Assembly: GCF_000711985.1 (NCBI RefSeq)
Contig: NZ_JONU01000008.1
Span: forward strand, 124,001 to 188,000
DNA: 64,000 bases
Source of the DNA: Rheinheimera texasensis DSM 17496
GTDB taxonomy: Bacteria; Pseudomonadota; Gammaproteobacteria; Enterobacterales; Alteromonadaceae
Direction of reading: 5' to 3'
Shown here: one piece after another, positions 1-64,000 of the stretch
Position numbering within the stretch: the first letter of the stretch is position 1
Layout: each line of letters starts with the position of its first letter
Notes under the pieces: generated by a model
Told to the model about the DNA's origin: nothing
Databases searched by the model: none
The model's input: the letters and a program-made list of their open reading frames with translations, nothing else
Program-made: the position numbers and the translations under genes

Positions 1-743
1 GCGGCTTCGGCTTTTAACCGGCCTTGAAAGCGGATGGTCCACTGCTGATCTAACAACAACCGGCCGCCAAGTAATTTTTGCTGTTGCGGCGTCGGAATAA
101 TCTGGTCAGCGATACTGACGTCATCAGTGAGTGTTGCGTTGACGGCCTGATTGTCCTGAAACCGGCTCTGTGCTGTGGCAACTTTATATAAATCCGGCTC
201 TGGCTGCTGATAGCGGTACAGCTGTTCGGGCCGGCGCAGCGGCGCGACAAACTGGCTGAAATCTTCGGTATCAGTATTGCTGAACACTTCCGGCTGCAGC
301 TTGCCGGCAACAATAAAAGCGCGTGGCATAAAATCGCTGTAAGACACCAGGAAAGGGGCGCCGCTGATTTCGACTGTCAGCGCCGCGCCGGCTGCCAGCC
401 CTTTAAAAGCTTTGGTTGGCGCCAGCCGGTGCAAATCACCTTGCACATGCTCCAGAGTCAATCCTGCCGGGGCGGTCAGCTGCAGTTTACGGATCGAGTG
501 AAAATAAATCTGCCAGTTGCCGATGCCGGGGGCGAGTGCCTGGGCTGATTGATTGTTAAGTTGCAACTGGCCGGTGAAAGTCCCGGCTTTGTCCGCAAAA
601 TTACTGACCACAGCCATTTCAAAGCGGGCATTGCTGGCAAATGTCTGCAGTTCTGTCTGTTGAATAAACTGATGCGCCTGCAGTGGCGCCACCGACAACA
701 AAACTGCACTGATGAGGGCTGGAATGGCCTGCGTTTTCTTCAT
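1..743 (-). CDS. Beta-N-acetylhexosaminidase (GH20, chitobiase type), N-terminal part
   Basis: Partial gene running off the left edge; 247 codons are visible. The protein begins MKKTQAIPALISAVLLSVAP, a Sec signal peptide, and continues with the carbohydrate-binding N-terminal domain and inter-domain region typical of bacterial chitobiases (GIGNWQIYFHSIRK, then LVSYSDFMPRAFIV). The GH20 catalytic barrel lies outside the window. Enzymes of this family release N-acetylglucosamine from chitobiose or chitin oligomers in the periplasm or at the cell surface. It diverges from the nagK-nagB-nagA-nagP-nagX cluster, which fits supply of GlcNAc to that pathway. The family call rests on the accessory N-terminal domain only, so the exact substrate is open. 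Confidence 0.82.
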   Translation of the reverse strand, partial: MKKTQAIPALISAVLLSVAPLQAHQFIQQTELQTFASNARFEMAVVSNFADKAGTFTGQLQLNNQSAQALAPGIGNWQIYFHSIRKLQLTAPAGLTLEHVQGDLHRLAPTKAFKGLAAGAALTVEISGAPFLVSYSDFMPRAFIVAGKLQPEVFSNTDTEDFSQFVAPLRRPEQLYRYQQPEPDLYKVATAQSRFQDNQAVNATLTDDVSIADQIIPTPQQQKLLGGRLLLDQQWTIRFQGRLKAEA

Positions 744-763
744 TATTTATCCTGTTGCAAAAG

Positions 764-781
764 GTGGTACATCAGTACCAC
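764..781. promoter_or_regulatory. Perfect inverted repeat upstream of hexosaminidase gene
   Basis: GTGGTAC, four bases, GTACCAC: a perfect 7-bp inverted repeat 20 bp upstream of the hexosaminidase start codon. It would lie in the leader or overlap the promoter, so it may be an operator or a short RNA hairpin. It does not resemble the palindrome at 950-965. Function unknown. Confidence 0.35.
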
Positions 782-949
782 AGTTCCTTTTAAGCGATGC
801 TGGTCAGACGTTACAACTGGATGACTGAGCTAACTCGCTGATTTTTATTTTATTTTACTGAATGCAGCAGCAGCTGCGTGAATTTCCAGTCTGATTTTTA
901 ATCAGGGGTCTTGTTATTTGTCAAAATTATTATATGCTGAACTGAAAAA

Positions 950-965
950 ATGACAACGCTGTCAT
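950..965. promoter_or_regulatory. NagR-type (LacI family) operator
   Basis: ATGACAACGCTGTCAT is a 16-bp near-perfect palindrome (ATGACA/TGTCAT arms, central CG typical of LacI-family operators) about 90 bp upstream of the nagK start. GlcNAc catabolism in Alteromonadales is known to be controlled by the LacI-family repressor NagR with operators of this general form. No nagR gene is in the window, so the assignment is by site shape and context. Confidence 0.6.
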
Positions 966-1054
966 AAATAAAAATGCCGGTTTTTTCAACAGCGCTAAAA
1001 ATGGCACTGGGAACACGGCACAGTCAGTCGCATGGTGTGCAACGAGGGTGCTTG

Positions 1055-1981
1055 ATGAGTAGCGAAGCAGGGCAGCGCAGCCCATTGTATTTAGGCATAG
1101 ACGGCGGCGGCAGCAAATGCCGGGTCGTGATTGTGGATGCCGCCGACCGGTTGCTGGGTGAAGGGCTAGGTGGGCCGGCCAATCCGCTGCGTGGCATGAA
1201 AGTCGCGACCGATTCTATTCTGACCGCTACCCAACAAGCATTGTTGGCGGCGGGCATGACCTTTAATGACATGTCGCGTCTGATCGCCGGTGCTGGCTTG
1301 GCTGGTGTCAACATGCCGCAATATTTCCAGTTATTTTCTGAATGGCAGCATCCGTTTGCCGAGTTTCATCTGACCACAGATTTACATACTGCCTGTATCG
1401 GCGCGCACAAAGGTGCCGACGGTGCCGTCATTATTATCGGCACCGGTTCCTGTGGCCTTGCTGATGTGAATGGTCAGTGCCTTGATGTTGGCGGCCATGG
1501 TTTTCCTTATGGCGATAATGGCAGTGGCGCCTGGTTCGGTAATCAGCTGGTGCATCATGTATTGCTGGATAAGGACCAGATTGGCGCACCGACTCAAATG
1601 ACTAAGTTGCTGAGCGAGGCCCTTGGCGTTAGCGGCACTTTAGAGATTGTCAGTCAGTTTATGCATGCCACACCAACCGTGTTTGCCCGTTATGCGCCTT
1701 TGGTCTTTACCGCCGCCGAGCAGGGCGACCAGGTCGCCGCTGAGATTATTCAGGCTGGTGCCCGCCATATCGACAATATTGCGCTGAGACTTTTAAGCCT
1801 CAAACCTGAGCGGCTGTCTTTAATTGGCGGCCTTGCTTACAAAGTTCAGCCTTATTTATCCGCACCGGTGCAGGCATTGCTGGCACCGGCGCAGGCCGCA
1901 CCGGAGTTCGGTGCAGTTTGGTTTGCCCGTGCCCGGCAGGCCAAACGCCAGGCCGCAGTATTATCCGTGTCTAATCAATGA
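1055..1981 (+). CDS. nagK: N-acetylglucosamine kinase, BadF/BadG/BcrA/BcrD ATPase family
   Basis: A 308-aa cytoplasmic sugar kinase that phosphorylates GlcNAc (or glucosamine) to the 6-phosphate. The N-terminus holds the phosphate-1 loop of the ASKHA fold (YLGIDGGGSKCR) and the middle the phosphate-2 loop (VIIIGTGSCGLA); LIGGLAYKV near the C-terminus is the adenosine motif. The longer frame back to 974 is rejected: the ATG at 1055 has a GAGGGTG ribosome site directly upstream and the family N-terminus follows at once. First gene of the cluster, 12 bp before nagB, as in Shewanella where this non-ROK kinase replaces the E. coli type. Confidence 0.9.
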   Translation: MSSEAGQRSPLYLGIDGGGSKCRVVIVDAADRLLGEGLGGPANPLRGMKVATDSILTATQQALLAAGMTFNDMSRLIAGAGLAGVNMPQYFQLFSEWQHPFAEFHLTTDLHTACIGAHKGADGAVIIIGTGSCGLADVNGQCLDVGGHGFPYGDNGSGAWFGNQLVHHVLLDKDQIGAPTQMTKLLSEALGVSGTLEIVSQFMHATPTVFARYAPLVFTAAEQGDQVAAEIIQAGARHIDNIALRLLSLKPERLSLIGGLAYKVQPYLSAPVQALLAPAQAAPEFGAVWFARARQAKRQAAVLSVSNQ

Positions 1982-1993
1982 AGTGAGATTCGC

Positions 1994-2992
1994 ATGACCA
2001 GCACTATCATGGCGCAAGAAGCCGCAGAAGCCCCAGTCCGTATCCGCGAACAGTTGCAAACCAACGCTGCAACTATCGCGGCAGTTGTGGCGCAGATCCG
2101 TCAGCGTCAGCCGAAGTATGTTTATATGGTTGGCCGCGGTTCATCAGACCACGCCGGGGTATTTGGCAAGTATCTGATTGAAAGCGTGATTGGTTTGCCG
2201 GTGGCGCCGGCTGCACCTTCAATTGCCAGCGTCTACAACAAACAACTGCAGCTGACCGATGCGCTGGTTATTTGTATTTCGCAAAGTGGCCGCAGCCCGG
2301 ACATCCTGGCGCAGGTGGCGATGGCAAAAAATGCCGGCGCTTTAGTGGTGGCGCTGGTCAACGACACCAGCTCACCGCTGGCGGAACAAGCTGATTTTGT
2401 CGTGCCGTTGTTTGTTGGCCCGGAAAAAGCCGTTGCCGCGACCAAAAGTTATCTGGCCACATTAAGTGCATTGCTGCAGCTGGTCGCAGTCTGGTCAGAA
2501 GACGCGGACTTACAGGCTGCGGTCAATCAATTACCGGAACTGTTGCTGCGGGCACAACAATTGCCGGCACAGCTTACGCCTGAAGCCGTTGCTGCAGTGA
2601 AGCATTGTGTGGTGCTCGGCCGCGGTCCGGGTTATGCCATTTCGCGTGAAATTGCGCTGAAACTGAAAGAAGTCTGCGGTATTCATGCCGAGGCGTTTTC
2701 CAGCGCCGAATTTCTGCATGGCCCGGTGACGCTGGTGAAAGACCAATTCGCCATCATCGATGTGTCGATTCAGGACGAAGCTTATCAGGCGCATAAAGCA
2801 CAAATCGCTGAGGTGCAAAGCCGTGGCGCCAGTCTGGTGCATCTGCATCACGGCCAGCTTGCCAGCCATCCACGAGTGCTACCACTGCTATTGTTGCAGC
2901 GTTTTTATCTCGACGTGGAAGCCGTAGCGCGCAGTCGTGGCGTGAATCCGGACGCACCTCCGGGCCTGAACAAGGTCACTAAAACAGTTTAA
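1994..2992 (+). CDS. nagB: Glucosamine-6-phosphate deaminase, SIS-domain type (NagB-II)
   Basis: 332 aa with two SIS sugar-isomerase domains (first near GRGSSDHAG and CISQSGRSPD, second near VLGRGPGYAISREIALKLKE) and the C-terminal tail found in GlmS-like isomerases (AVARSRGVNPDAPPGLNKVT). It lacks the glutaminase domain of GlmS, which is the form of the alternative deaminase NagB-II of Shewanella and relatives. The enzyme converts glucosamine-6-P to fructose-6-P and ammonia, the last step of GlcNAc entry into glycolysis. Co-oriented with nagK (12-bp gap); a strong terminator follows its stop. Confidence 0.9.
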   Translation: MTSTIMAQEAAEAPVRIREQLQTNAATIAAVVAQIRQRQPKYVYMVGRGSSDHAGVFGKYLIESVIGLPVAPAAPSIASVYNKQLQLTDALVICISQSGRSPDILAQVAMAKNAGALVVALVNDTSSPLAEQADFVVPLFVGPEKAVAATKSYLATLSALLQLVAVWSEDADLQAAVNQLPELLLRAQQLPAQLTPEAVAAVKHCVVLGRGPGYAISREIALKLKEVCGIHAEAFSSAEFLHGPVTLVKDQFAIIDVSIQDEAYQAHKAQIAEVQSRGASLVHLHHGQLASHPRVLPLLLLQRFYLDVEAVARSRGVNPDAPPGLNKVTKTV

Positions 2993-3000
2993 CGAAAATA

Positions 3001-3039
3001 AACGAAACCATTTATTAGATCCGAATGGTTTCGTTTTTT
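3001..3039 (+). terminator. Rho-independent terminator after nagB
   Basis: AACGAAACCATT and AATGGTTTCGTT form a perfect 12-bp stem with an 11-base loop, followed by a T run to 3039. It lies between nagB and nagA, so nagA either has its own promoter in the remaining 60 bp or is reached by read-through. Confidence 0.85.
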
Positions 3040-3102
3040 CTGTACCTGACGTAGTATGGCGAGAGAACGCCCCGACAGGTCGGGAAAAAAGGAGCGGTTT
3101 TC

Positions 3103-4224
3103 ATGCAACAACAACAGTGGTCCGTTGCGCGGTTATTTGACGGTGAACAATGGCATTCGTCAGTGCGGGTCAGCGTTTTAGATGGGGTGATCAGCCGGAT
3201 TGAGCCCTGTGCGCCGGCTGAGTGTAGCGATCTGACTTTAGCGCCCGGATTTATTGATGTGCAGGTCAACGGCGGCGGCGGCGCTTTGTTTAATACAGCA
3301 CCGACCATCGACAGCCTGCGCACTATGCTCAAAGCCCACGCTGGTTTTGGCACCACAGCGATGTTACCGACTGTCATCACCGATTCGGTCGAAACTATGC
3401 AGCGCTGTGCCGATGCCATCGCTGCGGCTGTTGCAGCCAGCGAACCTGGGATCCTCGGTGTACATTTTGAAGGGCCGCATTTGTCTGTACCCAAACGCGG
3501 TGTGCATCCGACTGAGCATATCCGTGGTTTATCTGCCGAAGAATTGGCGCTGTATGGCCGCACTGACCTTGGTATTAAGCTGGTCACTGTCGCGCCGGAG
3601 AATGTCACACCCGACCAAATCCGCCAGTTAGTGGCTTTAAACGTCATTGTGTGTCTGGGCCATTCCAACGCCGATGGCGCGACGGTTGAAACGGCACTCG
3701 CCGCCGGTGCGACCGGCTTTACCCACTTATATAACGCGATGTCGCCTCTAACTTCCCGCGAACCCGGCATGGTTGGCGTGGCGTTGGCGGATCGCAACAG
3801 CTGGTGCGGCATTATTTTTGATGGCCATCACGTGCATCCGGTTGCCGCCAAACTGGCGCTTGCGGCTAAGCCACGCGGCAAAATGCTGATTGTCACCGAC
3901 GCGATGTCGCCGGTCGGCACCAGTGACACCGAATTCCCGTTTTTTACCGGAAAAGTCACCCGCGAGGGCAATAAACTGACCAATGACGCCGGCTCGCTGG
4001 CCGGTTCAGTGCTGGATATGGCTGGTGCCGTGCAGTATGCGGTCACTGAGCTCGGGGTTGAGCAGGGTGAAGCATTGCGCATGGCATCTTTATATCCGGC
4101 CGAGTTTTTGGGCATCTCGGAACGTGCAGGTCGCATCACTATCGGCTACCGGGCAGATTTCGTGCTGCTCGACGCCCAAGGCGTGGTACAACAGTGCTTT
4201 ATCGCCGGTCAGGCACTGAAATAG
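3103..4224 (+). CDS. nagA: N-acetylglucosamine-6-phosphate deacetylase
   Basis: 373 aa, amidohydrolase superfamily. The metal and catalytic residues are visible in order: HFEGPHL (metal Glu), CLGHSNAD and THLYNAMSPL (metal His), and VTDAMSPVG (catalytic Asp). It removes acetate from GlcNAc-6-P to give glucosamine-6-P, the substrate of the upstream deaminase. A GGAG ribosome site precedes the ATG. Length is close to the usual 380 aa. It follows the terminator at 3001-3039 and is 85 bp before the transporter gene. Confidence 0.93.
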   Translation: MQQQQWSVARLFDGEQWHSSVRVSVLDGVISRIEPCAPAECSDLTLAPGFIDVQVNGGGGALFNTAPTIDSLRTMLKAHAGFGTTAMLPTVITDSVETMQRCADAIAAAVAASEPGILGVHFEGPHLSVPKRGVHPTEHIRGLSAEELALYGRTDLGIKLVTVAPENVTPDQIRQLVALNVIVCLGHSNADGATVETALAAGATGFTHLYNAMSPLTSREPGMVGVALADRNSWCGIIFDGHHVHPVAAKLALAAKPRGKMLIVTDAMSPVGTSDTEFPFFTGKVTREGNKLTNDAGSLAGSVLDMAGAVQYAVTELGVEQGEALRMASLYPAEFLGISERAGRITIGYRADFVLLDAQGVVQQCFIAGQALK

Positions 4225-4309
4225 TTTTATCGACAACAAGCAGAACAATCACAGGGCAACAAGGCTGGCGACTGTCAGCTCTTATAATAACAACCGATAA
4301 GAGGTGAAT

Positions 4310-5632
4310 ATGGATACGGTATTGGATCGACCGCAGCAAAAAAATACGCTGCTGCCGATGGTGATCATCGGCACGCTGTTTTTTGTGTTTGGTTTTGTTA
4401 CCTGGCTGAACGGGTCTTTGATCCCATTTTTAAAGCTGGTGTGTCATCTGACAGAATCGCAGGCGATGTGGGTCACATTCGCATTTTATATCGCCTATGT
4501 GGTGATGGCGTTACCGATGTCCTGGGTGCTAAACCGCATCGGCTATAAAAATGGCATGGTGGCGGGTCTGGGGATTATGGCTGCCGGCGCTGTGCTGTTT
4601 ATTCCGGCAGCGCAAACCACGTTATACAGCCTGTTTCTGGTGGCGCTGTTCACGTTGGGTACTGGTTTAACCATTCTGCAAACCGCGTCCAATCCATATA
4701 TCGTCTGTATCGGCCCACGCGAAACTGCGGCGATGCGCATCAGCGTGATGGGGCTGGTGAATAAAGGTGCCGGCGTGGTCGTGCCGCTGATTTTCACCGC
4801 CTGGATCCTGACCGGCATGGATCAGTTCACCCCGGAAGTGTTGGCTGCTCTCAGTGAAGAAGAGAAAGCCAGCCGCATTGCCGAATTATCCAACCGTCTG
4901 GTGACGCCATACATCTATATGACCATCGCACTGCTGGCGCTGATGGCTTTTGTCAAATTCTCACCACTGCCAGAACCTGAGCTGGAACAAGCTGTAGAGC
5001 AAGGTGTAGCACCTGAACACCGCACTTCAGTGCTGCAATTCCCGCAGTTAATGCTGGGGGTGGCTGCGTTGTTTTTCTACGTCGGTGTTGAAGTGATTGC
5101 CGGTGATACTATTGGTCTTTATGGCCAACATCTGAATGTGGCACATTGGGGCGCGCTGACCTCCTATACCATGGTGTTTATGGTGCTGGGTTACCTGGTT
5201 GGCGTTAGCTGTATTCCGAAATATTTGTCGCAACCACGCGCGTTGCAGGGCTCTGCGGTGTTTGGCATCCTGTTCACCTTGGGTGTGATGTTTGGTTCGG
5301 CTGAAAGCCATCAGTTGTCAGCCGCGTTATTTGGCTGGGCCGGCATTCCGACAGTGCCTGATACTGTGTTGTTCCTGGCGATGCTGGGTTTTGCCAACGC
5401 CTTAGTCTGGCCAGCTGTTTGGCCATTAGCGCTGGAAGGCCTGGGTAAATTTACCGCCACCGCTTCAGCTTTGTTAATTATGGGCATCGCCGGTGGCGCA
5501 GTATTACCGAAGGTCTATGGCTACCTGTCGACGGCATCCGGTGATGCGCAAGGTGCGTACTGGATGATGATCCCATGTTACGCCTTTATCCTGTATTACG
5601 CTTTCAGCGGCTATAAAAAACGCCAGTGGTAA
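4310..5632 (+). CDS. nagP: N-acetylglucosamine transporter, MFS family
   Basis: About 440 aa with twelve predicted hydrophobic segments, starting LPMVIIGTLFFVFGFVTWLN, the pattern of FucP/NagP-type sugar:H+ symporters. It carries GlcNAc across the inner membrane, replacing the PTS transporter of enterics. The ATG at 4310 is preferred over the GTG at 4304 because that GTG is part of the GAGGTG ribosome site. It sits in the middle of the nag cluster. The substrate is inferred from the neighbours and from the NagP of Shewanella. Confidence 0.88.
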   Translation: MDTVLDRPQQKNTLLPMVIIGTLFFVFGFVTWLNGSLIPFLKLVCHLTESQAMWVTFAFYIAYVVMALPMSWVLNRIGYKNGMVAGLGIMAAGAVLFIPAAQTTLYSLFLVALFTLGTGLTILQTASNPYIVCIGPRETAAMRISVMGLVNKGAGVVVPLIFTAWILTGMDQFTPEVLAALSEEEKASRIAELSNRLVTPYIYMTIALLALMAFVKFSPLPEPELEQAVEQGVAPEHRTSVLQFPQLMLGVAALFFYVGVEVIAGDTIGLYGQHLNVAHWGALTSYTMVFMVLGYLVGVSCIPKYLSQPRALQGSAVFGILFTLGVMFGSAESHQLSAALFGWAGIPTVPDTVLFLAMLGFANALVWPAVWPLALEGLGKFTATASALLIMGIAGGAVLPKVYGYLSTASGDAQGAYWMMIPCYAFILYYAFSGYKKRQW

Positions 5633-5651
5633 GCCTGGATTGTAGATAGGA

Positions 5652-5682
5652 AACACAGGGCTGACTTTGTCGGCCCTGTGTT
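5652..5682 (+). terminator. Hairpin between nagP and nagX
   Basis: AACACAGGGC and GCCCTGTGTT pair perfectly over 10 bp around an 11-base loop; the tail (ATTTCTG) is only weakly T-rich. It sits 26 bp before the nagX start, so it may be a leaky terminator or an mRNA-stabilising stem that lowers nagX output relative to nagP. Confidence 0.55.
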
Positions 5683-5707
5683 ATTTCTGATACCGGAGAT
5701 AATAACA

Positions 5708-6793
5708 ATGCAAAATACCGGACGATTTTATGCACTGGATGTGCTGCGCGGCCTTGCTATAGCGCTGATGATTTTGGTCAACACGCCGGGCAGCTGGTCG
5801 CATGTGTATAGCCCGCTGCTGCATGCCCGTTGGGATGGTTTTACCTTCGCCGACATCGTATTCCCCGGCTTTTTATTTGTCGTCGGCGCTGCGATGGCGT
5901 TCTCGATGAAAGACAGCCGGCTCAACAGTGCTGCCGTGATGAAAATTGGTAAACGCGCGCTGCTGATGTTTGGCTGCGGCCTGTTGCTGAATTTTCTCAG
6001 CCATCCGGATCTGGAAACTTTACGTATTCCCGGTGTGCTGCAGCGCATTGCGCTCTGTTATGCACTGGCGGCGCTATTGGTGCTGACTTTGTCTAAACGC
6101 GGGCTCTGGGCAGCAATGCTGCTGCTACTCGGCGGCTATTTTGCCTTGCTGCAGTTATCGCCGGCGCCGTTTTCGCTGGAACAAAATATTGTCCGCACAC
6201 TGGATTTGGCTGTGTTCGGCACTGCCCACGTTTATCAGGGCTTTGGACTGCCATTTGACCCGGAAGGGTTACTCAGCACTTTGCCGGCCACAGTCAACGT
6301 GTTGCTTGGTTATCTGGTCGCGACCGGTCTGAAAGGCAAAGCACCGGCACAAGCGGTGCGGGATTTGGCGGCCATTGGCGCTGTTTTGGTGCTGCTGGCA
6401 TTGGTCGGACATTGGGTCTGGCCGGTAAATAAAGCACTTTGGTCAGGCACTTATGTGGCGTTAAGCAGTGGTTTATTGCTGTGGTTGCTGGCCGCGCTGG
6501 TTTATCTGGTCGATATCCGAAAAGCGACAAAACTGACCGAGCCGCTGCGGATTTATGGCACTAATCCGTTATTTATTTATATGCTGAGCTGGATGTTTTC
6601 AGTGGCAACAGCCCGCTGGCTGAGCTGGAGCACTGCAGACGGCACTCAGTCCGTTGCAGGCTTGCTGTATACGGCATTGTCGTCGCTGCTGTCGCTACAG
6701 GCTGCATCCTTAGTGTTTGCGTTGCTGCATGTCGTGCTGTTCTGGGCGTTATCGCTCTGGTTATATCGCCGGCAAATTTTTATCAAGCTGTGA
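5708..6793 (+). CDS. nagX: NagX-like membrane protein (heparan-alpha-glucosaminide N-acetyltransferase/DUF5009 family)
   Basis: 361 aa, about ten membrane segments. The opening RFYALDVLRGLAIALMILVN and the following ADIVFPGFLFVVGAAMAF are the family signature shared with the human lysosomal acetyltransferase HGSNAT. In Shewanella the equivalent gene is part of the GlcNAc regulon; its role is not firmly known but trans-membrane acetylation or handling of aminosugars has been suggested. The ATG at 5708 follows a GGAGAT ribosome site; upstream extension would run into the hairpin. The 3' end overlaps the converging gene by 33 bp. Confidence 0.82.
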   Translation: MQNTGRFYALDVLRGLAIALMILVNTPGSWSHVYSPLLHARWDGFTFADIVFPGFLFVVGAAMAFSMKDSRLNSAAVMKIGKRALLMFGCGLLLNFLSHPDLETLRIPGVLQRIALCYALAALLVLTLSKRGLWAAMLLLLGGYFALLQLSPAPFSLEQNIVRTLDLAVFGTAHVYQGFGLPFDPEGLLSTLPATVNVLLGYLVATGLKGKAPAQAVRDLAAIGAVLVLLALVGHWVWPVNKALWSGTYVALSSGLLLWLLAALVYLVDIRKATKLTEPLRIYGTNPLFIYMLSWMFSVATARWLSWSTADGTQSVAGLLYTALSSLLSLQAASLVFALLHVVLFWALSLWLYRRQIFIKL

Positions 6794-7693
6794 TGCACTG
6801 AAATCGGCTGGTACAAACCAATAACGCCGGTCTAAGTTGCGGGTATCCGGGCTCAGGCCCGGATTCTTGAGTTCCAGCCAATGTTGCATACTGAATTGGC
6901 TCAGTGGAAACACATGTGCAGTCAGCGGATGTTGCTGCATATGGGCCAGTAATTCCCCATCGGTGATCATCATTTCCAAACCCTGCTCAATCCACTGTGC
7001 CAGTGTTTCATTTTGCTTGCCGGTGAAAAAATAGATAGCAAAAGGGTAGTGCAGCATCAGGTTGGGATAACGCACCAAATCAGGATACAACGCAGCGCGT
7101 TCGCGCAGTTCGGTCTGGCCTTCATGTAAACCGCGCGGGAAATAATCACAGCGGCCAGCATTCACTTGTTTAAACAAATTTTCATAGACCGGGGATGTCT
7201 GCACTTTTAAACCGGCACTTTGCAGTATTTTGGTATCTGGCCAGCTCAGCCCCTGACAGGCGGTGAGCTTACGTAGTTGCTGCAGGCTACTGATCTGATT
7301 AAATTTTTCCACTTGGCTACGCCGGATAGTCAGCATGCGGAAGCCCATCAGGCCGCGTTCGAGCGGAATTCGGATGGCCCTTAGCTGCTGCTCTTTGTCG
7401 CGGTCTGTCCCCATCCAGAATAAATCGATGATCTGGCCTTTTTGCAGTTCCCGGACAGCACGGCCTTGTTCCATTTCTGCCACCGGCAAAATGTCGGGCA
7501 AGGGCCGGCCGGCAGCGGCTTTTTGCAAAGCTTTGCGCAGCAGCGCCACATAATATTGTTGAGATACATCATGTTCTGAACGGGGTTTGGGCACGCGGAT
7601 TTGGCCGGGCACAGCAGTCTCTGTGGCAACGACTGCCGCAGCAGGCATTGCCAGCAGAAAACCAAGCACCATCCAGATGGGCCAACTTTTCAT
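6761..7693 (-). CDS. Periplasmic solute-binding-like protein (SBP family 3-like)
   Basis: 310 aa, beginning with a signal peptide (MKSWPIWMVLGFLLAMPAAA). The body resembles the type-II periplasmic binding fold used in sensor-associated and orphan proteins of marine gammaproteobacteria: IDLFWMGTDRDKEQQLRAI, then a mid-region with LTACQGLSWPDT and YFPRGLHEGQ. No transporter permease or ATPase is adjacent, so it is probably an orphan binding protein rather than part of an ABC importer. Lies 45 bp downstream of the Wzi-like gene on the same strand. Ligand unknown. Confidence 0.7.
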   Translation of the reverse strand: MKSWPIWMVLGFLLAMPAAAVVATETAVPGQIRVPKPRSEHDVSQQYYVALLRKALQKAAAGRPLPDILPVAEMEQGRAVRELQKGQIIDLFWMGTDRDKEQQLRAIRIPLERGLMGFRMLTIRRSQVEKFNQISSLQQLRKLTACQGLSWPDTKILQSAGLKVQTSPVYENLFKQVNAGRCDYFPRGLHEGQTELRERAALYPDLVRYPNLMLHYPFAIYFFTGKQNETLAQWIEQGLEMMITDGELLAHMQQHPLTAHVFPLSQFSMQHWLELKNPGLSPDTRNLDRRYWFVPADFSASQLDKNLPAI

Positions 7694-7738
7694 GCAATTC
7701 CACGCTCCGTGATCTCACGCCGCGCGGTGAGACATCGC

Positions 7739-9630
<1,892 letters not shown>

Positions 9631-9744
9631 CTAACCTGTGCTCTGGTGCAAACGCATGCGGTCGGGCAGGCGGGGCTGGTAATTTTTTTCGATTTGACGT
9701 TACTATACCAAAATAATTCCTTTCACTATAAGCCCGTGCCGGTC

Positions 9745-10407
9745 ATGGACAAGAAGTTGCGCACTAAAGATAAAATATTACAAGCCAGCATCGAGTTGTT
9801 TAACCAGCAAGGCGAGCGTCAAATCACCACCAATCATATTGCAGCGCACCTCGGCATTAGCCCGGGCAATCTGTATTACCATTTCCGCAATAAAGAAGAC
9901 ATTGTCCGGCAAATTTTCAAAGAATACGCCAAATTGCTGGAAAACCGGCTGCAACCACCAAGCCGGCATTCGGAAGCGCTGGATGCGCTGGCGCAGTATC
10001 TGGATATTGTGTTTGAACTGATGTGGCGATTTCACTTTTTTTACGCCAATCTGCCGGATATTTTAAGCCGCGACCCATTGTTGCAGCAGGATTATCTGCA
10101 GGTGCAAAAAGGTGTACTGGCGAAAGTAGTCTCGGTATTACAGGCACTCAAAGCGGCGGATGTGATTGAAATAGATGATGCTGATATCGCCAATTTTGCC
10201 CATACCATCAAACTGGTGGTGACTTTCTGGATTAGTTACCTGAAAACACAGGCGCCGCATGCTGCGATTGATCAGGCGCAGGCTTATCAGGGGGTATTAA
10301 AAATCCTGTTGTTGTTTAAGCCTTATGCGACTGCACAGGCTTTACCCCGCATTATTAACCTGCAACGGCATTATCAGCAGTTAGCTGGCCAGCCGGTTTT
10401 GAATTAA
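9745..10407 (+). CDS. TetR/AcrR family transcriptional regulator
   Basis: 220 aa. The N-terminal DNA-binding domain is clear: LRTKDKILQASIELFNQQGE, then TTNHIAAHLGISPGNLYYHF with the helix-turn-helix, then NKEDIVRQIFKEY. The C-terminal ligand domain is not recognisable by eye. The longer frame back to 9574 overlaps coaD and is rejected; ATG 9745 places the HTH at the usual distance, although the ribosome site is weak. Divergent from coaD; an inverted repeat at 10439-10457 just downstream could be a target for this or another regulator. Ligand and regulon unknown. Confidence 0.85.
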   Translation: MDKKLRTKDKILQASIELFNQQGERQITTNHIAAHLGISPGNLYYHFRNKEDIVRQIFKEYAKLLENRLQPPSRHSEALDALAQYLDIVFELMWRFHFFYANLPDILSRDPLLQQDYLQVQKGVLAKVVSVLQALKAADVIEIDDADIANFAHTIKLVVTFWISYLKTQAPHAAIDQAQAYQGVLKILLLFKPYATAQALPRIINLQRHYQQLAGQPVLN

Positions 10408-10438
10408 TCAGCCGGCGCTCTGGCGTTTAGTTGTTGCA

Positions 10439-10457
10439 CTGTAAAGTTATTTTACAG
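10439..10457. promoter_or_regulatory. Inverted repeat upstream of M13 peptidase gene
   Basis: CTGTAAA, five bases, TTTACAG: a perfect 7-bp inverted repeat in the 222-bp gap between the TetR gene and the peptidase gene. It is not followed by a T run long enough for a good terminator and is shaped like a dimeric-regulator operator. Role unproven. Confidence 0.35.
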
Positions 10458-10629
10458 ATCTGGGCGTTTCTTGTTGCATTTCGTTACAACTTGCTGGCCT
10501 TCGCCATTGTCGCCTGCCGTGCGCCGCGTTACCATGGCAGCAGAGTTCAGGCGCTTCTGCAGCAGGCTGTAGCCAGATCCGCATGCCAAAGACTCAGGGT
10601 CTTATAAAAAACAACCAGGAATTCTCCCG

Positions 10630-12714
10630 ATGAAAAATATCTCTGTACTGGCGCTAAGTGTTGCACTGGCGCTTGGTCTGACCGGCTGTGAAAAAGCCGC
10701 ACAAGCTCCGGCGCCCAAGGCCGCTGAAACCGCAGCCGTGGCTGCTGCTCCTGCCAAAGCCCTGGTATCAGGTGTCGAACAGGAAAACTTTGACCCAGCG
10801 GTCAAACATACCGAAAACTTCTTCTACAGCGTCAATGGTACCTGGCTGAAGAATACTGAAATCCCGGCGGATAAGTCGAATTACGGCTCTTTCACTAAAC
10901 TGTATGACGATTCTCAGGTTGCGATGCGCACCATCATCGAATCTGCAGCAGCGAAAAAAGACAAAGTCGCCGGCACTGACGAACAAAAGCTGGGTGATTT
11001 CTACAATAGCTACATGGATGAAGCCGGCATTGAAGCCAAAGGCGTCACGCCAATCAAAGCGGATTTAGACAAAATCGCGGCGATCAAAGATCACACAGAA
11101 CTGGCCCGTGTGATGGGTGAAATGCAGCTGACCGGCACCAGCCTGCCATTTGGCTGGTATGTCAATAACGATGCCAAAGCATCGACGCAAAACGCCTTGT
11201 ACCTGGGCCAAAGCGGTCTGGGGTTACCAGACAAAGATTACTACTTTAACAAAGACGCGAAGTTCGAAACGATTCGCGCCGAATACCAGAAATATCTGGT
11301 CGATATGCTGACCTTAGCCGGTGTGGCAGACCCAGCCAAAGCAGCAGAACGCATTTATGCGCTGGAACTGAAAATTGCTGAGAAACACTGGAGCCGCGTG
11401 GAAAACCGCGACGCCGACAAAACTTACAACAAGTTCAGCAAAGCAGACTTAACCGCCAAACTGGGCGCTTTCCCGTGGGAAGAGTATGCCAAAGTGGTGA
11501 AGCTGGATGGTGTTGCTGACATCATCGTTGAACAGCCAAGTTATTTTGAAGCTTTCGGTGCTATCTACAAAGAAACCGATCTGCAGACCTGGAAAGACTA
11601 CCTGAGCATGCGTTTTGTCTCTGAATACTCCGGCAAACTGAGCAAAGCTTTTGTTGATCGCCAGTTCGCTTTCTACGGCACTGTGTTGTCAGGTACCAAA
11701 GAGCAGCAACCACGCTGGAAAAAAGCTGTGAATGCCTCTGACGAAGTGCTGGGTGAAATCGTCGGCAAACTGTACGTCGAACAACATTTCAAACCAGAAG
11801 CCAAAGAGCGCATGACAGTGCTGGTCGACAATCTGATCAAAGCCTATCACCAGAGCATCGACACGCTGGAATGGATGACGCCGGAAACCAAAAAGGCCGC
11901 ACATGAAAAGCTGAACAAGTTCACGCCAAAAATCGGTTACCCAGATAAATGGAAAGACTACAGTAGCCTGAGCATCAAAGGTGACGACCTGGTCGGCAAC
12001 TACAAAGCGGCAGCACAGTTCGCTTACACCAAGATGACCGAGAAACTGGGCAAGCCGGTTGACCGTTCTGAGTGGTTTATGACGCCGCAAACGGTCAACG
12101 CTTACTACAACCCGGTGAACAACGAAATCGTATTCCCGGCAGCTATTCTGCAACCACCGTTCTTTAACCTGGAAGCGGATGATGCGGTGAACTACGGCGG
12201 TATCGGTGCAGTGATCGGCCACGAATTAGGCCATGGTTTTGACGATCAGGGCGCCAAGTTTGATGGTGACGGTAACCTGCGTAACTGGTGGACTGATGCC
12301 GACAAAGCTGAGTTTGAAAAACGCGGCAAGCAGTTAGTGGCGCAGTACAATCAGTACTCTCCGCTGGAAGGTATGCATGTGAACGGCGAACTGACTTTAG
12401 GCGAAAACATCGGTGACCTTGGTGGTTTGACCGTGGCATTGAAGGCCTATAAATTGTCGTTAGGTGGTAAAGAGGCGCCAGTGATGGACGGCTTCACCGG
12501 CGAACAACGCTTCTTTCTGAGCTGGTCACAAGTGTGGCGCCGCAAAGGTCGTGAAGAATATCTGCGTAACATGCTGACGACAGATCCGCATTCACCGAGC
12601 GAATACCGCGTCATTGGTATCGTGTCGAACATTCCTGAGTTCTATGACGCATTTAACGTCAAACCAGGCGACAAGATGTATATCGCACCGGAAAACCGCG
12701 TCAAAATCTGGTAA
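10630..12714 (+). CDS. M13 family zinc metallopeptidase, lipoprotein (PepO/neprilysin-like)
   Basis: 694 aa. The N-terminus is a lipoprotein signal (ALALGLTGCEKAAQ, lipobox LTGC) followed by an Ala-rich linker. The zinc site is HELGH (His531, Glu532, His535) with the third ligand Glu592 in GENIGDLGG, and the family's NAYYNPVNNEIVFPAAILQP and C-terminal SEYRVIGIVSN segments are present. M13 enzymes cut small peptides; here the lipid anchor places it in the periplasm or outer membrane. Single-gene unit with its own terminator. An AGGA ribosome site precedes ATG 10630. Confidence 0.95.
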   Translation: MKNISVLALSVALALGLTGCEKAAQAPAPKAAETAAVAAAPAKALVSGVEQENFDPAVKHTENFFYSVNGTWLKNTEIPADKSNYGSFTKLYDDSQVAMRTIIESAAAKKDKVAGTDEQKLGDFYNSYMDEAGIEAKGVTPIKADLDKIAAIKDHTELARVMGEMQLTGTSLPFGWYVNNDAKASTQNALYLGQSGLGLPDKDYYFNKDAKFETIRAEYQKYLVDMLTLAGVADPAKAAERIYALELKIAEKHWSRVENRDADKTYNKFSKADLTAKLGAFPWEEYAKVVKLDGVADIIVEQPSYFEAFGAIYKETDLQTWKDYLSMRFVSEYSGKLSKAFVDRQFAFYGTVLSGTKEQQPRWKKAVNASDEVLGEIVGKLYVEQHFKPEAKERMTVLVDNLIKAYHQSIDTLEWMTPETKKAAHEKLNKFTPKIGYPDKWKDYSSLSIKGDDLVGNYKAAAQFAYTKMTEKLGKPVDRSEWFMTPQTVNAYYNPVNNEIVFPAAILQPPFFNLEADDAVNYGGIGAVIGHELGHGFDDQGAKFDGDGNLRNWWTDADKAEFEKRGKQLVAQYNQYSPLEGMHVNGELTLGENIGDLGGLTVALKAYKLSLGGKEAPVMDGFTGEQRFFLSWSQVWRRKGREEYLRNMLTTDPHSPSEYRVIGIVSNIPEFYDAFNVKPGDKMYIAPENRVKIW

Positions 12715-12738
12715 TAAAGCCGGATAACATCGCTTCAT

Positions 12739-12767
12739 AAAATGGCTGCCTTTTGCGGCCATTTTTT
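12739..12767 (+). terminator. Rho-independent terminator after M13 peptidase gene
   Basis: AAAATGGC ... GCCATTTT stem with a GC-containing loop, followed by T residues to 12767. Confidence 0.85.
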
Positions 12768-12991
12768 ATGCTTGTTCGGCAATATCGGTTTTATAAGGCG
12801 GCTAGACACAGAGAATTAAGCTGCGTTATTGTTTTAAACATACACCATTCAGCAAACTTATAGCGACTATAAGCCATGCTGCTTATACTACGGTGTCAAT
12901 TCCGGCCAAATTTTCTTATAATCCAGCCGTTTGATTTGCTGCCAACCCGCTGAATGGCAAGTGTTCAGCGGACCAACCTGAGGACATTACT

Positions 12992-15589
12992 GTGCTGCAA
13001 CAATACCGTGAACACGTCGCTGAACGTGCGACCCAAGGCATTCCTCCAAAGCCGCTGACTGCGCAACAAGTGGCTGATTTAGTTGAATTATTAAAGAATC
13101 CTCCCGCCGGCGAAGAAGCGTTCCTCGTCGACTTACTCGAAAACCGCATTCCACCGGGTGTTGACGAAGCTGCTTATGTCAAAGCCGGTTTCTTAACTGC
13201 TGTCGCTAAAGGCGAAGTTACCAGCCCGTTAGTGACTGCTGAGCGTGCCACTGAATTGTTAGGCACTATGTTTGGCGGTTACAACATTCAGCCGATGATT
13301 GACCTGCTGGACAGCGACAAATTAGGCGCAATCGCCGCTAAAGGCCTGTCGCACACGCTGCTGATGTTCGATTCTTTCCACGATGTGAAAGAAAAAGCCG
13401 ACAAAGGCAATCAACACGCGAAAAACGTGCTGCAAAGCTGGGCCGATGCCGAGTGGTTCTTAAGCAAGCCGGCTATCCCGGAAAAAATCACTGTGACTGT
13501 GTTTAAAGTCACAGGCGAAACCAACACTGACGACCTGTCACCGGCACCGGATGCCTGGTCACGGCCGGATATCCCGTTGCACGCTTTGGCGATGCTGAAA
13601 AACGAACGTGATGGCATTGTGCCGGACGTTCCAGGCTCAAAAGGCCCGGTTAAACAAATCGAAGCGCTGCTGGCCAAAGGCTTCCCACTGGCATACGTCG
13701 GTGACGTAGTCGGTACCGGTTCAAGCCGTAAATCTGCCACTAACTCTGTGCTGTGGTTTATGGGCGACGATATGCCGTTTGTACCAAACAAACGCACTGG
13801 CGGTGTCTGTTTAGGCGGCAAAATCGCACCAATCTTCTTCAACACCATGGAAGATTCAGGCTCGCTGCCAATCGAGCTGGACGTGAACAGCATGGCGATG
13901 GGCGATGTAATTGATATTTTCCCACATCAGGGCGTAGTGAAGCGTCACGGCACTGATGAAGTGATCTCTACTTTTGAACTGCGTTCTAACGTGCTGTTAG
14001 ATGAAGTGCGCGCCGGTGGCCGTATTCCACTGATCATTGGCCGTGGTTTGACTGACAAAGCGCGTGAAGCGCTGGGTCTGCCGCATTCAACCGTGTTTGA
14101 ACGTCCGGCTGTGACTGAAGTCAGCAACAAAGGCTTCACGCTGGCGCAGAAACTAGTTGGTAAAGCCTGTGGCGTCAAAGGTATTCGCCCAGGCCAATAC
14201 TGTGAGCCAAAAATGACTACAGTGGGTTCACAGGACACCACAGGTCCTATGACCCGCGACGAGTTAAAAGATCTGGCTTGTTTAGGTTTCTCTGCAGATT
14301 TAGTGATGCAGTCTTTCTGCCACACGGCCGCGTATCCAAAACCGGTTGACGTGAATACCCACCACACGCTGCCAGATTTCATCATGAACCGCGGCGGTAT
14401 CTCGCTGCGTCCTGGTGACGGCGTGATCCACAGCTGGTTAAACCGTATGTTGTTACCAGACACAGTCGGTACCGGCGGTGATTCACACACCCGTTTCCCA
14501 CTGGGGATTTCTTTCCCGGCAGGTTCAGGCTTAGTTGCCTTCGCAGCAGCTACCGGCGTAATGCCACTGGATATGCCTGAGTCTGTGTTAGTGCGCTTTA
14601 AAGGCGAAATGCAGCCTGGCATCACCCTGCGTGATTTAGTCCATGCCATCCCTTACTACGCTATTCAGCAAGGTCTGCTGACGGTTGAGAAAAAAGGCAA
14701 GGTCAACATTTTCTCTGGTCGCGTGCTGGAAATCGAAGGTCTGGAGCATTTAACTGCTGAACAGGCATTCGAGCTGTCAGATGCTTCTGCTGAGCGTTCA
14801 GCGGCTGGTTGTACTATTACACTGTCGGAAGATTCAGTACGTGAGTACCTGCAATCGAACATCGTGATGCTGAAATGGATGATTAGCGAAGGCTACGGTG
14901 ATGTCCGCACCATTGAGCGCCGCATCAACGCGATGGAAGCCTGGCTGGCCAATCCGAAACTGGAACGCGCAGATGCTGATGCTGAATATGCAGCAGTGAT
15001 TGAAATTGACCTGGCAGACATCAAAGAACCAATCCTGTGTGCGCCGAATGACCCGGACGACGCCCGTCTGTTGTCAGCAGTTGCCGGTGAGAAGATCGAC
15101 GAAGTCTTCATCGGTTCCTGTATGACCAACATCGGTCACTTCCGTGCCGCCGGTAAACTGCTCGACAAGTTCAAAGGTCAAATCCCAACGCGTCTGTGGA
15201 TTGCTCCTCCGACCAAAATGGATAAAGACCAGCTGACCGAAGAAGGTTACTACGGTATTTATGGCCGCGTCGGTGCACGCATCGAGATCCCTGGCTGTTC
15301 ACTCTGTATGGGTAACCAGGCTCGCGTTGGCGACAACACCACAGTGGTGTCGACTTCAACCCGTAACTTCCCGAACCGTTTAGGTCAGGGTGCCAACGTG
15401 TACCTGGCTTCTGCTGAATTGGCTGGTGTGGCGTCTATCATTGGCCGCCTGCCAACAGTTGCCGAATATCTGGAATATGCCAAACAGATCGAAACGACGG
15501 CTGCGGACACATACCGCTACCTGAACTTCCATCAGATGAGCCAGTACACCAGCAAAGCCTCAAACGTGATTATCCAGCAAGCTGTGTAA
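12992..15589 (+). CDS. acnB: Bifunctional aconitate hydratase 2 / 2-methylisocitrate dehydratase
   Basis: 865 aa, the same length as E. coli AcnB and similar throughout from [13 protein letters not shown] onward. The [4Fe-4S] cysteines are in [15 protein letters not shown] and [13 protein letters not shown]. It interconverts citrate and isocitrate in the TCA cycle and dehydrates 2-methylcitrate intermediates; AcnB proteins also bind mRNA when the cluster is lost. The start codon is GTG, placed by similarity and a TGAGGA ribosome site. Upstream 225 bp contain an imperfect CTTATA/TATAAG repeat. A perfect palindromic terminator follows, then yacL as in enterics. Confidence 0.97.
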
Positions 15590-15606
15590 TCAATCAGTGA
15601 GGCCAC

Positions 15607-15637
15607 AAAAGCCCGCAGCTGCGGGCTTTTGTTTTTT
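15607..15637 (+). terminator. Rho-independent terminator after acnB
   Basis: A 24-base perfect palindrome with arms AAAAGCCCGCAG/CTGCGGGCTTTT at 15607-15630, then G and six T residues. Separates acnB from yacL. Confidence 0.88.
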
Positions 15638-15661
15638 CGGCGGCAAGCGATTGGGGTAGGG

Positions 15662-16030
15662 ATGGAACACGATTTTATTTATCTGCCGGACAGCCGGCGT
15701 TATCTGTTGAAACTGGCGCCGGAGCAACATGCGCTGCAGTGTTTTTTGTTAGAGGAGTTTGAGCTGCGTGCCGGCAGTTATCAGTCATTACTGGATAAAC
15801 TGCTGACGCTGGGTTTGTATGATGAATATCAGTTTATTGGCCGTGAATATTCGCTGCAGGTCGAGCGGATGGAAGTGCGGGTGTTTCATCTTAGCTGTGG
15901 CCAGCACTATGCCGACGACCAGTTTCTCGAAGCGGAGCTCAATACCGACGACGCTGCATTACACTGTGAATGTGGTCTGGAAGATTTAATTCGCTTATTG
16001 CAGGCCTGGCAGCAGTTTTTGCCGCGCTGA
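15662..16030 (+). CDS. yacL: YacL family protein (UPF0231)
   Basis: 122 aa, acidic, no signal peptide or membrane segment. The blocks FIGREYSLQVERMEVRV and CGLEDLIRLLQAWQQF match the corresponding parts of E. coli YacL, and the position directly after acnB is the same as in E. coli. The function of the family is unknown. ATG 15662 is chosen because the upstream extension to 15629 overlaps the acnB terminator. Transcription presumably comes by read-through or from a promoter within the terminator region. The NtrC-type sites for glnK start 25 bp past its stop. Confidence 0.78.
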   Translation: MEHDFIYLPDSRRYLLKLAPEQHALQCFLLEEFELRAGSYQSLLDKLLTLGLYDEYQFIGREYSLQVERMEVRVFHLSCGQHYADDQFLEAELNTDDAALHCECGLEDLIRLLQAWQQFLPR

Positions 16031-16054
16031 TCTGCCTGTCCTTACACTTTCAGG

Positions 16055-16070
16055 TGCACTTTCAGGTGCA
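16055..16070. promoter_or_regulatory. Distal NtrC-type site
   Basis: TGCACTTTCAGGTGCA is a palindrome with TGCAC/GTGCA arms, one base shorter in the centre than the 17-base NtrC consensus. Its centre is about 33 bp (three helical turns) from the proximal site, the same spacing as the paired NtrC sites of E. coli glnA. It lies within two direct copies of CTTTCAGGTGCA. Confidence 0.5.
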
Positions 16071-16087
16071 CCGACAGCGGGAAGATG

Positions 16088-16112
16088 CGCACCAAGATGG
16101 TGCGTTTTTTTT
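16088..16112 (+). promoter_or_regulatory. Proximal NtrC site that also forms a yacL terminator
   Basis: CGCACCAAGATGGTGCG (16088-16104) contains GCACCA-N3-TGGTGC, the NtrC (NRI-P) consensus. It is also a 7-bp stem with a 3-base loop followed by eight T residues (16105-16112), which would act as a rho-independent terminator for yacL. Its centre is about 98 bp upstream of the start expected from the sigma-54-like promoter at 16166-16182, the usual enhancer distance. Confidence 0.72.
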
Positions 16113-16156
16113 ATCCGGCTTTTGCGGTTTTACTCTAACTTATTGTATTTAAATGA

Positions 16157-16594
<438 letters not shown>

Positions 16595-16606
16595 CAGGAG
16601 TCCATC

Positions 16607-17878
16607 ATGCAAGAACAGATTTATCATTTACAGTTTGCCATGGACACCTTTTATTTTCTGGTGTGTGGCGCCTTAGTGATGTGGATGGCGGCAGGTTTCG
16701 CCATGCTGGAAGCTGGTTTAGTCCGGGCAAAAAATACCACGGAAATCCTGACCAAGAACTTTGCCTTGTATGCTATCGCATGTTTGATGTTCATGATTTG
16801 TGGATATCAGTTCATGTACGGTGGTGGTTACTTCCTGTCCGGTATTGAAGCTTTGAATGTGGATGAAACGCTGGCTGGGATGGCAAGTCGTGAAAATGGC
16901 TTCACTGGTAAAGCGGCTTACTCAAAAGCGGCCGATTTCTTCTTCCAGGTGGTGTTTGTTGCCACGGCGATGTCGATTGTCTCTGGTGCTGTCGCTGAGC
17001 GGATGAAACTGTGGGCATTCTTCGCCTTTGCAGTAGTCATGTGTGGCTTCCTTTATCCAATGGAGGGGTCATGGACCTGGGGCGGTCAACCGGTATTTGG
17101 CCTTTACAGCCTTGCAGATTTTGGTTTCTCTGATTTTGCTGGCTCTGGCATCGTTCACCTGGCAGGCGCAGCTGCGGCGTTAGCCGGTGTGATTTTGTTG
17201 GGTGCCCGCAAAGGTAAATTCACTAAGGATGGCAAAGCACACGCTTTCCCTGGTTCAAACATGCCTCTGGCGACACTGGGTACTTTAATCCTGTGGATGG
17301 GCTGGTTCGGTTTTAACGGTGGCTCCATGTTGAAGTTGGGTGACATCGGTAATGCACATGGTGTGGCGATGGTGTTCGTGAACACTAACGCTGCTGCAGT
17401 CGGCGGTGCCTTGTCAGCTCTGATTGTGTCGATGGTGCTGTTCCGTAAAGCTGACTTAACCATGGTACTGAACGGCGCTTTGGCTGGTCTGGTAGCTATT
17501 ACGGCTGAACCTTCCACGCCGACACCATTACAAGCAACAATTTTTGGTGCAGTAGCTGGTGTTCTGGTCGTCGCAGCAATCATCGGTTTCGACAAAATCA
17601 AGATTGATGACCCGGTTGGAGCGATTTCAGTGCACGGCGTGGTTGGTTTCTTTGGCCTGATGATTGTGCCACTGACCAAAGACAGTGCGTCATTCCTGGG
17701 GCAATTTATCGGTGCGGCAACGATTTTCGTCTGGATCTTTGTTTGCAGTCTGATTGTCTGGGGCGTGCTTAAAGCCACTATGGGTATTCGCGTCAGCGAG
17801 CAGGAAGAATATGAGGGTGTGGACCGTTCTGAGTGTGGGATTGAAGCCTATCCGGAATTTGTGTCGACCCTAAAGTAA
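16607..17878 (+). CDS. amtB: Ammonium transporter AmtB
   Basis: 423 aa with eleven predicted membrane helices and no cleaved signal peptide (MQEQIYHLQFAMDTFYFLVC). Family blocks include AGFAMLEAGLVRAKN near the start, GSGIVHLAGAAAALAG with the first pore His, and ISVHGVVGFFGL with the second. It conducts ammonium across the inner membrane and is inhibited by the GlnK made from the same operon. The cytoplasmic tail ends SECGIEAYPEF, common in marine Amt proteins. An AGGAG ribosome site overlaps the glnK stop. Confidence 0.96.
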   Translation: MQEQIYHLQFAMDTFYFLVCGALVMWMAAGFAMLEAGLVRAKNTTEILTKNFALYAIACLMFMICGYQFMYGGGYFLSGIEALNVDETLAGMASRENGFTGKAAYSKAADFFFQVVFVATAMSIVSGAVAERMKLWAFFAFAVVMCGFLYPMEGSWTWGGQPVFGLYSLADFGFSDFAGSGIVHLAGAAAALAGVILLGARKGKFTKDGKAHAFPGSNMPLATLGTLILWMGWFGFNGGSMLKLGDIGNAHGVAMVFVNTNAAAVGGALSALIVSMVLFRKADLTMVLNGALAGLVAITAEPSTPTPLQATIFGAVAGVLVVAAIIGFDKIKIDDPVGAISVHGVVGFFGLMIVPLTKDSASFLGQFIGAATIFVWIFVCSLIVWGVLKATMGIRVSEQEEYEGVDRSECGIEAYPEFVSTLK

Positions 17879-17919
17879 GCAGCCTGAGGAGAGCCGGTGG
17901 GGCTTCTCAGGAGCGAGTG

Positions 17920-17958
17920 TCCCGCCCGGCAGTGCCTGTTGTGACTGCCGAAGCGGGA
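17920..17958 (+). other. Stable two-part stem-loop in the amtB 3' region
   Basis: TCCCGC/GCGGGA outer stem, small internal loop, GGCAGT/ACTGCC inner stem and a 10-base apical loop, 42 bases after the amtB stop. A second weaker foldback (CCTGAG ... CTCAGG) lies at 17883-17911. There is no T run directly after, so this is not itself a terminator; the terminator follows at 18012. It could protect the mRNA 3' end or be part of a 3'-UTR-derived small RNA. Confidence 0.5.
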
Positions 17959-18011
17959 AACTGAACCCTTACCACCAAATCGTCTATCCTTGTCCTTTGT
18001 CTTCTAAGACG

Positions 18012-18042
18012 ACCCCACCGGTACTTGCCTGTGGGGTTTTTT
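18012..18042 (+). terminator. Terminator after amtB
   Basis: ACCCCAC/GTGGGGT stem with a 12-base loop, followed by T residues to 18042. Ends the glnK-amtB unit about 135 bp after the amtB stop. From 18043 to about 18279 I see no gene or clear signal. Confidence 0.8.
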
Positions 18043-18277
18043 ATTATGTGCGGACAAAAACCAATCTATCAGCAACCTTTTCGTCTGAAAAGTAGGCAGA
18101 GTGACGATTTAGAATATTTCATCTGTCAGTGCTCACCTGTGATTGTTGCAATGTCACGATTTGTTGGTGTTGGTCAATAGTCAGTGTGTTCCAGACCCGG
18201 ACTAGTCTTGGGGCCCGTAAAGCAGCAGCCCATGCCTGCAGTGGGATCAAGAGCGGAGAAGATGTTTGCGTGGCCCA

Positions 18278-18312
18278 TAAACAGGAAAGCCGCATCCTTT
18301 TGGGATGCGGCT
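18278..18312 (-). terminator. Probable terminator of the CsrB-type RNA
   Basis: On the minus strand AGCCGCATCC, a 5-base loop and GGATGCGGCT form a 10-bp GC-rich stem followed by TTCCTGTTT. The stem is strong and the T tract mediocre. It lies at the right distance after the last CAGGGA-type motifs. Confidence 0.65.
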
Positions 18313-18879
18313 ACCGTAATGCTTTGTCAAATTCCATTTTAAACCCGAAGGTTTGTCTTCCCTGCCTCCCTGAGGAGATTCACGCGCTGTGAAGGTTTTA
18401 ACATCCGTGCTCATAAAACGCTGCCAGTGCAGTGTCGTACTTCAAGCCAATCCAGGCTTTCCTTCCCTCGCTGGTATCATCCTGATACCGCTGCTACATC
18501 CTGTAGCGTCCTCTGTCCCTGTGGGTATCATCCTGACACCGCTGCTACATCCTGTAGCGTCCCCTGTCCCTGTGGGTATCATCCTGATACCGCTGCTACA
18601 TCCTGTAGTGTCCTCTGTCCCTGTGGGTATCATCCTGACACCGCTGCTACATCCCGTAGCGTCCTGATTTGGTGTGATTAACTCCCTGAATAACACCTGC
18701 TCGTCCTGAGCGACTGCTCCTTTGGCTGACATCCTGTCAACACGGCCGTTCCCGGCATCCTCATCCCTCGAGATTTCTTCCTGAAATCTCAGCTCATCCT
18801 GAGCCTGTCCATGACAATCCGACTGATACACCATCCATGATGTTTTACTGCGAGTCGCAGTAGTGTCTTCACTGACTGT
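18280..18879 (-). ncRNA. csrB: CsrB-type small RNA that sequesters CsrA
   Basis: Read on the minus strand, this roughly 600-nt region holds about 34 GGA trinucleotides, many in the loops of short perfect hairpins: GCTCAGGATGAGC, TGACAGGATGTCA, GCTCAGGACGAGC, GCTACAGGATGTAGC and GGTATCAGGATGATACC. The core ACAGGAUGU equals the optimal CsrA-binding sequence found by in vitro selection (RUACARGGAUGU). This is the architecture of CsrB/RsmZ RNAs, which titrate the translational repressor CsrA. It is bounded by a minus-strand hairpin at 18288-18312 and a -10-like CATAAT at 18891-18886; both ends are estimates. There is no plausible protein in the region. E. coli CsrB is about 369 nt with some 20 motifs, so this one is larger. 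Confidence 0.92.
18473..18665. repeat. 51-bp tandem repeat, 3.8 copies, inside the CsrB-type RNA
   Basis: Units start at 18473, 18524, 18575 and 18626, each exactly 51 bp apart; the last stops after about 40 bp. Copies differ at only a few positions. Every unit encodes two CsrA-type hairpins on the minus strand (GGTATCA/TGATACC and GCTACA/TGTAGC, loop GGA) plus GGGACAGAGGAC-type linkers. In units 2 and 4 a stem change keeps a G-U pair on the minus-strand RNA but makes A-C on the plus strand, favouring the minus strand as the functional one. Confidence 0.93.
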
Positions 18880-18885
18880 GTGAAC

Positions 18886-18891
18886 ATTATG
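18886..18891 (-). promoter_or_regulatory. Putative -10 element of the CsrB-type RNA
   Basis: CATAAT on the minus strand, placing a start near 18879, just before the first hairpin (ACTGCG/CGCAGT). No good -35 is visible at 17 bp, which fits an activator-dependent promoter. Tentative. Confidence 0.4.
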
Positions 18892-19049
18892 CCTACGAAT
18901 TGTCTGCTGATGAGCGATGTAAGCCATAAATGCGGGGGGGAAGTACTCTAGTTTGTTTATCTTGTTTCAGTAAAGCACTTATAAAACAATAGGATAGTAG
19001 ACATTGCAAAGTTCTTCTCTGCTCGAAATAACGAAATGACTTACTTAAA

Positions 19050-19067
19050 TGTGAGATATATCGCACA
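19050..19067. promoter_or_regulatory. UvrY/GacA-type box (or CRP-like site) between csrB and the DyP gene
   Basis: TGTGAGATATATCGCACA is an 18-bp imperfect palindrome. It agrees at 14 of 18 positions with the inverted repeat I recall as the BarA-UvrY (SirA/GacA) activating site of enteric csrB, and lies about 180 bp upstream of the estimated RNA start, the distance at which such sites act. It also resembles a CRP half-consensus pair (TGTGA-N6-TCGCA) 77 bp upstream of the gene at 19144, so it could serve either direction. Confidence 0.55.
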
Positions 19068-19143
19068 CGAGCGTCGTAGATTTGGCGCCGCCGGCTTTTT
19101 TCGTTAGCATGTCTGCACTTTTTACAGCACTGATTGCAGTATT

Positions 19144-20070
19144 ATGGCGAGAGAACAAGTAGGGGTGTGTGCAGAACCGAATCTGCACGGTTTGTTATTA
19201 CTGATGAATGCACTGGATGGCCACGAAAGTGCGGTTCGTCATGTGCTTGGTAGCATCCCCGGATTGATCCATAAACTGGCTGAACAATTTTCGGAAGCGA
19301 ATCTGAATGCGATCGTGGCCATCGGGTCCGGCTATTGGCATTCATTGTACCCGCACGCACGTCCGGCAGATTTTCAGCCATTTTCTCCACTTTCTGTTGA
19401 TGACCTGGCCATGCCAGCCATCCCTTATGATGTGCTGCTGAAGATCCGCGCCGATCGCTATGACGTGTTGCACCTGGCGATTCAGCAATGTTATCAGTTG
19501 TTGATGCCGCATTTGGAATTGGTTGAGCAGACCCATTGTTTCCGCTTTATGGACGGCCGTGATCTTACTGGTTTTATCGACCAGCCTCTGCCTCCGCGCG
19601 GACGGAAAAAACGGGAACTTGCCTTAATCAATGAAAATCAACAACCAGAGTTTGCGCAGGGCAGTTACCTGTTTTATCAGCGCTACCGCCTTGATTTAAA
19701 CCGCTGGCAACAATTAACCCAAGCTCAGCAGGAAGCGATTATCGGGCAGAGGAAGCTGGACGGTCAGCAGTTACCGACCGCGCAGCTGCATGAACACAGT
19801 CATGCAGTAAAGGCCGCTGTAATGGATGCATTCGGCCAGTATTACCCTTTAGTGTTTCAGAACATGCCGTATGGCCAGTTAAAATCACAGGGCTTAGTGA
19901 TTCTCGCATGTTCAGCAGATCCTTCAGCCTACCTGGCGTGGCTTAGTCGCCGGCTTGGTGATGCTGCGGGTCAGAATTATGATTTGTTGCTGGATTATGT
20001 ACAGGCAGACAGTGGTGCAGCTTTTTTTGCACCATCTGTCAGTTTCTTGGAGGATTGTGCGACGTTGTAG
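19144..20070 (+). CDS. DyP-type peroxidase homologue with altered active site
   Basis: 308 aa, aligned by eye with Shewanella DyP protein TyrA over its length (REQVGVCAEPNLHGL, MDGRDLTGFID, MPYGQLKSQGL, AAFFAPSVSFLED). The catalytic Asp146 of GFID and the proximal haem ligand His220 (HSHAVK) are present. Two usually invariant features are changed: the Gly after Asp is Gln (GFIDQP instead of GFVDGTENP), and the distal arginine preceding QxMPYG is Phe238. These changes predict weak or no ordinary peroxidase activity, though haem binding may remain. No signal peptide. It starts 76 bp after the UvrY/CRP-like box and converges on argR. Confidence 0.85.
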   Translation: MAREQVGVCAEPNLHGLLLLMNALDGHESAVRHVLGSIPGLIHKLAEQFSEANLNAIVAIGSGYWHSLYPHARPADFQPFSPLSVDDLAMPAIPYDVLLKIRADRYDVLHLAIQQCYQLLMPHLELVEQTHCFRFMDGRDLTGFIDQPLPPRGRKKRELALINENQQPEFAQGSYLFYQRYRLDLNRWQQLTQAQQEAIIGQRKLDGQQLPTAQLHEHSHAVKAAVMDAFGQYYPLVFQNMPYGQLKSQGLVILACSADPSAYLAWLSRRLGDAAGQNYDLLLDYVQADSGAAFFAPSVSFLEDCATL

Positions 20071-20080
20071 CGCGAATAAC

Positions 20081-20548
20081 CTAAACTTTTTCGAATAATT
20101 CAGTGACTTTTTTCAGGGTGAAATTAATATTTTTCACGCTCGTTGGCGCAATAAAAATGGTGTCATCTCCGGCAATAGTACCAAGCACACCCTCTGCTTT
20201 ACCCACAGAATCTAACAATCTTGCTATAAGCTGTGCCGCACCGGGACTGGTGCGGATAATAATCATCACATCATTATGTTCAATATCGAGGACCAATTGA
20301 CGCAACGGGCTTTTTGTCGTCGGCACCCCTAATTCTGGTGGCAGACAATAGACCATTTCCTGGCGGGCGTTGCGTGTCCGGACTGCGCCAAACTTACTGA
20401 GCATGCGGGAGACTTTCGACTGACTGACGTTGTCAAAACCTTCAGACTTCAGAGCATCCACGATATCACTCTGGGAACCGAATCGTTCTTCTTTCAGCAG
20501 CGCCTTGAATGCCTGGATCAACGCTTCCTGTTTGGTTTGTTTGGTCAT
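20081..20548 (-). CDS. argR: Arginine repressor
   Basis: 155 aa. The N-terminal winged helix carries [20 protein letters not shown]; the C-terminal hexamerisation and arginine-binding domain carries [15 protein letters not shown] and [13 protein letters not shown]. ArgR represses arginine biosynthesis when bound to arginine and also assists plasmid dimer resolution in enterics. ATG 20548 is chosen because the protein then begins at the family position; the longer frame adds 19 unrelated residues. Divergent from mdh, an arrangement common in gammaproteobacteria. I could not make out a convincing ARG box pair in the 254-bp gap. Confidence 0.96.
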
Positions 20549-20802
20549 ATGCACCGGATAATCGTGTAGTTTAAATCGAAAAAGTCGTATATGAGAGCAT
20601 ACCATAACAAAACAGGCTGCCGGATCCAGAGAATTATTTTTGCTGCCTGCTGATTTCGCAGGTGATTTCTTTCTGGCTGGGGGAAATAGTAAAACTGATT
20701 AAATAATGTGCTGCTACTTTGGTATAAGTCATTTGTAATTTGCGCTGTATTTCAGTATTGTTGGCGCGTTTTTTTCGGTGAACCGTTAATTGGGAGAGAA
20801 GC

Positions 20803-21741
20803 ATGAAAGTTGCCGTTTTAGGTGCTGCTGGTGGTATTGGTCAGGCCTTATCATTATTACTGAAGTTAAATCTGCCAGCTGGTACTGATTTAGCTTTGTA
20901 CGACCTGGCTCCGGTTACGCCAGGTGTCGCTGTAGACTTAAGCCATATCCCAACCGCGGTAAAAGTGACGGGCTATGGTAAAGATGATTTACACACCGCA
21001 TTAGCTGGTGCTGATGTCGTGATGATCCCGGCAGGCATGCCACGTAAACCAGGCATGGACCGCTCAGACCTGTTTAATATCAATGCCGGTGTCGTGAAAA
21101 CATTGGCTGAAGCTATTGTGCAGCAGTGTCCAAAGGCTCTGGTTGGTATTATTACTAACCCGGTAAATACAACTGTTGCAATCGCAGCTGAAGTTTTCAA
21201 AAAAGCCGGTATCTACGATGCAAAACGCTTGTTCGGTGTTACAACACTGGATGTTATCCGTGCTGAGACATTCATCGCTGAATTAAAAGGCAAAAACCCG
21301 GCTGAACTGATTGTTCCGGTGATTGGCGGCCACAGCGGTACCACTATTCTGCCTTTATTGTCACAAGTTAAAGACGTGACATTCACAGATGAAGAAGTTG
21401 CTTCACTGACTTACCGCATCCAAAATGCCGGTACTGAAGTAGTTGAAGCTAAAGCCGGTGGCGGATCAGCAACATTGTCTATGGGTCAGGCAGCAGCACG
21501 TTTCTGCGTATCTTTAATTAAAGGTCTGCAAGGCGAATCAGTGACCGAGTATGCCTACGTTGAAGGTAACGGTGAACATGCCCGTTTCTTCGCTCAGCCA
21601 ATAGTGCTGGGTAAAAATGGCGTTGAAGCCCTGTTAGATATCGGCACTTTAAGTGCTTACGAGCAGAAAGCAATGAACGATATGCTGCCAACTTTAAAAG
21701 CAGATATCGTGCTGGGCGAAGAGTTCGTCAACAAAGCGTAA
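20803..21741 (+). CDS. mdh: Malate dehydrogenase (NAD-dependent)
   Basis: 312 aa, the same length as E. coli Mdh. NAD-binding [15 protein letters not shown] at the start, substrate Arg residues in [16 protein letters not shown], and the catalytic His in [12 protein letters not shown]. It oxidises malate to oxaloacetate in the TCA cycle. A GGGAGAG ribosome site precedes the ATG. Divergent from argR, convergent with ispB; a bidirectional terminator lies between. Confidence 0.97.
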
Positions 21742-21755
21742 TTACCGCATTGAAT

Positions 21756-21787
21756 AAAAAGCCAGCGAAAGCTGGCTTTTTAGTTTT
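21756..21787 (+). terminator. Bidirectional terminator between mdh and ispB
   Basis: AAAAAGCCAGC, GAAA loop, GCTGGCTTTTT: 11-bp stem with T tracts on both strands, able to end both mdh and the converging ispB. Confidence 0.88.
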
Positions 21788-21805
21788 TAAAAGCGGTTTG
21801 CATCA

Positions 21806-22777
21806 TTAATGCGAGCGTTCGACGGCGATATCTGCCAACGTTAACAATGCGTCTTTGTACGGGCCGTCGGCCAAAAAGGCGATAGACTGTTTGGCAAGCT
21901 CTGCTTCCTGCTCTGCCAGCCTTCTGGTGTAACCAAAGGCGTCTGTGTCATGCATAGCAGTCATAATAGCGTCAAAGTGCTGAAGACCATTACTTTCCAG
22001 TATTGCCTCGCGGATCAGTGCTTGCTGGGCTTCTGTACCGTGTTTTAAGGCATGGATAAGTGGGAGTGTGGGTTTGCCTTCGGCCAAATCGTCGCCGATA
22101 TTTTTACCCAGGTCTGCGACATCAGCCTGATAGTCGAGCACATCATCAATCAGTTGAAATGCTGTACCTAAGTGGAGGCCATACTGGCGCATAGCTTCCG
22201 TTGTGGCCGGGTCTTTGTCAGAGAGCACAGCAGCAAGTTCTGTGGCAGCTTCAAACAAACGGGCAGTTTTGCAGTAGATGACCTGCATATAACTTTGTTC
22301 GGTTGTATCCGGGTCATTCACATTCATCAGCTGCAGGACTTCGCCTTCAGCAATGACGTTGGTGGCATCAGCCAGAATTTGCATGACCCGCATGCGTTCC
22401 AACGACACCATCAACTGGAAGGCTCTGGTATATAAAAAATCACCAACCAGCACGCTGGCCTGGTTGCCAAAAACCGCATTTGCAGTCTCTTTCCCGCGTC
22501 GTAGCATAGACTCGTCGACAACGTCATCATGCAACAATGTTGCGGTGTGAATAAATTCAATGATGGTTGCCAGTGTCACATGCTGGCTTCCCTGATAACC
22601 CAGTGCTCTGGCAGCAAGAACAGCCAGGAGGGGGCGCAAACGCTTGCCACCACTGTTGACAATGTAGATGCCCAACTGATTGATCAGAGCAACGTCAGAA
22701 TTCAGCTGAGAAAAAATATGTTCATTCACAGCGGCCATATCTTGTTGGCTTAACAAGCGGATTTCATCGAGCGTCAT
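21806..22777 (-). CDS. ispB: Octaprenyl diphosphate synthase
   Basis: 323 aa trans-polyprenyl synthase. Both aspartate-rich motifs are present: LLHDDVVDESMLRRG and FQLIDDVLDYQAD; GGKRLRPLLAVLAAR precedes the first. It extends farnesyl diphosphate to the C40 chain used for ubiquinone and menaquinone side chains. Divergent from rplU-rpmA-obgE, as in E. coli. Confidence 0.96.
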   Translation of the reverse strand: MTLDEIRLLSQQDMAAVNEHIFSQLNSDVALINQLGIYIVNSGGKRLRPLLAVLAARALGYQGSQHVTLATIIEFIHTATLLHDDVVDESMLRRGKETANAVFGNQASVLVGDFLYTRAFQLMVSLERMRVMQILADATNVIAEGEVLQLMNVNDPDTTEQSYMQVIYCKTARLFEAATELAAVLSDKDPATTEAMRQYGLHLGTAFQLIDDVLDYQADVADLGKNIGDDLAEGKPTLPLIHALKHGTEAQQALIREAILESNGLQHFDAIMTAMHDTDAFGYTRRLAEQEAELAKQSIAFLADGPYKDALLTLADIAVERSH

Positions 22778-22891
22778 GCGGGTTCAGTTAATTCAGCAAA
22801 CCGGAGTGGCTGGATTCTACAACAACAAAGAAAGTGGCAAAACTAAAAACTCGATCCTTTTGTTGCCTGATGATCTTTTTAATATTTGTGC

Positions 22892-22920
22892 TTGCGGGGG
22901 TAGGGGAAATTGCGTACAAT
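22892..22920 (+). promoter_or_regulatory. Sigma-70 promoter of rplU
   Basis: TTGCGG, 17-bp spacer, TACAAT, followed by a GC-rich discriminator (TCGCGCCC) typical of growth-rate and stringently controlled ribosomal promoters. A similar TACAATTCGCGCCC sequence precedes rplU in enterics. Confidence 0.7.
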
Positions 22921-22987
22921 TCGCGCCCTGTGAATCTAATTAACACGCCCCCTCAGCGGCCGGCGTGATCTGTACGGAGTTCTAACT

Positions 22988-23296
22988 ATGTACGCGGTTT
23001 TCCAAAGTGGTGGTAAACAGCACCGTGTGACTGAAGGTCAAACCCTTCGTCTAGAAAAACTGGACTTAGAGATGGGTGCAAAGGTTGAGTTTGCTGCCCT
23101 GATGATTGTAAACGGCGACGATGTCAAAATCGGTACTCCAGTCGTTGAAGGCAGTAAAGTTACTGCGGAAGTGGTCGCACATGACCGTGGCGATAAAGTA
23201 AAAATCGTCAAGTTCCGTCGTCGTAAGCACTACCGTAAACAAGCTGGCCATCGTCAGTGGTTTACTGAAGTGAAAATTACTGGCATCAGTGCTTAA
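22988..23296 (+). CDS. rplU: 50S ribosomal protein L21
   Basis: 102 aa, full length. [18 protein letters not shown] at the start and the basic C-terminal block [20 protein letters not shown] bind 23S rRNA. First gene of the rplU-rpmA pair, 18 bp before rpmA. Confidence 0.98.
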
Positions 23297-23314
23297 TTTC
23301 AGGAGTAACGACTC

Positions 23315-23572
23315 ATGGCAAGTAAAAAAGGTGTAGGTAGTACACGTAACGGTCGTGATTCAGAAGCGAAACGCTTAGGTGTTAAGCGTTTTGGCGGTGA
23401 ATCAGTTCTGGCTGGTAACATCATCGTGCGTCAACGTGGTACTAAGTTCCATGCTGGCACCAACGTGGGTATCGGTAAAGATCATACGCTGTTTGCTTTA
23501 ACTGACGGTAAAGTGCAGTTTGAAGTGAAAGGCGAGCACAGCCGTAAATTCGTTAGCATCGTTAGCGAATAA
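23315..23572 (+). CDS. rpmA: 50S ribosomal protein L27
   Basis: 85 aa, full length. The core [20 protein letters not shown] is intact. The N-terminal tail that reaches the peptidyl-transferase centre reads MASKKGVG rather than the enteric MAHKKAGG, a mild variation of a usually conserved tail. AGGAG ribosome site before the ATG; a terminator follows. Confidence 0.98.
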
Positions 23573-23590
23573 TTGCTGGATTCTTCGAAG

Positions 23591-23619
23591 AAACCCCGCG
23601 CAAAGCGGGGTTTTTTTTT
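23591..23619 (+). terminator. Terminator after rpmA
   Basis: AAACCCCGC/GCGGGGTTT stem with a 5-base loop and a run of nine T residues overlapping the 3' arm. Separates the ribosomal protein pair from obgE. Confidence 0.9.
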
Positions 23620-23723
23620 GCTTATCAATGAAATGAAACAGCATACTCTTGAAACATCGACCTTTGTTTTCGCAGTCCGGCGAGCATCGGTTTATAATGT
23701 TCGCAATGATTAAAGCAGGATAG

Positions 23724-24887
<1,164 letters not shown>

Positions 24888-24895
24888 GGTAGTTG

Positions 24896-25387
24896 ATGAT
24901 CCTGAGTCTGATAGCAGCAATGGCAGAAGACCGTGTGATTGGCCTGAATAATCAGATGCCGTGGCACATGCCTGCAGATCTGGCGCATTTCAAGCAAATC
25001 ACACTGGGTAAACCTGTAGTGATGGGACGCAAGACTTTCGATTCTATCGGCAAGCTATTGCCTGGACGGCGTAACATCGTGATCAGCCGTCAGCCAAAAC
25101 CGCAGGGTTTTACTGCGGATTGGCTGCAGAGCATTGATGCAGCGCTACAGTTATTGCAGGCGGAGCCCGAAGTGATGATTATCGGCGGCGCCGAATTGTA
25201 CCGGCAGTTATTACCAAAAGCTGATCGGCTCTACCTAACCGAATTTGCGCTCAAAGTTGAGGGCGATGCCTGGTTTCCAGATTACCGACAGGCAGGTGCC
25301 TGGCGTGTTAGTTCGCTGCAGGAACATCAGGCTGATGCCAAGAATCCGGTGAATTACCGTTTCTTGCAACTGGAACGGGAACGCTGA
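24896..25387 (+). CDS. folA: Dihydrofolate reductase
   Basis: 163 aa. LIAAMAEDRVIGLNNQMPWH at the N-terminus, VVMGRKTFDSIGKLLPGR for NADPH binding, and MIIGGAELYRQLLPKADRLYLTE later. It reduces dihydrofolate to tetrahydrofolate. ATG 24896 is preferred to the TTG one codon upstream; the GAGG ribosome site overlaps the obgE stop, so the two are probably translationally coupled, which is not the usual folA context in enterics. Confidence 0.97.
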   Translation: MILSLIAAMAEDRVIGLNNQMPWHMPADLAHFKQITLGKPVVMGRKTFDSIGKLLPGRRNIVISRQPKPQGFTADWLQSIDAALQLLQAEPEVMIIGGAELYRQLLPKADRLYLTEFALKVEGDAWFPDYRQAGAWRVSSLQEHQADAKNPVNYRFLQLERER

Positions 25388-25464
25388 AATTTCCAGCGTT
25401 GCGTATCATCTAACATGTTGCTACTATTAATTTTGTTTTGCTAATTCAGCCTCAGGGGTTGCCT

Positions 25465-25842
25465 ATGAAATTAATAAACGCCACGTTGTGCCTGTCGTTG
25501 GTCGCCGGATTATTGGTTGTTGCACCTGTCGCTCAGGCCCAGGAGCAGCTGGCAGCTTCAATGTGCGATTATGTCAAAGCAGATGATAAAAACCGTTTTC
25601 GTAAATTATTGTCTGACAACCGTTTGCGGTTGAGAAATATTTATGACGGTGTGGTGTGTGACGGTCTGTCGTTAATCCGGTTTGCCGTGAAGAGCAACGC
25701 TGCCGGTGCCGGTGAGTTCATCATCAAGCAGCTGCCTGCTGCACAAATTACCGCATCAGGTGATATTGCATGGGCCGAGTCCAATCATGCAGGTTCTGGC
25801 TTGATTGCCGTGCTGAAGGCTCGAGCCGGTGGCGGTGAATAA
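25465..25842 (+). CDS. Small periplasmic DUF3718-like protein
   Basis: 125 aa with a clear signal peptide (MKLINATLCLSLVAGLLVV ... AQA). The mature part starts around residue 26 and has two cysteines (MCDYVKADD and GVVCDGLSLIR) likely to form a disulphide. The KNRFRKLLSDNRLRLRNIYD and CDGLSLIRFA segments match the DUF3718 family of Alteromonadales as I recall it; function unknown. ATG 25465 has an AGGGG ribosome site; the upstream TTG is rejected. Single gene with its own terminator. Confidence 0.68.
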   Translation: MKLINATLCLSLVAGLLVVAPVAQAQEQLAASMCDYVKADDKNRFRKLLSDNRLRLRNIYDGVVCDGLSLIRFAVKSNAAGAGEFIIKQLPAAQITASGDIAWAESNHAGSGLIAVLKARAGGGE

Positions 25843-25855
25843 CAGCCCAGATGCC

Positions 25856-25883
25856 AAAAAGCCGTGCAATGCACGGCTTTTTT
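25856..25883 (+). terminator. Terminator after the DUF3718-like gene
   Basis: AAAAAGCCGTGC, AAT loop, GCACGGCTTTTT with a further T: 12-bp stem. Confidence 0.88.
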
Positions 25884-25962
25884 GTCTCTGACGTTTATAC
25901 CGCAGCTGCACTGTCAGAGCGCGCTTATTGCGCCGTAAGACGACTGGCAGAATTCAACTCAA

Positions 25963-25989
25963 TAAAAAAGGAGCCTTAAGGCTCCTTTT
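25963..25989 (-). terminator. Terminator of the chemoreceptor gene
   Basis: On the minus strand AAAAGGAGCC, TTAA loop, GGCTCCTTTT followed by TTATT; 20 bp after the stop of the chemoreceptor gene. Confidence 0.85.
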
Positions 25990-26008
25990 GTCGTTGTGCT
26001 TGTTAATT

Positions 26009-28021
26009 TTACACTTTGAATTGATCAACCGACAGACGCAGCTCTTCGGCAAGGCGGGCGACTTCATGGCTTGAGTCTGAAGTTTGTTCCGCGCCTGAAG
26101 CTGTTTCTTCAGCAATATTCACGATGGATTCCAGCAGTTTACTGATTTCATGTGAGACTTGATTCTGCTCTTTCGCGGCATGAGAGATTTGCTCACTCAT
26201 ATCGTGTGCCATGTGTACAGCGTGAGTGATGGAATCTAAAGCCTGATCCGCCACTTCAGTTTGCGCCACACAGTTTTCAGCCTGACGCTTGCCTTTGTTC
26301 ATTGCTTCTACCGCGGCATGTGCGCCGCTTTGCAACACTTGAATCATGGCCTGAATTTCTTGCGTAGAGCTTTGGGTTTTACTGGCCAGAGAGCGGACTT
26401 CATCAGCAACGACGGCAAAACCGCGGCCTTGCTCACCGGCCCGTGCCGCTTCTATTGCCGCGTTCAATGCCAGCAAGTTGGTTTGCTCTGCAATGCCACG
26501 GATCACGTCCAGAATGCTGCCGATAGACGCGCTGTCCTGATGTAATTTGTTGATAACTTTAGAAGCTTGCTCAACTTCTTGCGACAGCTGCAGAATCGTT
26601 TGCTTGTTGTTAGACGAAATGCCTTTCACGCGCTCAGCTTCGGCGTCAGCATGTTTGATTTCGGCCAATGCATCGTTCGAGCTTTGCAGCACACCTTGTG
26701 AGGTGCTGCTCATTTCAGTCGTGGCTGTGGCAGCTTGAGTTACCTGAGATTTCTGCTCACGGATCGCCGCAGTGGACTGCACTGTGATTGCTGAAGTCTG
26801 TTCAGATGCCGCAGCTAATTGCGTAGAGCGTGAAATGATGCCCTGGATAAGCTGGCGCAGGTTACCAATAACCTGATTACAGTTGCGTGCAAGTTCACCG
26901 AATTCGTCCTGAGCTGAGTCGTCGAGCTGTTTCGTCAGGTCACCGGAGGCAACTATACCCAGAATTTCATTCACTTTACCAAGTGGTGTGGTGATGCTGC
27001 TGCGTGTCCACAATGCAATCCCCGCAGCTGCTGCGAAAGAGAATGCCATTACTGCAAAAATTAATACGATAGCGCTGGTCACGCTGGATTCAGATTCTTT
27101 CTGGATTTCGCCGGCTGCTTCACGCGCTTTAGTCAGTAATTTGCTCAGTGCAGCACTGGCATCAATGGTTTGTTGTTCGGCAGTTGCTAACAACTTCGCT
27201 GCAGAAGCTTCTGCGGCCAGTTTATTAGCTTTTAATGTCAGGATACCATCGTCGCTGGTCAGTAAGTCATTGATCGCCGTAATTTTCTCATCAAGATCGG
27301 TCACCATGTCGACTGCGCTGCCGGCCTCACCTTTAATGATGGCCATTTTTGCGACAATGTCGTTCATCCGATTTCTGATCTCATTGCTGAGCGTTTCCGA
27401 GGTGTTCGCCGCGTTGGTACGGGTTAAATCAACTACAGTGCTCACCATTGAATTCAGACTGGTTTCCAGCACCGATGCTGCCTCGGCAGCTTTAGGGAAG
27501 CGACGGCTGACGTCACGGACGTCACTGAAATCGAGGATCAGCGATGCGGAGTCATCTGCGTTGCTTTCAAGATCGCCTAATTTGCTGTTGATGGCATCGC
27601 GTAATGACAAAGACTTTTTCAGTTCAGCGAACAACTTATTGCTGGTAGGCACAAATTCTTCATATTGAGTGCTGACCTCTTTGAAGCTTGCTGCTAATAC
27701 TGGCTCGTTGCCGACAACAGACTGTAGGCTTTTTGCTGCGGCGTCATAAGCAGATTTTTCGGCGGCAAATGCCGTTTCAAACGCAGTTATTTTTTTCACT
27801 TCATCGGTGTAAAACGCCTGCAGCGTGATTTTACTCATGATGACGAATTCGCTTTTCAGTGTCGCACTGTTCTCAAGCGCAGGGATGGAGATGGTATTAA
27901 CCTGGCTGGTGGAATCACTGATATTGTTCAGGCTGGAGTAGGAGGTAAGGCCGATGATCAGCAACAGCACTGATATCACACCAAAGCCGCCGATGATGCG
28001 CAATGCAACGGTTAACTTCAT
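26009..28021 (-). CDS. Methyl-accepting chemotaxis protein
   Basis: 670 aa. TM1 about 9-27, a long alpha-helical periplasmic sensor domain (28-313), TM2 314-338, HAMP about 339-393, and the cytoplasmic signalling hairpin with the highly conserved tip [20 protein letters not shown] followed by [15 protein letters not shown]. The sensor domain is helical and Ser/Ala-rich and has no recognisable Cache or PAS motif, so the stimulus is unknown; a four-helix-bundle ligand domain is likely. Orphan receptor with no che genes near. It has its own terminator. Confidence 0.94.
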
Positions 28022-28106
28022 ATGGAACTCCCAACGGGTTGGTCAACAATCGCCTTCAACAGCATCCGTACAATTGCAAGGGACCGGGATGGAACAAACC
28101 CAAGTA

Positions 28107-28919
28107 TTATAGTCTTTTTTCGTAGCCGGCAACACTAAAACGCTGTTGCGATTCAATACAATAGCATGTCAGAGCTTGCCCCCAGACACATCCGGTGTCC
28201 AGTGCGTGTATAGCGGAAACAGGTGAGTAACCCTGTAACGCCGCCCAATGACCAAAAAAGATCGTCGGGTGTTCTCTATCAGACCAGAAATGAAACCAAG
28301 GGGTCAACAGCGGATTGTCGGATAATTCGCCTTTCTGTTTTAATTCTAGGCGTCCGTCGGCAAAACAATAGCGCATACGGGTGCAACTGTTGATAGTGAA
28401 ACGGAGTTTATCCTGCTCATTCCGGGCTTCTGACCATAATTCTGGCTGGTTGCCATACATGATGGCGTAAAGAGAAGGTGCATCGAGCCGCAGGCAATCT
28501 TCGACGGCTTTGCAGGCCTCGATAGCAGTCGTGATGTCCCACTCCGGCGCCAAACCGGCATGCACCAGCAATAAGTTTTCTTCTGCATCAAAATGCAGCA
28601 ACGGTTGCTGTTGCAGCCAAAAGGCTAATTCAGCCAGATCCGGCGCCTGTAACAGCTCGTCTAACTGGTCAGCTGCAGTGATCCGGCCATAACCATGCAG
28701 ACTGGCGAGGAAATTCAGATCGTGATTGCCCAGCACCGTGATAGCCGCAGGGCCCAGATCCCTGACAAAACGCAGGGTTTGCAGAGATTTCGGGCCGCGG
28801 GCAATCAAATCGCCACAAAACCAGAGTTGGTCTTGTTGTGGGTCGAATTGGATGAGTGTCAGCAGTTGCTGTAACTGGTCAAAACAGCCCTGCACATCGC
28901 CGATGACATACCGGGCCAT
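28107..28919 (-). CDS. apaH: Bis(5'-nucleosyl)-tetraphosphatase, symmetrical
   Basis: 270 aa metallophosphatase. Motifs in order: GDVQGCFDQL, GDLIARGPKS, GNHDLNFLA, and C-terminal FGHWAALQGYSPV with ALDTGCVWG. It hydrolyses Ap4A to two ADP and can remove Np4 caps from RNA 5' ends. Last gene of the lptD operon; its ATG shares one base with the apaG stop (TGATG), showing translational coupling. Confidence 0.96.
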   Translation of the reverse strand: MARYVIGDVQGCFDQLQQLLTLIQFDPQQDQLWFCGDLIARGPKSLQTLRFVRDLGPAAITVLGNHDLNFLASLHGYGRITAADQLDELLQAPDLAELAFWLQQQPLLHFDAEENLLLVHAGLAPEWDITTAIEACKAVEDCLRLDAPSLYAIMYGNQPELWSEARNEQDKLRFTINSCTRMRYCFADGRLELKQKGELSDNPLLTPWFHFWSDREHPTIFFGHWAALQGYSPVSAIHALDTGCVWGQALTCYCIESQQRFSVAGYEKRL

Positions 28920-29290
28920 CAGTTCAGCACATTAGGGACAGCCAGACGGAACAGTGGGATTGGCGCTTCAAATAAATCCCCGTCTTTAGTTTGCATCTCA
29001 TAATGCCCTTGCATGGTACCGACCGGAGTCTCCAGTACAGCGCCACTGGTGTAGGTGTAACTGCTGCCGGGTTCCAGCTCTGGTTGTTCGCCAACCACAC
29101 CATCGCCGCGAACTTCAGTATGTTTGCCGTTGGCATCGGTGATAGACCAATAACGCCGCAGCAATTTGACGGGGCCTGCTGAATCATTGCGGATGGTAAT
29201 GGTGTATGCAAAAACAAAGCGCTCGGCAGCTGCGTCTGATTGCGCCGGGATATAAAAGGTTTCTACCTGAACCGGAACCTGATAAGTCAC
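28919..29290 (-). CDS. apaG: ApaG protein
   Basis: 123 aa, one fibronectin-III-like domain. [33 protein letters not shown] and [11 protein letters not shown] are the family core. Its biochemical role is not established. The start is GTG 29290, inside the GTGA that also holds the rsmA stop; the longer frame to 29350 overlaps rsmA and adds unrelated residues. Sits between rsmA and apaH as in E. coli. Confidence 0.95.
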
Positions 29291-30132
29291 TGTTCGTCTC
29301 CGTCGGCTGTAAGAGCTACACCCAAAGCATCTGGTCGCTGGGCCAGCCACTGTGCAACCCGGATAAACTCACTGACCGGCAGTTGTTCCGGCCGCAGGCC
29401 CGGGTCGATGCCGAGGGCCTCAATGTCACTGGCAGTCGCGAAGTTACTGAAGCAATTGCGCAGGGTTTTACGACGCTGATTAAATGCTTCCAGACAAACC
29501 CGATTGAGCACAGCCACCGGCACGTCGGCACGTTCTGCCACAGGTTTTGGAATAAGCCGGACTACAGCTGAGTCAACTTTTGGCGCAGGTTTAAACGCGC
29601 CCGGGCCCACTTCCACTACCGGAATGGCCTGACAAAAAAACTGTGTCATCACGCTCAAGCGGCCAAAAGTTTTGCTGCCGTGACCGGCGGTCATTCGCTC
29701 AACGACTTCTTTTTGCAGCATAAAATGCATGTTCTCGATGCAATCGGCAAACTCGAACAAATGAAACAACAGGGGGGTCGAGATGTTGTAGGGCAGGTTA
29801 CCAAAGACTTTTAATTTGCCATCTGCCGGCATCAGCTGACTGAAATCAAATTTCATCGCGTCGGTCTGATAAATCGTCAGTTTGTCGGCTAAGGTCGGGT
29901 GCTCACGCAGGCGCTGCGCTAAATCGCGGTCCAGTTCGACTACAGTCAGATGACCACAGCGTTCGGCCACAGGCTCGGTTAACGCACCAAGGCCAGGACC
30001 AATTTCGACCAGATGCTCGCCCGGTTTAGGCGCGATAGCTTTGACAATCCTTTCGATCACGGCTGGGTCGTGCAGGAAGTTCTGGCCAAATCGTTTCCGG
30101 GCCTGGTGCCCCATATGTACATTATCAGTCAT
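29287..30132 (-). CDS. rsmA: 16S rRNA (adenine-1518/1519-N6) dimethyltransferase
   Basis: 281 aa. [17 protein letters not shown] site [13 protein letters not shown], catalytic [12 protein letters not shown], and the C-terminal [10 protein letters not shown]. It dimethylates two adenines at the 3' end of 16S rRNA late in 30S assembly. Overlaps pdxA by 8 bp upstream and apaG by 4 bp downstream. Confidence 0.97.
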
Positions 30133-31120
30133 GTTTTGCTTTTGATTGAGTCGCTAAAAAAATGGCTTGATCCAGCGCATGCTGGAAGCTGCCAGGATCT
30201 GCCAGGCCTTTGCCGGCAAGGTCTAATGCGGTGCCGTGGTCGACCGATGTCCTTATCAGTGGTAAGCCCAGGCTGATGTTGACAGAACGGCCAAAACCTT
30301 TGTGTTTCAGTACCGGCAGCCCCTGATCATGGTACATCGCCAACACGGCATCTGCGTTGTCGAGATATTTACTCTGGAATAAGGTGTCAGCAGGCAATGG
30401 GCCTATCAGGTCCATGCCTTCTGCGCGCAGTTCATCCAGCGCAGGCCTGATCACATCGATTTCTTCACGCCCGAGATGACCGTCTTCGCCGGCATGTGGG
30501 TTCAGGCCACAGACATAAATTCGTGGTTGTGGAATAGCGAATTTTTGCTGTAAATCCTGATGCAGGATCCGGGTGACTTGTAGCAGACGCTCACGGGTGA
30601 TGGCTTTTGCGACATAGGCCAGCGGAATATGCGTGGTGACCAGTGCCACGCGCAGGCCGGCTGTGGCGAGCATCATCACGACATAAGGCGTATTCGACTG
30701 CAGGGCAAAAAATTCGGTGTGTCCGCTGAACGGAATGCCGGATTTATTGATGATGCCTTTATGCACCGGGCCTGTGACGATAGCGTCAAACTGTTTTTGC
30801 ATCGACTGTTCGCCGGCAAAAGTCAGGGTATCCACCACATAACGGCCGTTATTTTCATTCAGTACACCAGGAATGACGGGTTCTGCCAGCTGAAACGGTG
30901 CCAGCGTCAGCGTGCCGGCTTTTTGTGGTTGGGGCGGTTGGTCCGGTTGGTAGGGCTGTAGTTGCAGCGGTAAACCGAGCAGCAGTGCACGTTCCAGCAA
31001 TAATTCGGCGGAGGCGCACACCACCAATTCAGCCGGCCAGTCTTGCTGCGCGAGCTGAATAATCAGATCCGGACCTATGCCAGCCGGTTCACCGGGTGTA
31101 ACGCCAATCCGCAACGTCAT
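30125..31120 (-). CDS. pdxA: 4-hydroxythreonine-4-phosphate dehydrogenase
   Basis: 331 aa. [12 protein letters not shown]-like opening ([13 protein letters not shown]), metal-binding His residues in [21 protein letters not shown] and [12 protein letters not shown]. It catalyses the NAD-dependent step of vitamin B6 (PLP) synthesis. Its ATG overlaps the surA stop by one base (TAATG). Confidence 0.97.
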
Positions 31121-32409
31121 TATTTATCCGCCAGAACTTCGATAAAGGCTTCGTCGCGAATTTCACGCAGGAAGTTGCTGGATTCCTCGTTGAAACGACG
31201 GTTATAAATCATCCGGGTGACTTGCTCGCGTTTTTTCTCAGCGGTTGCATCGACAGTGCGGCGGTCCATCAACTGCACGATGTGCCAGCCGTGTTCCGTG
31301 CGGAACGGCTCGCTGAGCTGATTCTTCTGCAGCATTTTTAAAGTGTCACGGAACTCAGGCACAAAAATATTTGGATCGGCCCAGCCCAGTTCACCACCTT
31401 TTAAGCGTGAACCCGGGTCTTCAGAATGTTCTTTGGCAAAGGCGGCAAAATCGGCTTTACCGGCTTTAAAATCTGCGGCGAATTTGGCCAGCATGTTTTT
31501 GGCTTTTTCCTCACTGACGATAATCGAAGGTTTAATCAGCACGTGGCGTGAAGAAATTTCTTCAAATTCAACGACATTGGCGCCTTTAATGTCAAAAATG
31601 GTCAGGATGTGGAAACCGGCGCCTGAGCGCAGCGGGCCAATCAGGTCCTTTTTCTTTTTGCCGCGCACCTGATCAGCAAACAAAGTTGGCATTTCGTTGA
31701 TGTTCATCCAGCCCATATCACCGCCTTCCAGAGCAGTTTCAGCAGATGATGAAGCGATGGCGATTTTTTTGAAATCGCTGCCGCCGCGCAGCAGTTCCAT
31801 CACCTTGCTGGCTTTGCTTTCGGCTTCTTTAATCTGTTCTTCGCTCGGCTGGCCCGGCAGTGCAATCAGTATATGACCAATGTTGTATTGCTCATTGCTG
31901 GCACCTTGTTGTTCCATCATTTTGGTCAGCGTATCAATTTCTTGCGGGCTCACATAAATCCGGCGCTGGACATTGGCACGCAGCACTTCGCCTGTGGTGA
32001 TCTCTTCGCGTAAACGTTCACGGAACTGCTCGTAGCTACCTTCTTCGCGGACAACCTGAGCACGGAATTGCTCAACGTTCATTTTTTGTTCGCGGGCAAT
32101 GTTTTCAATGGTCTGGTCCAGCTGCGCATCAGTGATCTGCAGGCCCATGCGTTTGGCGACCTGTAATTGCAGGCTGTTCATGATCAGACGTTCCAGCGCC
32201 TGCACCTGCAGCGCGGAATCGGATGGCAGCGTCTGGCCTTGTTTAGCGGCGTTCTTTTTGACCCGCGCGATCATGTCGCGGACTTCGGACTCGAGGACAA
32301 CATTGTTATTGACGATAGCGGCGACGGCATCGACTTTGGTTTCGGCTGCCTGGACATTGAACAGGACACAAGTCGTCAGAGTCGCGGCAATCAGCTGTGT
32401 TAACTTCAT
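31120..32409 (-). CDS. surA: Periplasmic chaperone and peptidyl-prolyl isomerase SurA
   Basis: 429 aa with a signal peptide ([21 protein letters not shown]). N-terminal chaperone domain, then two parvulin domains (about 170-270 and 280-385), each with the typical HILI/HVLIK strand and a glycine-rich end ([16 protein letters not shown]). It escorts outer-membrane proteins, including LptD encoded 11 bp upstream, to the Bam complex. Confidence 0.97.
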
Positions 32410-32420
32410 AATTTTCCAGT

Positions 32421-34700
32421 CTAATTATTTAATAAATAGGGGCGGCGGTAGCCAAAAACCCCAGTGGACAGCATGTCCGACACGTTAAAACCTGCACTGT
32501 CTCCGAACCCTTTTAACACAAACTGCAGCGCAATGCCGCTGTCGAGCCGGAACGGAGAGTTGATATTATTAATCGGTAAATCCAGATTGGTTTCAATCTG
32601 CCGGCGTGCAATGAGCCGGACAGCCCAACAGCAAGATTCATATTGCAGACCGACATTGGCTTCAATCATGCGCGAATTATGCAAATCGCGATAATAACTG
32701 CCGACCAGCTGCCACTGCGGATTCAGCGGCACAGTGCCCAGAGCACCTAACTGTTCAATCTCGTTGCCTGAGACATAGCGGCTGTATCTATGGTTCAACT
32801 GCAGCAGATTTTTATCATCGGCGCGGTAATCCAGCGACACGTTGCTTTTGATCATCCGTTTAGTCTTGGAATCATACTGTACGCCGCTGTTTAAAAACCA
32901 GCGTTGTTGGAAATGCAGTACTGACTCGGCGGCAAAAATAGATTCAGTCGCCGCAATGGTCTGGCTGTTGTCGAGCTGATTAGTCTCCGGATTGGCCAGA
33001 AACACAATCTGACCAACACTGAAACGGAAGCGCTCGGTGTCAAACTCGTCATAAATCCGTGTCGTGGCACCGAGAGTCAACTGATTGGCATCGTTAATGC
33101 GGTCGAGACCAGAGAAACGGTTTTGTCGGAACAGACCAAAATAGTCGTCTTGTAACCGCGCCGTGTCATATTGCCAAATCTGACTTTGGTCACGGTACGG
33201 GATGTACAGGTATTGAACTTGTGGCTCGAGCGTCTGCAACGAAGCCTGACCAAACCAGCTGGCGTCGCGTTCAAAATTCAGTTTGCCGTTGACCTGCACT
33301 TTTGGCAGATGACGGGCAGTATCTTCTTCGACCCGGCCAAGTTCAGTAGGTAAGTTGGTTAAATCGGTACGGAGTTTTTGCTGGTAATATGTCGACATCA
33401 ACCCGGTTTCTAACTGCAGCTCATAAGCGGGCGTGATGTAGGGGAGTCGCAGCGTTGGCTCCAGATGCAGGCGGTCCGCTTGTTTGACTGGGGCGTTGTC
33501 ATTAGCAAAATGCGAATATTGGCTATGCCAGCTGAATTCTACCCCCGCCGGTAATTTCAGCGGCCGCGCTGAGCTTAAATCCCATTGCGGCAGGGCGGCA
33601 TAAGAATAGTTGTCGGCATAATTACCAAGAATTTCAAAACCTTGCAGCCGGATATTTGAATGCAGATCAGTGCCGAAATAACTCAGGCTGGCCTGACGGT
33701 TCAGCTGGGTGTCGCTTTGATTATTAAAGTCGGAGCCCAGTTCACTGAGATAAGCATCGTCACTGACATCGGTAAAATCGACCTGCGCCCGCCAGTTGTC
33801 GGCGAAATCAGAGCGATGTTCGATGTGACTCAGATAGCGGCTGCCAAAACCGGCCGGTTTGTCCTGGTCGTCCGGTAAAAATTCAAGCTGCAATTTGCCA
33901 CTGTCCTGCGCAGTGAGATAGCGGAATTCAGTTTTCAGCTGGGTGCCACGCTCACTCATATAACGCGGTGTGATAGTAGCGTCATAGTTTTCGGCCAGAT
34001 TCAGATAATAAGGCAGCTGGAAATCAACACCGAGTTTTTGCGAGCTGCCAAACTTTGGAATCAGCAAACCGGATTTGCGCTGGTTGCTAACCGGAAAAGT
34101 CATATAGGGCAGATACAACACAGGTACGCCTTTGATTTTAACCACTGAATTCCAGGCTTCGCCCCAGCCGTCGTCGGCATTGAGCTGAATGTCTTCTGCT
34201 TCCAGTGCCCAGCCGTTATCGCCATCCGGGCATGTGGTGAAACTGGCTTCTTTTAAGGTGACTTGCTCGCTGGAGGCCTGCATTTCTTTAGCATACCCGC
34301 GGCCAGCCTGACTGATAAAGCGGTAGTCTGCATCCGTCATCGTGGCGTTGTTATCGTCAATACGGGCGCTGAATGAACTGCTGCTGACTTTTAATTGCGG
34401 GCTGTAATAACTGATGCCGCCGTCAGCAAACATTTTTTGTTCGGTTTTGGAGAAGGTCGCACTGGGAGCGCTGAGTAAGGTGTCACGATGCGTCAGCTCG
34501 ACGCCATCGCTGAAAATCGCGCTCTGATTATCGTTCAGGCTGACTTTACCGGAGAAAATCCGCAGGTTGTTATCATTTTTGTCGAGCTGAGCCAGCCGCT
34601 CCGGCAGCGTCAGACTGGGATAACATTGCCTGACCGGCTCAGCCGCAAGCGCCAGACCCGGGAGTCCGAACATCAGCAGGTACAAGGCGTGGTATTTCAT
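32421..34700 (-). CDS. lptD: LPS assembly protein LptD
   Basis: 759 aa outer-membrane barrel that inserts LPS into the outer leaflet with LptE. Signal peptide 1-19; Cys26 in the short mature N-terminus, a middle Cys in FTTCPDGDNG and the C-terminal pair in YESCCWAVRL are the four disulphide-forming cysteines. An LptA-like beta-jellyroll (about 40-160) precedes the barrel. The ATG at 34700 is chosen over the TTG four codons upstream. First gene of the lptD-surA-pdxA-rsmA-apaG-apaH operon; divergent from amgK. Confidence 0.96.
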   Translation of the reverse strand: MKYHALYLLMFGLPGLALAAEPVRQCYPSLTLPERLAQLDKNDNNLRIFSGKVSLNDNQSAIFSDGVELTHRDTLLSAPSATFSKTEQKMFADGGISYYSPQLKVSSSSFSARIDDNNATMTDADYRFISQAGRGYAKEMQASSEQVTLKEASFTTCPDGDNGWALEAEDIQLNADDGWGEAWNSVVKIKGVPVLYLPYMTFPVSNQRKSGLLIPKFGSSQKLGVDFQLPYYLNLAENYDATITPRYMSERGTQLKTEFRYLTAQDSGKLQLEFLPDDQDKPAGFGSRYLSHIEHRSDFADNWRAQVDFTDVSDDAYLSELGSDFNNQSDTQLNRQASLSYFGTDLHSNIRLQGFEILGNYADNYSYAALPQWDLSSARPLKLPAGVEFSWHSQYSHFANDNAPVKQADRLHLEPTLRLPYITPAYELQLETGLMSTYYQQKLRTDLTNLPTELGRVEEDTARHLPKVQVNGKLNFERDASWFGQASLQTLEPQVQYLYIPYRDQSQIWQYDTARLQDDYFGLFRQNRFSGLDRINDANQLTLGATTRIYDEFDTERFRFSVGQIVFLANPETNQLDNSQTIAATESIFAAESVLHFQQRWFLNSGVQYDSKTKRMIKSNVSLDYRADDKNLLQLNHRYSRYVSGNEIEQLGALGTVPLNPQWQLVGSYYRDLHNSRMIEANVGLQYESCCWAVRLIARRQIETNLDLPINNINSPFRLDSGIALQFVLKGFGDSAGFNVSDMLSTGVFGYRRPYLLNN

Positions 34701-34839
34701 CCGGTTTTCCAAAAAAGTTGCTCTGTTCCGTCAGGTCGCAGCCGACCAGAATGCAAAAAGAGGGCCTGTATGATAAATCAATTTTCGCCGCTCGGCTAAT
34801 CCGTTATAGTGCGGCTTTTGCTCGCTTTGGAGTGCACAA

Positions 34840-36515
<1,676 letters not shown>

Positions 36516-36517
36516 TT

Positions 36518-37315
36518 ATGTGGGGCAAGTTATTAGGCGGTTTGTTTGGCCTCGCCATGTTTAAAATACCGGGCCTTATCGCCGGTGTTTTTATTGGTCA
36601 TTGGTTTGACCGCGGCATGAAGCAACAATTTGAACAAGCCGGTGGTTTTGCTGGCTTAAAACGCGATCAGGGCGACGCGCAAGGGCTGTTTATGTACAGC
36701 ACTTTTGCGGTGATGGGGCATCTGGCCAAAGCTGATGGCGTGGTAACGCCGGCGCATATTGATAAAGCCGTGGCTTTTATGCAGCAGCTGGGCCTTGGCG
36801 CTGCACAGCAGCAGGAAGCACAAAGGGCATTTCGCGAAGGTAAAGCCGCCGATTTTCCGCTACTGCAGCAACTTCAGACATTGCGGCAAGCGTTTCGCTG
36901 GCGGCCGGATTTGTTGCAGATGTTCCTCGAGATCCAAATCTCGGTTGCTTATGTTGATGGGCGCTTAAGTGATATTGAACTGAAGTTATTACAGCAAGTC
37001 GCTGGCGCCCTGGCGATTTCAAACACCCGGTTGCAGTATTTACTGGGGCGATTTGAAGCCGAAGCGCGTTTTTCCCAGCGCCAGACCCAGCAAACTCCGG
37101 CGGCCGATGCGGTTGCGGATGCGTATCAGCTGCTCGGCGTGGCACAGAGCTGCAGCGATAGTGAGCTGAAAAAAGCCTACAAAAAGCAAATGTCACAACA
37201 TCACCCGGACAAACTGGTGTCACAGGGTTTACCGAAAGAAATGCTTGAACTGGCCAATCAGAAAACCCAGCAAATTCAAGCCGCTTACGAGCTGTTGAAG
37301 CAACACCGTGGCTAA
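36518..37315 (+). CDS. djlA: DnaJ-like co-chaperone DjlA
   Basis: 265 aa. An N-terminal membrane segment rich in glycine (LGGLFGLAMFKIPGLIAGVFIG), a TerB-like central domain (ADGVVTPAHIDKAV ... YVDGRLSDIELKLL), and a C-terminal J domain with the HPD motif (MSQHHPDKLVSQG). It is an inner-membrane partner of DnaK. The linkage to lptD/surA recalls E. coli, where djlA is next to lptD. Starts 2 bp after murU. Confidence 0.94.
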   Translation: MWGKLLGGLFGLAMFKIPGLIAGVFIGHWFDRGMKQQFEQAGGFAGLKRDQGDAQGLFMYSTFAVMGHLAKADGVVTPAHIDKAVAFMQQLGLGAAQQQEAQRAFREGKAADFPLLQQLQTLRQAFRWRPDLLQMFLEIQISVAYVDGRLSDIELKLLQQVAGALAISNTRLQYLLGRFEAEARFSQRQTQQTPAADAVADAYQLLGVAQSCSDSELKKAYKKQMSQHHPDKLVSQGLPKEMLELANQKTQQIQAAYELLKQHRG

Positions 37316-37322
37316 GCGTCGC

Positions 37323-37670
37323 TTAGCCTTTGTGGTAGAACATAAAATACACGGCGCCCAGCAAACAAATCCCGGCATAAACATAATTCAGCTTAAAAGG
37401 TTCTTTCATATAGAGCACGGCAAAGGGGATAAACACGGCGAGCGTAATCACTTCCTGTAAGATTTTCAGCTGCGCCAGGCTCAGTATCTGCGAGCCAATC
37501 CTGTTCGCCGGCACCATCAACATATATTCGAATAATGCGATGCCCCATGACACCAGAATCGCTACTATCAACGCAGACGACTTCAGGTGTTTCAGATGGC
37601 CGTACCAGGCAAAGGTCATAAAAATATTGCTGAGGACCAGCAATCCTATCGTCGTTAAAACCGGTGACAT
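37323..37670 (-). CDS. DMT-family small membrane protein (DUF486)
   Basis: 115 aa, four hydrophobic helices: residues about 3-22, 32-52, 68-88 and 95-112. TFAWYGHLKH and LKILQEVITLAVF are the family core. DUF486 proteins resemble half-size drug/metabolite transporters and probably dimerise; substrate unknown. It converges on djlA with a 7-bp gap. Confidence 0.85.
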   Translation of the reverse strand: MSPVLTTIGLLVLSNIFMTFAWYGHLKHLKSSALIVAILVSWGIALFEYMLMVPANRIGSQILSLAQLKILQEVITLAVFIPFAVLYMKEPFKLNYVYAGICLLGAVYFMFYHKG

Positions 37671-37811
37671 AATTCCTCCCGTCAGAAGATCTGTGCCCTA
37701 GTTTACCGCCAGGCCTTTGGATTTGCATTTGTCTATGGCTGAACTACAGTTCTCAAGACAGGTAAATCCTGTATGGATTGTCGGTAAATCCCAGCAAAGG
37801 AACAGGACGAT

Positions 37812-39371
37812 ATGCGCCAGAATCTGCCAGTGACTCAACACGAAAGAACTTTCCCGTCTGAACAACGTTTAATTTCTGCAACTAACACTTCTGGTCATAT
37901 TCAGTATTGTAATCAGGCATTTGTGGAAATAAGCGGTTACAGCCGCGATGAGCTGATCAACCAGCCGCATAATCTGGTGCGCCACCCGGACATGCCGCCG
38001 GCAGTATTTCAGGGCATGTGGGAGTATCTGAAAGCCGGGAAATGCTGGATGGGGATAGTCAAAAATCGCTGTAAAAATGGTGATTATTATTGGGTGAATG
38101 CCTATGTCACGCCGATTTTGCAGCAAAGTAAAGTGGTGGGGTACGAGTCCGTTCGGGTAAAACCGACAGCCGAGCAGGTGCAACGGGCGCAGCAGGTGTA
38201 TGCAACGCTGGCGCAGGGAGGTAAGGTCAGCTCGTCGCTTGATTTGATGAAGCTTGCGCTGCCGCTGGCAGCCGTTGGCAGCACGGTGGCCGTTGGGCTG
38301 GTGGCCGTCACCGCTGGTGCTGTTACAGCCGCTGTCGCGGCTGGCTGTGTGACCGGCGCTGTGGTGGGGTATCTGCAACATCGGACCCGCGAAGCACAGC
38401 AGCAACTTTCGTCTCAGCTGAGTAATCCGTTTATGTGCCCGGTTGCAGCGCAGGTTTATACCGGCAAAACCGACTCCTGGGGCTTGCTGGAACTGGCGAT
38501 GATCACCGACACCGCACATTTGCGCACTGTATTGACCCGGCTGGAAGATGCGGCGCTGACCGCTTCGCGTGAATCGGCGCAGGCGCATCAGCTGTCGCGT
38601 AGCACCTTGTCGGTGATTTCTTCCCAGCAACAGGAAACCGAACAAACGGCGACGGCGATGAATCAGATGACGCACACTATCGCTGAGGTGTCGCAGAATG
38701 TGCAGCTGACTTCTACTGAGGCATCGAATGCGAATCAGCTCACGGCGAAAGGCCAGGCTGTTGCTGTGCAGACCCGCACCGCTATCGAAAATCTGGCACA
38801 GACAGTCCGGGGTATTGCTAAATCTGTGACTGAGCTTGCAACACAAACCGCAAGTATCACACAGGCAGCTGAAATTATTCAGCAAATTGCTGAGCAAACC
38901 AATCTACTGGCACTCAATGCTGCGATTGAAGCGGCGCGTGCTGGTGAACAAGGCCGGGGTTTTGCCGTGGTCGCAGATGAAGTCAGACAGCTGGCACAGC
39001 GCACTCAACAATCGACTCAGCAGATCAAACAAATTATCTTTAACTTACAAGAGGGTGCACGTAATGCAGTCGCGGCGGCGGATGAAGGTATAGTGGCGAC
39101 AGAATCCGGAGTGGCGAAAGTGCAGGAAACCGAGCAGACCCTGAATGGGATTATGGACGCGGTGAATCTGATTGCCCGGATGGGGCATCAGATTGCCGTT
39201 GCGGTGGAAGAACAGGCGCATGTGTCAGAGGATATCAATCGGCAAGTCAGCCGAATCGCGGATTTGGCGGGTGACGGTTATCAGCAAAGTGAGCAGACGG
39301 CAGAAGTCAGCAGTGACTTAGAAAAGAACGCTGAAACGCTGTATCAGCTGGTGGAGCGCTTTAAAAAGTAA
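37812..39371 (+). CDS. Aer-like chemoreceptor with PAS domain
   Basis: 519 aa. N-terminal PAS domain (about 20-120: ATNTSGHIQYCNQAFVEISG, NLVRHPDMPPAVFQGMWEYL, CKNGDYYWVNAYVTPI) as in the FAD-binding aerotaxis receptor Aer; a hydrophobic hairpin (about 150-190, Ala/Val/Gly-rich) anchors it in the inner membrane; then the signalling domain with [20 protein letters not shown] and [20 protein letters not shown]. No periplasmic sensor. It probably senses redox or oxygen. Ligand FAD is inferred from the family. Confidence 0.93.
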   Translation: MRQNLPVTQHERTFPSEQRLISATNTSGHIQYCNQAFVEISGYSRDELINQPHNLVRHPDMPPAVFQGMWEYLKAGKCWMGIVKNRCKNGDYYWVNAYVTPILQQSKVVGYESVRVKPTAEQVQRAQQVYATLAQGGKVSSSLDLMKLALPLAAVGSTVAVGLVAVTAGAVTAAVAAGCVTGAVVGYLQHRTREAQQQLSSQLSNPFMCPVAAQVYTGKTDSWGLLELAMITDTAHLRTVLTRLEDAALTASRESAQAHQLSRSTLSVISSQQQETEQTATAMNQMTHTIAEVSQNVQLTSTEASNANQLTAKGQAVAVQTRTAIENLAQTVRGIAKSVTELATQTASITQAAEIIQQIAEQTNLLALNAAIEAARAGEQGRGFAVVADEVRQLAQRTQQSTQQIKQIIFNLQEGARNAVAAADEGIVATESGVAKVQETEQTLNGIMDAVNLIARMGHQIAVAVEEQAHVSEDINRQVSRIADLAGDGYQQSEQTAEVSSDLEKNAETLYQLVERFKK

Positions 39372-39386
39372 CTGCTGAACCTGATT

Positions 39387-40163
39387 TTAATAACCAATGT
39401 AACGCAGCCAACCGAGGATCTCCCGGGCCAGCCAGGGATGGTCTTGTTCGACCGAACCCGGCAGTAGCCGTTGCCGGTAAATCTCTTTGATATGTTTTCG
39501 CACCAGTTGCAGCCGCAAGCTGCCGCTGTTGCGGGCAAAGGCATTGTCTGTCTGCGGCAGCAGATCCAGCGTGGGGACTTTATGCTGACTTAGGGCTTCG
39601 GCGACCTGTTCATTGAGAGTCACATCCTGCATGGCTGCACCAATCAATACCAGTGCCTGTGGTGCCGACAGCTCTTCGTTTTTATACAACTGATTCAGCA
39701 AAGCGCCACTGTGGCCAAGGCCAATCACCACGATAGTGCCGGGTTTGCTCTCGGCTTCGGCCATGACGATTTTCAGTCGCGTCAGCAACTGCTGCTGATA
39801 AGACAGCAGATTTTCCGTACTGGTTTCTGTCACTGCAGGCGGCACCATCATTGCCGTGGTGTTCCAGCCAAAATCAATTAGGTAATTGCGCAGGTACTCC
39901 ACAGCTCTTGGGCTGGCTGCATGTTGCGACCAGTCTGGCACCAGAATGACAGTGCCTTTAACAAAGGGCGTCATTGCGGCACGTTGCAAAGTTAAAAAGG
40001 ATTGTTGGTCAGATTTCAGCGCGTTAATTTGGCTGGCGGCAATTTGCCTTTGTAAATCACTGCTGGTTTGCTGTTCGTCCCAAACCACAGATTCGGCGTG
40101 TGAGTGCAAAGCGAAAATACAAAGACTAGTGAGAAAAATGAATTTGCTGAGTGGTTGGAGCAT
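39387..40163 (-). CDS. DUF3530-like secreted protein with alpha/beta-hydrolase features
   Basis: 258 aa; signal peptide up to about residue 24 (FLTSLCIFALHSHA). A strand-turn block VKGTVILVPDWSQHAASP and the segment IVVIGLGHSGALLNQLY look like the oxyanion loop and nucleophile elbow of an alpha/beta hydrolase, with Ser in GHSGA (last residue Ala not Gly). The family DUF3530 has no established activity. ATG 40163 is chosen over the TTG two codons upstream. Convergent with the chemoreceptor gene. Confidence 0.7.
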   Translation of the reverse strand: MLQPLSKFIFLTSLCIFALHSHAESVVWDEQQTSSDLQRQIAASQINALKSDQQSFLTLQRAAMTPFVKGTVILVPDWSQHAASPRAVEYLRNYLIDFGWNTTAMMVPPAVTETSTENLLSYQQQLLTRLKIVMAEAESKPGTIVVIGLGHSGALLNQLYKNEELSAPQALVLIGAAMQDVTLNEQVAEALSQHKVPTLDLLPQTDNAFARNSGSLRLQLVRKHIKEIYRQRLLPGSVEQDHPWLAREILGWLRYIGY

Positions 40164-40234
40164 CTGCAAAGTCCGTCAGATAGGCACATTAACAGCAGTA
40201 TCGGCCTGTCACCGCGCAACTGAAGGCAATTCAG

Positions 40235-40264
40235 AAAAAACAAAGCCACCCGGAGGTGGCTTTG
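40235..40264 (-). terminator. Terminator of the OmpA-family gene
   Basis: On the minus strand CAAAGCCACC, TCCG loop, GGTGGCTTTG followed by TTTTTT. It ends 17 bp after the porin stop codon. Confidence 0.88.
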
Positions 40265-40280
40265 TCAGTCATACAACGAA

Positions 40281-41342
40281 TTAACGCTGAACAGCTTCTT
40301 TTACAGAGGCAGTGACAGTCGCTTCGATACGACGGTTGATCGCGTGAGCAGCTTTTGAGCTACCAGCAGCTTTTGGTTTGGTGATACCGTAACCAACAGC
40401 TTTCACACGGCTACGCTCGATACCGTAGTTGTTCACCAGTACGTCTGCAACAGCATCAGCGCGACGTTGAGACAGTGCCAGATTGTAAGCTGGAGTACCG
40501 ACGTTTGACGCGTGACCACCGATTTCAACATCAGTGTTCGGGAAGCGTTTCAGGAAAGTTGCCAGTTTTTCGATATCAGCATGGTACTGTTCTTTGACCA
40601 CAGATGAATCATTGTCAAACTGAGCATTCAGCGCGATGCTGACAGAGTTTTCAGTGAAGATTGAACAACCTACAGTGTCTACTTTGTCAGTGATTGGGGT
40701 ATTTGCGCACTGATCTTTATCATCAGTTACGCCGTCTTGGTCTGCATCGCCAACAGCTGGAGCTGGAGCCGGGGCTGGTTCAGGCGCTGGTGCTGGTTCA
40801 GCAGCTGGTGCTGCACCGAAGTTGTAGGTCAAACCCAGTTTCACACCGTGGTCGCCAAAAGCTTTGCTGATGCCCTGATAACGGTTGGCTTCAACGAAGA
40901 AGGCAACTTCATCAGTCACAAACATATTCACGCCCATACCGATGTTGGCAGCAGACGCTGAACGGCCTGTGGTGTAGTTCTTCACACCACCGACGAAGTA
41001 CAGTGGCAGGCTGTCAACGTGGTAAACCAGGTCCATACCCACGCGGTTGCCTTTGATGTCTGCATCAGAGAATTCTGATTCCAGATCCTGACGGACGTAT
41101 TCCGCACGGATGCCCCAGCTTTCGCTGATACGGTAACCGATGTTCAGGCCAGTGCCGTTGCCGTTGTTCTGACCTTTCCAGTCTAATGATTTAGTTTTGT
41201 CGTTGTCCGGTGCGTAGTGCTCCCAGAACACAGAACCGTAAACCCGATCTTGCAGTTCAGCAGCAGTTGGGGCGGCTGATGCTACAGAAGTCATCAGGGG
41301 TAAAGCTGCCAGAACGGCAATTGCGCTAGTTTTCAGTTTCAT
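40281..41342 (-). CDS. OmpA family outer-membrane protein
   Basis: 353 aa. Signal peptide (about 1-23), an eight-stranded barrel (about 30-175: YGSVFWEHYAPDN to LGLTYNFG), an Ala/Pro/Glu hinge of roughly 20 residues, a calcium-type repeat DADQDGVTDDKDQC paired with VGCSIF, and a C-terminal OmpA/Pal domain with FPNTDVEIGGHASNVG, NLALSQRRADAVADVL and INRRIEATV that binds peptidoglycan. It links outer membrane and cell wall. Single gene with its own terminator. Confidence 0.95.
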   Translation of the reverse strand: MKLKTSAIAVLAALPLMTSVASAAPTAAELQDRVYGSVFWEHYAPDNDKTKSLDWKGQNNGNGTGLNIGYRISESWGIRAEYVRQDLESEFSDADIKGNRVGMDLVYHVDSLPLYFVGGVKNYTTGRSASAANIGMGVNMFVTDEVAFFVEANRYQGISKAFGDHGVKLGLTYNFGAAPAAEPAPAPEPAPAPAPAVGDADQDGVTDDKDQCANTPITDKVDTVGCSIFTENSVSIALNAQFDNDSSVVKEQYHADIEKLATFLKRFPNTDVEIGGHASNVGTPAYNLALSQRRADAVADVLVNNYGIERSRVKAVGYGITKPKAAGSSKAAHAINRRIEATVTASVKEAVQR

Positions 41343-41520
41343 CCATATCTCCTTAGGGGGTTTTCCAACGCGCTAATTTTATTTGATTTGTTTAGATTAA
41401 ACAAATTTACTGTTGCTTTGCTGAACAAAACGGCTTTTTCGTTGTCAGCATTCGGCGCGTCAGCGGGGCCATGCTAACTGCAGAAGATGAATCTGCGGTT
41501 AACGTGAAACAGGTATTTTT

Positions 41521-42171
41521 CTAGAACGGTGCCGGTGACTCGAACTGTAACCACAGGCCTGTTTCCGGATGTCTCAGGCGTAACATTGCTGCATGTAGCT
41601 GTAATCGTTCAGTTTTATCATCAGGCGCAGTGCCGTAAAATTTATCACCACAAATGGGATGCCCTAACCACAGCATATGCACCCGCAGCTGATGTGAGCG
41701 GCCGGTGACCGGGGTCAGTCGCACTCGTGTTGCGTTTTCTTCAATCGCCAGTTTTTCGAATAAAGTTTGCGCTGATTTGCCGCGCTGGAAGCAAACCATC
41801 TGCTTAGGCCGGTTGGGCCAGTCACAAATCAGTGGCAGGTCGACCATGCCTGATTGGGGCGTTAAATACCCTTCTAGCCTTGCTATGTAGTGTTTTTCAG
41901 TTTGCCGTCGCTCAAATTGCCAGTTCAATTGGCGCTGCGCATCCGCAGTCAGCGCCATGACCAGTAAACCTGAAGTCGCCATATCCAGACGGTGTACAGT
42001 ACGCGCCGTTGGAAAGACACACTGCACCCGCGTTTGCAGGCTGTCCTGATGCTCTACCGCTTTGCCCGGTACGGACAATAGACCACTGGGTTTATTCAGC
42101 AGCACTATCGCTTCATCCTGATACAGGATATCCAGATAAGGCGACTGTGGGGGACGGTATTCCAACAGCAT
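41521..42171 (-). CDS. rluA: 23S rRNA/tRNA pseudouridine synthase RluA
   Basis: 216 aa, no S4 domain, as expected for RluA. Catalytic Asp63 in VHRLDMATSGLLV; conserved LPLICDWPNRPKQ and TGRSHQLRVHM. It makes pseudouridine 746 in 23S rRNA and 32 in several tRNAs. Lies 9 bp after rapA on the same strand, the E. coli arrangement. Confidence 0.95.
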   Translation of the reverse strand: MLLEYRPPQSPYLDILYQDEAIVLLNKPSGLLSVPGKAVEHQDSLQTRVQCVFPTARTVHRLDMATSGLLVMALTADAQRQLNWQFERRQTEKHYIARLEGYLTPQSGMVDLPLICDWPNRPKQMVCFQRGKSAQTLFEKLAIEENATRVRLTPVTGRSHQLRVHMLWLGHPICGDKFYGTAPDDKTERLQLHAAMLRLRHPETGLWLQFESPAPF

Positions 42172-42180
42172 CAGCGTCTC

Positions 42181-45090
42181 TTATTCGTGACTGACGACAA
42201 TGACCCGTACCGCATCAAACCGCAGCCGTGCTTTGCCAATATATTGGCTGAGCTGTTGCTGACGGTCCTGCAGGTGGGCAATCTCCTCCGGTCGCACCAG
42301 TGGGTTCACCTTGGCGAGCGCCTGCAGCCGTTCCTGCTGTGCTTGCAGCTGAGTCTGCATCAGCTGTAGCGCTTCCTGCTGCAGATGTTTCAGCTGAATG
42401 TCAGCATAAGCTTCAGCTTTGCCAAGCAGCGGGTGAATGGTGCTTTGTAAAGCGCCAACCAGTTTGCTTGCGGTCTGGCGCCCAACCGGCTTCAGTTGAC
42501 GGTTGAAGTTGTCAAAAGGCACATTCGGCGCCAGATTTTTGCCGGATTTTTCCAGCAATAAGCGGATTGGCGTCGGTGGCAGATAACGGCCCAGCTGTAA
42601 CTCGGCCGGGGCAGTGGCTTCCACTAAATAAATACATTCAACAAAAAAGGTACCGGCCGGCAGCTGTTTATTCTGTAACAGTGCAGCCGAGCTGTTGCCC
42701 ATGGTTTCCTGTGTGACAATATCCAGCGTGCCTTGCACCATCGGGTGGTCCCAGCTTAAGAACTGAATATCTTCCTGCGCCAACGCAGTGGCTCGGTCAA
42801 AAGTCACAGTTATGCCGTCTTCATCCAGCATCGGGTAATGGCCTTGCAAGTGCTCGGACGGCGTCAGAATGATGCTGGTGTCGCTGCGGTCATCTTGCTG
42901 CACGCCGAGTAAATCCCAGGCTTTGATCATATACAGCGGCAGAATAGTCGCATCATCCTGCGCCCGGACTTGCTCGACCAGCTGTTGCGCCAAACCGCGG
43001 CCACTGGAATTAAGTTCCAGCAGCTGGTCGCGGCCTTGTTCCAGCTGTTGTTTCAGCTGCTGATTCAGTGCTGCAGTGTCGCCGATTAAGCTGGTGACGG
43101 CCGCGTTGTCAGCAGCTGGCACAGCCAATAAAGGCAGCAAACGCGCCCGCATTTGCTGATAGACTGCGCCGCCGGTCTGACAGGTCGCGTCAAAGGCCTG
43201 TAAGCCCTGATGATACCAGTCGAGCAACAGCTGCTGCGGCTGGTCAGTAAAATACGGCAGATGGATCTGAATATCCTGCGTCTGGCCTATCCGGTCTAAG
43301 CGGCCAATCCGCTGTTCCAGCAAATCCGGGTTCAGCGGTAAATCAAACAGTACCAGATGATGGGCAAACTGGAAGTTACGGCCTTCAGAGCCTATTTCAG
43401 AACAAATCAGCGCCTGGGCGCTTTGGTCATCCTGGGCGAAATAAGCGGCAGCTTTGTCACGGTCAAAAATCGACATGCCTTCATGGAATACGGCGGCGCG
43501 AATACCTTCTTTGACCCGCATCGCCTCTTCCAGCGCAATGGCCGTATCGGCGTGGGCGCAAATCACCAGGAATTTTTTGTATTTGTGCTGTTTAATCAGC
43601 GCAATCACAGCTTCAACGCGGGGGTCAAACTGCCACCAGCTGGTTTTACTGCCTTCGAATTCCTGATAAATCCGCTCCGGAAATAACAGAGTTTTCGCTT
43701 TAAATTCATCGCTTTGGTTTGCCATAAAGCTCAGCTGCACTTTAATGGCATTCTGATACTGCTCTGGCAGCGTTAAACCGATAAAGTGCGGCTGACGCTT
43801 GGGGAAACCAGCGATCGCTGAGCGGGTGTTGCGGAACAAAATCCGGCCTGTGCCGTGATGGTCCAGTAACTTGCTGAGTAAGCTGTCAATCGCCTGATCG
43901 CGTTCGGTGTCGGCTGCTGCACTGGTTAACAGTGCCAGTTCCTGGCTGATATCCGATTCCTGCAGCAGTTGTTGCAGTGCTTTGGCTGTGGCGGCAGATA
44001 ACGGAACTTCCTGTTGCAGCGCGCGGGCCAGTGTCGCAACGGCTTTATACTGCTGTTCTTCGGCAACAAAGGCCGGATAGTCGTAAAAACGGTTCGGGTC
44101 GAGCAGCCGCAAACGGGCAAAATGGCTTTGATGGCCAAGCTGATCCGGCGTTGCCGTCAATAAAATCACGCCCGGAGTATCCTGCGCCAGCGTTTCGATA
44201 CGCTGATATTCAGTGCTGGCTTCGGTTTCGCTCCAGCTTAAGTGGTGCGCTTCGTCAACGACCAGCAAATCCCAGTGCGTTTCGGCGGCTGCTTCAAAGG
44301 CGGCTTTTTTCCGGGTCAGGAAATCCAGACTGAGCAGCACCAGCTGTTCAGTTTCAAACGGATTACCGCCGTCAGCGGCGGCTTCAGTCAGCCGCTCGTC
44401 ATCAAAAATGGCGAATTTAAGGTTAAAGCGCCGCAGCATCTCGACCAGCCATTGATGTTGCAGCGACTCGGGCACGACAATAAGCACACGGCTGGCAAGG
44501 CCTGACAATAACTGCTGATGGATAATCAGGCCGGCTTCGATGGTTTTGCCCAGGCCCACTTCGTCCGACAACAATACCCGTGGCGCATGGCGCTGCGACA
44601 CTTCGTTGGCGATATGCAGCTGATGCGGAATCAGGCTTAAACGACCACCCATCAGGCCACGCAGCGGGTTGCGTTGTTGCTGATGCACATGTTGCCAGCT
44701 GTGGTAACGCAGTGTGAACCAGTCAAAACGGTCGATTTGGCCGGTGAAAAGCCGGTCCTGTGGCGAGCTGAAACTGATGAAATGGTCAAGAAAGGTTTCG
44801 CGCAGGCTGACGGCTTCGCCGTTGTCGGTGCGCTCGCCGTGGTAAACCAGTGTCTGGTTCACTTCTTCGACGCGCTCCACCAGCAAACTGAATTCCTGCG
44901 CGCTTTTGACCGTGTCGCCCGGATTAAACTGCACCCGGGTCAAAGGCGCTTCATTCATGGCGTAGAGCCGGGTTTCGCCACTGGCTGGAAACAGGATAGT
45001 GACCATCCGGCCGTCGATCCCGACTACTGTACCTAAACCTAAGTCCGATTCCGCGTCGCTGATCCAGCGCTGTCCAAGGGCAAATTTCAT
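42181..45090 (-). CDS. rapA: RNA polymerase-associated helicase-like protein RapA
   Basis: 969 aa Swi2/Snf2 ATPase. N-terminal Tudor-like beta-barrels (FALGQRWISDAESDLGLGTV), Walker A in LLSDEVGLGKTIEAGL, DEAH box in LLVVDEAHHLSW, and the C-terminal helicase half with CSEIGSEGRNFQFAHH and EQRIGRLDRIGQT. It recycles RNA polymerase during transcription. The start MKFALGQRW at 45090 matches E. coli; upstream in-frame codons to 45105 add five residues. Confidence 0.96.
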   Translation of the reverse strand: MKFALGQRWISDAESDLGLGTVVGIDGRMVTILFPASGETRLYAMNEAPLTRVQFNPGDTVKSAQEFSLLVERVEEVNQTLVYHGERTDNGEAVSLRETFLDHFISFSSPQDRLFTGQIDRFDWFTLRYHSWQHVHQQQRNPLRGLMGGRLSLIPHQLHIANEVSQRHAPRVLLSDEVGLGKTIEAGLIIHQQLLSGLASRVLIVVPESLQHQWLVEMLRRFNLKFAIFDDERLTEAAADGGNPFETEQLVLLSLDFLTRKKAAFEAAAETHWDLLVVDEAHHLSWSETEASTEYQRIETLAQDTPGVILLTATPDQLGHQSHFARLRLLDPNRFYDYPAFVAEEQQYKAVATLARALQQEVPLSAATAKALQQLLQESDISQELALLTSAAADTERDQAIDSLLSKLLDHHGTGRILFRNTRSAIAGFPKRQPHFIGLTLPEQYQNAIKVQLSFMANQSDEFKAKTLLFPERIYQEFEGSKTSWWQFDPRVEAVIALIKQHKYKKFLVICAHADTAIALEEAMRVKEGIRAAVFHEGMSIFDRDKAAAYFAQDDQSAQALICSEIGSEGRNFQFAHHLVLFDLPLNPDLLEQRIGRLDRIGQTQDIQIHLPYFTDQPQQLLLDWYHQGLQAFDATCQTGGAVYQQMRARLLPLLAVPAADNAAVTSLIGDTAALNQQLKQQLEQGRDQLLELNSSGRGLAQQLVEQVRAQDDATILPLYMIKAWDLLGVQQDDRSDTSIILTPSEHLQGHYPMLDEDGITVTFDRATALAQEDIQFLSWDHPMVQGTLDIVTQETMGNSSAALLQNKQLPAGTFFVECIYLVEATAPAELQLGRYLPPTPIRLLLEKSGKNLAPNVPFDNFNRQLKPVGRQTASKLVGALQSTIHPLLGKAEAYADIQLKHLQQEALQLMQTQLQAQQERLQALAKVNPLVRPEEIAHLQDRQQQLSQYIGKARLRFDAVRVIVVSHE

Positions 45091-45298
45091 CATTATCCGG
45101 GTCACTTCTGAAAAGGGGCGCTATGGTACTGAAATTCCCGGCAAACTGCATCCGCCATAGCGGGAATTTTTCAGCACGGTCCGAGTCATAAATGAAAAGC
45201 TTTATATCGTCACAAGATTGTCATCCATGGCACAGATTCTTGCTCTAAATTAAACAGGAACCCGCCGGGTTTTATTTTCCGCTGCTAAGGAGCTGCAT

Positions 45299-46690
45299 AT
45301 GGCGCGAAGAAGAAGTAAAGACATAAAAATCTACGTCCTCGATACCAACATCCTGCTGCACGAACCCTTCGCTTTTTTAAACTTTCAGGAACACGACGTC
45401 GTCATCCCGATGACAGTGCTAGAAGAATTAGACCATATTAAAGACAAACACAAAGATGTCAGCCGTGAAGCCCGCGTCGCGATCCGCGCGCTGGAAGACG
45501 TGTTAAAAGACGCTTCACCGGAGCAAATGCTACAAGGGGTACAATTGCCGCAACATGGTGAGCGCAAAGCCAGCGGCCATTTGTTTATCGTCAACGACCA
45601 TCATATCAGCGACCAAATTCCCGGCTTGCCCGGCGGCGAAAATGACCATCTGATCATCAATACCGCTTTGTTTTTGCAACGGGAAAAAGCCCCGGTCAAA
45701 GTCATCCTCGTGACCAAAGACATCAATATGCGCCTCAAAGCCAAAGGCGCTGGTTTAAAGCTGGTGGAAGATTACCGCACCGACCAGCTGATCGACGATG
45801 TGCGGTTTTTATATAAAGGTTATTTTAAATTCGCCGGCGATTTCTGGAGTCAGGTCAAAGATTGCCGCAGCGAAAACGAAGGCCGCGAAACTTACCATTA
45901 TTTGCCACGTAATTTATTGCCAAACGCTTATATCAACGAATATCTGGTCGATGAACACGAAACTTTTGCCGGCCGCGTGGTCGCCATCATGGACCAGCAA
46001 ATCAAAGTGCTGGATTTAGGTTTCGAGCGGCTGATGCACCGCCATGCCTGGGGCATTCATCCGAAAAATGTCTATCAGGCGATGGCGCTCAATGCGTTAT
46101 TGGACCCGGATATGGACCTGGTGATCCTGACGGGGCCTGCCGGTTGCGGCAAAACCTTATTAGCGCTGGCTGCGGCGCTGGAGCTGGTGATTGAACGTGG
46201 CATGTATGACAAAGTGATTGTCACGCGTAACACGCCGGAAATCGCTGAATCTATAGGCTTTTTGCCAGGTACAGAAGAAGAGAAAATGGCGCCGTGGCTG
46301 GCTGCCATCACCGACTCGCTGGAAGTGCTGCACAAAACCGACGAACATCCGCATGCCAGCGTTAACTACATTATGGACAAAGCCAATATTCAGTTTAAGT
46401 CAGTGAATTTTATGCGTGGTCGCAGTATTCAGAATGCGATAGTGCTTTTGGATGAGTGTCAGAACTTAAGCGCGGCACAGCTGAAAACCATCATCACACG
46501 CTGTGGCGAAGGCACTAAGTTGATTTGCTCAGGCAACCTGTCGCAAATCGACAGCAACTATCTGACCGCAGTGACTTCAGGTCTGACCTACATCGTCGAG
46601 CGCTTCAAAAACTTTGAGGGCAGTACCACCATCAACCTCAATGGCGTGGTGCGCAGCCGGCTGGCGTCCTTTGCCGAGGCGAATCTGTAG
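45299..46690 (+). CDS. PIN-PhoH domain ATPase (YlaK/PhoH2 type)
   Basis: 463 aa. The N-terminal PIN ribonuclease domain (IYVLDTNILLHEP, PMTVLEELDHIK, ILVTKDINMRLKAK) is fused to a C-terminal PhoH-type ATPase with Walker A LTGPAGCGKTLLALAAALEL and Walker B IVLLDECQNLS. Such PhoH2 proteins couple RNA unwinding to cleavage in the bacteria where they were studied. Strong ribosome site (AAGGAG) before ATG 45299. Single gene. A sigma-54-like string lies upstream but with wrong spacing (see rejected items). Confidence 0.93.
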   Translation: MARRRSKDIKIYVLDTNILLHEPFAFLNFQEHDVVIPMTVLEELDHIKDKHKDVSREARVAIRALEDVLKDASPEQMLQGVQLPQHGERKASGHLFIVNDHHISDQIPGLPGGENDHLIINTALFLQREKAPVKVILVTKDINMRLKAKGAGLKLVEDYRTDQLIDDVRFLYKGYFKFAGDFWSQVKDCRSENEGRETYHYLPRNLLPNAYINEYLVDEHETFAGRVVAIMDQQIKVLDLGFERLMHRHAWGIHPKNVYQAMALNALLDPDMDLVILTGPAGCGKTLLALAAALELVIERGMYDKVIVTRNTPEIAESIGFLPGTEEEKMAPWLAAITDSLEVLHKTDEHPHASVNYIMDKANIQFKSVNFMRGRSIQNAIVLLDECQNLSAAQLKTIITRCGEGTKLICSGNLSQIDSNYLTAVTSGLTYIVERFKNFEGSTTINLNGVVRSRLASFAEANL

Positions 46691-46790
46691 CGGTTTTACA
46701 GATGTTAACAGATTGACTTGCCGGCGTAATCCGTTAGGCTAGTCAGTCTGTTGTTTCGTCAGTCAACGTGCACAAGGATGCCTCCCCACC

Positions 46791-49226
46791 GTGAAACTGT
46801 TTTCCTGGTCCAGTCTGTTTTTTATCTTGTCGCTCAGTTTTTTGTGGGGCTGTGGGTATTGGGTCTGGTTACAGACCAACCAGAGTCAGCAAACCCAGCT
46901 GACAAGTCAATTAAGTCTGCAACTGGAACGCAGCGAAGTGTTGCTGGAAGACTGGCAACGCAATTACCGTCTGCACCTGGATTATCTGCGCGCCGATCTG
47001 GCGAAAACGACGCCGCCATCCACTGATAATGTAATGTACGACCCCTGGCAGGAACTGGATGACAAAATCCAGCATGCGCCCTGGCCTGACGCCCTGCTGG
47101 GCTATGCGCTGCTCGATGAAAGTGGCCGGGCGGTGCGGCTCAGTAACAGTGCTGCTGGTCAGTTGTTTGCAATCACCAATACTGATTTCAGCAGCAATCA
47201 TCAGTTCCTGACACCTATGGTATTGCCGGCACAATGGGTGGCGCCGGTGCATCTGGAATTCAATGCACAACATCTGTTGTTCTGGTTTGATCTGGCGGCA
47301 CTGAAACAGAAACTGCTGAAAGCCCAGCAACAAGCGGCCGGCGAAATTTTATTAGTGTCTGCGACCGGACAACTGGTGTCGCCGAGTCGTTATCAACAGA
47401 CGTTACTGGCGCGTTTTGGGCTGACTGATCTGCGGGATGACCAAAGCCTGAAGTTTCAGCTGAAGCGACCACCGGAAGATTTGACGCGTAGTCATCAGCG
47501 CTATGACGGCAGCATGGCCTGGCCCGCGACGCCGCTGGCGCAAGCCATGACTGCGACCAAGCAGGGACAAACCGCTTTATTTGTACCCAACTATCTTGGC
47601 AGGCCCAGTGTTGCCAGCTGGCGCTGGTCAGATGGCTGGCAGGCGTATCTGGTGGCCGAACGTGATTTATCCGGCTTACAACAGCAACGTAAACAGCTGC
47701 GGCAGTATTTGCTGGCCGGGCTGTCGGCACTGAGTGCCGTGTTATTGGTGTTGTTCTGGTTAATTCAACGGGGTGTTCGGGTACAAGATATCACAGTGGT
47801 CAAGCTGCCCGATCCTGAGCCGGCAGGAATCGCAGCAAACGAGTCGGCCAGTGCGCCCGAGCAGACAAATCGTGAAACTGAATTAATGGCTTCGACTGAA
47901 CCCATCAGTGCAATCGCGCCTGTAGAGCCAGAAATGCAATCGTCGTTAGCAACGGCAACACAATTAATGCATGCCTGGATGTCACAGTCGTGCACTGATC
48001 CGGCTTTGCGTGCAGCGTCTGCGTGCTGGCTGCAGCAGCGGCCGGGTGAGAAAAATGGGCTTGTGGGTTGTCAGCTGCGTTTGCAGCTCAGTATCTGGTT
48101 AAGCAAAGTGCAGTTACAGCTGCCGGCAAAAGCGGTGTTGTTTGAGATGGCCGCCGACATTCCGGCATGGGCGGCGCTTGATACCACAGCACTGCGTGCG
48201 GCGCTGGAGTGGGTTGTCCAGTTCCGCACGCAACAACATGACGTCAGCACAGTGCTTATCAAAGCGCTGCTTACGACAACAGAGCAGATACAACTTGAGA
48301 TCTGTGATGACGGAGAAACCGTGGCCCCCGGACAGTGGTTGACCTTGTTACAACCCGGAACAGATACTGCGACATGGCCAGAGCCACTGCGCGCGCTACA
48401 GGCAGCCGGCGGCCATCTGAGTGCGGCGCAACAGCAATTCAGCGGTAATAAGTTGTTGTTGACTTTACCGCTCCAGATTTGGGCTCCTGTCGTTGCAGGG
48501 TCTGAATTACAGCTGGTCGACGGCGCCGCGCTGTTATTGTGTCCGCCGGGTGATGCCCAACAGCTGTACCGTCGAATGATAAAACAAACCGGACTGGCAC
48601 TGATGCCACTGGACGATGCCGCGCAGTTTATGCAGTGGTGCAGTGTACAAAACGATGCCCGTCTGGATTATCTCATCCTGGATGAAAGTTTTATCAACGC
48701 GGATTTGCAAATTGCTGCACAGGTATTTCAGGTGGTCCGGCGCTATTTTCCGCAATTGTCTGTGCTGGTGCTGGTACGTGACCCGTTACTATGGCTGGAT
48801 TTACAGCAGCAATTTCAGTTGCGCCTGGTCGTTAAACCGGTTTTAAGCCGAGATCTGCAGCAGGCATTGCTGGTGCAAGAGGCCGTGGTACTCAGGCCTG
48901 TCGCCTGGCCGGTGTTTTTTGAAGCCAATGACCCGATTGAAGATTGGTTGCTGCAACAGCAGCTTACCGTACTTGGCTTTGTGCCGGTTTTGCTTGAGCC
49001 GGAACAGCAGTTACCTGCCAATTCGCTGCTGATGCTGCGGCTGGAAAACCGTGCCCGCTGGCAACCTCATCTGCAACAGCGGTCAATACTCTGGTACACC
49101 GCACAGCCAATCGCGCTGGAAGGCGATGAAGACGAGCAACTGGTCTGGACTTTCAGTCAGGGGCTTGCCTCACTCAGCCAACGATTATTTCAACTCTCAA
49201 AAAGATTAATTACGGATGAAAATTAG
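46791..49226 (+). CDS. Degenerate hybrid-histidine-kinase-like membrane protein
   Basis: 811 aa; not a recognised family. TM1 about 4-26 and TM2 305-326 flank a periplasmic domain of about 275 residues. After an acidic/Ser-Ala linker (340-385) comes a region resembling a histidine-kinase ATPase that has lost its N and G boxes (CDDGETVAPG, then QAAGGHLSAAQQQFSGNKLL). Next is a receiver-like stretch: LDYLILDESF aligns with the phospho-Asp strand and LRLVVKP with the conserved Lys-Pro, but the acidic pair is missing. No H-box His-Glu motif is visible. It may be a pseudokinase scaffold. GTG start, ribosome site AAGGA rather distant. Overlaps the next gene by 11 bp. Confidence 0.55.
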   Translation: MKLFSWSSLFFILSLSFLWGCGYWVWLQTNQSQQTQLTSQLSLQLERSEVLLEDWQRNYRLHLDYLRADLAKTTPPSTDNVMYDPWQELDDKIQHAPWPDALLGYALLDESGRAVRLSNSAAGQLFAITNTDFSSNHQFLTPMVLPAQWVAPVHLEFNAQHLLFWFDLAALKQKLLKAQQQAAGEILLVSATGQLVSPSRYQQTLLARFGLTDLRDDQSLKFQLKRPPEDLTRSHQRYDGSMAWPATPLAQAMTATKQGQTALFVPNYLGRPSVASWRWSDGWQAYLVAERDLSGLQQQRKQLRQYLLAGLSALSAVLLVLFWLIQRGVRVQDITVVKLPDPEPAGIAANESASAPEQTNRETELMASTEPISAIAPVEPEMQSSLATATQLMHAWMSQSCTDPALRAASACWLQQRPGEKNGLVGCQLRLQLSIWLSKVQLQLPAKAVLFEMAADIPAWAALDTTALRAALEWVVQFRTQQHDVSTVLIKALLTTTEQIQLEICDDGETVAPGQWLTLLQPGTDTATWPEPLRALQAAGGHLSAAQQQFSGNKLLLTLPLQIWAPVVAGSELQLVDGAALLLCPPGDAQQLYRRMIKQTGLALMPLDDAAQFMQWCSVQNDARLDYLILDESFINADLQIAAQVFQVVRRYFPQLSVLVLVRDPLLWLDLQQQFQLRLVVKPVLSRDLQQALLVQEAVVLRPVAWPVFFEANDPIEDWLLQQQLTVLGFVPVLLEPEQQLPANSLLMLRLENRARWQPHLQQRSILWYTAQPIALEGDEDEQLVWTFSQGLASLSQRLFQLSKRLITDEN

Positions 49227-50307
49227 CAACCCGCTGTTAAACGAACAAAAACGACTCCGCCGCAACAGTTTTGTGTTGTTGCTTGTATTGGCATTTGCCA
49301 TGGCCTTGCTGGATTACCTGGTGGCATTGTCTGAACGGCTCGATCTGCGCCAGGCGCAGCTTAACGCGGCGACCGCCGATTTCGACCATCAGCTGTTACC
49401 ACTATTACATCTGGCCACTGTCTTCCAACACGAAGCAGGCCAGTTGCTGCAAAAGCCGGCGACTGCAGTGCCGCAATTAATCGCACAGCAAATGGCACTG
49501 AAAGTTACTGAGCAAGATAATAATGCGAAGCCGTTGTCGGCAGATGAAATCTCAATGTTGAATCAACTGGAGCCTTGGTTTCGGCAGCAGCTTAAAACCA
49601 GCCGCTACCTGCTGAATATTTCGTATATTTCGGAAGGACAACAGTGGGTCCATTTTACTGACGCTGACGCGCGATCGGTGGAACTGGCGACTATTGCAGC
49701 AAAACAAATCAATGCAATGGCCCATCTGCAGCTGAACAGCACCTCAGCTAACATGCTGGTGCTGGATGAGCTTAAACAGCGTTACGCCCTGCATATTCCG
49801 GTGCGGCAGGACAAAAATCTGGTCGGCCATTTATTGTTGGAAGTAGATTTATTGTCAATGCTGCAGCAAGTCAAAATGACACAACATGGCGCAATGCTGA
49901 TGCTGATGGATAAAGTGGGTAAGGTTCTGCTGGCAACACAGGATGGTCAGCTGGCAGACAGCAGCAGTTATAATGGTTCGGATCAGAATGACAGCTTGCA
50001 GCATCTGGAAGCTTTGCCCTTTGCATTGCACATCCAGCCTGACAGCGCCGCCGATACTAAGGCTGAATTGCTGCGGTTTGCAACCGAAGTGGCGTTGTAT
50101 CTTGTACCTATGTGGCTGTTATATTTGTATATGCTGACCCGCTTTAAACGCAAAGTGTTGCGTCCATTTGCCCGGCTATTGATCCACATTGCCCGCTTGG
50201 AACGGGGCGATGTGCAAGGCGTGCGCCATGTGCCTGTGGAATGGGATTCAGTCTTTAAACAAGCTGAACAACTCAGGGATCGAGGGTTGGAAAAGTCCGC
50301 TGACTAA
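49216..50307 (+). CDS. Membrane sensor with periplasmic (Cache-like) domain, no output domain
   Basis: 363 aa. TM1 about 17-38, a large periplasmic domain (39-288) with features of a double-Cache fold (LLNISYISEGQQWVHFTD, RYALHIPVRQDKNLVGHLLLE, AMLMLMDKVGKVLLATQDG), TM2 about 290-309, then a short HAMP-like stretch KVLRPFARLLIHIARLERGD and an end. There is no kinase, GGDEF or chemotaxis output. Because it starts within the end of the pseudokinase-like gene, the two are probably made together and may act as one receptor complex. The 3' end overlaps the converging gene by 35 bp. Confidence 0.6.
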   Translation: MKISNPLLNEQKRLRRNSFVLLLVLAFAMALLDYLVALSERLDLRQAQLNAATADFDHQLLPLLHLATVFQHEAGQLLQKPATAVPQLIAQQMALKVTEQDNNAKPLSADEISMLNQLEPWFRQQLKTSRYLLNISYISEGQQWVHFTDADARSVELATIAAKQINAMAHLQLNSTSANMLVLDELKQRYALHIPVRQDKNLVGHLLLEVDLLSMLQQVKMTQHGAMLMLMDKVGKVLLATQDGQLADSSSYNGSDQNDSLQHLEALPFALHIQPDSAADTKAELLRFATEVALYLVPMWLLYLYMLTRFKRKVLRPFARLLIHIARLERGDVQGVRHVPVEWDSVFKQAEQLRDRGLEKSAD

Positions 50308-51205
50308 ACTGTTTGCTTTGCAAGGCCGCCTGATATTCTGCACCAACCTGACCCAGCTTCAGCTGGGCTGGTCCGGTCGGGTCGATTAGCAGTAAAGAAG
50401 AATCGGCAAAATCAATCACTTGTTCTGTATCTGTTGCCGGTACTTGCGCTGCTATCACCGCGTGATTGGGCAGATAGATGATTTTGATCATCAGGGTTGG
50501 AAAAATCAGTCGCATCACGGTTGCCCACAATACGGCTTTGCTGTCGCAGTCACCGCTGTGATCAAAAATGAGCTGCACCGGCGGCGCATAGCCATTGCCG
50601 TTGGATTCGATGCGGTTATCGAGATCGCGATACGGAATTTGCTGGACCCAGGCAGTGAGCTGCGCGGCAATTTGGCGAATATTGTTTTTGCCATAATTGG
50701 CGATAAAAGCGTCGGCGACCGGTTGCAGTTGCCCGAGTGCGTCCTGCATAAACAGCAGGTGGTCCGGGATCACGCCTTTGCCTTTGATCGGGTCATCGAG
50801 CAGGTAATAATAGCCTTTTGCCAGATAGTCATTCAGCGCTTTCTGTTGTTCTGCAGCCAATGTTGCCATCATCTCCCGGGCTTTTTCCGGTTCAGCAGCC
50901 TGGACACTATATTGCAGAGGTAAATTCGGCGGTGAGAACTGGACCCGGGCGCCATTGTGTTGCAATGCTGCAGCCTTACGCAGCAATGCGTGTCTGACGG
51001 CCTGATCTGCCATGTGCGGCATATAACGCCGCATCCCGCGATATTGATTGAGTAATTTGTTGTCGAGTTTAAAGCTTAAGGTTGAGCTGGCACTGATCTG
51101 ATAAATGAATTCAGTCGTCTGGCCTTCACTGATGCGCTGCAGCTGCATCTGTGCGGATACAGTACTGCAGCTGAGCAGCAACACAAAACATAGAGCTCGT
51201 TTCAC
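50273..51205 (-). CDS. Transglutaminase-like periplasmic protein
   Basis: 310 aa with signal peptide (MKRALCFVLLLSCSTVSA). The transglutaminase/papain-like triad is visible: Cys220 in GDCDSKAVLW, His248 in PNHAVIAAQ and Asp275 in LLIDPTGPA. Enzymes of this fold cleave or cross-link proteins or peptides in the envelope; substrate unknown. It starts at GTG 51205, overlapping the stop of the upstream gene as GTGA, so translation is coupled to the GlyGly-CTERM protein. Confidence 0.72.
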   Translation of the reverse strand: MKRALCFVLLLSCSTVSAQMQLQRISEGQTTEFIYQISASSTLSFKLDNKLLNQYRGMRRYMPHMADQAVRHALLRKAAALQHNGARVQFSPPNLPLQYSVQAAEPEKAREMMATLAAEQQKALNDYLAKGYYYLLDDPIKGKGVIPDHLLFMQDALGQLQPVADAFIANYGKNNIRQIAAQLTAWVQQIPYRDLDNRIESNGNGYAPPVQLIFDHSGDCDSKAVLWATVMRLIFPTLMIKIIYLPNHAVIAAQVPATDTEQVIDFADSSLLLIDPTGPAQLKLGQVGAEYQAALQSKQFSQRTFPTLDP

Positions 51206-51855
51206 TGGCGATGAGTCCGGCGTTTCAGATACAGCCAGCTTAATGCGATTGGCCAGAAAAAGCCAAGACTGCCACCCGAACTTTCATGCACTATGACGCT
51301 GACGGGTGTGTCGGCATAGACGTCCTCCAGTGCCATATTATTAAGTGCTGCAGCTTCGTTACCGGTGATGATGGCTAAAGTTCTGCCATCGCGGGCATCC
51401 CTCAATTCAATTTTGAGTTTGAAATACCCTCGGGGTAAGTCTGTTATATCAGTGTCAATCGCAAGCCAGTCACTGCGGCTACTACCGTACAAAGTAAAAA
51501 TACTGCTGGTGTGAAAAATCCGGTTTACACCCGGGCCAATCAAACTGTAAACAGCATAAGCAGGCTGTTCACTGAACTGAGTGTTGGCATCAAATCGGAC
51601 ATACAGGTGTGAATAAAAACGATCGCCATCTCGATCGTTTTTTAATGTTAAATCAATGGAGTCGAACCAGGTCGAGCTGCTGAAATCCTGATTCAGTGTG
51701 ATGGCGGCCGGGGCTGTCGCCGCATCAGTATTGGCGGCGGCGACGCTGGCATCGAGATGCATTTCGCGGGTTGGGAGTGGTTGTTCTGTCAGTTCTGCGG
51801 CAGATAACTGATAACTGGTCAACGCGATTAAACAGGCAAACAGACGGTTTTTCAT
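51202..51855 (-). CDS. GlyGly-CTERM (choice-of-anchor H-like) secreted protein
   Basis: 217 aa. Signal peptide 1-19 (AELTEQ follows). The body resembles the choice-of-anchor H family: FSSSTWFDSIDLTLKNDRDG, then DRFYSHLYVRFDANTQ and GYFKLKIELRDARDG. The C-terminus ESSGGSLGFFWPIALSWLYL with a basic tail (KRRTHRQ) is a GlyGly-CTERM sorting signal cut by rhombosortase and used with type II secretion. No rhombosortase is in the window. Likely surface-exposed; function unknown. First of a coupled pair with the transglutaminase-like gene. Confidence 0.75.
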   Translation of the reverse strand: MKNRLFACLIALTSYQLSAAELTEQPLPTREMHLDASVAAANTDAATAPAAITLNQDFSSSTWFDSIDLTLKNDRDGDRFYSHLYVRFDANTQFSEQPAYAVYSLIGPGVNRIFHTSSIFTLYGSSRSDWLAIDTDITDLPRGYFKLKIELRDARDGRTLAIITGNEAAALNNMALEDVYADTPVSVIVHESSGGSLGFFWPIALSWLYLKRRTHRQ

Positions 51856-51959
51856 AGCTGATTCTCCGGGGGCTTTGGTATTATCCTCGTCCCCAGGCTC
51901 TGAATCCCGGCTGAATTGCTGCAGGGCTGCTGAATTATTGTTAAAAAGCTGAATTATTT

Positions 51960-52787
51960 ATGAAATTAACCCGACGCATCCCGGTCACTGCGCCCGGTCA
52001 GGCGATAGATTTGTTGGTTCAGGCATGTCCGGAACTTTCCAAAGGCCGGCTGAAAGACGCGATGAATAAAGGCGCAGTGCAGCTGGTGCAAGGCAAGCAA
52101 CATAAAAGGTTGCGCCGGGCGCAAAGCGAAGTGAGCAGCGGGGCTGTGCTGGAGCTGCATTATGATGAGGATATTCTGCAGCGTAAAGCGCCCGAGCCGG
52201 TGTTGCTTGCCGATGAACGTAGTTACAGCGTTTGGTTTAAACCGGCAGGTCTGTTGTCGCAAGGTAATGAATGGGGCGATCATCTGGCGTTGTTGCGACA
52301 GGTTGAACAACATTTTACTAATCAGCGCCCGGTGTTTTTGCTGCACCGGCTGGACCGGGAAGCCAGCGGGCTGGTGCTGATTGCCCATCACAAAACGATG
52401 GCAGCGACTTTAAGTCAGTTGATCCAACAGCAGCGCATCAGCAAGACTTATCGCATCACAGTCTTAGGAAAAGTACTACCTGCCTTGTTGCAACAAGGAG
52501 AAATTAGTCTTCCGCTGGATGGCAAAGCCTGTTGTACCAGGTTTAATTTCGCTGCTGAGCTACAGAACCCGCCACGCACTGTGCTTGATGTGGCGCTGAT
52601 TAGCGGGCGTAAACATCAGATCCGCCGGCATTTTGCGGCAGTGGGTCATCCGGTAATGGGTGACCCGCAATATGGACAGGGTAATCAGGACGCCGCCGGC
52701 CTTGCGCTGCAAGCCGTGCGACTGGCGTTTGAGTTACCGGGCAAAGGCTTGCGGGAATACGCAGTCCCAGCCACTTTATTACGTTGA
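51960..52787 (+). CDS. RluA-family pseudouridine synthase with S4 domain
   Basis: 275 aa. An N-terminal S4-like RNA-binding stretch (about 1-70: AIDLLVQACPELSKGRLKDA, MNKGAVQLVQG), then the catalytic domain with Asp132 in LLHRLDREASGLVL and the C-terminal ALISGRKHQIRRHFAAVGHP. It isomerises uridines in rRNA or tRNA. It is not clearly RluC or RluD, so the target site is unassigned. The 3' end overlaps the converging TPR gene by 9 bp. Confidence 0.88.
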   Translation: MKLTRRIPVTAPGQAIDLLVQACPELSKGRLKDAMNKGAVQLVQGKQHKRLRRAQSEVSSGAVLELHYDEDILQRKAPEPVLLADERSYSVWFKPAGLLSQGNEWGDHLALLRQVEQHFTNQRPVFLLHRLDREASGLVLIAHHKTMAATLSQLIQQQRISKTYRITVLGKVLPALLQQGEISLPLDGKACCTRFNFAAELQNPPRTVLDVALISGRKHQIRRHFAAVGHPVMGDPQYGQGNQDAAGLALQAVRLAFELPGKGLREYAVPATLLR

Positions 52788-54767
52788 GGCGCCCTGCGCC
52801 TGTGGCGTCAGCGGCCGGAATTGCAGCTGCAACAATCCGAGCGTCAGAGCATTGTTGATATCCTGGCGTAAGTTATCTGCCTGCCAGCTGCATGGTGCCG
52901 GCTGGGTTGCGGTCAGCTGGAAATATAAAATCTGAGCTGGCGTTGCAATCTGCTGTTGCCAGCTGTACCAGACCAGTTCCCGTAAGCCGTTAAGGTCCGC
53001 TTCCTGCCAGTCATTGCCAAGCAAAGTCCCGAGCTGGCCCTGCCAAATCCGCATGGCTGGCTGCTCAGGCAATTGTTGCTGGATACCCAGTAAGGCTTGT
53101 TGCAGTTGCTGCAGCCATTGTTCGTCAGGCTGGCGCACCGATAACCACAGTACATCGGTGTGGACTGTAGAATCCAATAACTGCGGCCCGCGCAGTTGCT
53201 CCAGCAGACGACGGATAGCTTTGCGCAGTCTTTGTTCGCCCGCTTTCAGTTTGTATTCACTGATTTGCTGGATTTGGACGGCGAATAAACAAACTGACGC
53301 GTCCTTTTGCTGATCTTTGCGCAGCTGCCGGGTAAATTCGGCCCAATCCCTCAGCCAGACCTGCCCGGTAGGCGCTGCCAGCTGTTGCCGTTGGCGCCGC
53401 AGCAGAACTCCCCCGATACCGAGCCAGCTGGCCAGTAAGGTCACGAGTAATGCCCAGGTGCTGGTTTGCCACTGATTGTGTTGCAAGCCTGTGTGTTGCA
53501 ATTGTTGCTGTTGTTGCAAGTCGGCACTGAGCTGTTGCAGCTGTTGTCGCTGTTGATTCGCCTGGATCTCGAATTGTGCTTTGCTGGCCGCGACAGCTGC
53601 CTGATACGCTTGTTGCCATTCGCCGCTGCTGGCATGGATCCGCGACAGTACGTCCCAGTATTTGCGTTGTAAAAACACCGGTTGCTGGTCGATTTGCAAA
53701 TCCTGCGGCAGATAAGCCCGGGCTTTGGCCAGTTGCTGTTGTTGTAAGGCCACTTCAGTCAGGGCGACGCTGGTTTCATGTTGCATGCTACGGTTACCGA
53801 GCTGCTGAAACAGCTGCGCAGCTTTCAGGAATTGCTGTTCTGCCTGAGCCGGTTGCTGCTGTGCCAGCGATAACTGTGCTTCGGCAGATAATAATTGGGC
53901 GGTCAGATAAGGGTCTTTCAGCTCGGCCAGCAATTTTTGCGCTTTTTCGACGGTAGCTGCGGCTTTGCTCAGTTCACCTGTTTGCCTGTAGTGTTCAATT
54001 TGGGTCAAAAAGACCGTCGTCAGCTGGTTACGTCGCTCTGGCATCTGCAAAAACTGTTCGGCCTGCAGCAGGTGGTCGCCAGCTAAAGCATAAAGTTCCA
54101 GTTTGTCATAGGCCATGCCCAGACGCAGATGGATGGAGCCAATGGATGCTTTATCGCCGCTGCGCTGTGCAAGTTCTAACGCCCGGCTCAGCTGCTGCTG
54201 TGCCAGCGTGAAGTTGTTTTGTTGCAATGCCAGCCGGCCAGCCGTGATGCGGCTTTTTAACTCGGCATTTTCCAGCAGGAACTCAGTCGCTATGGCCACG
54301 CTGAGTTCGGCATATTTTAACGCCTGGGTAATGTCACCACGCTGGTTGTAACCTTGAGCAAAGCTCTCATAAAGACTTGTTTGCAGTTCTGGCTTGTCGT
54401 CGCCATGATATGAATCCAGCGCTGCTTCAGCCAGCTTTAGCTGTTCCAGCGCAGCCTTGCTGTCACGGAACATAATGCCGTATACCAAGGCTTTGTGGTG
54501 CAGTGCTTCAACTTTCTGTACCGCACTGAGCGTGCCGGCCAGTGCTTTATTAACCGCAGCGAGAGCCCCTTCTTTATTCAGTAGCTTCATGTAGCCATAG
54601 CTGAGCAGCAGCCAGTATTCAGCTGTTTGCCCGGCGGCAGGCAGCGCACTGAGTTTATTCACCGTGGCTTTTGCGTCGGCTTCGATGTTTTTGCGTTCGG
54701 CCTGAAAATCCAGTGCAGTCGCATGGCTAAGCCAGAACAGGGCAGGGATCAGGCAAATCAAACGCAT
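52779..54767 (-). CDS. TPR protein with membrane segment and degenerate GGDEF-like domain
   Basis: 662 aa. Signal peptide about 1-17, a helical tetratricopeptide array roughly 45-400 (TSLYESFAQGYNQRGDITQA, SIHLRLGMAYDKLELYALAG and others), a Gln-rich coiled coil (400-430), TM 436-457, and a C-terminal domain (about 475-610) shaped like a diguanylate cyclase, but with TDVLWL where GGDEF is expected, so not catalytic. ATG 54767 shares one base with the stop of the upstream dehydrogenase (TGATG), which fixes the start against the longer frame to 54809. Resembles the TPR-GGDEF sensor layout; role unknown. Confidence 0.66.
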   Translation of the reverse strand: MRLICLIPALFWLSHATALDFQAERKNIEADAKATVNKLSALPAAGQTAEYWLLLSYGYMKLLNKEGALAAVNKALAGTLSAVQKVEALHHKALVYGIMFRDSKAALEQLKLAEAALDSYHGDDKPELQTSLYESFAQGYNQRGDITQALKYAELSVAIATEFLLENAELKSRITAGRLALQQNNFTLAQQQLSRALELAQRSGDKASIGSIHLRLGMAYDKLELYALAGDHLLQAEQFLQMPERRNQLTTVFLTQIEHYRQTGELSKAAATVEKAQKLLAELKDPYLTAQLLSAEAQLSLAQQQPAQAEQQFLKAAQLFQQLGNRSMQHETSVALTEVALQQQQLAKARAYLPQDLQIDQQPVFLQRKYWDVLSRIHASSGEWQQAYQAAVAASKAQFEIQANQQRQQLQQLSADLQQQQQLQHTGLQHNQWQTSTWALLVTLLASWLGIGGVLLRRQRQQLAAPTGQVWLRDWAEFTRQLRKDQQKDASVCLFAVQIQQISEYKLKAGEQRLRKAIRRLLEQLRGPQLLDSTVHTDVLWLSVRQPDEQWLQQLQQALLGIQQQLPEQPAMRIWQGQLGTLLGNDWQEADLNGLRELVWYSWQQQIATPAQILYFQLTATQPAPCSWQADNLRQDINNALTLGLLQLQFRPLTPQAQGAST

Positions 54768-55753
54768 CAGCAGCTCCGGGAAGAGGGACAAGTATCGATG
54801 ATATTGCATGTCCGTACCGGGGTGCCAGCATTAAATGCGAGGATATTTTCCGTCAGCTGGCCAACCAGTCGTTGCATAGATTCTGTGGTCGCCCATGCCA
54901 GGTGCGGGCTCAGCAACAGATTTGGCAGTCGGGTCCGCAAGAAGGGGTGATTCAGGTCTGGCGGCTCGGTGCAAAGCACGTCTAACGCGGCACCAGCCAG
55001 TTGTTTTTGCTGTAACGCCTGCAGCAGTGCCGCTTCATCAATCAGCGCACCGCGCGCTGTATTAATCAGCAAGGCTTGAGGTTTCAGCCAGCTCAGTTGT
55101 TCTGCGCCAAGTAACGGCGATGCGCCGGCAACCGACGGACAATGCAGACTTAACACATCTGCCTGGGCCAGTGCGTCACGGAAGTGCACCCGGCCCGGCC
55201 GGATGGTTAGCGCATCCGGTCGTTCCGCCACACAGATTTGCATGCCAAAAGCCCGGGCTAACGCCGCGGTGGCCTGACCTAGCCCGCCATAACCCACCAC
55301 GGTAAAAATCTTGCCAGCCAGACTTTGGATCGGTTGCTGATGCAGGCAAAACACCGGGCTGCGGCTCCAGTCGCCGCGATAAACCGCCTGTTGCTGCAAC
55401 ACAATCTGGTTATTCAGCGCCAACAGCAGCGCCATGGCGTGTTGCGGCACGGCATCGAGCGCATAATCCCGCACATTACAAACCTGAATATTGCGGGCGG
55501 TGGCGGCCGCCAGGTCGACATTATTGGTGCCGGTTGCGGCGACACAAATCAGCTTCAACTGCGGAGCCTGCGCGAGCATGGCGGCATCGAGCAGCACTTT
55601 ATTGCTGATCACGACAGTGGCCTGCTGCAGCCGGGCCGGCAGTTCTGCGGCTGTAGTTGATGGGTATAGCTGCAGGGTACAGCCGGGGAGCTGCAGTAGC
55701 GATAAATCCACGCCTTGCAGCGTGTCCGCATCCAGCAACACAATGTGATGCAT
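54767..55753 (-). CDS. D-2-hydroxyacid dehydrogenase
   Basis: 328 aa NAD(P)-dependent dehydrogenase. Rossmann motif VVGYGGLGQATAALARAFGM, catalytic Arg in INTARGALIDEAAL, Glu in LCTEPP and His in SPHLAWATTES. The family reduces 2-oxo acids such as hydroxypyruvate or glyoxylate; closest in appearance to glycerate dehydrogenases (HprA type). Translationally coupled to the TPR protein downstream. Substrate not determinable from sequence. Confidence 0.88.
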   Translation of the reverse strand: MHHIVLLDADTLQGVDLSLLQLPGCTLQLYPSTTAAELPARLQQATVVISNKVLLDAAMLAQAPQLKLICVAATGTNNVDLAAATARNIQVCNVRDYALDAVPQHAMALLLALNNQIVLQQQAVYRGDWSRSPVFCLHQQPIQSLAGKIFTVVGYGGLGQATAALARAFGMQICVAERPDALTIRPGRVHFRDALAQADVLSLHCPSVAGASPLLGAEQLSWLKPQALLINTARGALIDEAALLQALQQKQLAGAALDVLCTEPPDLNHPFLRTRLPNLLLSPHLAWATTESMQRLVGQLTENILAFNAGTPVRTCNIIDTCPSSRSC

Positions 55754-55842
55754 AGAACTTTGTCCATCTTTGGCAAAAGGTTGCTTTTACCAGAGCATCA
55801 CTCTAAAAATAAAGCACTTTTTAAGCTTATCCGGAGCAGACT

Positions 55843-56631
55843 TTGGCTTTAGCCCGCTGCCAGCCACAAAGCAGATCACAGCACAAACAACAGCACAGTT
55901 CACAATGGCGCGGTTTTTTCGGAGCCGGTCTTTATGCGGTGCTTGTTGTGATTTTCCTCTGTGGCCCGGCGCTGAGTCAGGCTAAAACCATCACTGTGGT
56001 TGCGGGAGCCTGGGGCGACTTCAGCAAAGCTGATGGCACAGGCTTGTATTTTGATGTGCTGCGTGCTGCATTGGCACAGTCGGACATTGAACTGAATATC
56101 CGGGTGACCAACTGGAAACGCGCCAAACAAATGTTTTATGCCGGCCGGGCTGATGTGCTGCTGGCAGATTTTCGTGGTTCCGGTGACCGGCGTTTTGTGC
56201 CACTTTGGCATCTGAATATGGACCCGCCAGTATTGTTGTTCACCTTGCAGGCTGTGAGAGACTTGCAGTCACTGCAAGGCAAAGCTGTGGGTTGGATGCT
56301 GGGCTATGATTTTGGCGATTATCTGCCGGTTAGGGTCAACGGGATTGAAGTTTCGGCCGAAAAGTTTGGCTTTGATATGCTGCAATACGGCCGGTTAGAT
56401 GCTTATATCAGCTATCAGTACAACGTGCCGGATGAGCTGCGCACCAGGCTAAAACAGCGGCAACTGGCTGCGGCGCAAGCGCTGTATCCGGTGTTTCAGA
56501 ATACATTCGCCGGCCGTCAGCTGGCGGCCGATTTTGACCGCGGCATGCAAAGGCTGTATCAAAGTGGCCGGTTGCAACAGTTGTATGCGACTTATTACCA
56601 AACGGCGGCTTTTCCGCCGGCTCAGCGGTAA
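55843..56631 (+). CDS. Periplasmic binding-like protein (SBP family 3-like), start uncertain
   Basis: 262 aa as drawn from TTG 55843, which leaves about 25 extra residues before a signal-peptide-like segment (LYAVLVVIFLCGPALSQA). The mature part (KTITVVAGAWGDFSKADGTG, IRVTNWKRAKQMFYAGRADV) has the type-II periplasmic binding fold. An ATG at 55904 is in another frame, and a GTG near 55936 would give a short signal peptide, so the true start is open. No permease is adjacent. Convergent, 10-bp overlap with the globin gene. Confidence 0.65.
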   Translation: MALARCQPQSRSQHKQQHSSQWRGFFGAGLYAVLVVIFLCGPALSQAKTITVVAGAWGDFSKADGTGLYFDVLRAALAQSDIELNIRVTNWKRAKQMFYAGRADVLLADFRGSGDRRFVPLWHLNMDPPVLLFTLQAVRDLQSLQGKAVGWMLGYDFGDYLPVRVNGIEVSAEKFGFDMLQYGRLDAYISYQYNVPDELRTRLKQRQLAAAQALYPVFQNTFAGRQLAADFDRGMQRLYQSGRLQQLYATYYQTAAFPPAQR

Positions 56632-57044
56632 ACCACGTCCCGGTACATCGGAGCTAACTTGGCCAATAAGCGGTTTTGCGCCGCAACCGGTACCTGTTGC
56701 TCAGTCATCACTTTGATCAAATGTTCAACCAGATTGTCAAAATCGGCTTCAGTGATCTGGAAGCCGGTATGGCTTTCCTGCATGGTCGCGCCAGTATAAG
56801 TGCAGGGGCCGCCGCTCAGTTCACAGAACTGTTCAATCAACAGCTTACGGAATCTGGCAATATCAGTGTCTTTGAAGTGATGCACGATTTGCTGGTCTTG
56901 TTCAATTTCGCGTAGCAGGCCATCAGCCAGCTGTTCCAGGCCAGGCGCTCCACCAAGCTGCTGATACAGCCAGTCTTTTGGTTCGGGGCTGTTGCTGCAG
57001 GCGGACAGTGCCAACAGCAGCAGTGTGCGGATTAAAATGCCCAT
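56622..57044 (-). CDS. Lipoprotein-anchored group 1 truncated haemoglobin
   Basis: 140 aa. A short signal peptide ends in the lipobox LSAC (Cys16). The globin follows: DWLYQQLGGAPGLEQLADGL, the CD region FKDTDIARFRKLLIEQF, GGPCTYTGATMQESHTGFQI with the proximal His92, and TEADFDNLVEHLIKVM. Group 1 truncated globins bind oxygen or NO; most are cytoplasmic, so a lipid-anchored copy implies a periplasmic role such as NO detoxification or redox sensing. It overlaps the DUF3034 gene by 13 bp, the third gene of that operon. Confidence 0.85.
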   Translation of the reverse strand: MGILIRTLLLLALSACSNSPEPKDWLYQQLGGAPGLEQLADGLLREIEQDQQIVHHFKDTDIARFRKLLIEQFCELSGGPCTYTGATMQESHTGFQITEADFDNLVEHLIKVMTEQQVPVAAQNRLLAKLAPMYRDVVYR

Positions 57045-57877
57045 GTCGACTCCAGGGCCAGATAATAGCCGGTCTGATTGCGGAATGTAGCGATGCTGCC
57101 AAGGTCGACGTGACCGGCGACAACACTCAGATGTTTGTTGGCGAACCAGGCGACAAACAAGTCGCGCCAGTGGTCTTCGCGGGCAAAGGCCAGTTCATCC
57201 GGTTTTTGCTTAAATTCAGCCCCTATTGCCCATTGCGGGTTCAGTAACACAACGGCGGAGAATTCGCCGACATACTGATAGCCGTTGTCACTGCTGGTGC
57301 CAAAGCCAAGCAAGCCGGTTTGCAGCCCTTTGGTCGCGCGCACAGTCGCATTGAGCAGCACATTGCGGCCCCAGATTGCATCCAGCCAGACTTTGCTGGC
57401 GGCCAGATACAGGTCAGTGCCCTGATCATCCCGTGCACCCACTGCAGCTGGTATGGCGAAATCGAGCTGTTTCTTGTGCTGTAGGCCGATGCTGATTTGC
57501 GGCATGGCACTGTACAGCAGTTCACCGGCAATTTTGTATTTCAGGCCAATGATTTGCTGGTTCAGCTCGCCGCCCATGCTGTCCAGTTGCAGCTGCTGCC
57601 GGCCCACGCTGAGTTCGTATTTGTTGTCATAAGACAGGCTGATGCTGCGGCTATTGAGGGTAAAGTCGTCAACACCGACCTGACTGACGGCACCTGTCAC
57701 CGACCATTGCCCGGAACTGCCATAACCATTGATCACGGCCCAGGGCACAATACCGCCGCCGGCGCCGCCTTCGATGCTGGTGGCACCGCCGGTGGCTATC
57801 ACTTTACTGCCGGCGGCATACACTGGCAGGGTGGTCAGCAACCAGAGGGCGGCGCTGTATTTTAAGAATCTGTGCAT
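57032..57877 (-). CDS. DUF3034 family envelope protein
   Basis: 281 aa. Signal peptide to about residue 21 (VYAAGSKVIATGG). The start of the mature protein, GGATSIEGGAGGGIVPWAVI, is the DUF3034 hallmark; the rest alternates polar and aromatic residues like an outer-membrane barrel and ends in Phe (ALESTWAF). Function unknown. The start at 57877 shares one base with the stop of the GGDEF-EAL gene (TGATG), which rules out the longer frame to 57895. Confidence 0.8.
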   Translation of the reverse strand: MHRFLKYSAALWLLTTLPVYAAGSKVIATGGATSIEGGAGGGIVPWAVINGYGSSGQWSVTGAVSQVGVDDFTLNSRSISLSYDNKYELSVGRQQLQLDSMGGELNQQIIGLKYKIAGELLYSAMPQISIGLQHKKQLDFAIPAAVGARDDQGTDLYLAASKVWLDAIWGRNVLLNATVRATKGLQTGLLGFGTSSDNGYQYVGEFSAVVLLNPQWAIGAEFKQKPDELAFAREDHWRDLFVAWFANKHLSVVAGHVDLGSIATFRNQTGYYLALESTWAF

Positions 57878-60183
57878 CAGACCTCGGGAAACCAACGGTT
57901 ATGTTGTTGCTGGAATTCTGTCAGCCACTGTGCAAAATCGGCGGCTTTTAGCGGTTTGGAAAAATAATAACCCTGCACTTTATCAATGCCGGCGGCCTGT
58001 AGCCTGGCCAGACCCGCCAGATTTTCCAGACCCTCGGCTGTGACCAGTAAACCCAGGCCATGCGCCAGTTCGGCTGTGGTCTGCACTATCAGCGCATCAT
58101 TATGATTATGCTCAATATCTTTGACAAAAGCCCGGTCGATTTTCACTTCGTGTACCGGTAAGCGCTTCAAATAGGCCAATGACGACTGACCGGTACCAAA
58201 ATCGTCGATCGCCAGTTCAATGCCCATTTGCCGCAGGATCTGCAGGTTCTGGATCACTTGCTGTGGATCCTGCATCACCGCGCCTTCAGTCACTTCCAGC
58301 GCCAGCGCAGAGGCAGGTAGCTGATGTTGTTGCAGCAGCGCGGCGATCTGGCCTGGTAAGTCGCTGCTGAGTAAATCATAGGCCGACAGGTTGACCGCAA
58401 CGGTCAGCTCAATACCCTGATCACGCCAGCTAGCGAGCTGACTGATCACTTGCACTATCATCCAGTCGGTGACGCGGGAAATTAAGCCGGAGTGCTCGGC
58501 CAACCTAATAAATTCATCTGGTGGTACAAACCCCAGTTGCGGGTGCTGCCAACGGATCAGGGCTTCGGCAGAGCCGGCCTGGCGCTGGCGCAGGCTGACT
58601 TTGGGCTGGTAGACGACAAACATATGACCGGATTGCAGCGACAGCGGCAAATCGTGTAATAAGGTCAGTTCGCGCTGATGGCTTTCATCCTGTCCGGGCT
58701 GGTATTCGGCAATCAGCTGATGACTGGCTTTGGCATGCACCATGGCGATTTCAACCCGGCGCAGTGCGTCATTGGCGTTGCCGGTCTGCGCGGGTATCTG
58801 ATACAGCGCTAAGGCCAGTTTCAGATTCAGCCGCGAATTATCCAGACTAAAATCTGTCGATAACTGCTGTTGCAGCGCCGGCAGGTCCGCTGGTTGCAGC
58901 GCATCCGGGTTGACCAGCAGAAACTCATCACCGCCAAGCCTGGCAATCATCGCCGCAACCGGAAAAGCGTTGCGCAAACGCAGCGCCAGCTGTTCAAGTA
59001 ATGAGTCGCCGTTTTTATACCCAAAGGCGTCATTGACGTGCTTAAAATCTTTGATATTAACCAGCAGCAGCCACAACGGCTGGTTGCTCAGCAGAGCCGG
59101 CAGTTGCAGTTCCACCAGATAGCGGTTAGCAAGCCCGGTTAAAGTGTCGTGCTGGGCCTGAAACAAAATTTGCTGTTCACGCTGGCGGATGTCGTGTTGC
59201 ATTTTTTGTAATGTGTCACTGAGCAGGCCAACTTCACCACGTTTAATCGCCGGTGGTTGCAACGACTGGCCCAAACCGATAGCCCGGGCGAATTGCGTCA
59301 GTAACTGCAGCGGTTCAGTGATACTGCGCGCCAGCGCCACAGCGAACAACACGGCCAAAGTCAGGCCCAGGCCAAAAATCGCCAGCAATTGTGCCCGCGC
59401 CTGCAGGTAAGTCTCCTGCCAGGGGGCCGTGGATAAATGTAATAACGCTTGAATAGTACCGGCCCGATCTAAGGCTTTTTGTGTGGTCAGTAACGGCTGA
59501 TCAAGCACCGCTAATTGTTTGTCACTGCTCATGCTGGTCAGGGTGTCGTGTACATCGTCCGGCAAAGTAGTGGCCAGCAGTGCGGCATTGGTAGTGCCAC
59601 TACCAAACACAAAGCTGATATCGAGGTCGGTGAGAGCTTTAATCTGATTGGCCAGCGCAGTATCCAGCGAAAACCCCATGGCAACCCAGGCAATCAGTTG
59701 TGGTGCTTTCACCGGCACCATCACCATCTGATAAGCCTGATCACCGATATGCACGATGTCGGACACTGAGTCCTGGCCGGACAGTCGCATATCTTTAAAC
59801 AACTGACTTATTTGGGCCTGACTGACTTGTTGGCCACTGCTGGCGATCAAATCACCTTGCGTCGTCAGCAACACAGTTAAAGTCGCATCGATACGACTGC
59901 CATGATTTTCCAGCACTGAGGCGATAGTGTCCTGCTCACGCAGCGCGACCGCCTGACGGAAACCAAAATCGCTGGCGACCAGACGGACAGAATTACCCAG
60001 CTGAGTCGCTCTGTTGCTTAACGCTTCCTGAAATACCCGGCTGGCGACGTCCAGCGCCTGGCGCGCCTGGGCGGCACTGTCACGTTGCATGGCACCGAGT
60101 GCAGCGTAACCCATAGCGACCGTCATAAAGGCCAGCATGCCAAGCAATAACAGGATGAGTCGACTACGCAACGAATCTAACAT
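57877..60183 (-). CDS. Membrane GGDEF-EAL c-di-GMP protein with periplasmic sensor
   Basis: 768 aa. TM1 about 8-28, a periplasmic Cache-like domain (30-264), TM2 265-286, HAMP 287-339, GGDEF domain with an intact RLGGDEF (415-421), and an EAL domain beginning AEALIRW (539-545) with the later motifs LEVTEGAVMQ, AIDDFGTGQSSLAYL and KIDRAFVKDI present. Both domains look catalytically competent, so it could make or degrade c-di-GMP. First gene of the operon with DUF3034 and the globin, suggesting a shared signal. Confidence 0.95.
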   Translation of the reverse strand: MLDSLRSRLILLLLGMLAFMTVAMGYAALGAMQRDSAAQARQALDVASRVFQEALSNRATQLGNSVRLVASDFGFRQAVALREQDTIASVLENHGSRIDATLTVLLTTQGDLIASSGQQVSQAQISQLFKDMRLSGQDSVSDIVHIGDQAYQMVMVPVKAPQLIAWVAMGFSLDTALANQIKALTDLDISFVFGSGTTNAALLATTLPDDVHDTLTSMSSDKQLAVLDQPLLTTQKALDRAGTIQALLHLSTAPWQETYLQARAQLLAIFGLGLTLAVLFAVALARSITEPLQLLTQFARAIGLGQSLQPPAIKRGEVGLLSDTLQKMQHDIRQREQQILFQAQHDTLTGLANRYLVELQLPALLSNQPLWLLLVNIKDFKHVNDAFGYKNGDSLLEQLALRLRNAFPVAAMIARLGGDEFLLVNPDALQPADLPALQQQLSTDFSLDNSRLNLKLALALYQIPAQTGNANDALRRVEIAMVHAKASHQLIAEYQPGQDESHQRELTLLHDLPLSLQSGHMFVVYQPKVSLRQRQAGSAEALIRWQHPQLGFVPPDEFIRLAEHSGLISRVTDWMIVQVISQLASWRDQGIELTVAVNLSAYDLLSSDLPGQIAALLQQHQLPASALALEVTEGAVMQDPQQVIQNLQILRQMGIELAIDDFGTGQSSLAYLKRLPVHEVKIDRAFVKDIEHNHNDALIVQTTAELAHGLGLLVTAEGLENLAGLARLQAAGIDKVQGYYFSKPLKAADFAQWLTEFQQQHNRWFPEV

Positions 60184-60410
60184 GCAACCTCAGCAAGCCG
60201 GTTCAGTTTATCTCGCGGTCCATCGCGATTTAGGACACTGTTTGTTCAATTGATACAACGAATTAAACCATTTTTATCTTTAGGGATAAAGCCTAAAACC
60301 ATAGCAGCAATTCGCGCCTGACTCAAAGATCTCCGGTGGAATAGCCGGTTGGCGGGATCAGTGGTGTCGGCACGGGAATATCTGTTGTCCATCGCGGTGT
60401 TTGCATAACA

Positions 60411-60434
60411 AAAAAGCCGGCAAATGCCGGCTTT
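60411..60434 (-). terminator. Terminator of the cohesin-like gene
   Basis: On the minus strand AAAGCCGGC, ATTT loop, GCCGGCTTT continuing in T residues (TTTTTTG). Located about 20 bp after the stop of the cohesin-like gene. Between it and the GGDEF-EAL start (60184-60410) I see only two short inverted repeats (TCGCG/CGCGA near 60211 and CTTTA/TAAAG near 60280) and no gene. Confidence 0.85.
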
Positions 60435-60452
60435 CTGATACTGGATACACTC

Positions 60453-61001
60453 TTAATTGCGACGGCGTAGCAACAGCAGTGCCGGTAACAACAGCAGTGC
60501 TGTTGCCGGAGCCGGCACGGCTGGACCGGCCACATTGACTGTTGCTGCTTCCACGTTGAAATCCTTCAGCTGATCACCCCAGCCATCGGTCAGTTCAATG
60601 TTTTTCAACAACAGTTTGTGCAGACCACCACCCAACGCTTTAAATGTTACAGTCGCCAGCGTGAAATCAGGTCCTTGCACGTCAGCCAGATCCCAGGCGA
60701 AATCAAACAGATTCATTTCACTAATAGTCAAAGTGCTGCCGTTTTTGCTGTAGTCGCCAAAGTTTGGTTCTGTCGGCGAAAAGTGCGGGCCAAAAGTTAC
60801 AGTTTCAAAACCAAGCGCTGCCGACCAGTAGCTCAGATCCAGTGTAAACCCTGCCAGGCCGTCGCTATAACCTTGCAGGCGGATTTGCGCCTGCACCAGC
60901 TCGTCTTTCTGGTACTGAGCTTTATCCAGTTCCACTTTGATCACTGCGGCCTGACTGCTAAACGCCAGACAGAAGGCAAATAACGCAATTAACTTCTTCA
61001 T
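60453..61001 (-). CDS. Cohesin-like PEP-CTERM surface protein
   Basis: 182 aa. Signal peptide (MKKLIALFAFCLAFSSQA), a single cohesin-type beta-sandwich (about 20-150: VIKVELDKAQYQKDELVQAQ, GLAGFTLDLSYWSAALGFET, DFTLATVTFKALGGG), and a C-terminal VPAPATALLLLPALLLLRRR, the PEP-CTERM sorting signal recognised by exosortase. The cohesin fold suggests it binds a dockerin, and the gene 33 bp upstream encodes a dockerin-bearing nuclease. ATG 61001 is chosen over the longer frame to 61022. Confidence 0.78.
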   Translation of the reverse strand: MKKLIALFAFCLAFSSQAAVIKVELDKAQYQKDELVQAQIRLQGYSDGLAGFTLDLSYWSAALGFETVTFGPHFSPTEPNFGDYSKNGSTLTISEMNLFDFAWDLADVQGPDFTLATVTFKALGGGLHKLLLKNIELTDGWGDQLKDFNVEAATVNVAGPAVPAPATALLLLPALLLLRRRN

Positions 61002-61034
61002 ATAAAATTCCTTCAACAACAATTGATTGAGTGG

Positions 61035-63569
61035 TTATTTGATAGCGCAACGGGCATAAGTACAGAGTGTTGCCATAGCACGGGCGTCACTGCTGGTAAC
61101 CACGCCATCTTTGTTAAAATCGTATTCCAAACCCAGTTTCGTTCCTGTTTTCAGTAATTTGTTAAATAATGTGATGTCGTTATTATCGACGTCACCGTCT
61201 TTATCAAGGTCAGCCGGGTTCGCTGCTTTTAACGCCAGTTCAACGACCACAGGGTCATGGTCAGAACCGCGGAATGCTGAAGGCTGATAGAAGTCCGCCT
61301 GCTGCTGCACGGTTTTATCTTCCAGGTTGAAGTCAAATACAGTGCTTTCGTCGGCATTGATATGCCATTCCATCGCATAAGTCACTTGTGGTGACAGCGC
61401 GGCGCTGGCTAACGCATGGTCGAGATAACCACTTTCGCCACCAAACAGGTAAGAGTAACCACGGTTGCCCTGGAATTTCTCTACCAGATTGACGAAGCCT
61501 TTGTTGGTCAGCGTTACAATCGGGTCTTCTTTGGCATAAGCGTTTAAGTCACCCATGATCAACACGTCTTTGTCAGCAGAACCGGTTGGATTGGTTGCCA
61601 GCCATGCGGTCAGCTCAGTGGCTGCCTGCACCCGGGTTGCATTCCAGCAGCTCTGGCCGTCTTTGAGATCACGGTCAGGGTTGGTGGAACCACTTGGGCA
61701 GCTGCCTTTCGACTTGAAGTGGTTCACGGCGAAAGTGAAGACTTCATTGTTGGCGTTTTGTCTAAAGGTTTGCACCAGCGGCTGGCGATTGCCATAACCA
61801 AATACGCCGGCATTGGTGGTCACGGCATTGCCGACCGGCGTCACTTTGGCCGGTTTATATAACATGCCCACACTGATCTCATCGGTACCCAGCTGCGTGG
61901 TACCAGGCACCTGGACATACTGGTAAGTACCAGCGCCCAGCTGCTGATTCAGCCGGCTGACCAAATCCACGATGGCACTTTGACTACCGTAGCCGTCGTT
62001 TTCAATTTCCATCAGGCCAACGACATCGGCGTTGATGCTGCTTAACGCGGTCACGATTTTACTGGCCTGACGTTCAAATTCGACAGCAGAAGAAGCACCA
62101 CGTGAGGTCGGGAAACCACCGCCTGAACCGTCACCATTGAAGTAGTTCAGCACGTTGGCGCTGGCGACTTTCAGGTTGCCCAGGTTACGCAGCACTGGCT
62201 GTTCTTCGCGTGGATTGCTGGCGTTAAACTGCACAGTACCTTCTGGCAATAACCGCCAGGCACTGAAGCTGTAATCCAGAATACCGCTTAAGTTGGCATT
62301 GACGCTGTCGCCAACCCGCACCGGGTTGTTCATATTCAGGCCAGGCGCCGGGTAAATGATGTTGGCCGGGTTCTTCCCATTGGCGAGGTCGTCCAGCACA
62401 ATTTTACTGCGGCTGTTTTGTGACGCCAGCGCCACAGCTTCCGGTGTGCCCGGGCGGAACTGGTTAGTTGGTGTGAACAGGCGTTGTGGCGCTAAAGTCA
62501 GTTCGCCATAAGTACCGAGATTATAGTGATCAGCCACCACCAGTTGTTGCGGGAAGGTCACCTGCATACTTTCCAGGCTTTCCCAGACGCTGAGATTGCT
62601 GACTGGCAGTGTCACGCTGACAGCCTGTGGCACTGTGGCGGTGCCGCAGGCCAGCAGGCCTGAGCGGCGGATTTGGGTTTTAGTGAAGTATTCTTCAACT
62701 TTACCCAGTACCCGCACTTTGTCACCGACGGTCGGATAGTCAGAAGCTGCATCGTTGTAGACAAAAATGCCTTCTGAAGTCGCGGGGTTGTTATCCGAAT
62801 CGCTGGCTTCTTCCTGAATATAAAAACCGGTAGCAAATGCAGTGACGCGGCTTACGACGGCTTCAACGACCACAGTTTTGCCAGCTTCCGGCGAAGCAGC
62901 ACCGCTGCCCTGTACGGCGCTGATCAGCGTCGCGCTGTCGCCACAGTTGCCAATCACCGGGCCTACTGGTGGAACTACCACGCCGCCACCACCGCCACTG
63001 TTACCTGAACCGGTATGGGCGCCGAGATTGGAGAAATCGTCTTTGGCGTAAAAATCCCATTCCACACTTGGGTCAAAGGCATCGCTGCCATTGGCGTCGC
63101 CTTGGGTCACACTGGCTTTGCGGACTAAGGTGCGGTCGTGGGTGAAATTGTTGTTGCTACCCCAGGAAGTGCCTGGGTCAAAGCCGATTTGACCAAATAC
63201 GTCAATTAAATCAGCGCCTTTGAACAGAGCAATCGCATCGTCACCGTTAAAGTTACCGGTGCCGATCGTCAAGTTACTTTTTGCTGCTAACTCTGGTGCA
63301 ACCGGGACGCTCTGTGTACCCGTATCAGTCAGGACCAGTGTACCTTTTGCGGCTAAAGTACCACCGAGGGTGATGGTTTTGCCGGCGTTCAGTGAGCCGT
63401 TGGAATACACTTTGATGGTATAACCGGTCAAATCCAGTGCTACATCGGCCGGATTGTAAATTTCCAGCGCTTTATTGTTCGATGAGCCTTCCACATATTC
63501 AGAGATAAAAGGTTCTGCGTGTACTGCCGGGGCCAGCAGCATCGACAGCAACAACATATTTAGTTTCAT
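61035..63569 (-). CDS. ExeM/NucH-type extracellular nuclease with C-terminal dockerin
   Basis: 844 aa. Signal peptide 1-18, lamin-tail domain (about 20-150: FISEYVEGSSNNKALEIYNP), Gly-rich linker, an OB-fold region (GEVEEYFTKTQIRRSG-like, VLGKVEEYF), and an endonuclease/exonuclease/phosphatase domain (GLMEIENDGYG, FAVNHFKSKGSC, IMGDLNAYAKEDP, GSDHDPVVVEL). The last 60 residues are two F-hand calcium repeats (DLDKDGDVDNNDITLFNKLL and DFNKDGVVTSSDARAMATLC), a type-I dockerin, where Shewanella ExeM has GlyGly-CTERM. It degrades extracellular DNA, for nutrition or biofilm release. Start at 63569. Confidence 0.9.
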   Translation of the reverse strand: MKLNMLLLSMLLAPAVHAEPFISEYVEGSSNNKALEIYNPADVALDLTGYTIKVYSNGSLNAGKTITLGGTLAAKGTLVLTDTGTQSVPVAPELAAKSNLTIGTGNFNGDDAIALFKGADLIDVFGQIGFDPGTSWGSNNNFTHDRTLVRKASVTQGDANGSDAFDPSVEWDFYAKDDFSNLGAHTGSGNSGGGGGVVVPPVGPVIGNCGDSATLISAVQGSGAASPEAGKTVVVEAVVSRVTAFATGFYIQEEASDSDNNPATSEGIFVYNDAASDYPTVGDKVRVLGKVEEYFTKTQIRRSGLLACGTATVPQAVSVTLPVSNLSVWESLESMQVTFPQQLVVADHYNLGTYGELTLAPQRLFTPTNQFRPGTPEAVALASQNSRSKIVLDDLANGKNPANIIYPAPGLNMNNPVRVGDSVNANLSGILDYSFSAWRLLPEGTVQFNASNPREEQPVLRNLGNLKVASANVLNYFNGDGSGGGFPTSRGASSAVEFERQASKIVTALSSINADVVGLMEIENDGYGSQSAIVDLVSRLNQQLGAGTYQYVQVPGTTQLGTDEISVGMLYKPAKVTPVGNAVTTNAGVFGYGNRQPLVQTFRQNANNEVFTFAVNHFKSKGSCPSGSTNPDRDLKDGQSCWNATRVQAATELTAWLATNPTGSADKDVLIMGDLNAYAKEDPIVTLTNKGFVNLVEKFQGNRGYSYLFGGESGYLDHALASAALSPQVTYAMEWHINADESTVFDFNLEDKTVQQQADFYQPSAFRGSDHDPVVVELALKAANPADLDKDGDVDNNDITLFNKLLKTGTKLGLEYDFNKDGVVTSSDARAMATLCTYARCAIK

Positions 63570-63868
63570 GGTGACGTCCATTTGTAAGAACTTGGTTTTA
63601 GTTGTCAGATTCGGTAGGCCCGGGCGGTTATTGTTTTTAGTGTGCTCCGACCAGGGCCTTGTACGTTAAATGACCTTTGTGACAATTTCAATAAACTCTT
63701 ATTAAGATTTTCAGAAAACATTACAGTGACTGTAAAATAAATTGACATTTTTTTTGGCTAAGCTATTGATCTGAGAACAGGAATCTCGCAGCAATTTTAT
63801 TTACACTGAAACATTATTTTTTTAACCGACGCAGCAAAACTGATTTGCTGTGGACCAGAGGGAGCAGT

Positions 63869-64000
63869 ATGCAGGTTAAATCATGGGGTTGGCTGTGGAT
63901 CAGCTGTGCTGTCGTGGCGTTGGTGTGGACTGAACCGGTGTTTGCTGAACAAGGCCGGGTTGAACAGAGACTAGCAGACAGTGGTCCTTGCAGCCGGGTG
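63869..64000 (+). CDS. Secreted protein, N-terminal fragment
   Basis: Only 44 codons are in the window. GGGAGCAGT ribosome site, ATG 63869, then a signal peptide (MQVKSWGWLWISCAVVALVW ... FAEQG). The rest is off the right edge and cannot be assigned. Divergent from the nuclease gene across a 299-bp AT-rich gap with no clear motif. Confidence 0.6.
   Translation, partial: MQVKSWGWLWISCAVVALVWTEPVFAEQGRVEQRLADSGPCSRV

Follow-up and report, generated by a model that had tools for sequence, protein, structure and literature searches.

A large CsrB-type RNA gene with a tandem module array, predicted from sequence beside a Dyp-type peroxidase gene in Rheinheimera texasensis

In a 64,000-nt stretch of Rheinheimera texasensis DSM 17496 DNA (the window), the interval between amtB and a Dyp-type peroxidase gene very probably encodes a CsrB-type decoy RNA, which would titrate CsrA under UvrY. 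The sequence has the features expected of the CsrB/Rsm kind: GGA hairpins, a non-coding character, a distant UvrY palindrome, a terminator, and CsrA, UvrY and BarA all encoded in the genome that carries the RNA. By analogy with characterized Csr systems, the RNA would be transcribed, controlled by UvrY and bound by CsrA, and would thereby titrate this protein. This kind of RNA is known, and the present one is a variant by its size, its tandem build and its 3' domain. The gene order is amtB (+), RNA (-) and Dyp-type peroxidase (+), with the following features.

16607..17878, plus strand: amtB, ammonium transporter, convergent neighbour (Pfam PF00909, 320.8 bits)
18280..18879, minus strand: CsrB-type RNA gene, about 600 nt, 35 GGA (from GGA/hairpin statistics, RF00018 and genus synteny)
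18280..18441, minus strand: conserved 3' domain, 162 nt, 5 GGA, terminator included (alignment A2, 9 species)
18312-18288, minus strand: intrinsic terminator, 10 pairs, tail TTCCTGTTTA (terminator search)
18383..18401, minus strand: core TTAAAACCTTCACAGCGCG of the 3' domain
18462..18664, minus strand: array of four 50-51-nt two-hairpin modules (TRF, modules read out)
18665..18879, minus strand: 5' part with diverged GGA hairpins
18886..18891, minus strand: -10 element CATAAT
19050..19067, minus strand: UvrY-type palindrome TGTGCGATATATCTCACA, 18 nt, centre at about -179
19144..20070, plus strand: Dyp-type peroxidase gene, divergent neighbour (Pfam PF20628 and PF04261)

The minus strand of 18280-18879 contains 35 GGA, as compared with 3 on the plus strand, in line with an earlier note on this DNA, which had claimed about 34 in some 600 nt. 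When the window was scanned at every base, the maximum per 600 nt was 35 on the minus strand and 18 on the plus strand, and the minus-strand mean was 5.8. Dinucleotide shuffles of the RNA region (n = 1000) yielded a mean of 19.5 and a maximum of 31 GGA, with 0/1000 reaching 35. The GGA-loop hairpins described in the earlier note were recovered as well, since 18 of the 35 GGA lie in hairpins whose stems have 4 or more pairs, far above the shuffles (mean 4.1, maximum 11; 0/1000 reach 18), and the exact core motif that it had singled out, ACAGGATGT, occurs four times in the minus strand of the gene, along with nine occurrences of CAGGATG. The folding energy of 18280-18940 (minus strand) gave z = -4.1, based on only 20 shuffles. 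In the global minimum-energy fold, part of the array is paired between modules and not as simple hairpins, and when pairing was limited to 40 nt, 10 of the 35 GGA were partly paired.

Signals at both ends delimit the gene. The terminator-like stem noted previously corresponds to the intrinsic terminator at 18312-18288, whose tail reaches about 18280, the predicted 3' end. The predicted start, about 18879, was set 7 nt past the end of the conserved -10 element, and the extent claimed for the RNA agrees with this element, this start and the terminator tail. Upstream, a UvrY-type box had been claimed at 19050-19067; the palindrome TGTGCGATATATCTCACA lies there and has a counterpart in 21 other genus genomes. 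The exact box TGTGAGATATATCTCACA stands beside the Dyp gene in 21/22 genus genomes, and one base is changed in that of the window; the same changed base is carried by the csrC-like box (see below) of genome L116. The promoter alignment comprised 21 rows, namely 19/22 genus genomes (the window's own included) and two duplicate loci, and left out L041 (contig ends inside the RNA), L046 and G158 (Dyp gene split over two contigs). In all 21 rows, [CG]ATA[AC]T was found at the same distance, with 178-180 nt from the box centre to the start, a distance that falls within -222 to -142, where UvrY was crosslinked at E. coli csrB according to the part of the study available to us (PMC4682653). A consensus promoter scan did not list the promoter of the window RNA, and no good -35 element was seen by eye in the sequence upstream of the -10. 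We also observed a stretch, TGGCTTACA, at 18918-18926 (minus strand), between about -47 and -39 relative to the predicted start, which holds a half-site-like CTTACA, lies near the place where a second region of UvrY crosslinking has been described at E. coli csrB, and was seen also in L036 and L038.

The locus is conserved throughout the genus. The neighbouring Dyp-type peroxidase is 96% identical to its counterpart in a Rheinheimera MAG, and the Dyp gene is present in 22/22 genus genomes searched. The box, the -10, the terminator and the GGA repeats are kept beside the same Dyp gene in all 19 aligned genomes of the genus, that of the window among them, and genome G158, which was read separately, has the box, the -10, the terminator and 22 GGA. 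A terminator at the matching place was found in 20/22 genus genomes, in addition to G158, and the contig of G157 ends inside the RNA. The RNAs of L033 and L034 are letter-for-letter those of L036 and L037 and were not counted as species. Outside the genus, the family search provided 27 of the 29 csrB loci fetched; the Dyp gene adjoins the RNA in 4 of these 27, and amtB is also present in 3 of the 4 (within 1.5 kb on each side). For several of the loci from other genera, no terminator was found, and the default-end lengths and GGA counts were not used.

The RNA is related to the CsrB family but falls short of its annotation threshold. The Rfam CsrB model (RF00018) matched the minus strand at 18409-18660 over model positions 1-356 with 52.7 bits (E = 5.5e-13 in a 1.6-kb stretch and 3.7e-13 genome-wide). 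The model search suggested in the earlier note thus succeeded in part: the match spans the full length of the model, but the score lies under the gathering score of 71 bits, which places the RNA outside formal RF00018 membership (score of at least 71), and a default Rfam scan of the window at the gathering cut-off returned no match for this reason. The RsmY model reached only 14.7 bits (E 0.93) on the window RNA, and a permissive Rfam scan listed six further families with chance-looking matches, such as GlsR17 and mir-454. Genome-wide, only two further RF00018 matches appeared at E <= 10, one weak and within the 5' part of the RNA itself, the other a 22-nt fragment resembling a terminator at a different location. 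Among 147 family genomes searched with RF00018, 46 gave a match at E <= 0.001, 101 gave none at this level, and the gathering score was reached in none of the 147, while the E. coli control passed. Annotation by the Rfam cut-off would therefore miss the csrB genes of the whole family, leaving those of the 147 genomes unlisted.

Much of the GGA count is supplied by a 51-nt tandem repeat, a point absent from the earlier note. TRF assigned a period of 51, 3.8 copies and 94% matches to 18473-18665, and each module opens with GGAC, followed by hairpin A, a linker and hairpin B, and closes with a second linker that contains a further GGA. Lengths were determined for 19 RNAs of the genus. Ten of them are compact, at 331-332 nt with 21-23 GGA and no array of about 50-nt period, whereas nine are long (543-708 nt, 33-43 GGA) and contain arrays with a period of 49-52, amounting to 3.8 to 7.4 copies by TRF, or 4-7 modules. 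In the Dyp protein tree, which was flagged for long branches (L032, L038), the compact lineage lies on one side of a 100/100 branch, with 89/93 for the long lineage. The length range published for the CsrB-type RNA family, as given in the part of the article available to us, is 100 to more than 400 nt (PMC6262261). In the open-licence literature, no tandem or modular Csr RNA is named among the matches listed, as judged from titles and the beginnings of abstracts; the same search returned no paper with both Rheinheimera and CsrB and none joining Alishewanella, CsrA and sRNA.

The pairing within the modules is maintained. In 44 modules from 9 species (18 distinct at stem positions), 96.0% of the stem cells are standard pairs, as compared with a mean of 74.7% and a maximum of 80.8% after the 3' letters were redealt (n = 2000; 0/2000 reach 96.0%), and both partners have changed in 49 stem cells, where the shuffles average 16.0, in a test that ignores relatedness and in which the loop offset, 1 or 2 nt, was chosen by best pairing and so favours pairing. 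The counts were anchored on the GGA loops because the MAFFT alignment was off by one base at hairpin A from one species group to another; module L038_u3, which has lost its GGA, was anchored by hand, and the loop filter of an earlier count had dropped 3/44 modules. The compact-lineage alignment A1 has a double change in only 2/84 predicted pairs, since its sequences are 94% alike.

The arrays also vary in module number. The sister species L042 and L043 are 96.5% alike in the 5' part and 96.2% in the 3' part, whereas the array is 103 nt longer in L042 (348 nt) than in L043 (245 nt), which equals two modules. Concerted evolution of the modules, as read from the sequences, has only partial support: the nearest module lies in the same species for 22/44 modules, and the modules of the window species score 0.897 to those of the nearest relative versus 0.892 among themselves. 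Tandem arrays with other periods (44, 26 and 38 nt) were seen in the csrB loci L009, L010 and L028 from other genera, the end of L028 being assumed, which suggests repeated independent growth.

The part of the RNA next to the terminator, which is poorer in GGA, is in most comparisons the best conserved. In four close pairs, the 3' parts (181-184 nt, including the domain) are 98, 93, 96 and 95% alike, versus 89, 76, 97 and 89% for the 5' parts and 93, 85, 91 and 85% for the arrays; the 3' part is thus best conserved in 3/4 pairs, with the 5' part marginally ahead in one. In addition, the 19-nt core TTAAAACCTTCACAGCGCG is unchanged in 8/9 species aligned. Both observations would fit a sponge whose 3' domain has a second function, either turnover controlled by CsrD and RNase E or base pairing with another RNA, an alternative that we consider possible but rather doubtful. 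The genome encodes a CsrD-like GGDEF/EAL protein of 552 aa (L120:764-2422), whose best NCBIfam match is CsrD with 319.6 bits, under the cut-off of 663 (E. coli CsrD, 974.2). The gene adjoining it has a weak GspL match, and we take it to be an MshI-like pilus gene. A review, in the part available to us, confines CsrD to the enteric, Shewanella and Vibrio families, and describes an RNase E cut just upstream of the terminator that starts the turnover of E. coli CsrB (PMC7652899). By analogy with this cleavage, a turnover role of the 3' domain may be regarded as a lead, not a result.

Several observations argue against such a second function. When 9 other csrB loci, two from the compact lineage, were compared with the 3' domain by blastn, only pieces of 10-21 nt with E of at least 1.9 were obtained, which is chance level outside the long lineage. 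A search for the core pattern in 295 family genomes (16/22 genus genomes included; up to 2 mismatches) returned 33 places in 32 genomes, as compared with 6 matches for the reversed control. Eight of the 33 are csrB 3' domains, all from the window's genus (7 exact, 1 with one mismatch), but none of the other 25, which exceed the control and include two at one mismatch, lies in a csrB-like stretch: the GGA counts per 400 nt there are at most 9 (n = 12) or at most 11 (n = 13), versus 22-33 at csrB loci. The core may also simply be a stable hairpin. In the predicted fold of the 3' domain, 7/43 pairs have double changes, but the 19 nt of the core hardly vary.

We also considered whether the region is a repetitive protein-coding gene, represented by the 161-aa minus-strand frame at 18442-18927 or by plus-strand frames of 84/92 aa. 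Open frames do exist, the 51-nt period keeps the frame, and the 161-aa frame can be partly aligned in the closest relative (87% over 69 residues, 82% over 60), as would be anticipated from the 93% identity of the DNA. In this same relative, however, the frame contains an in-frame stop and the DNA alignment has gaps of 4, 1 and 1 nt. Furthermore, other species have arrays with periods of 49, 50 and 52, none of which is divisible by 3; the module stems carry compensatory changes; and a Pfam search with the three frames returned no match. The breakage was seen for the 161-aa frame, and the plus-strand frames were compared in five relatives by their longest open stretch. On the grounds of the broken 161-aa frame and the lack of Pfam matches for the three frames, we rejected the coding reading as extremely improbable, and the description of the reading frames over the RNA as spurious is probably right. 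From units that are tandem, palindromic and partly homogenised, one might also propose a DNA repeat of the REP/BIME type, selfish or structural and with no function as RNA. This reading is just as hard to credit and was rejected, because the genome-wide RF00018 search gave no scattered matches beyond the two minor pieces mentioned above, the region is flanked by a conserved box and -10 on one side and a conserved terminator on the other, always at the same locus within the genus, and the conserved features are GGA loops with their flanking stems.

The remaining components of a Csr circuit are also present. The single CsrA of the genome shares 56/61 aligned residues with the 1y00 chain (counted from the alignment); UvrY was recognized by 60% identity and an NCBIfam score of 342.7 bits versus a cut-off of 280, and BarA by 40% identity over the full length. 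With up to 3 mismatches allowed, the box was found at just two places in the genome that contains the window, the second being upstream of a terminator-ended, csrC-like RNA of about 294 nt with 9 GGA.

L058, box 1501-1518; genome C5:1130185, minus strand: csrC-like RNA with UvrY box and 9 GGA

This RNA lies between yihI and a cytochrome c gene, the latter next to engB/yihA, and the locus matches the yihA-csrC-yihI order of E. coli; it had no Rfam match at E <= 0.1. Across the genus, 19/22 genomes have exactly two copies of the UvrY palindrome (up to 1 mismatch) and 3/22 have one, with 0 for the reversed control, which suggests that very few sites carry the palindrome. The second box belongs to a csrC-like RNA in 19/19 loci read, beside which yihI was found in 19/19 and engB and the cytochrome gene in 18/19. 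The csrC-like RNA of L103, the sole such case among 19 aligned, has an extra 21-nt direct repeat with GGGA, reminiscent on a small scale of the csrB arrays. Because of the csrC-like gene at C5:1130185, the designation of the window RNA as the organism's csrB needs correcting: its CsrB-type nature is supported, but the genome has at least one further Csr RNA, and the locus differs from that of csrB in E. coli. In E. coli the order is yqcC-csrB-syd, whereas the window RNA sits between amtB and the Dyp-type peroxidase gene, and thus the two are not positional orthologues.

Taken together, we favor a CsrB-type decoy RNA acting as follows. Phosphorylated UvrY would bind the palindrome about 180 nt upstream and activate transcription of a non-coding RNA of about 600 nt that ends at the intrinsic terminator. 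The GGA hairpins and the linker GGAs would then bind CsrA dimers, drawing them off mRNAs. In the lineage of the window, the RNA appears to have been enlarged by tandem duplication of the module of about 50 nt, and since the module number differs between species, the CsrA capacity probably differs too. It is conceivable, although we would not expect it, that CsrA capacity is a countable trait, with whole modules gained and lost between sister species, while the conserved 3' domain has another job, such as licensing turnover by CsrD and RNase E or pairing with an RNA. With RNAs that have no array or 4, 5, 6 or 7 modules at one locus and with one promoter type, the genus provides a natural series of sponge RNAs, which could be used to test the number of sites against the CsrA threshold.

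Among known Csr RNAs, E. coli CsrB resembles the window RNA in GGA density (6.0 versus 5.8 per 100 nt in the window, by the same script), in the position of the UvrY palindrome centre (-182 from the annotated 5' end versus -179) and in the model, RF00018, which the window RNA matches over its full length. E. coli CsrB ends in an intrinsic terminator, as does the window RNA. The two differ in size (369 versus 600 nt), in GGA (22 versus 35) and in hairpin GGA (11 versus 18), and the window RNA is further set apart by its tandem modules, its 3' domain, its genomic place and its sub-gathering score. The counterpart of E. coli CsrC is the second Csr RNA of the genome, which occupies the same engB(yihA)-yihI interval, although here the cytochrome c gene intervenes and the RNA has 9 GGA versus 14. 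Within 300 nt upstream of E. coli csrC, a TGT-N12-ACA palindrome was not found, the best near-match having 7 mismatches, whereas an inverted repeat upstream of this gene is reported in the part of the study available to us (PMC4682653).

In the marine bacterium Pseudoalteromonas fuliginea, the Pf1, Pf2 and Pf3 RNAs are likewise GGA-rich, antagonize CsrA and occur several per genome, and CsrA binding has been shown for Pf2 and Pf3, according to the parts of the reports available to us (PMC11882849; PMC9927453). They differ from the window RNA in having 25, 21 and 9 GGA, respectively, and in that their description, as far as it was available, includes no tandem module array; Pf1 and Pf2 were judged by sequence search to be genus-restricted (PMC11882849; PMC9927453). 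For Shewanella oneidensis, the portion available describes two csrB copies separated by a transposase gene, at a locus other than that of the window RNA and with predicted lengths of 420 and 421 bp for CsrB1 and CsrB2, and csrB2 transcripts of about 700, 600 and 450 (PMC3171408). These RNAs share with the window RNA a putative box upstream, TGTAAGN6CTTACA, and are dependent on BarA/UvrY (PMC3171408), the same control that we propose for the RNA of the window.
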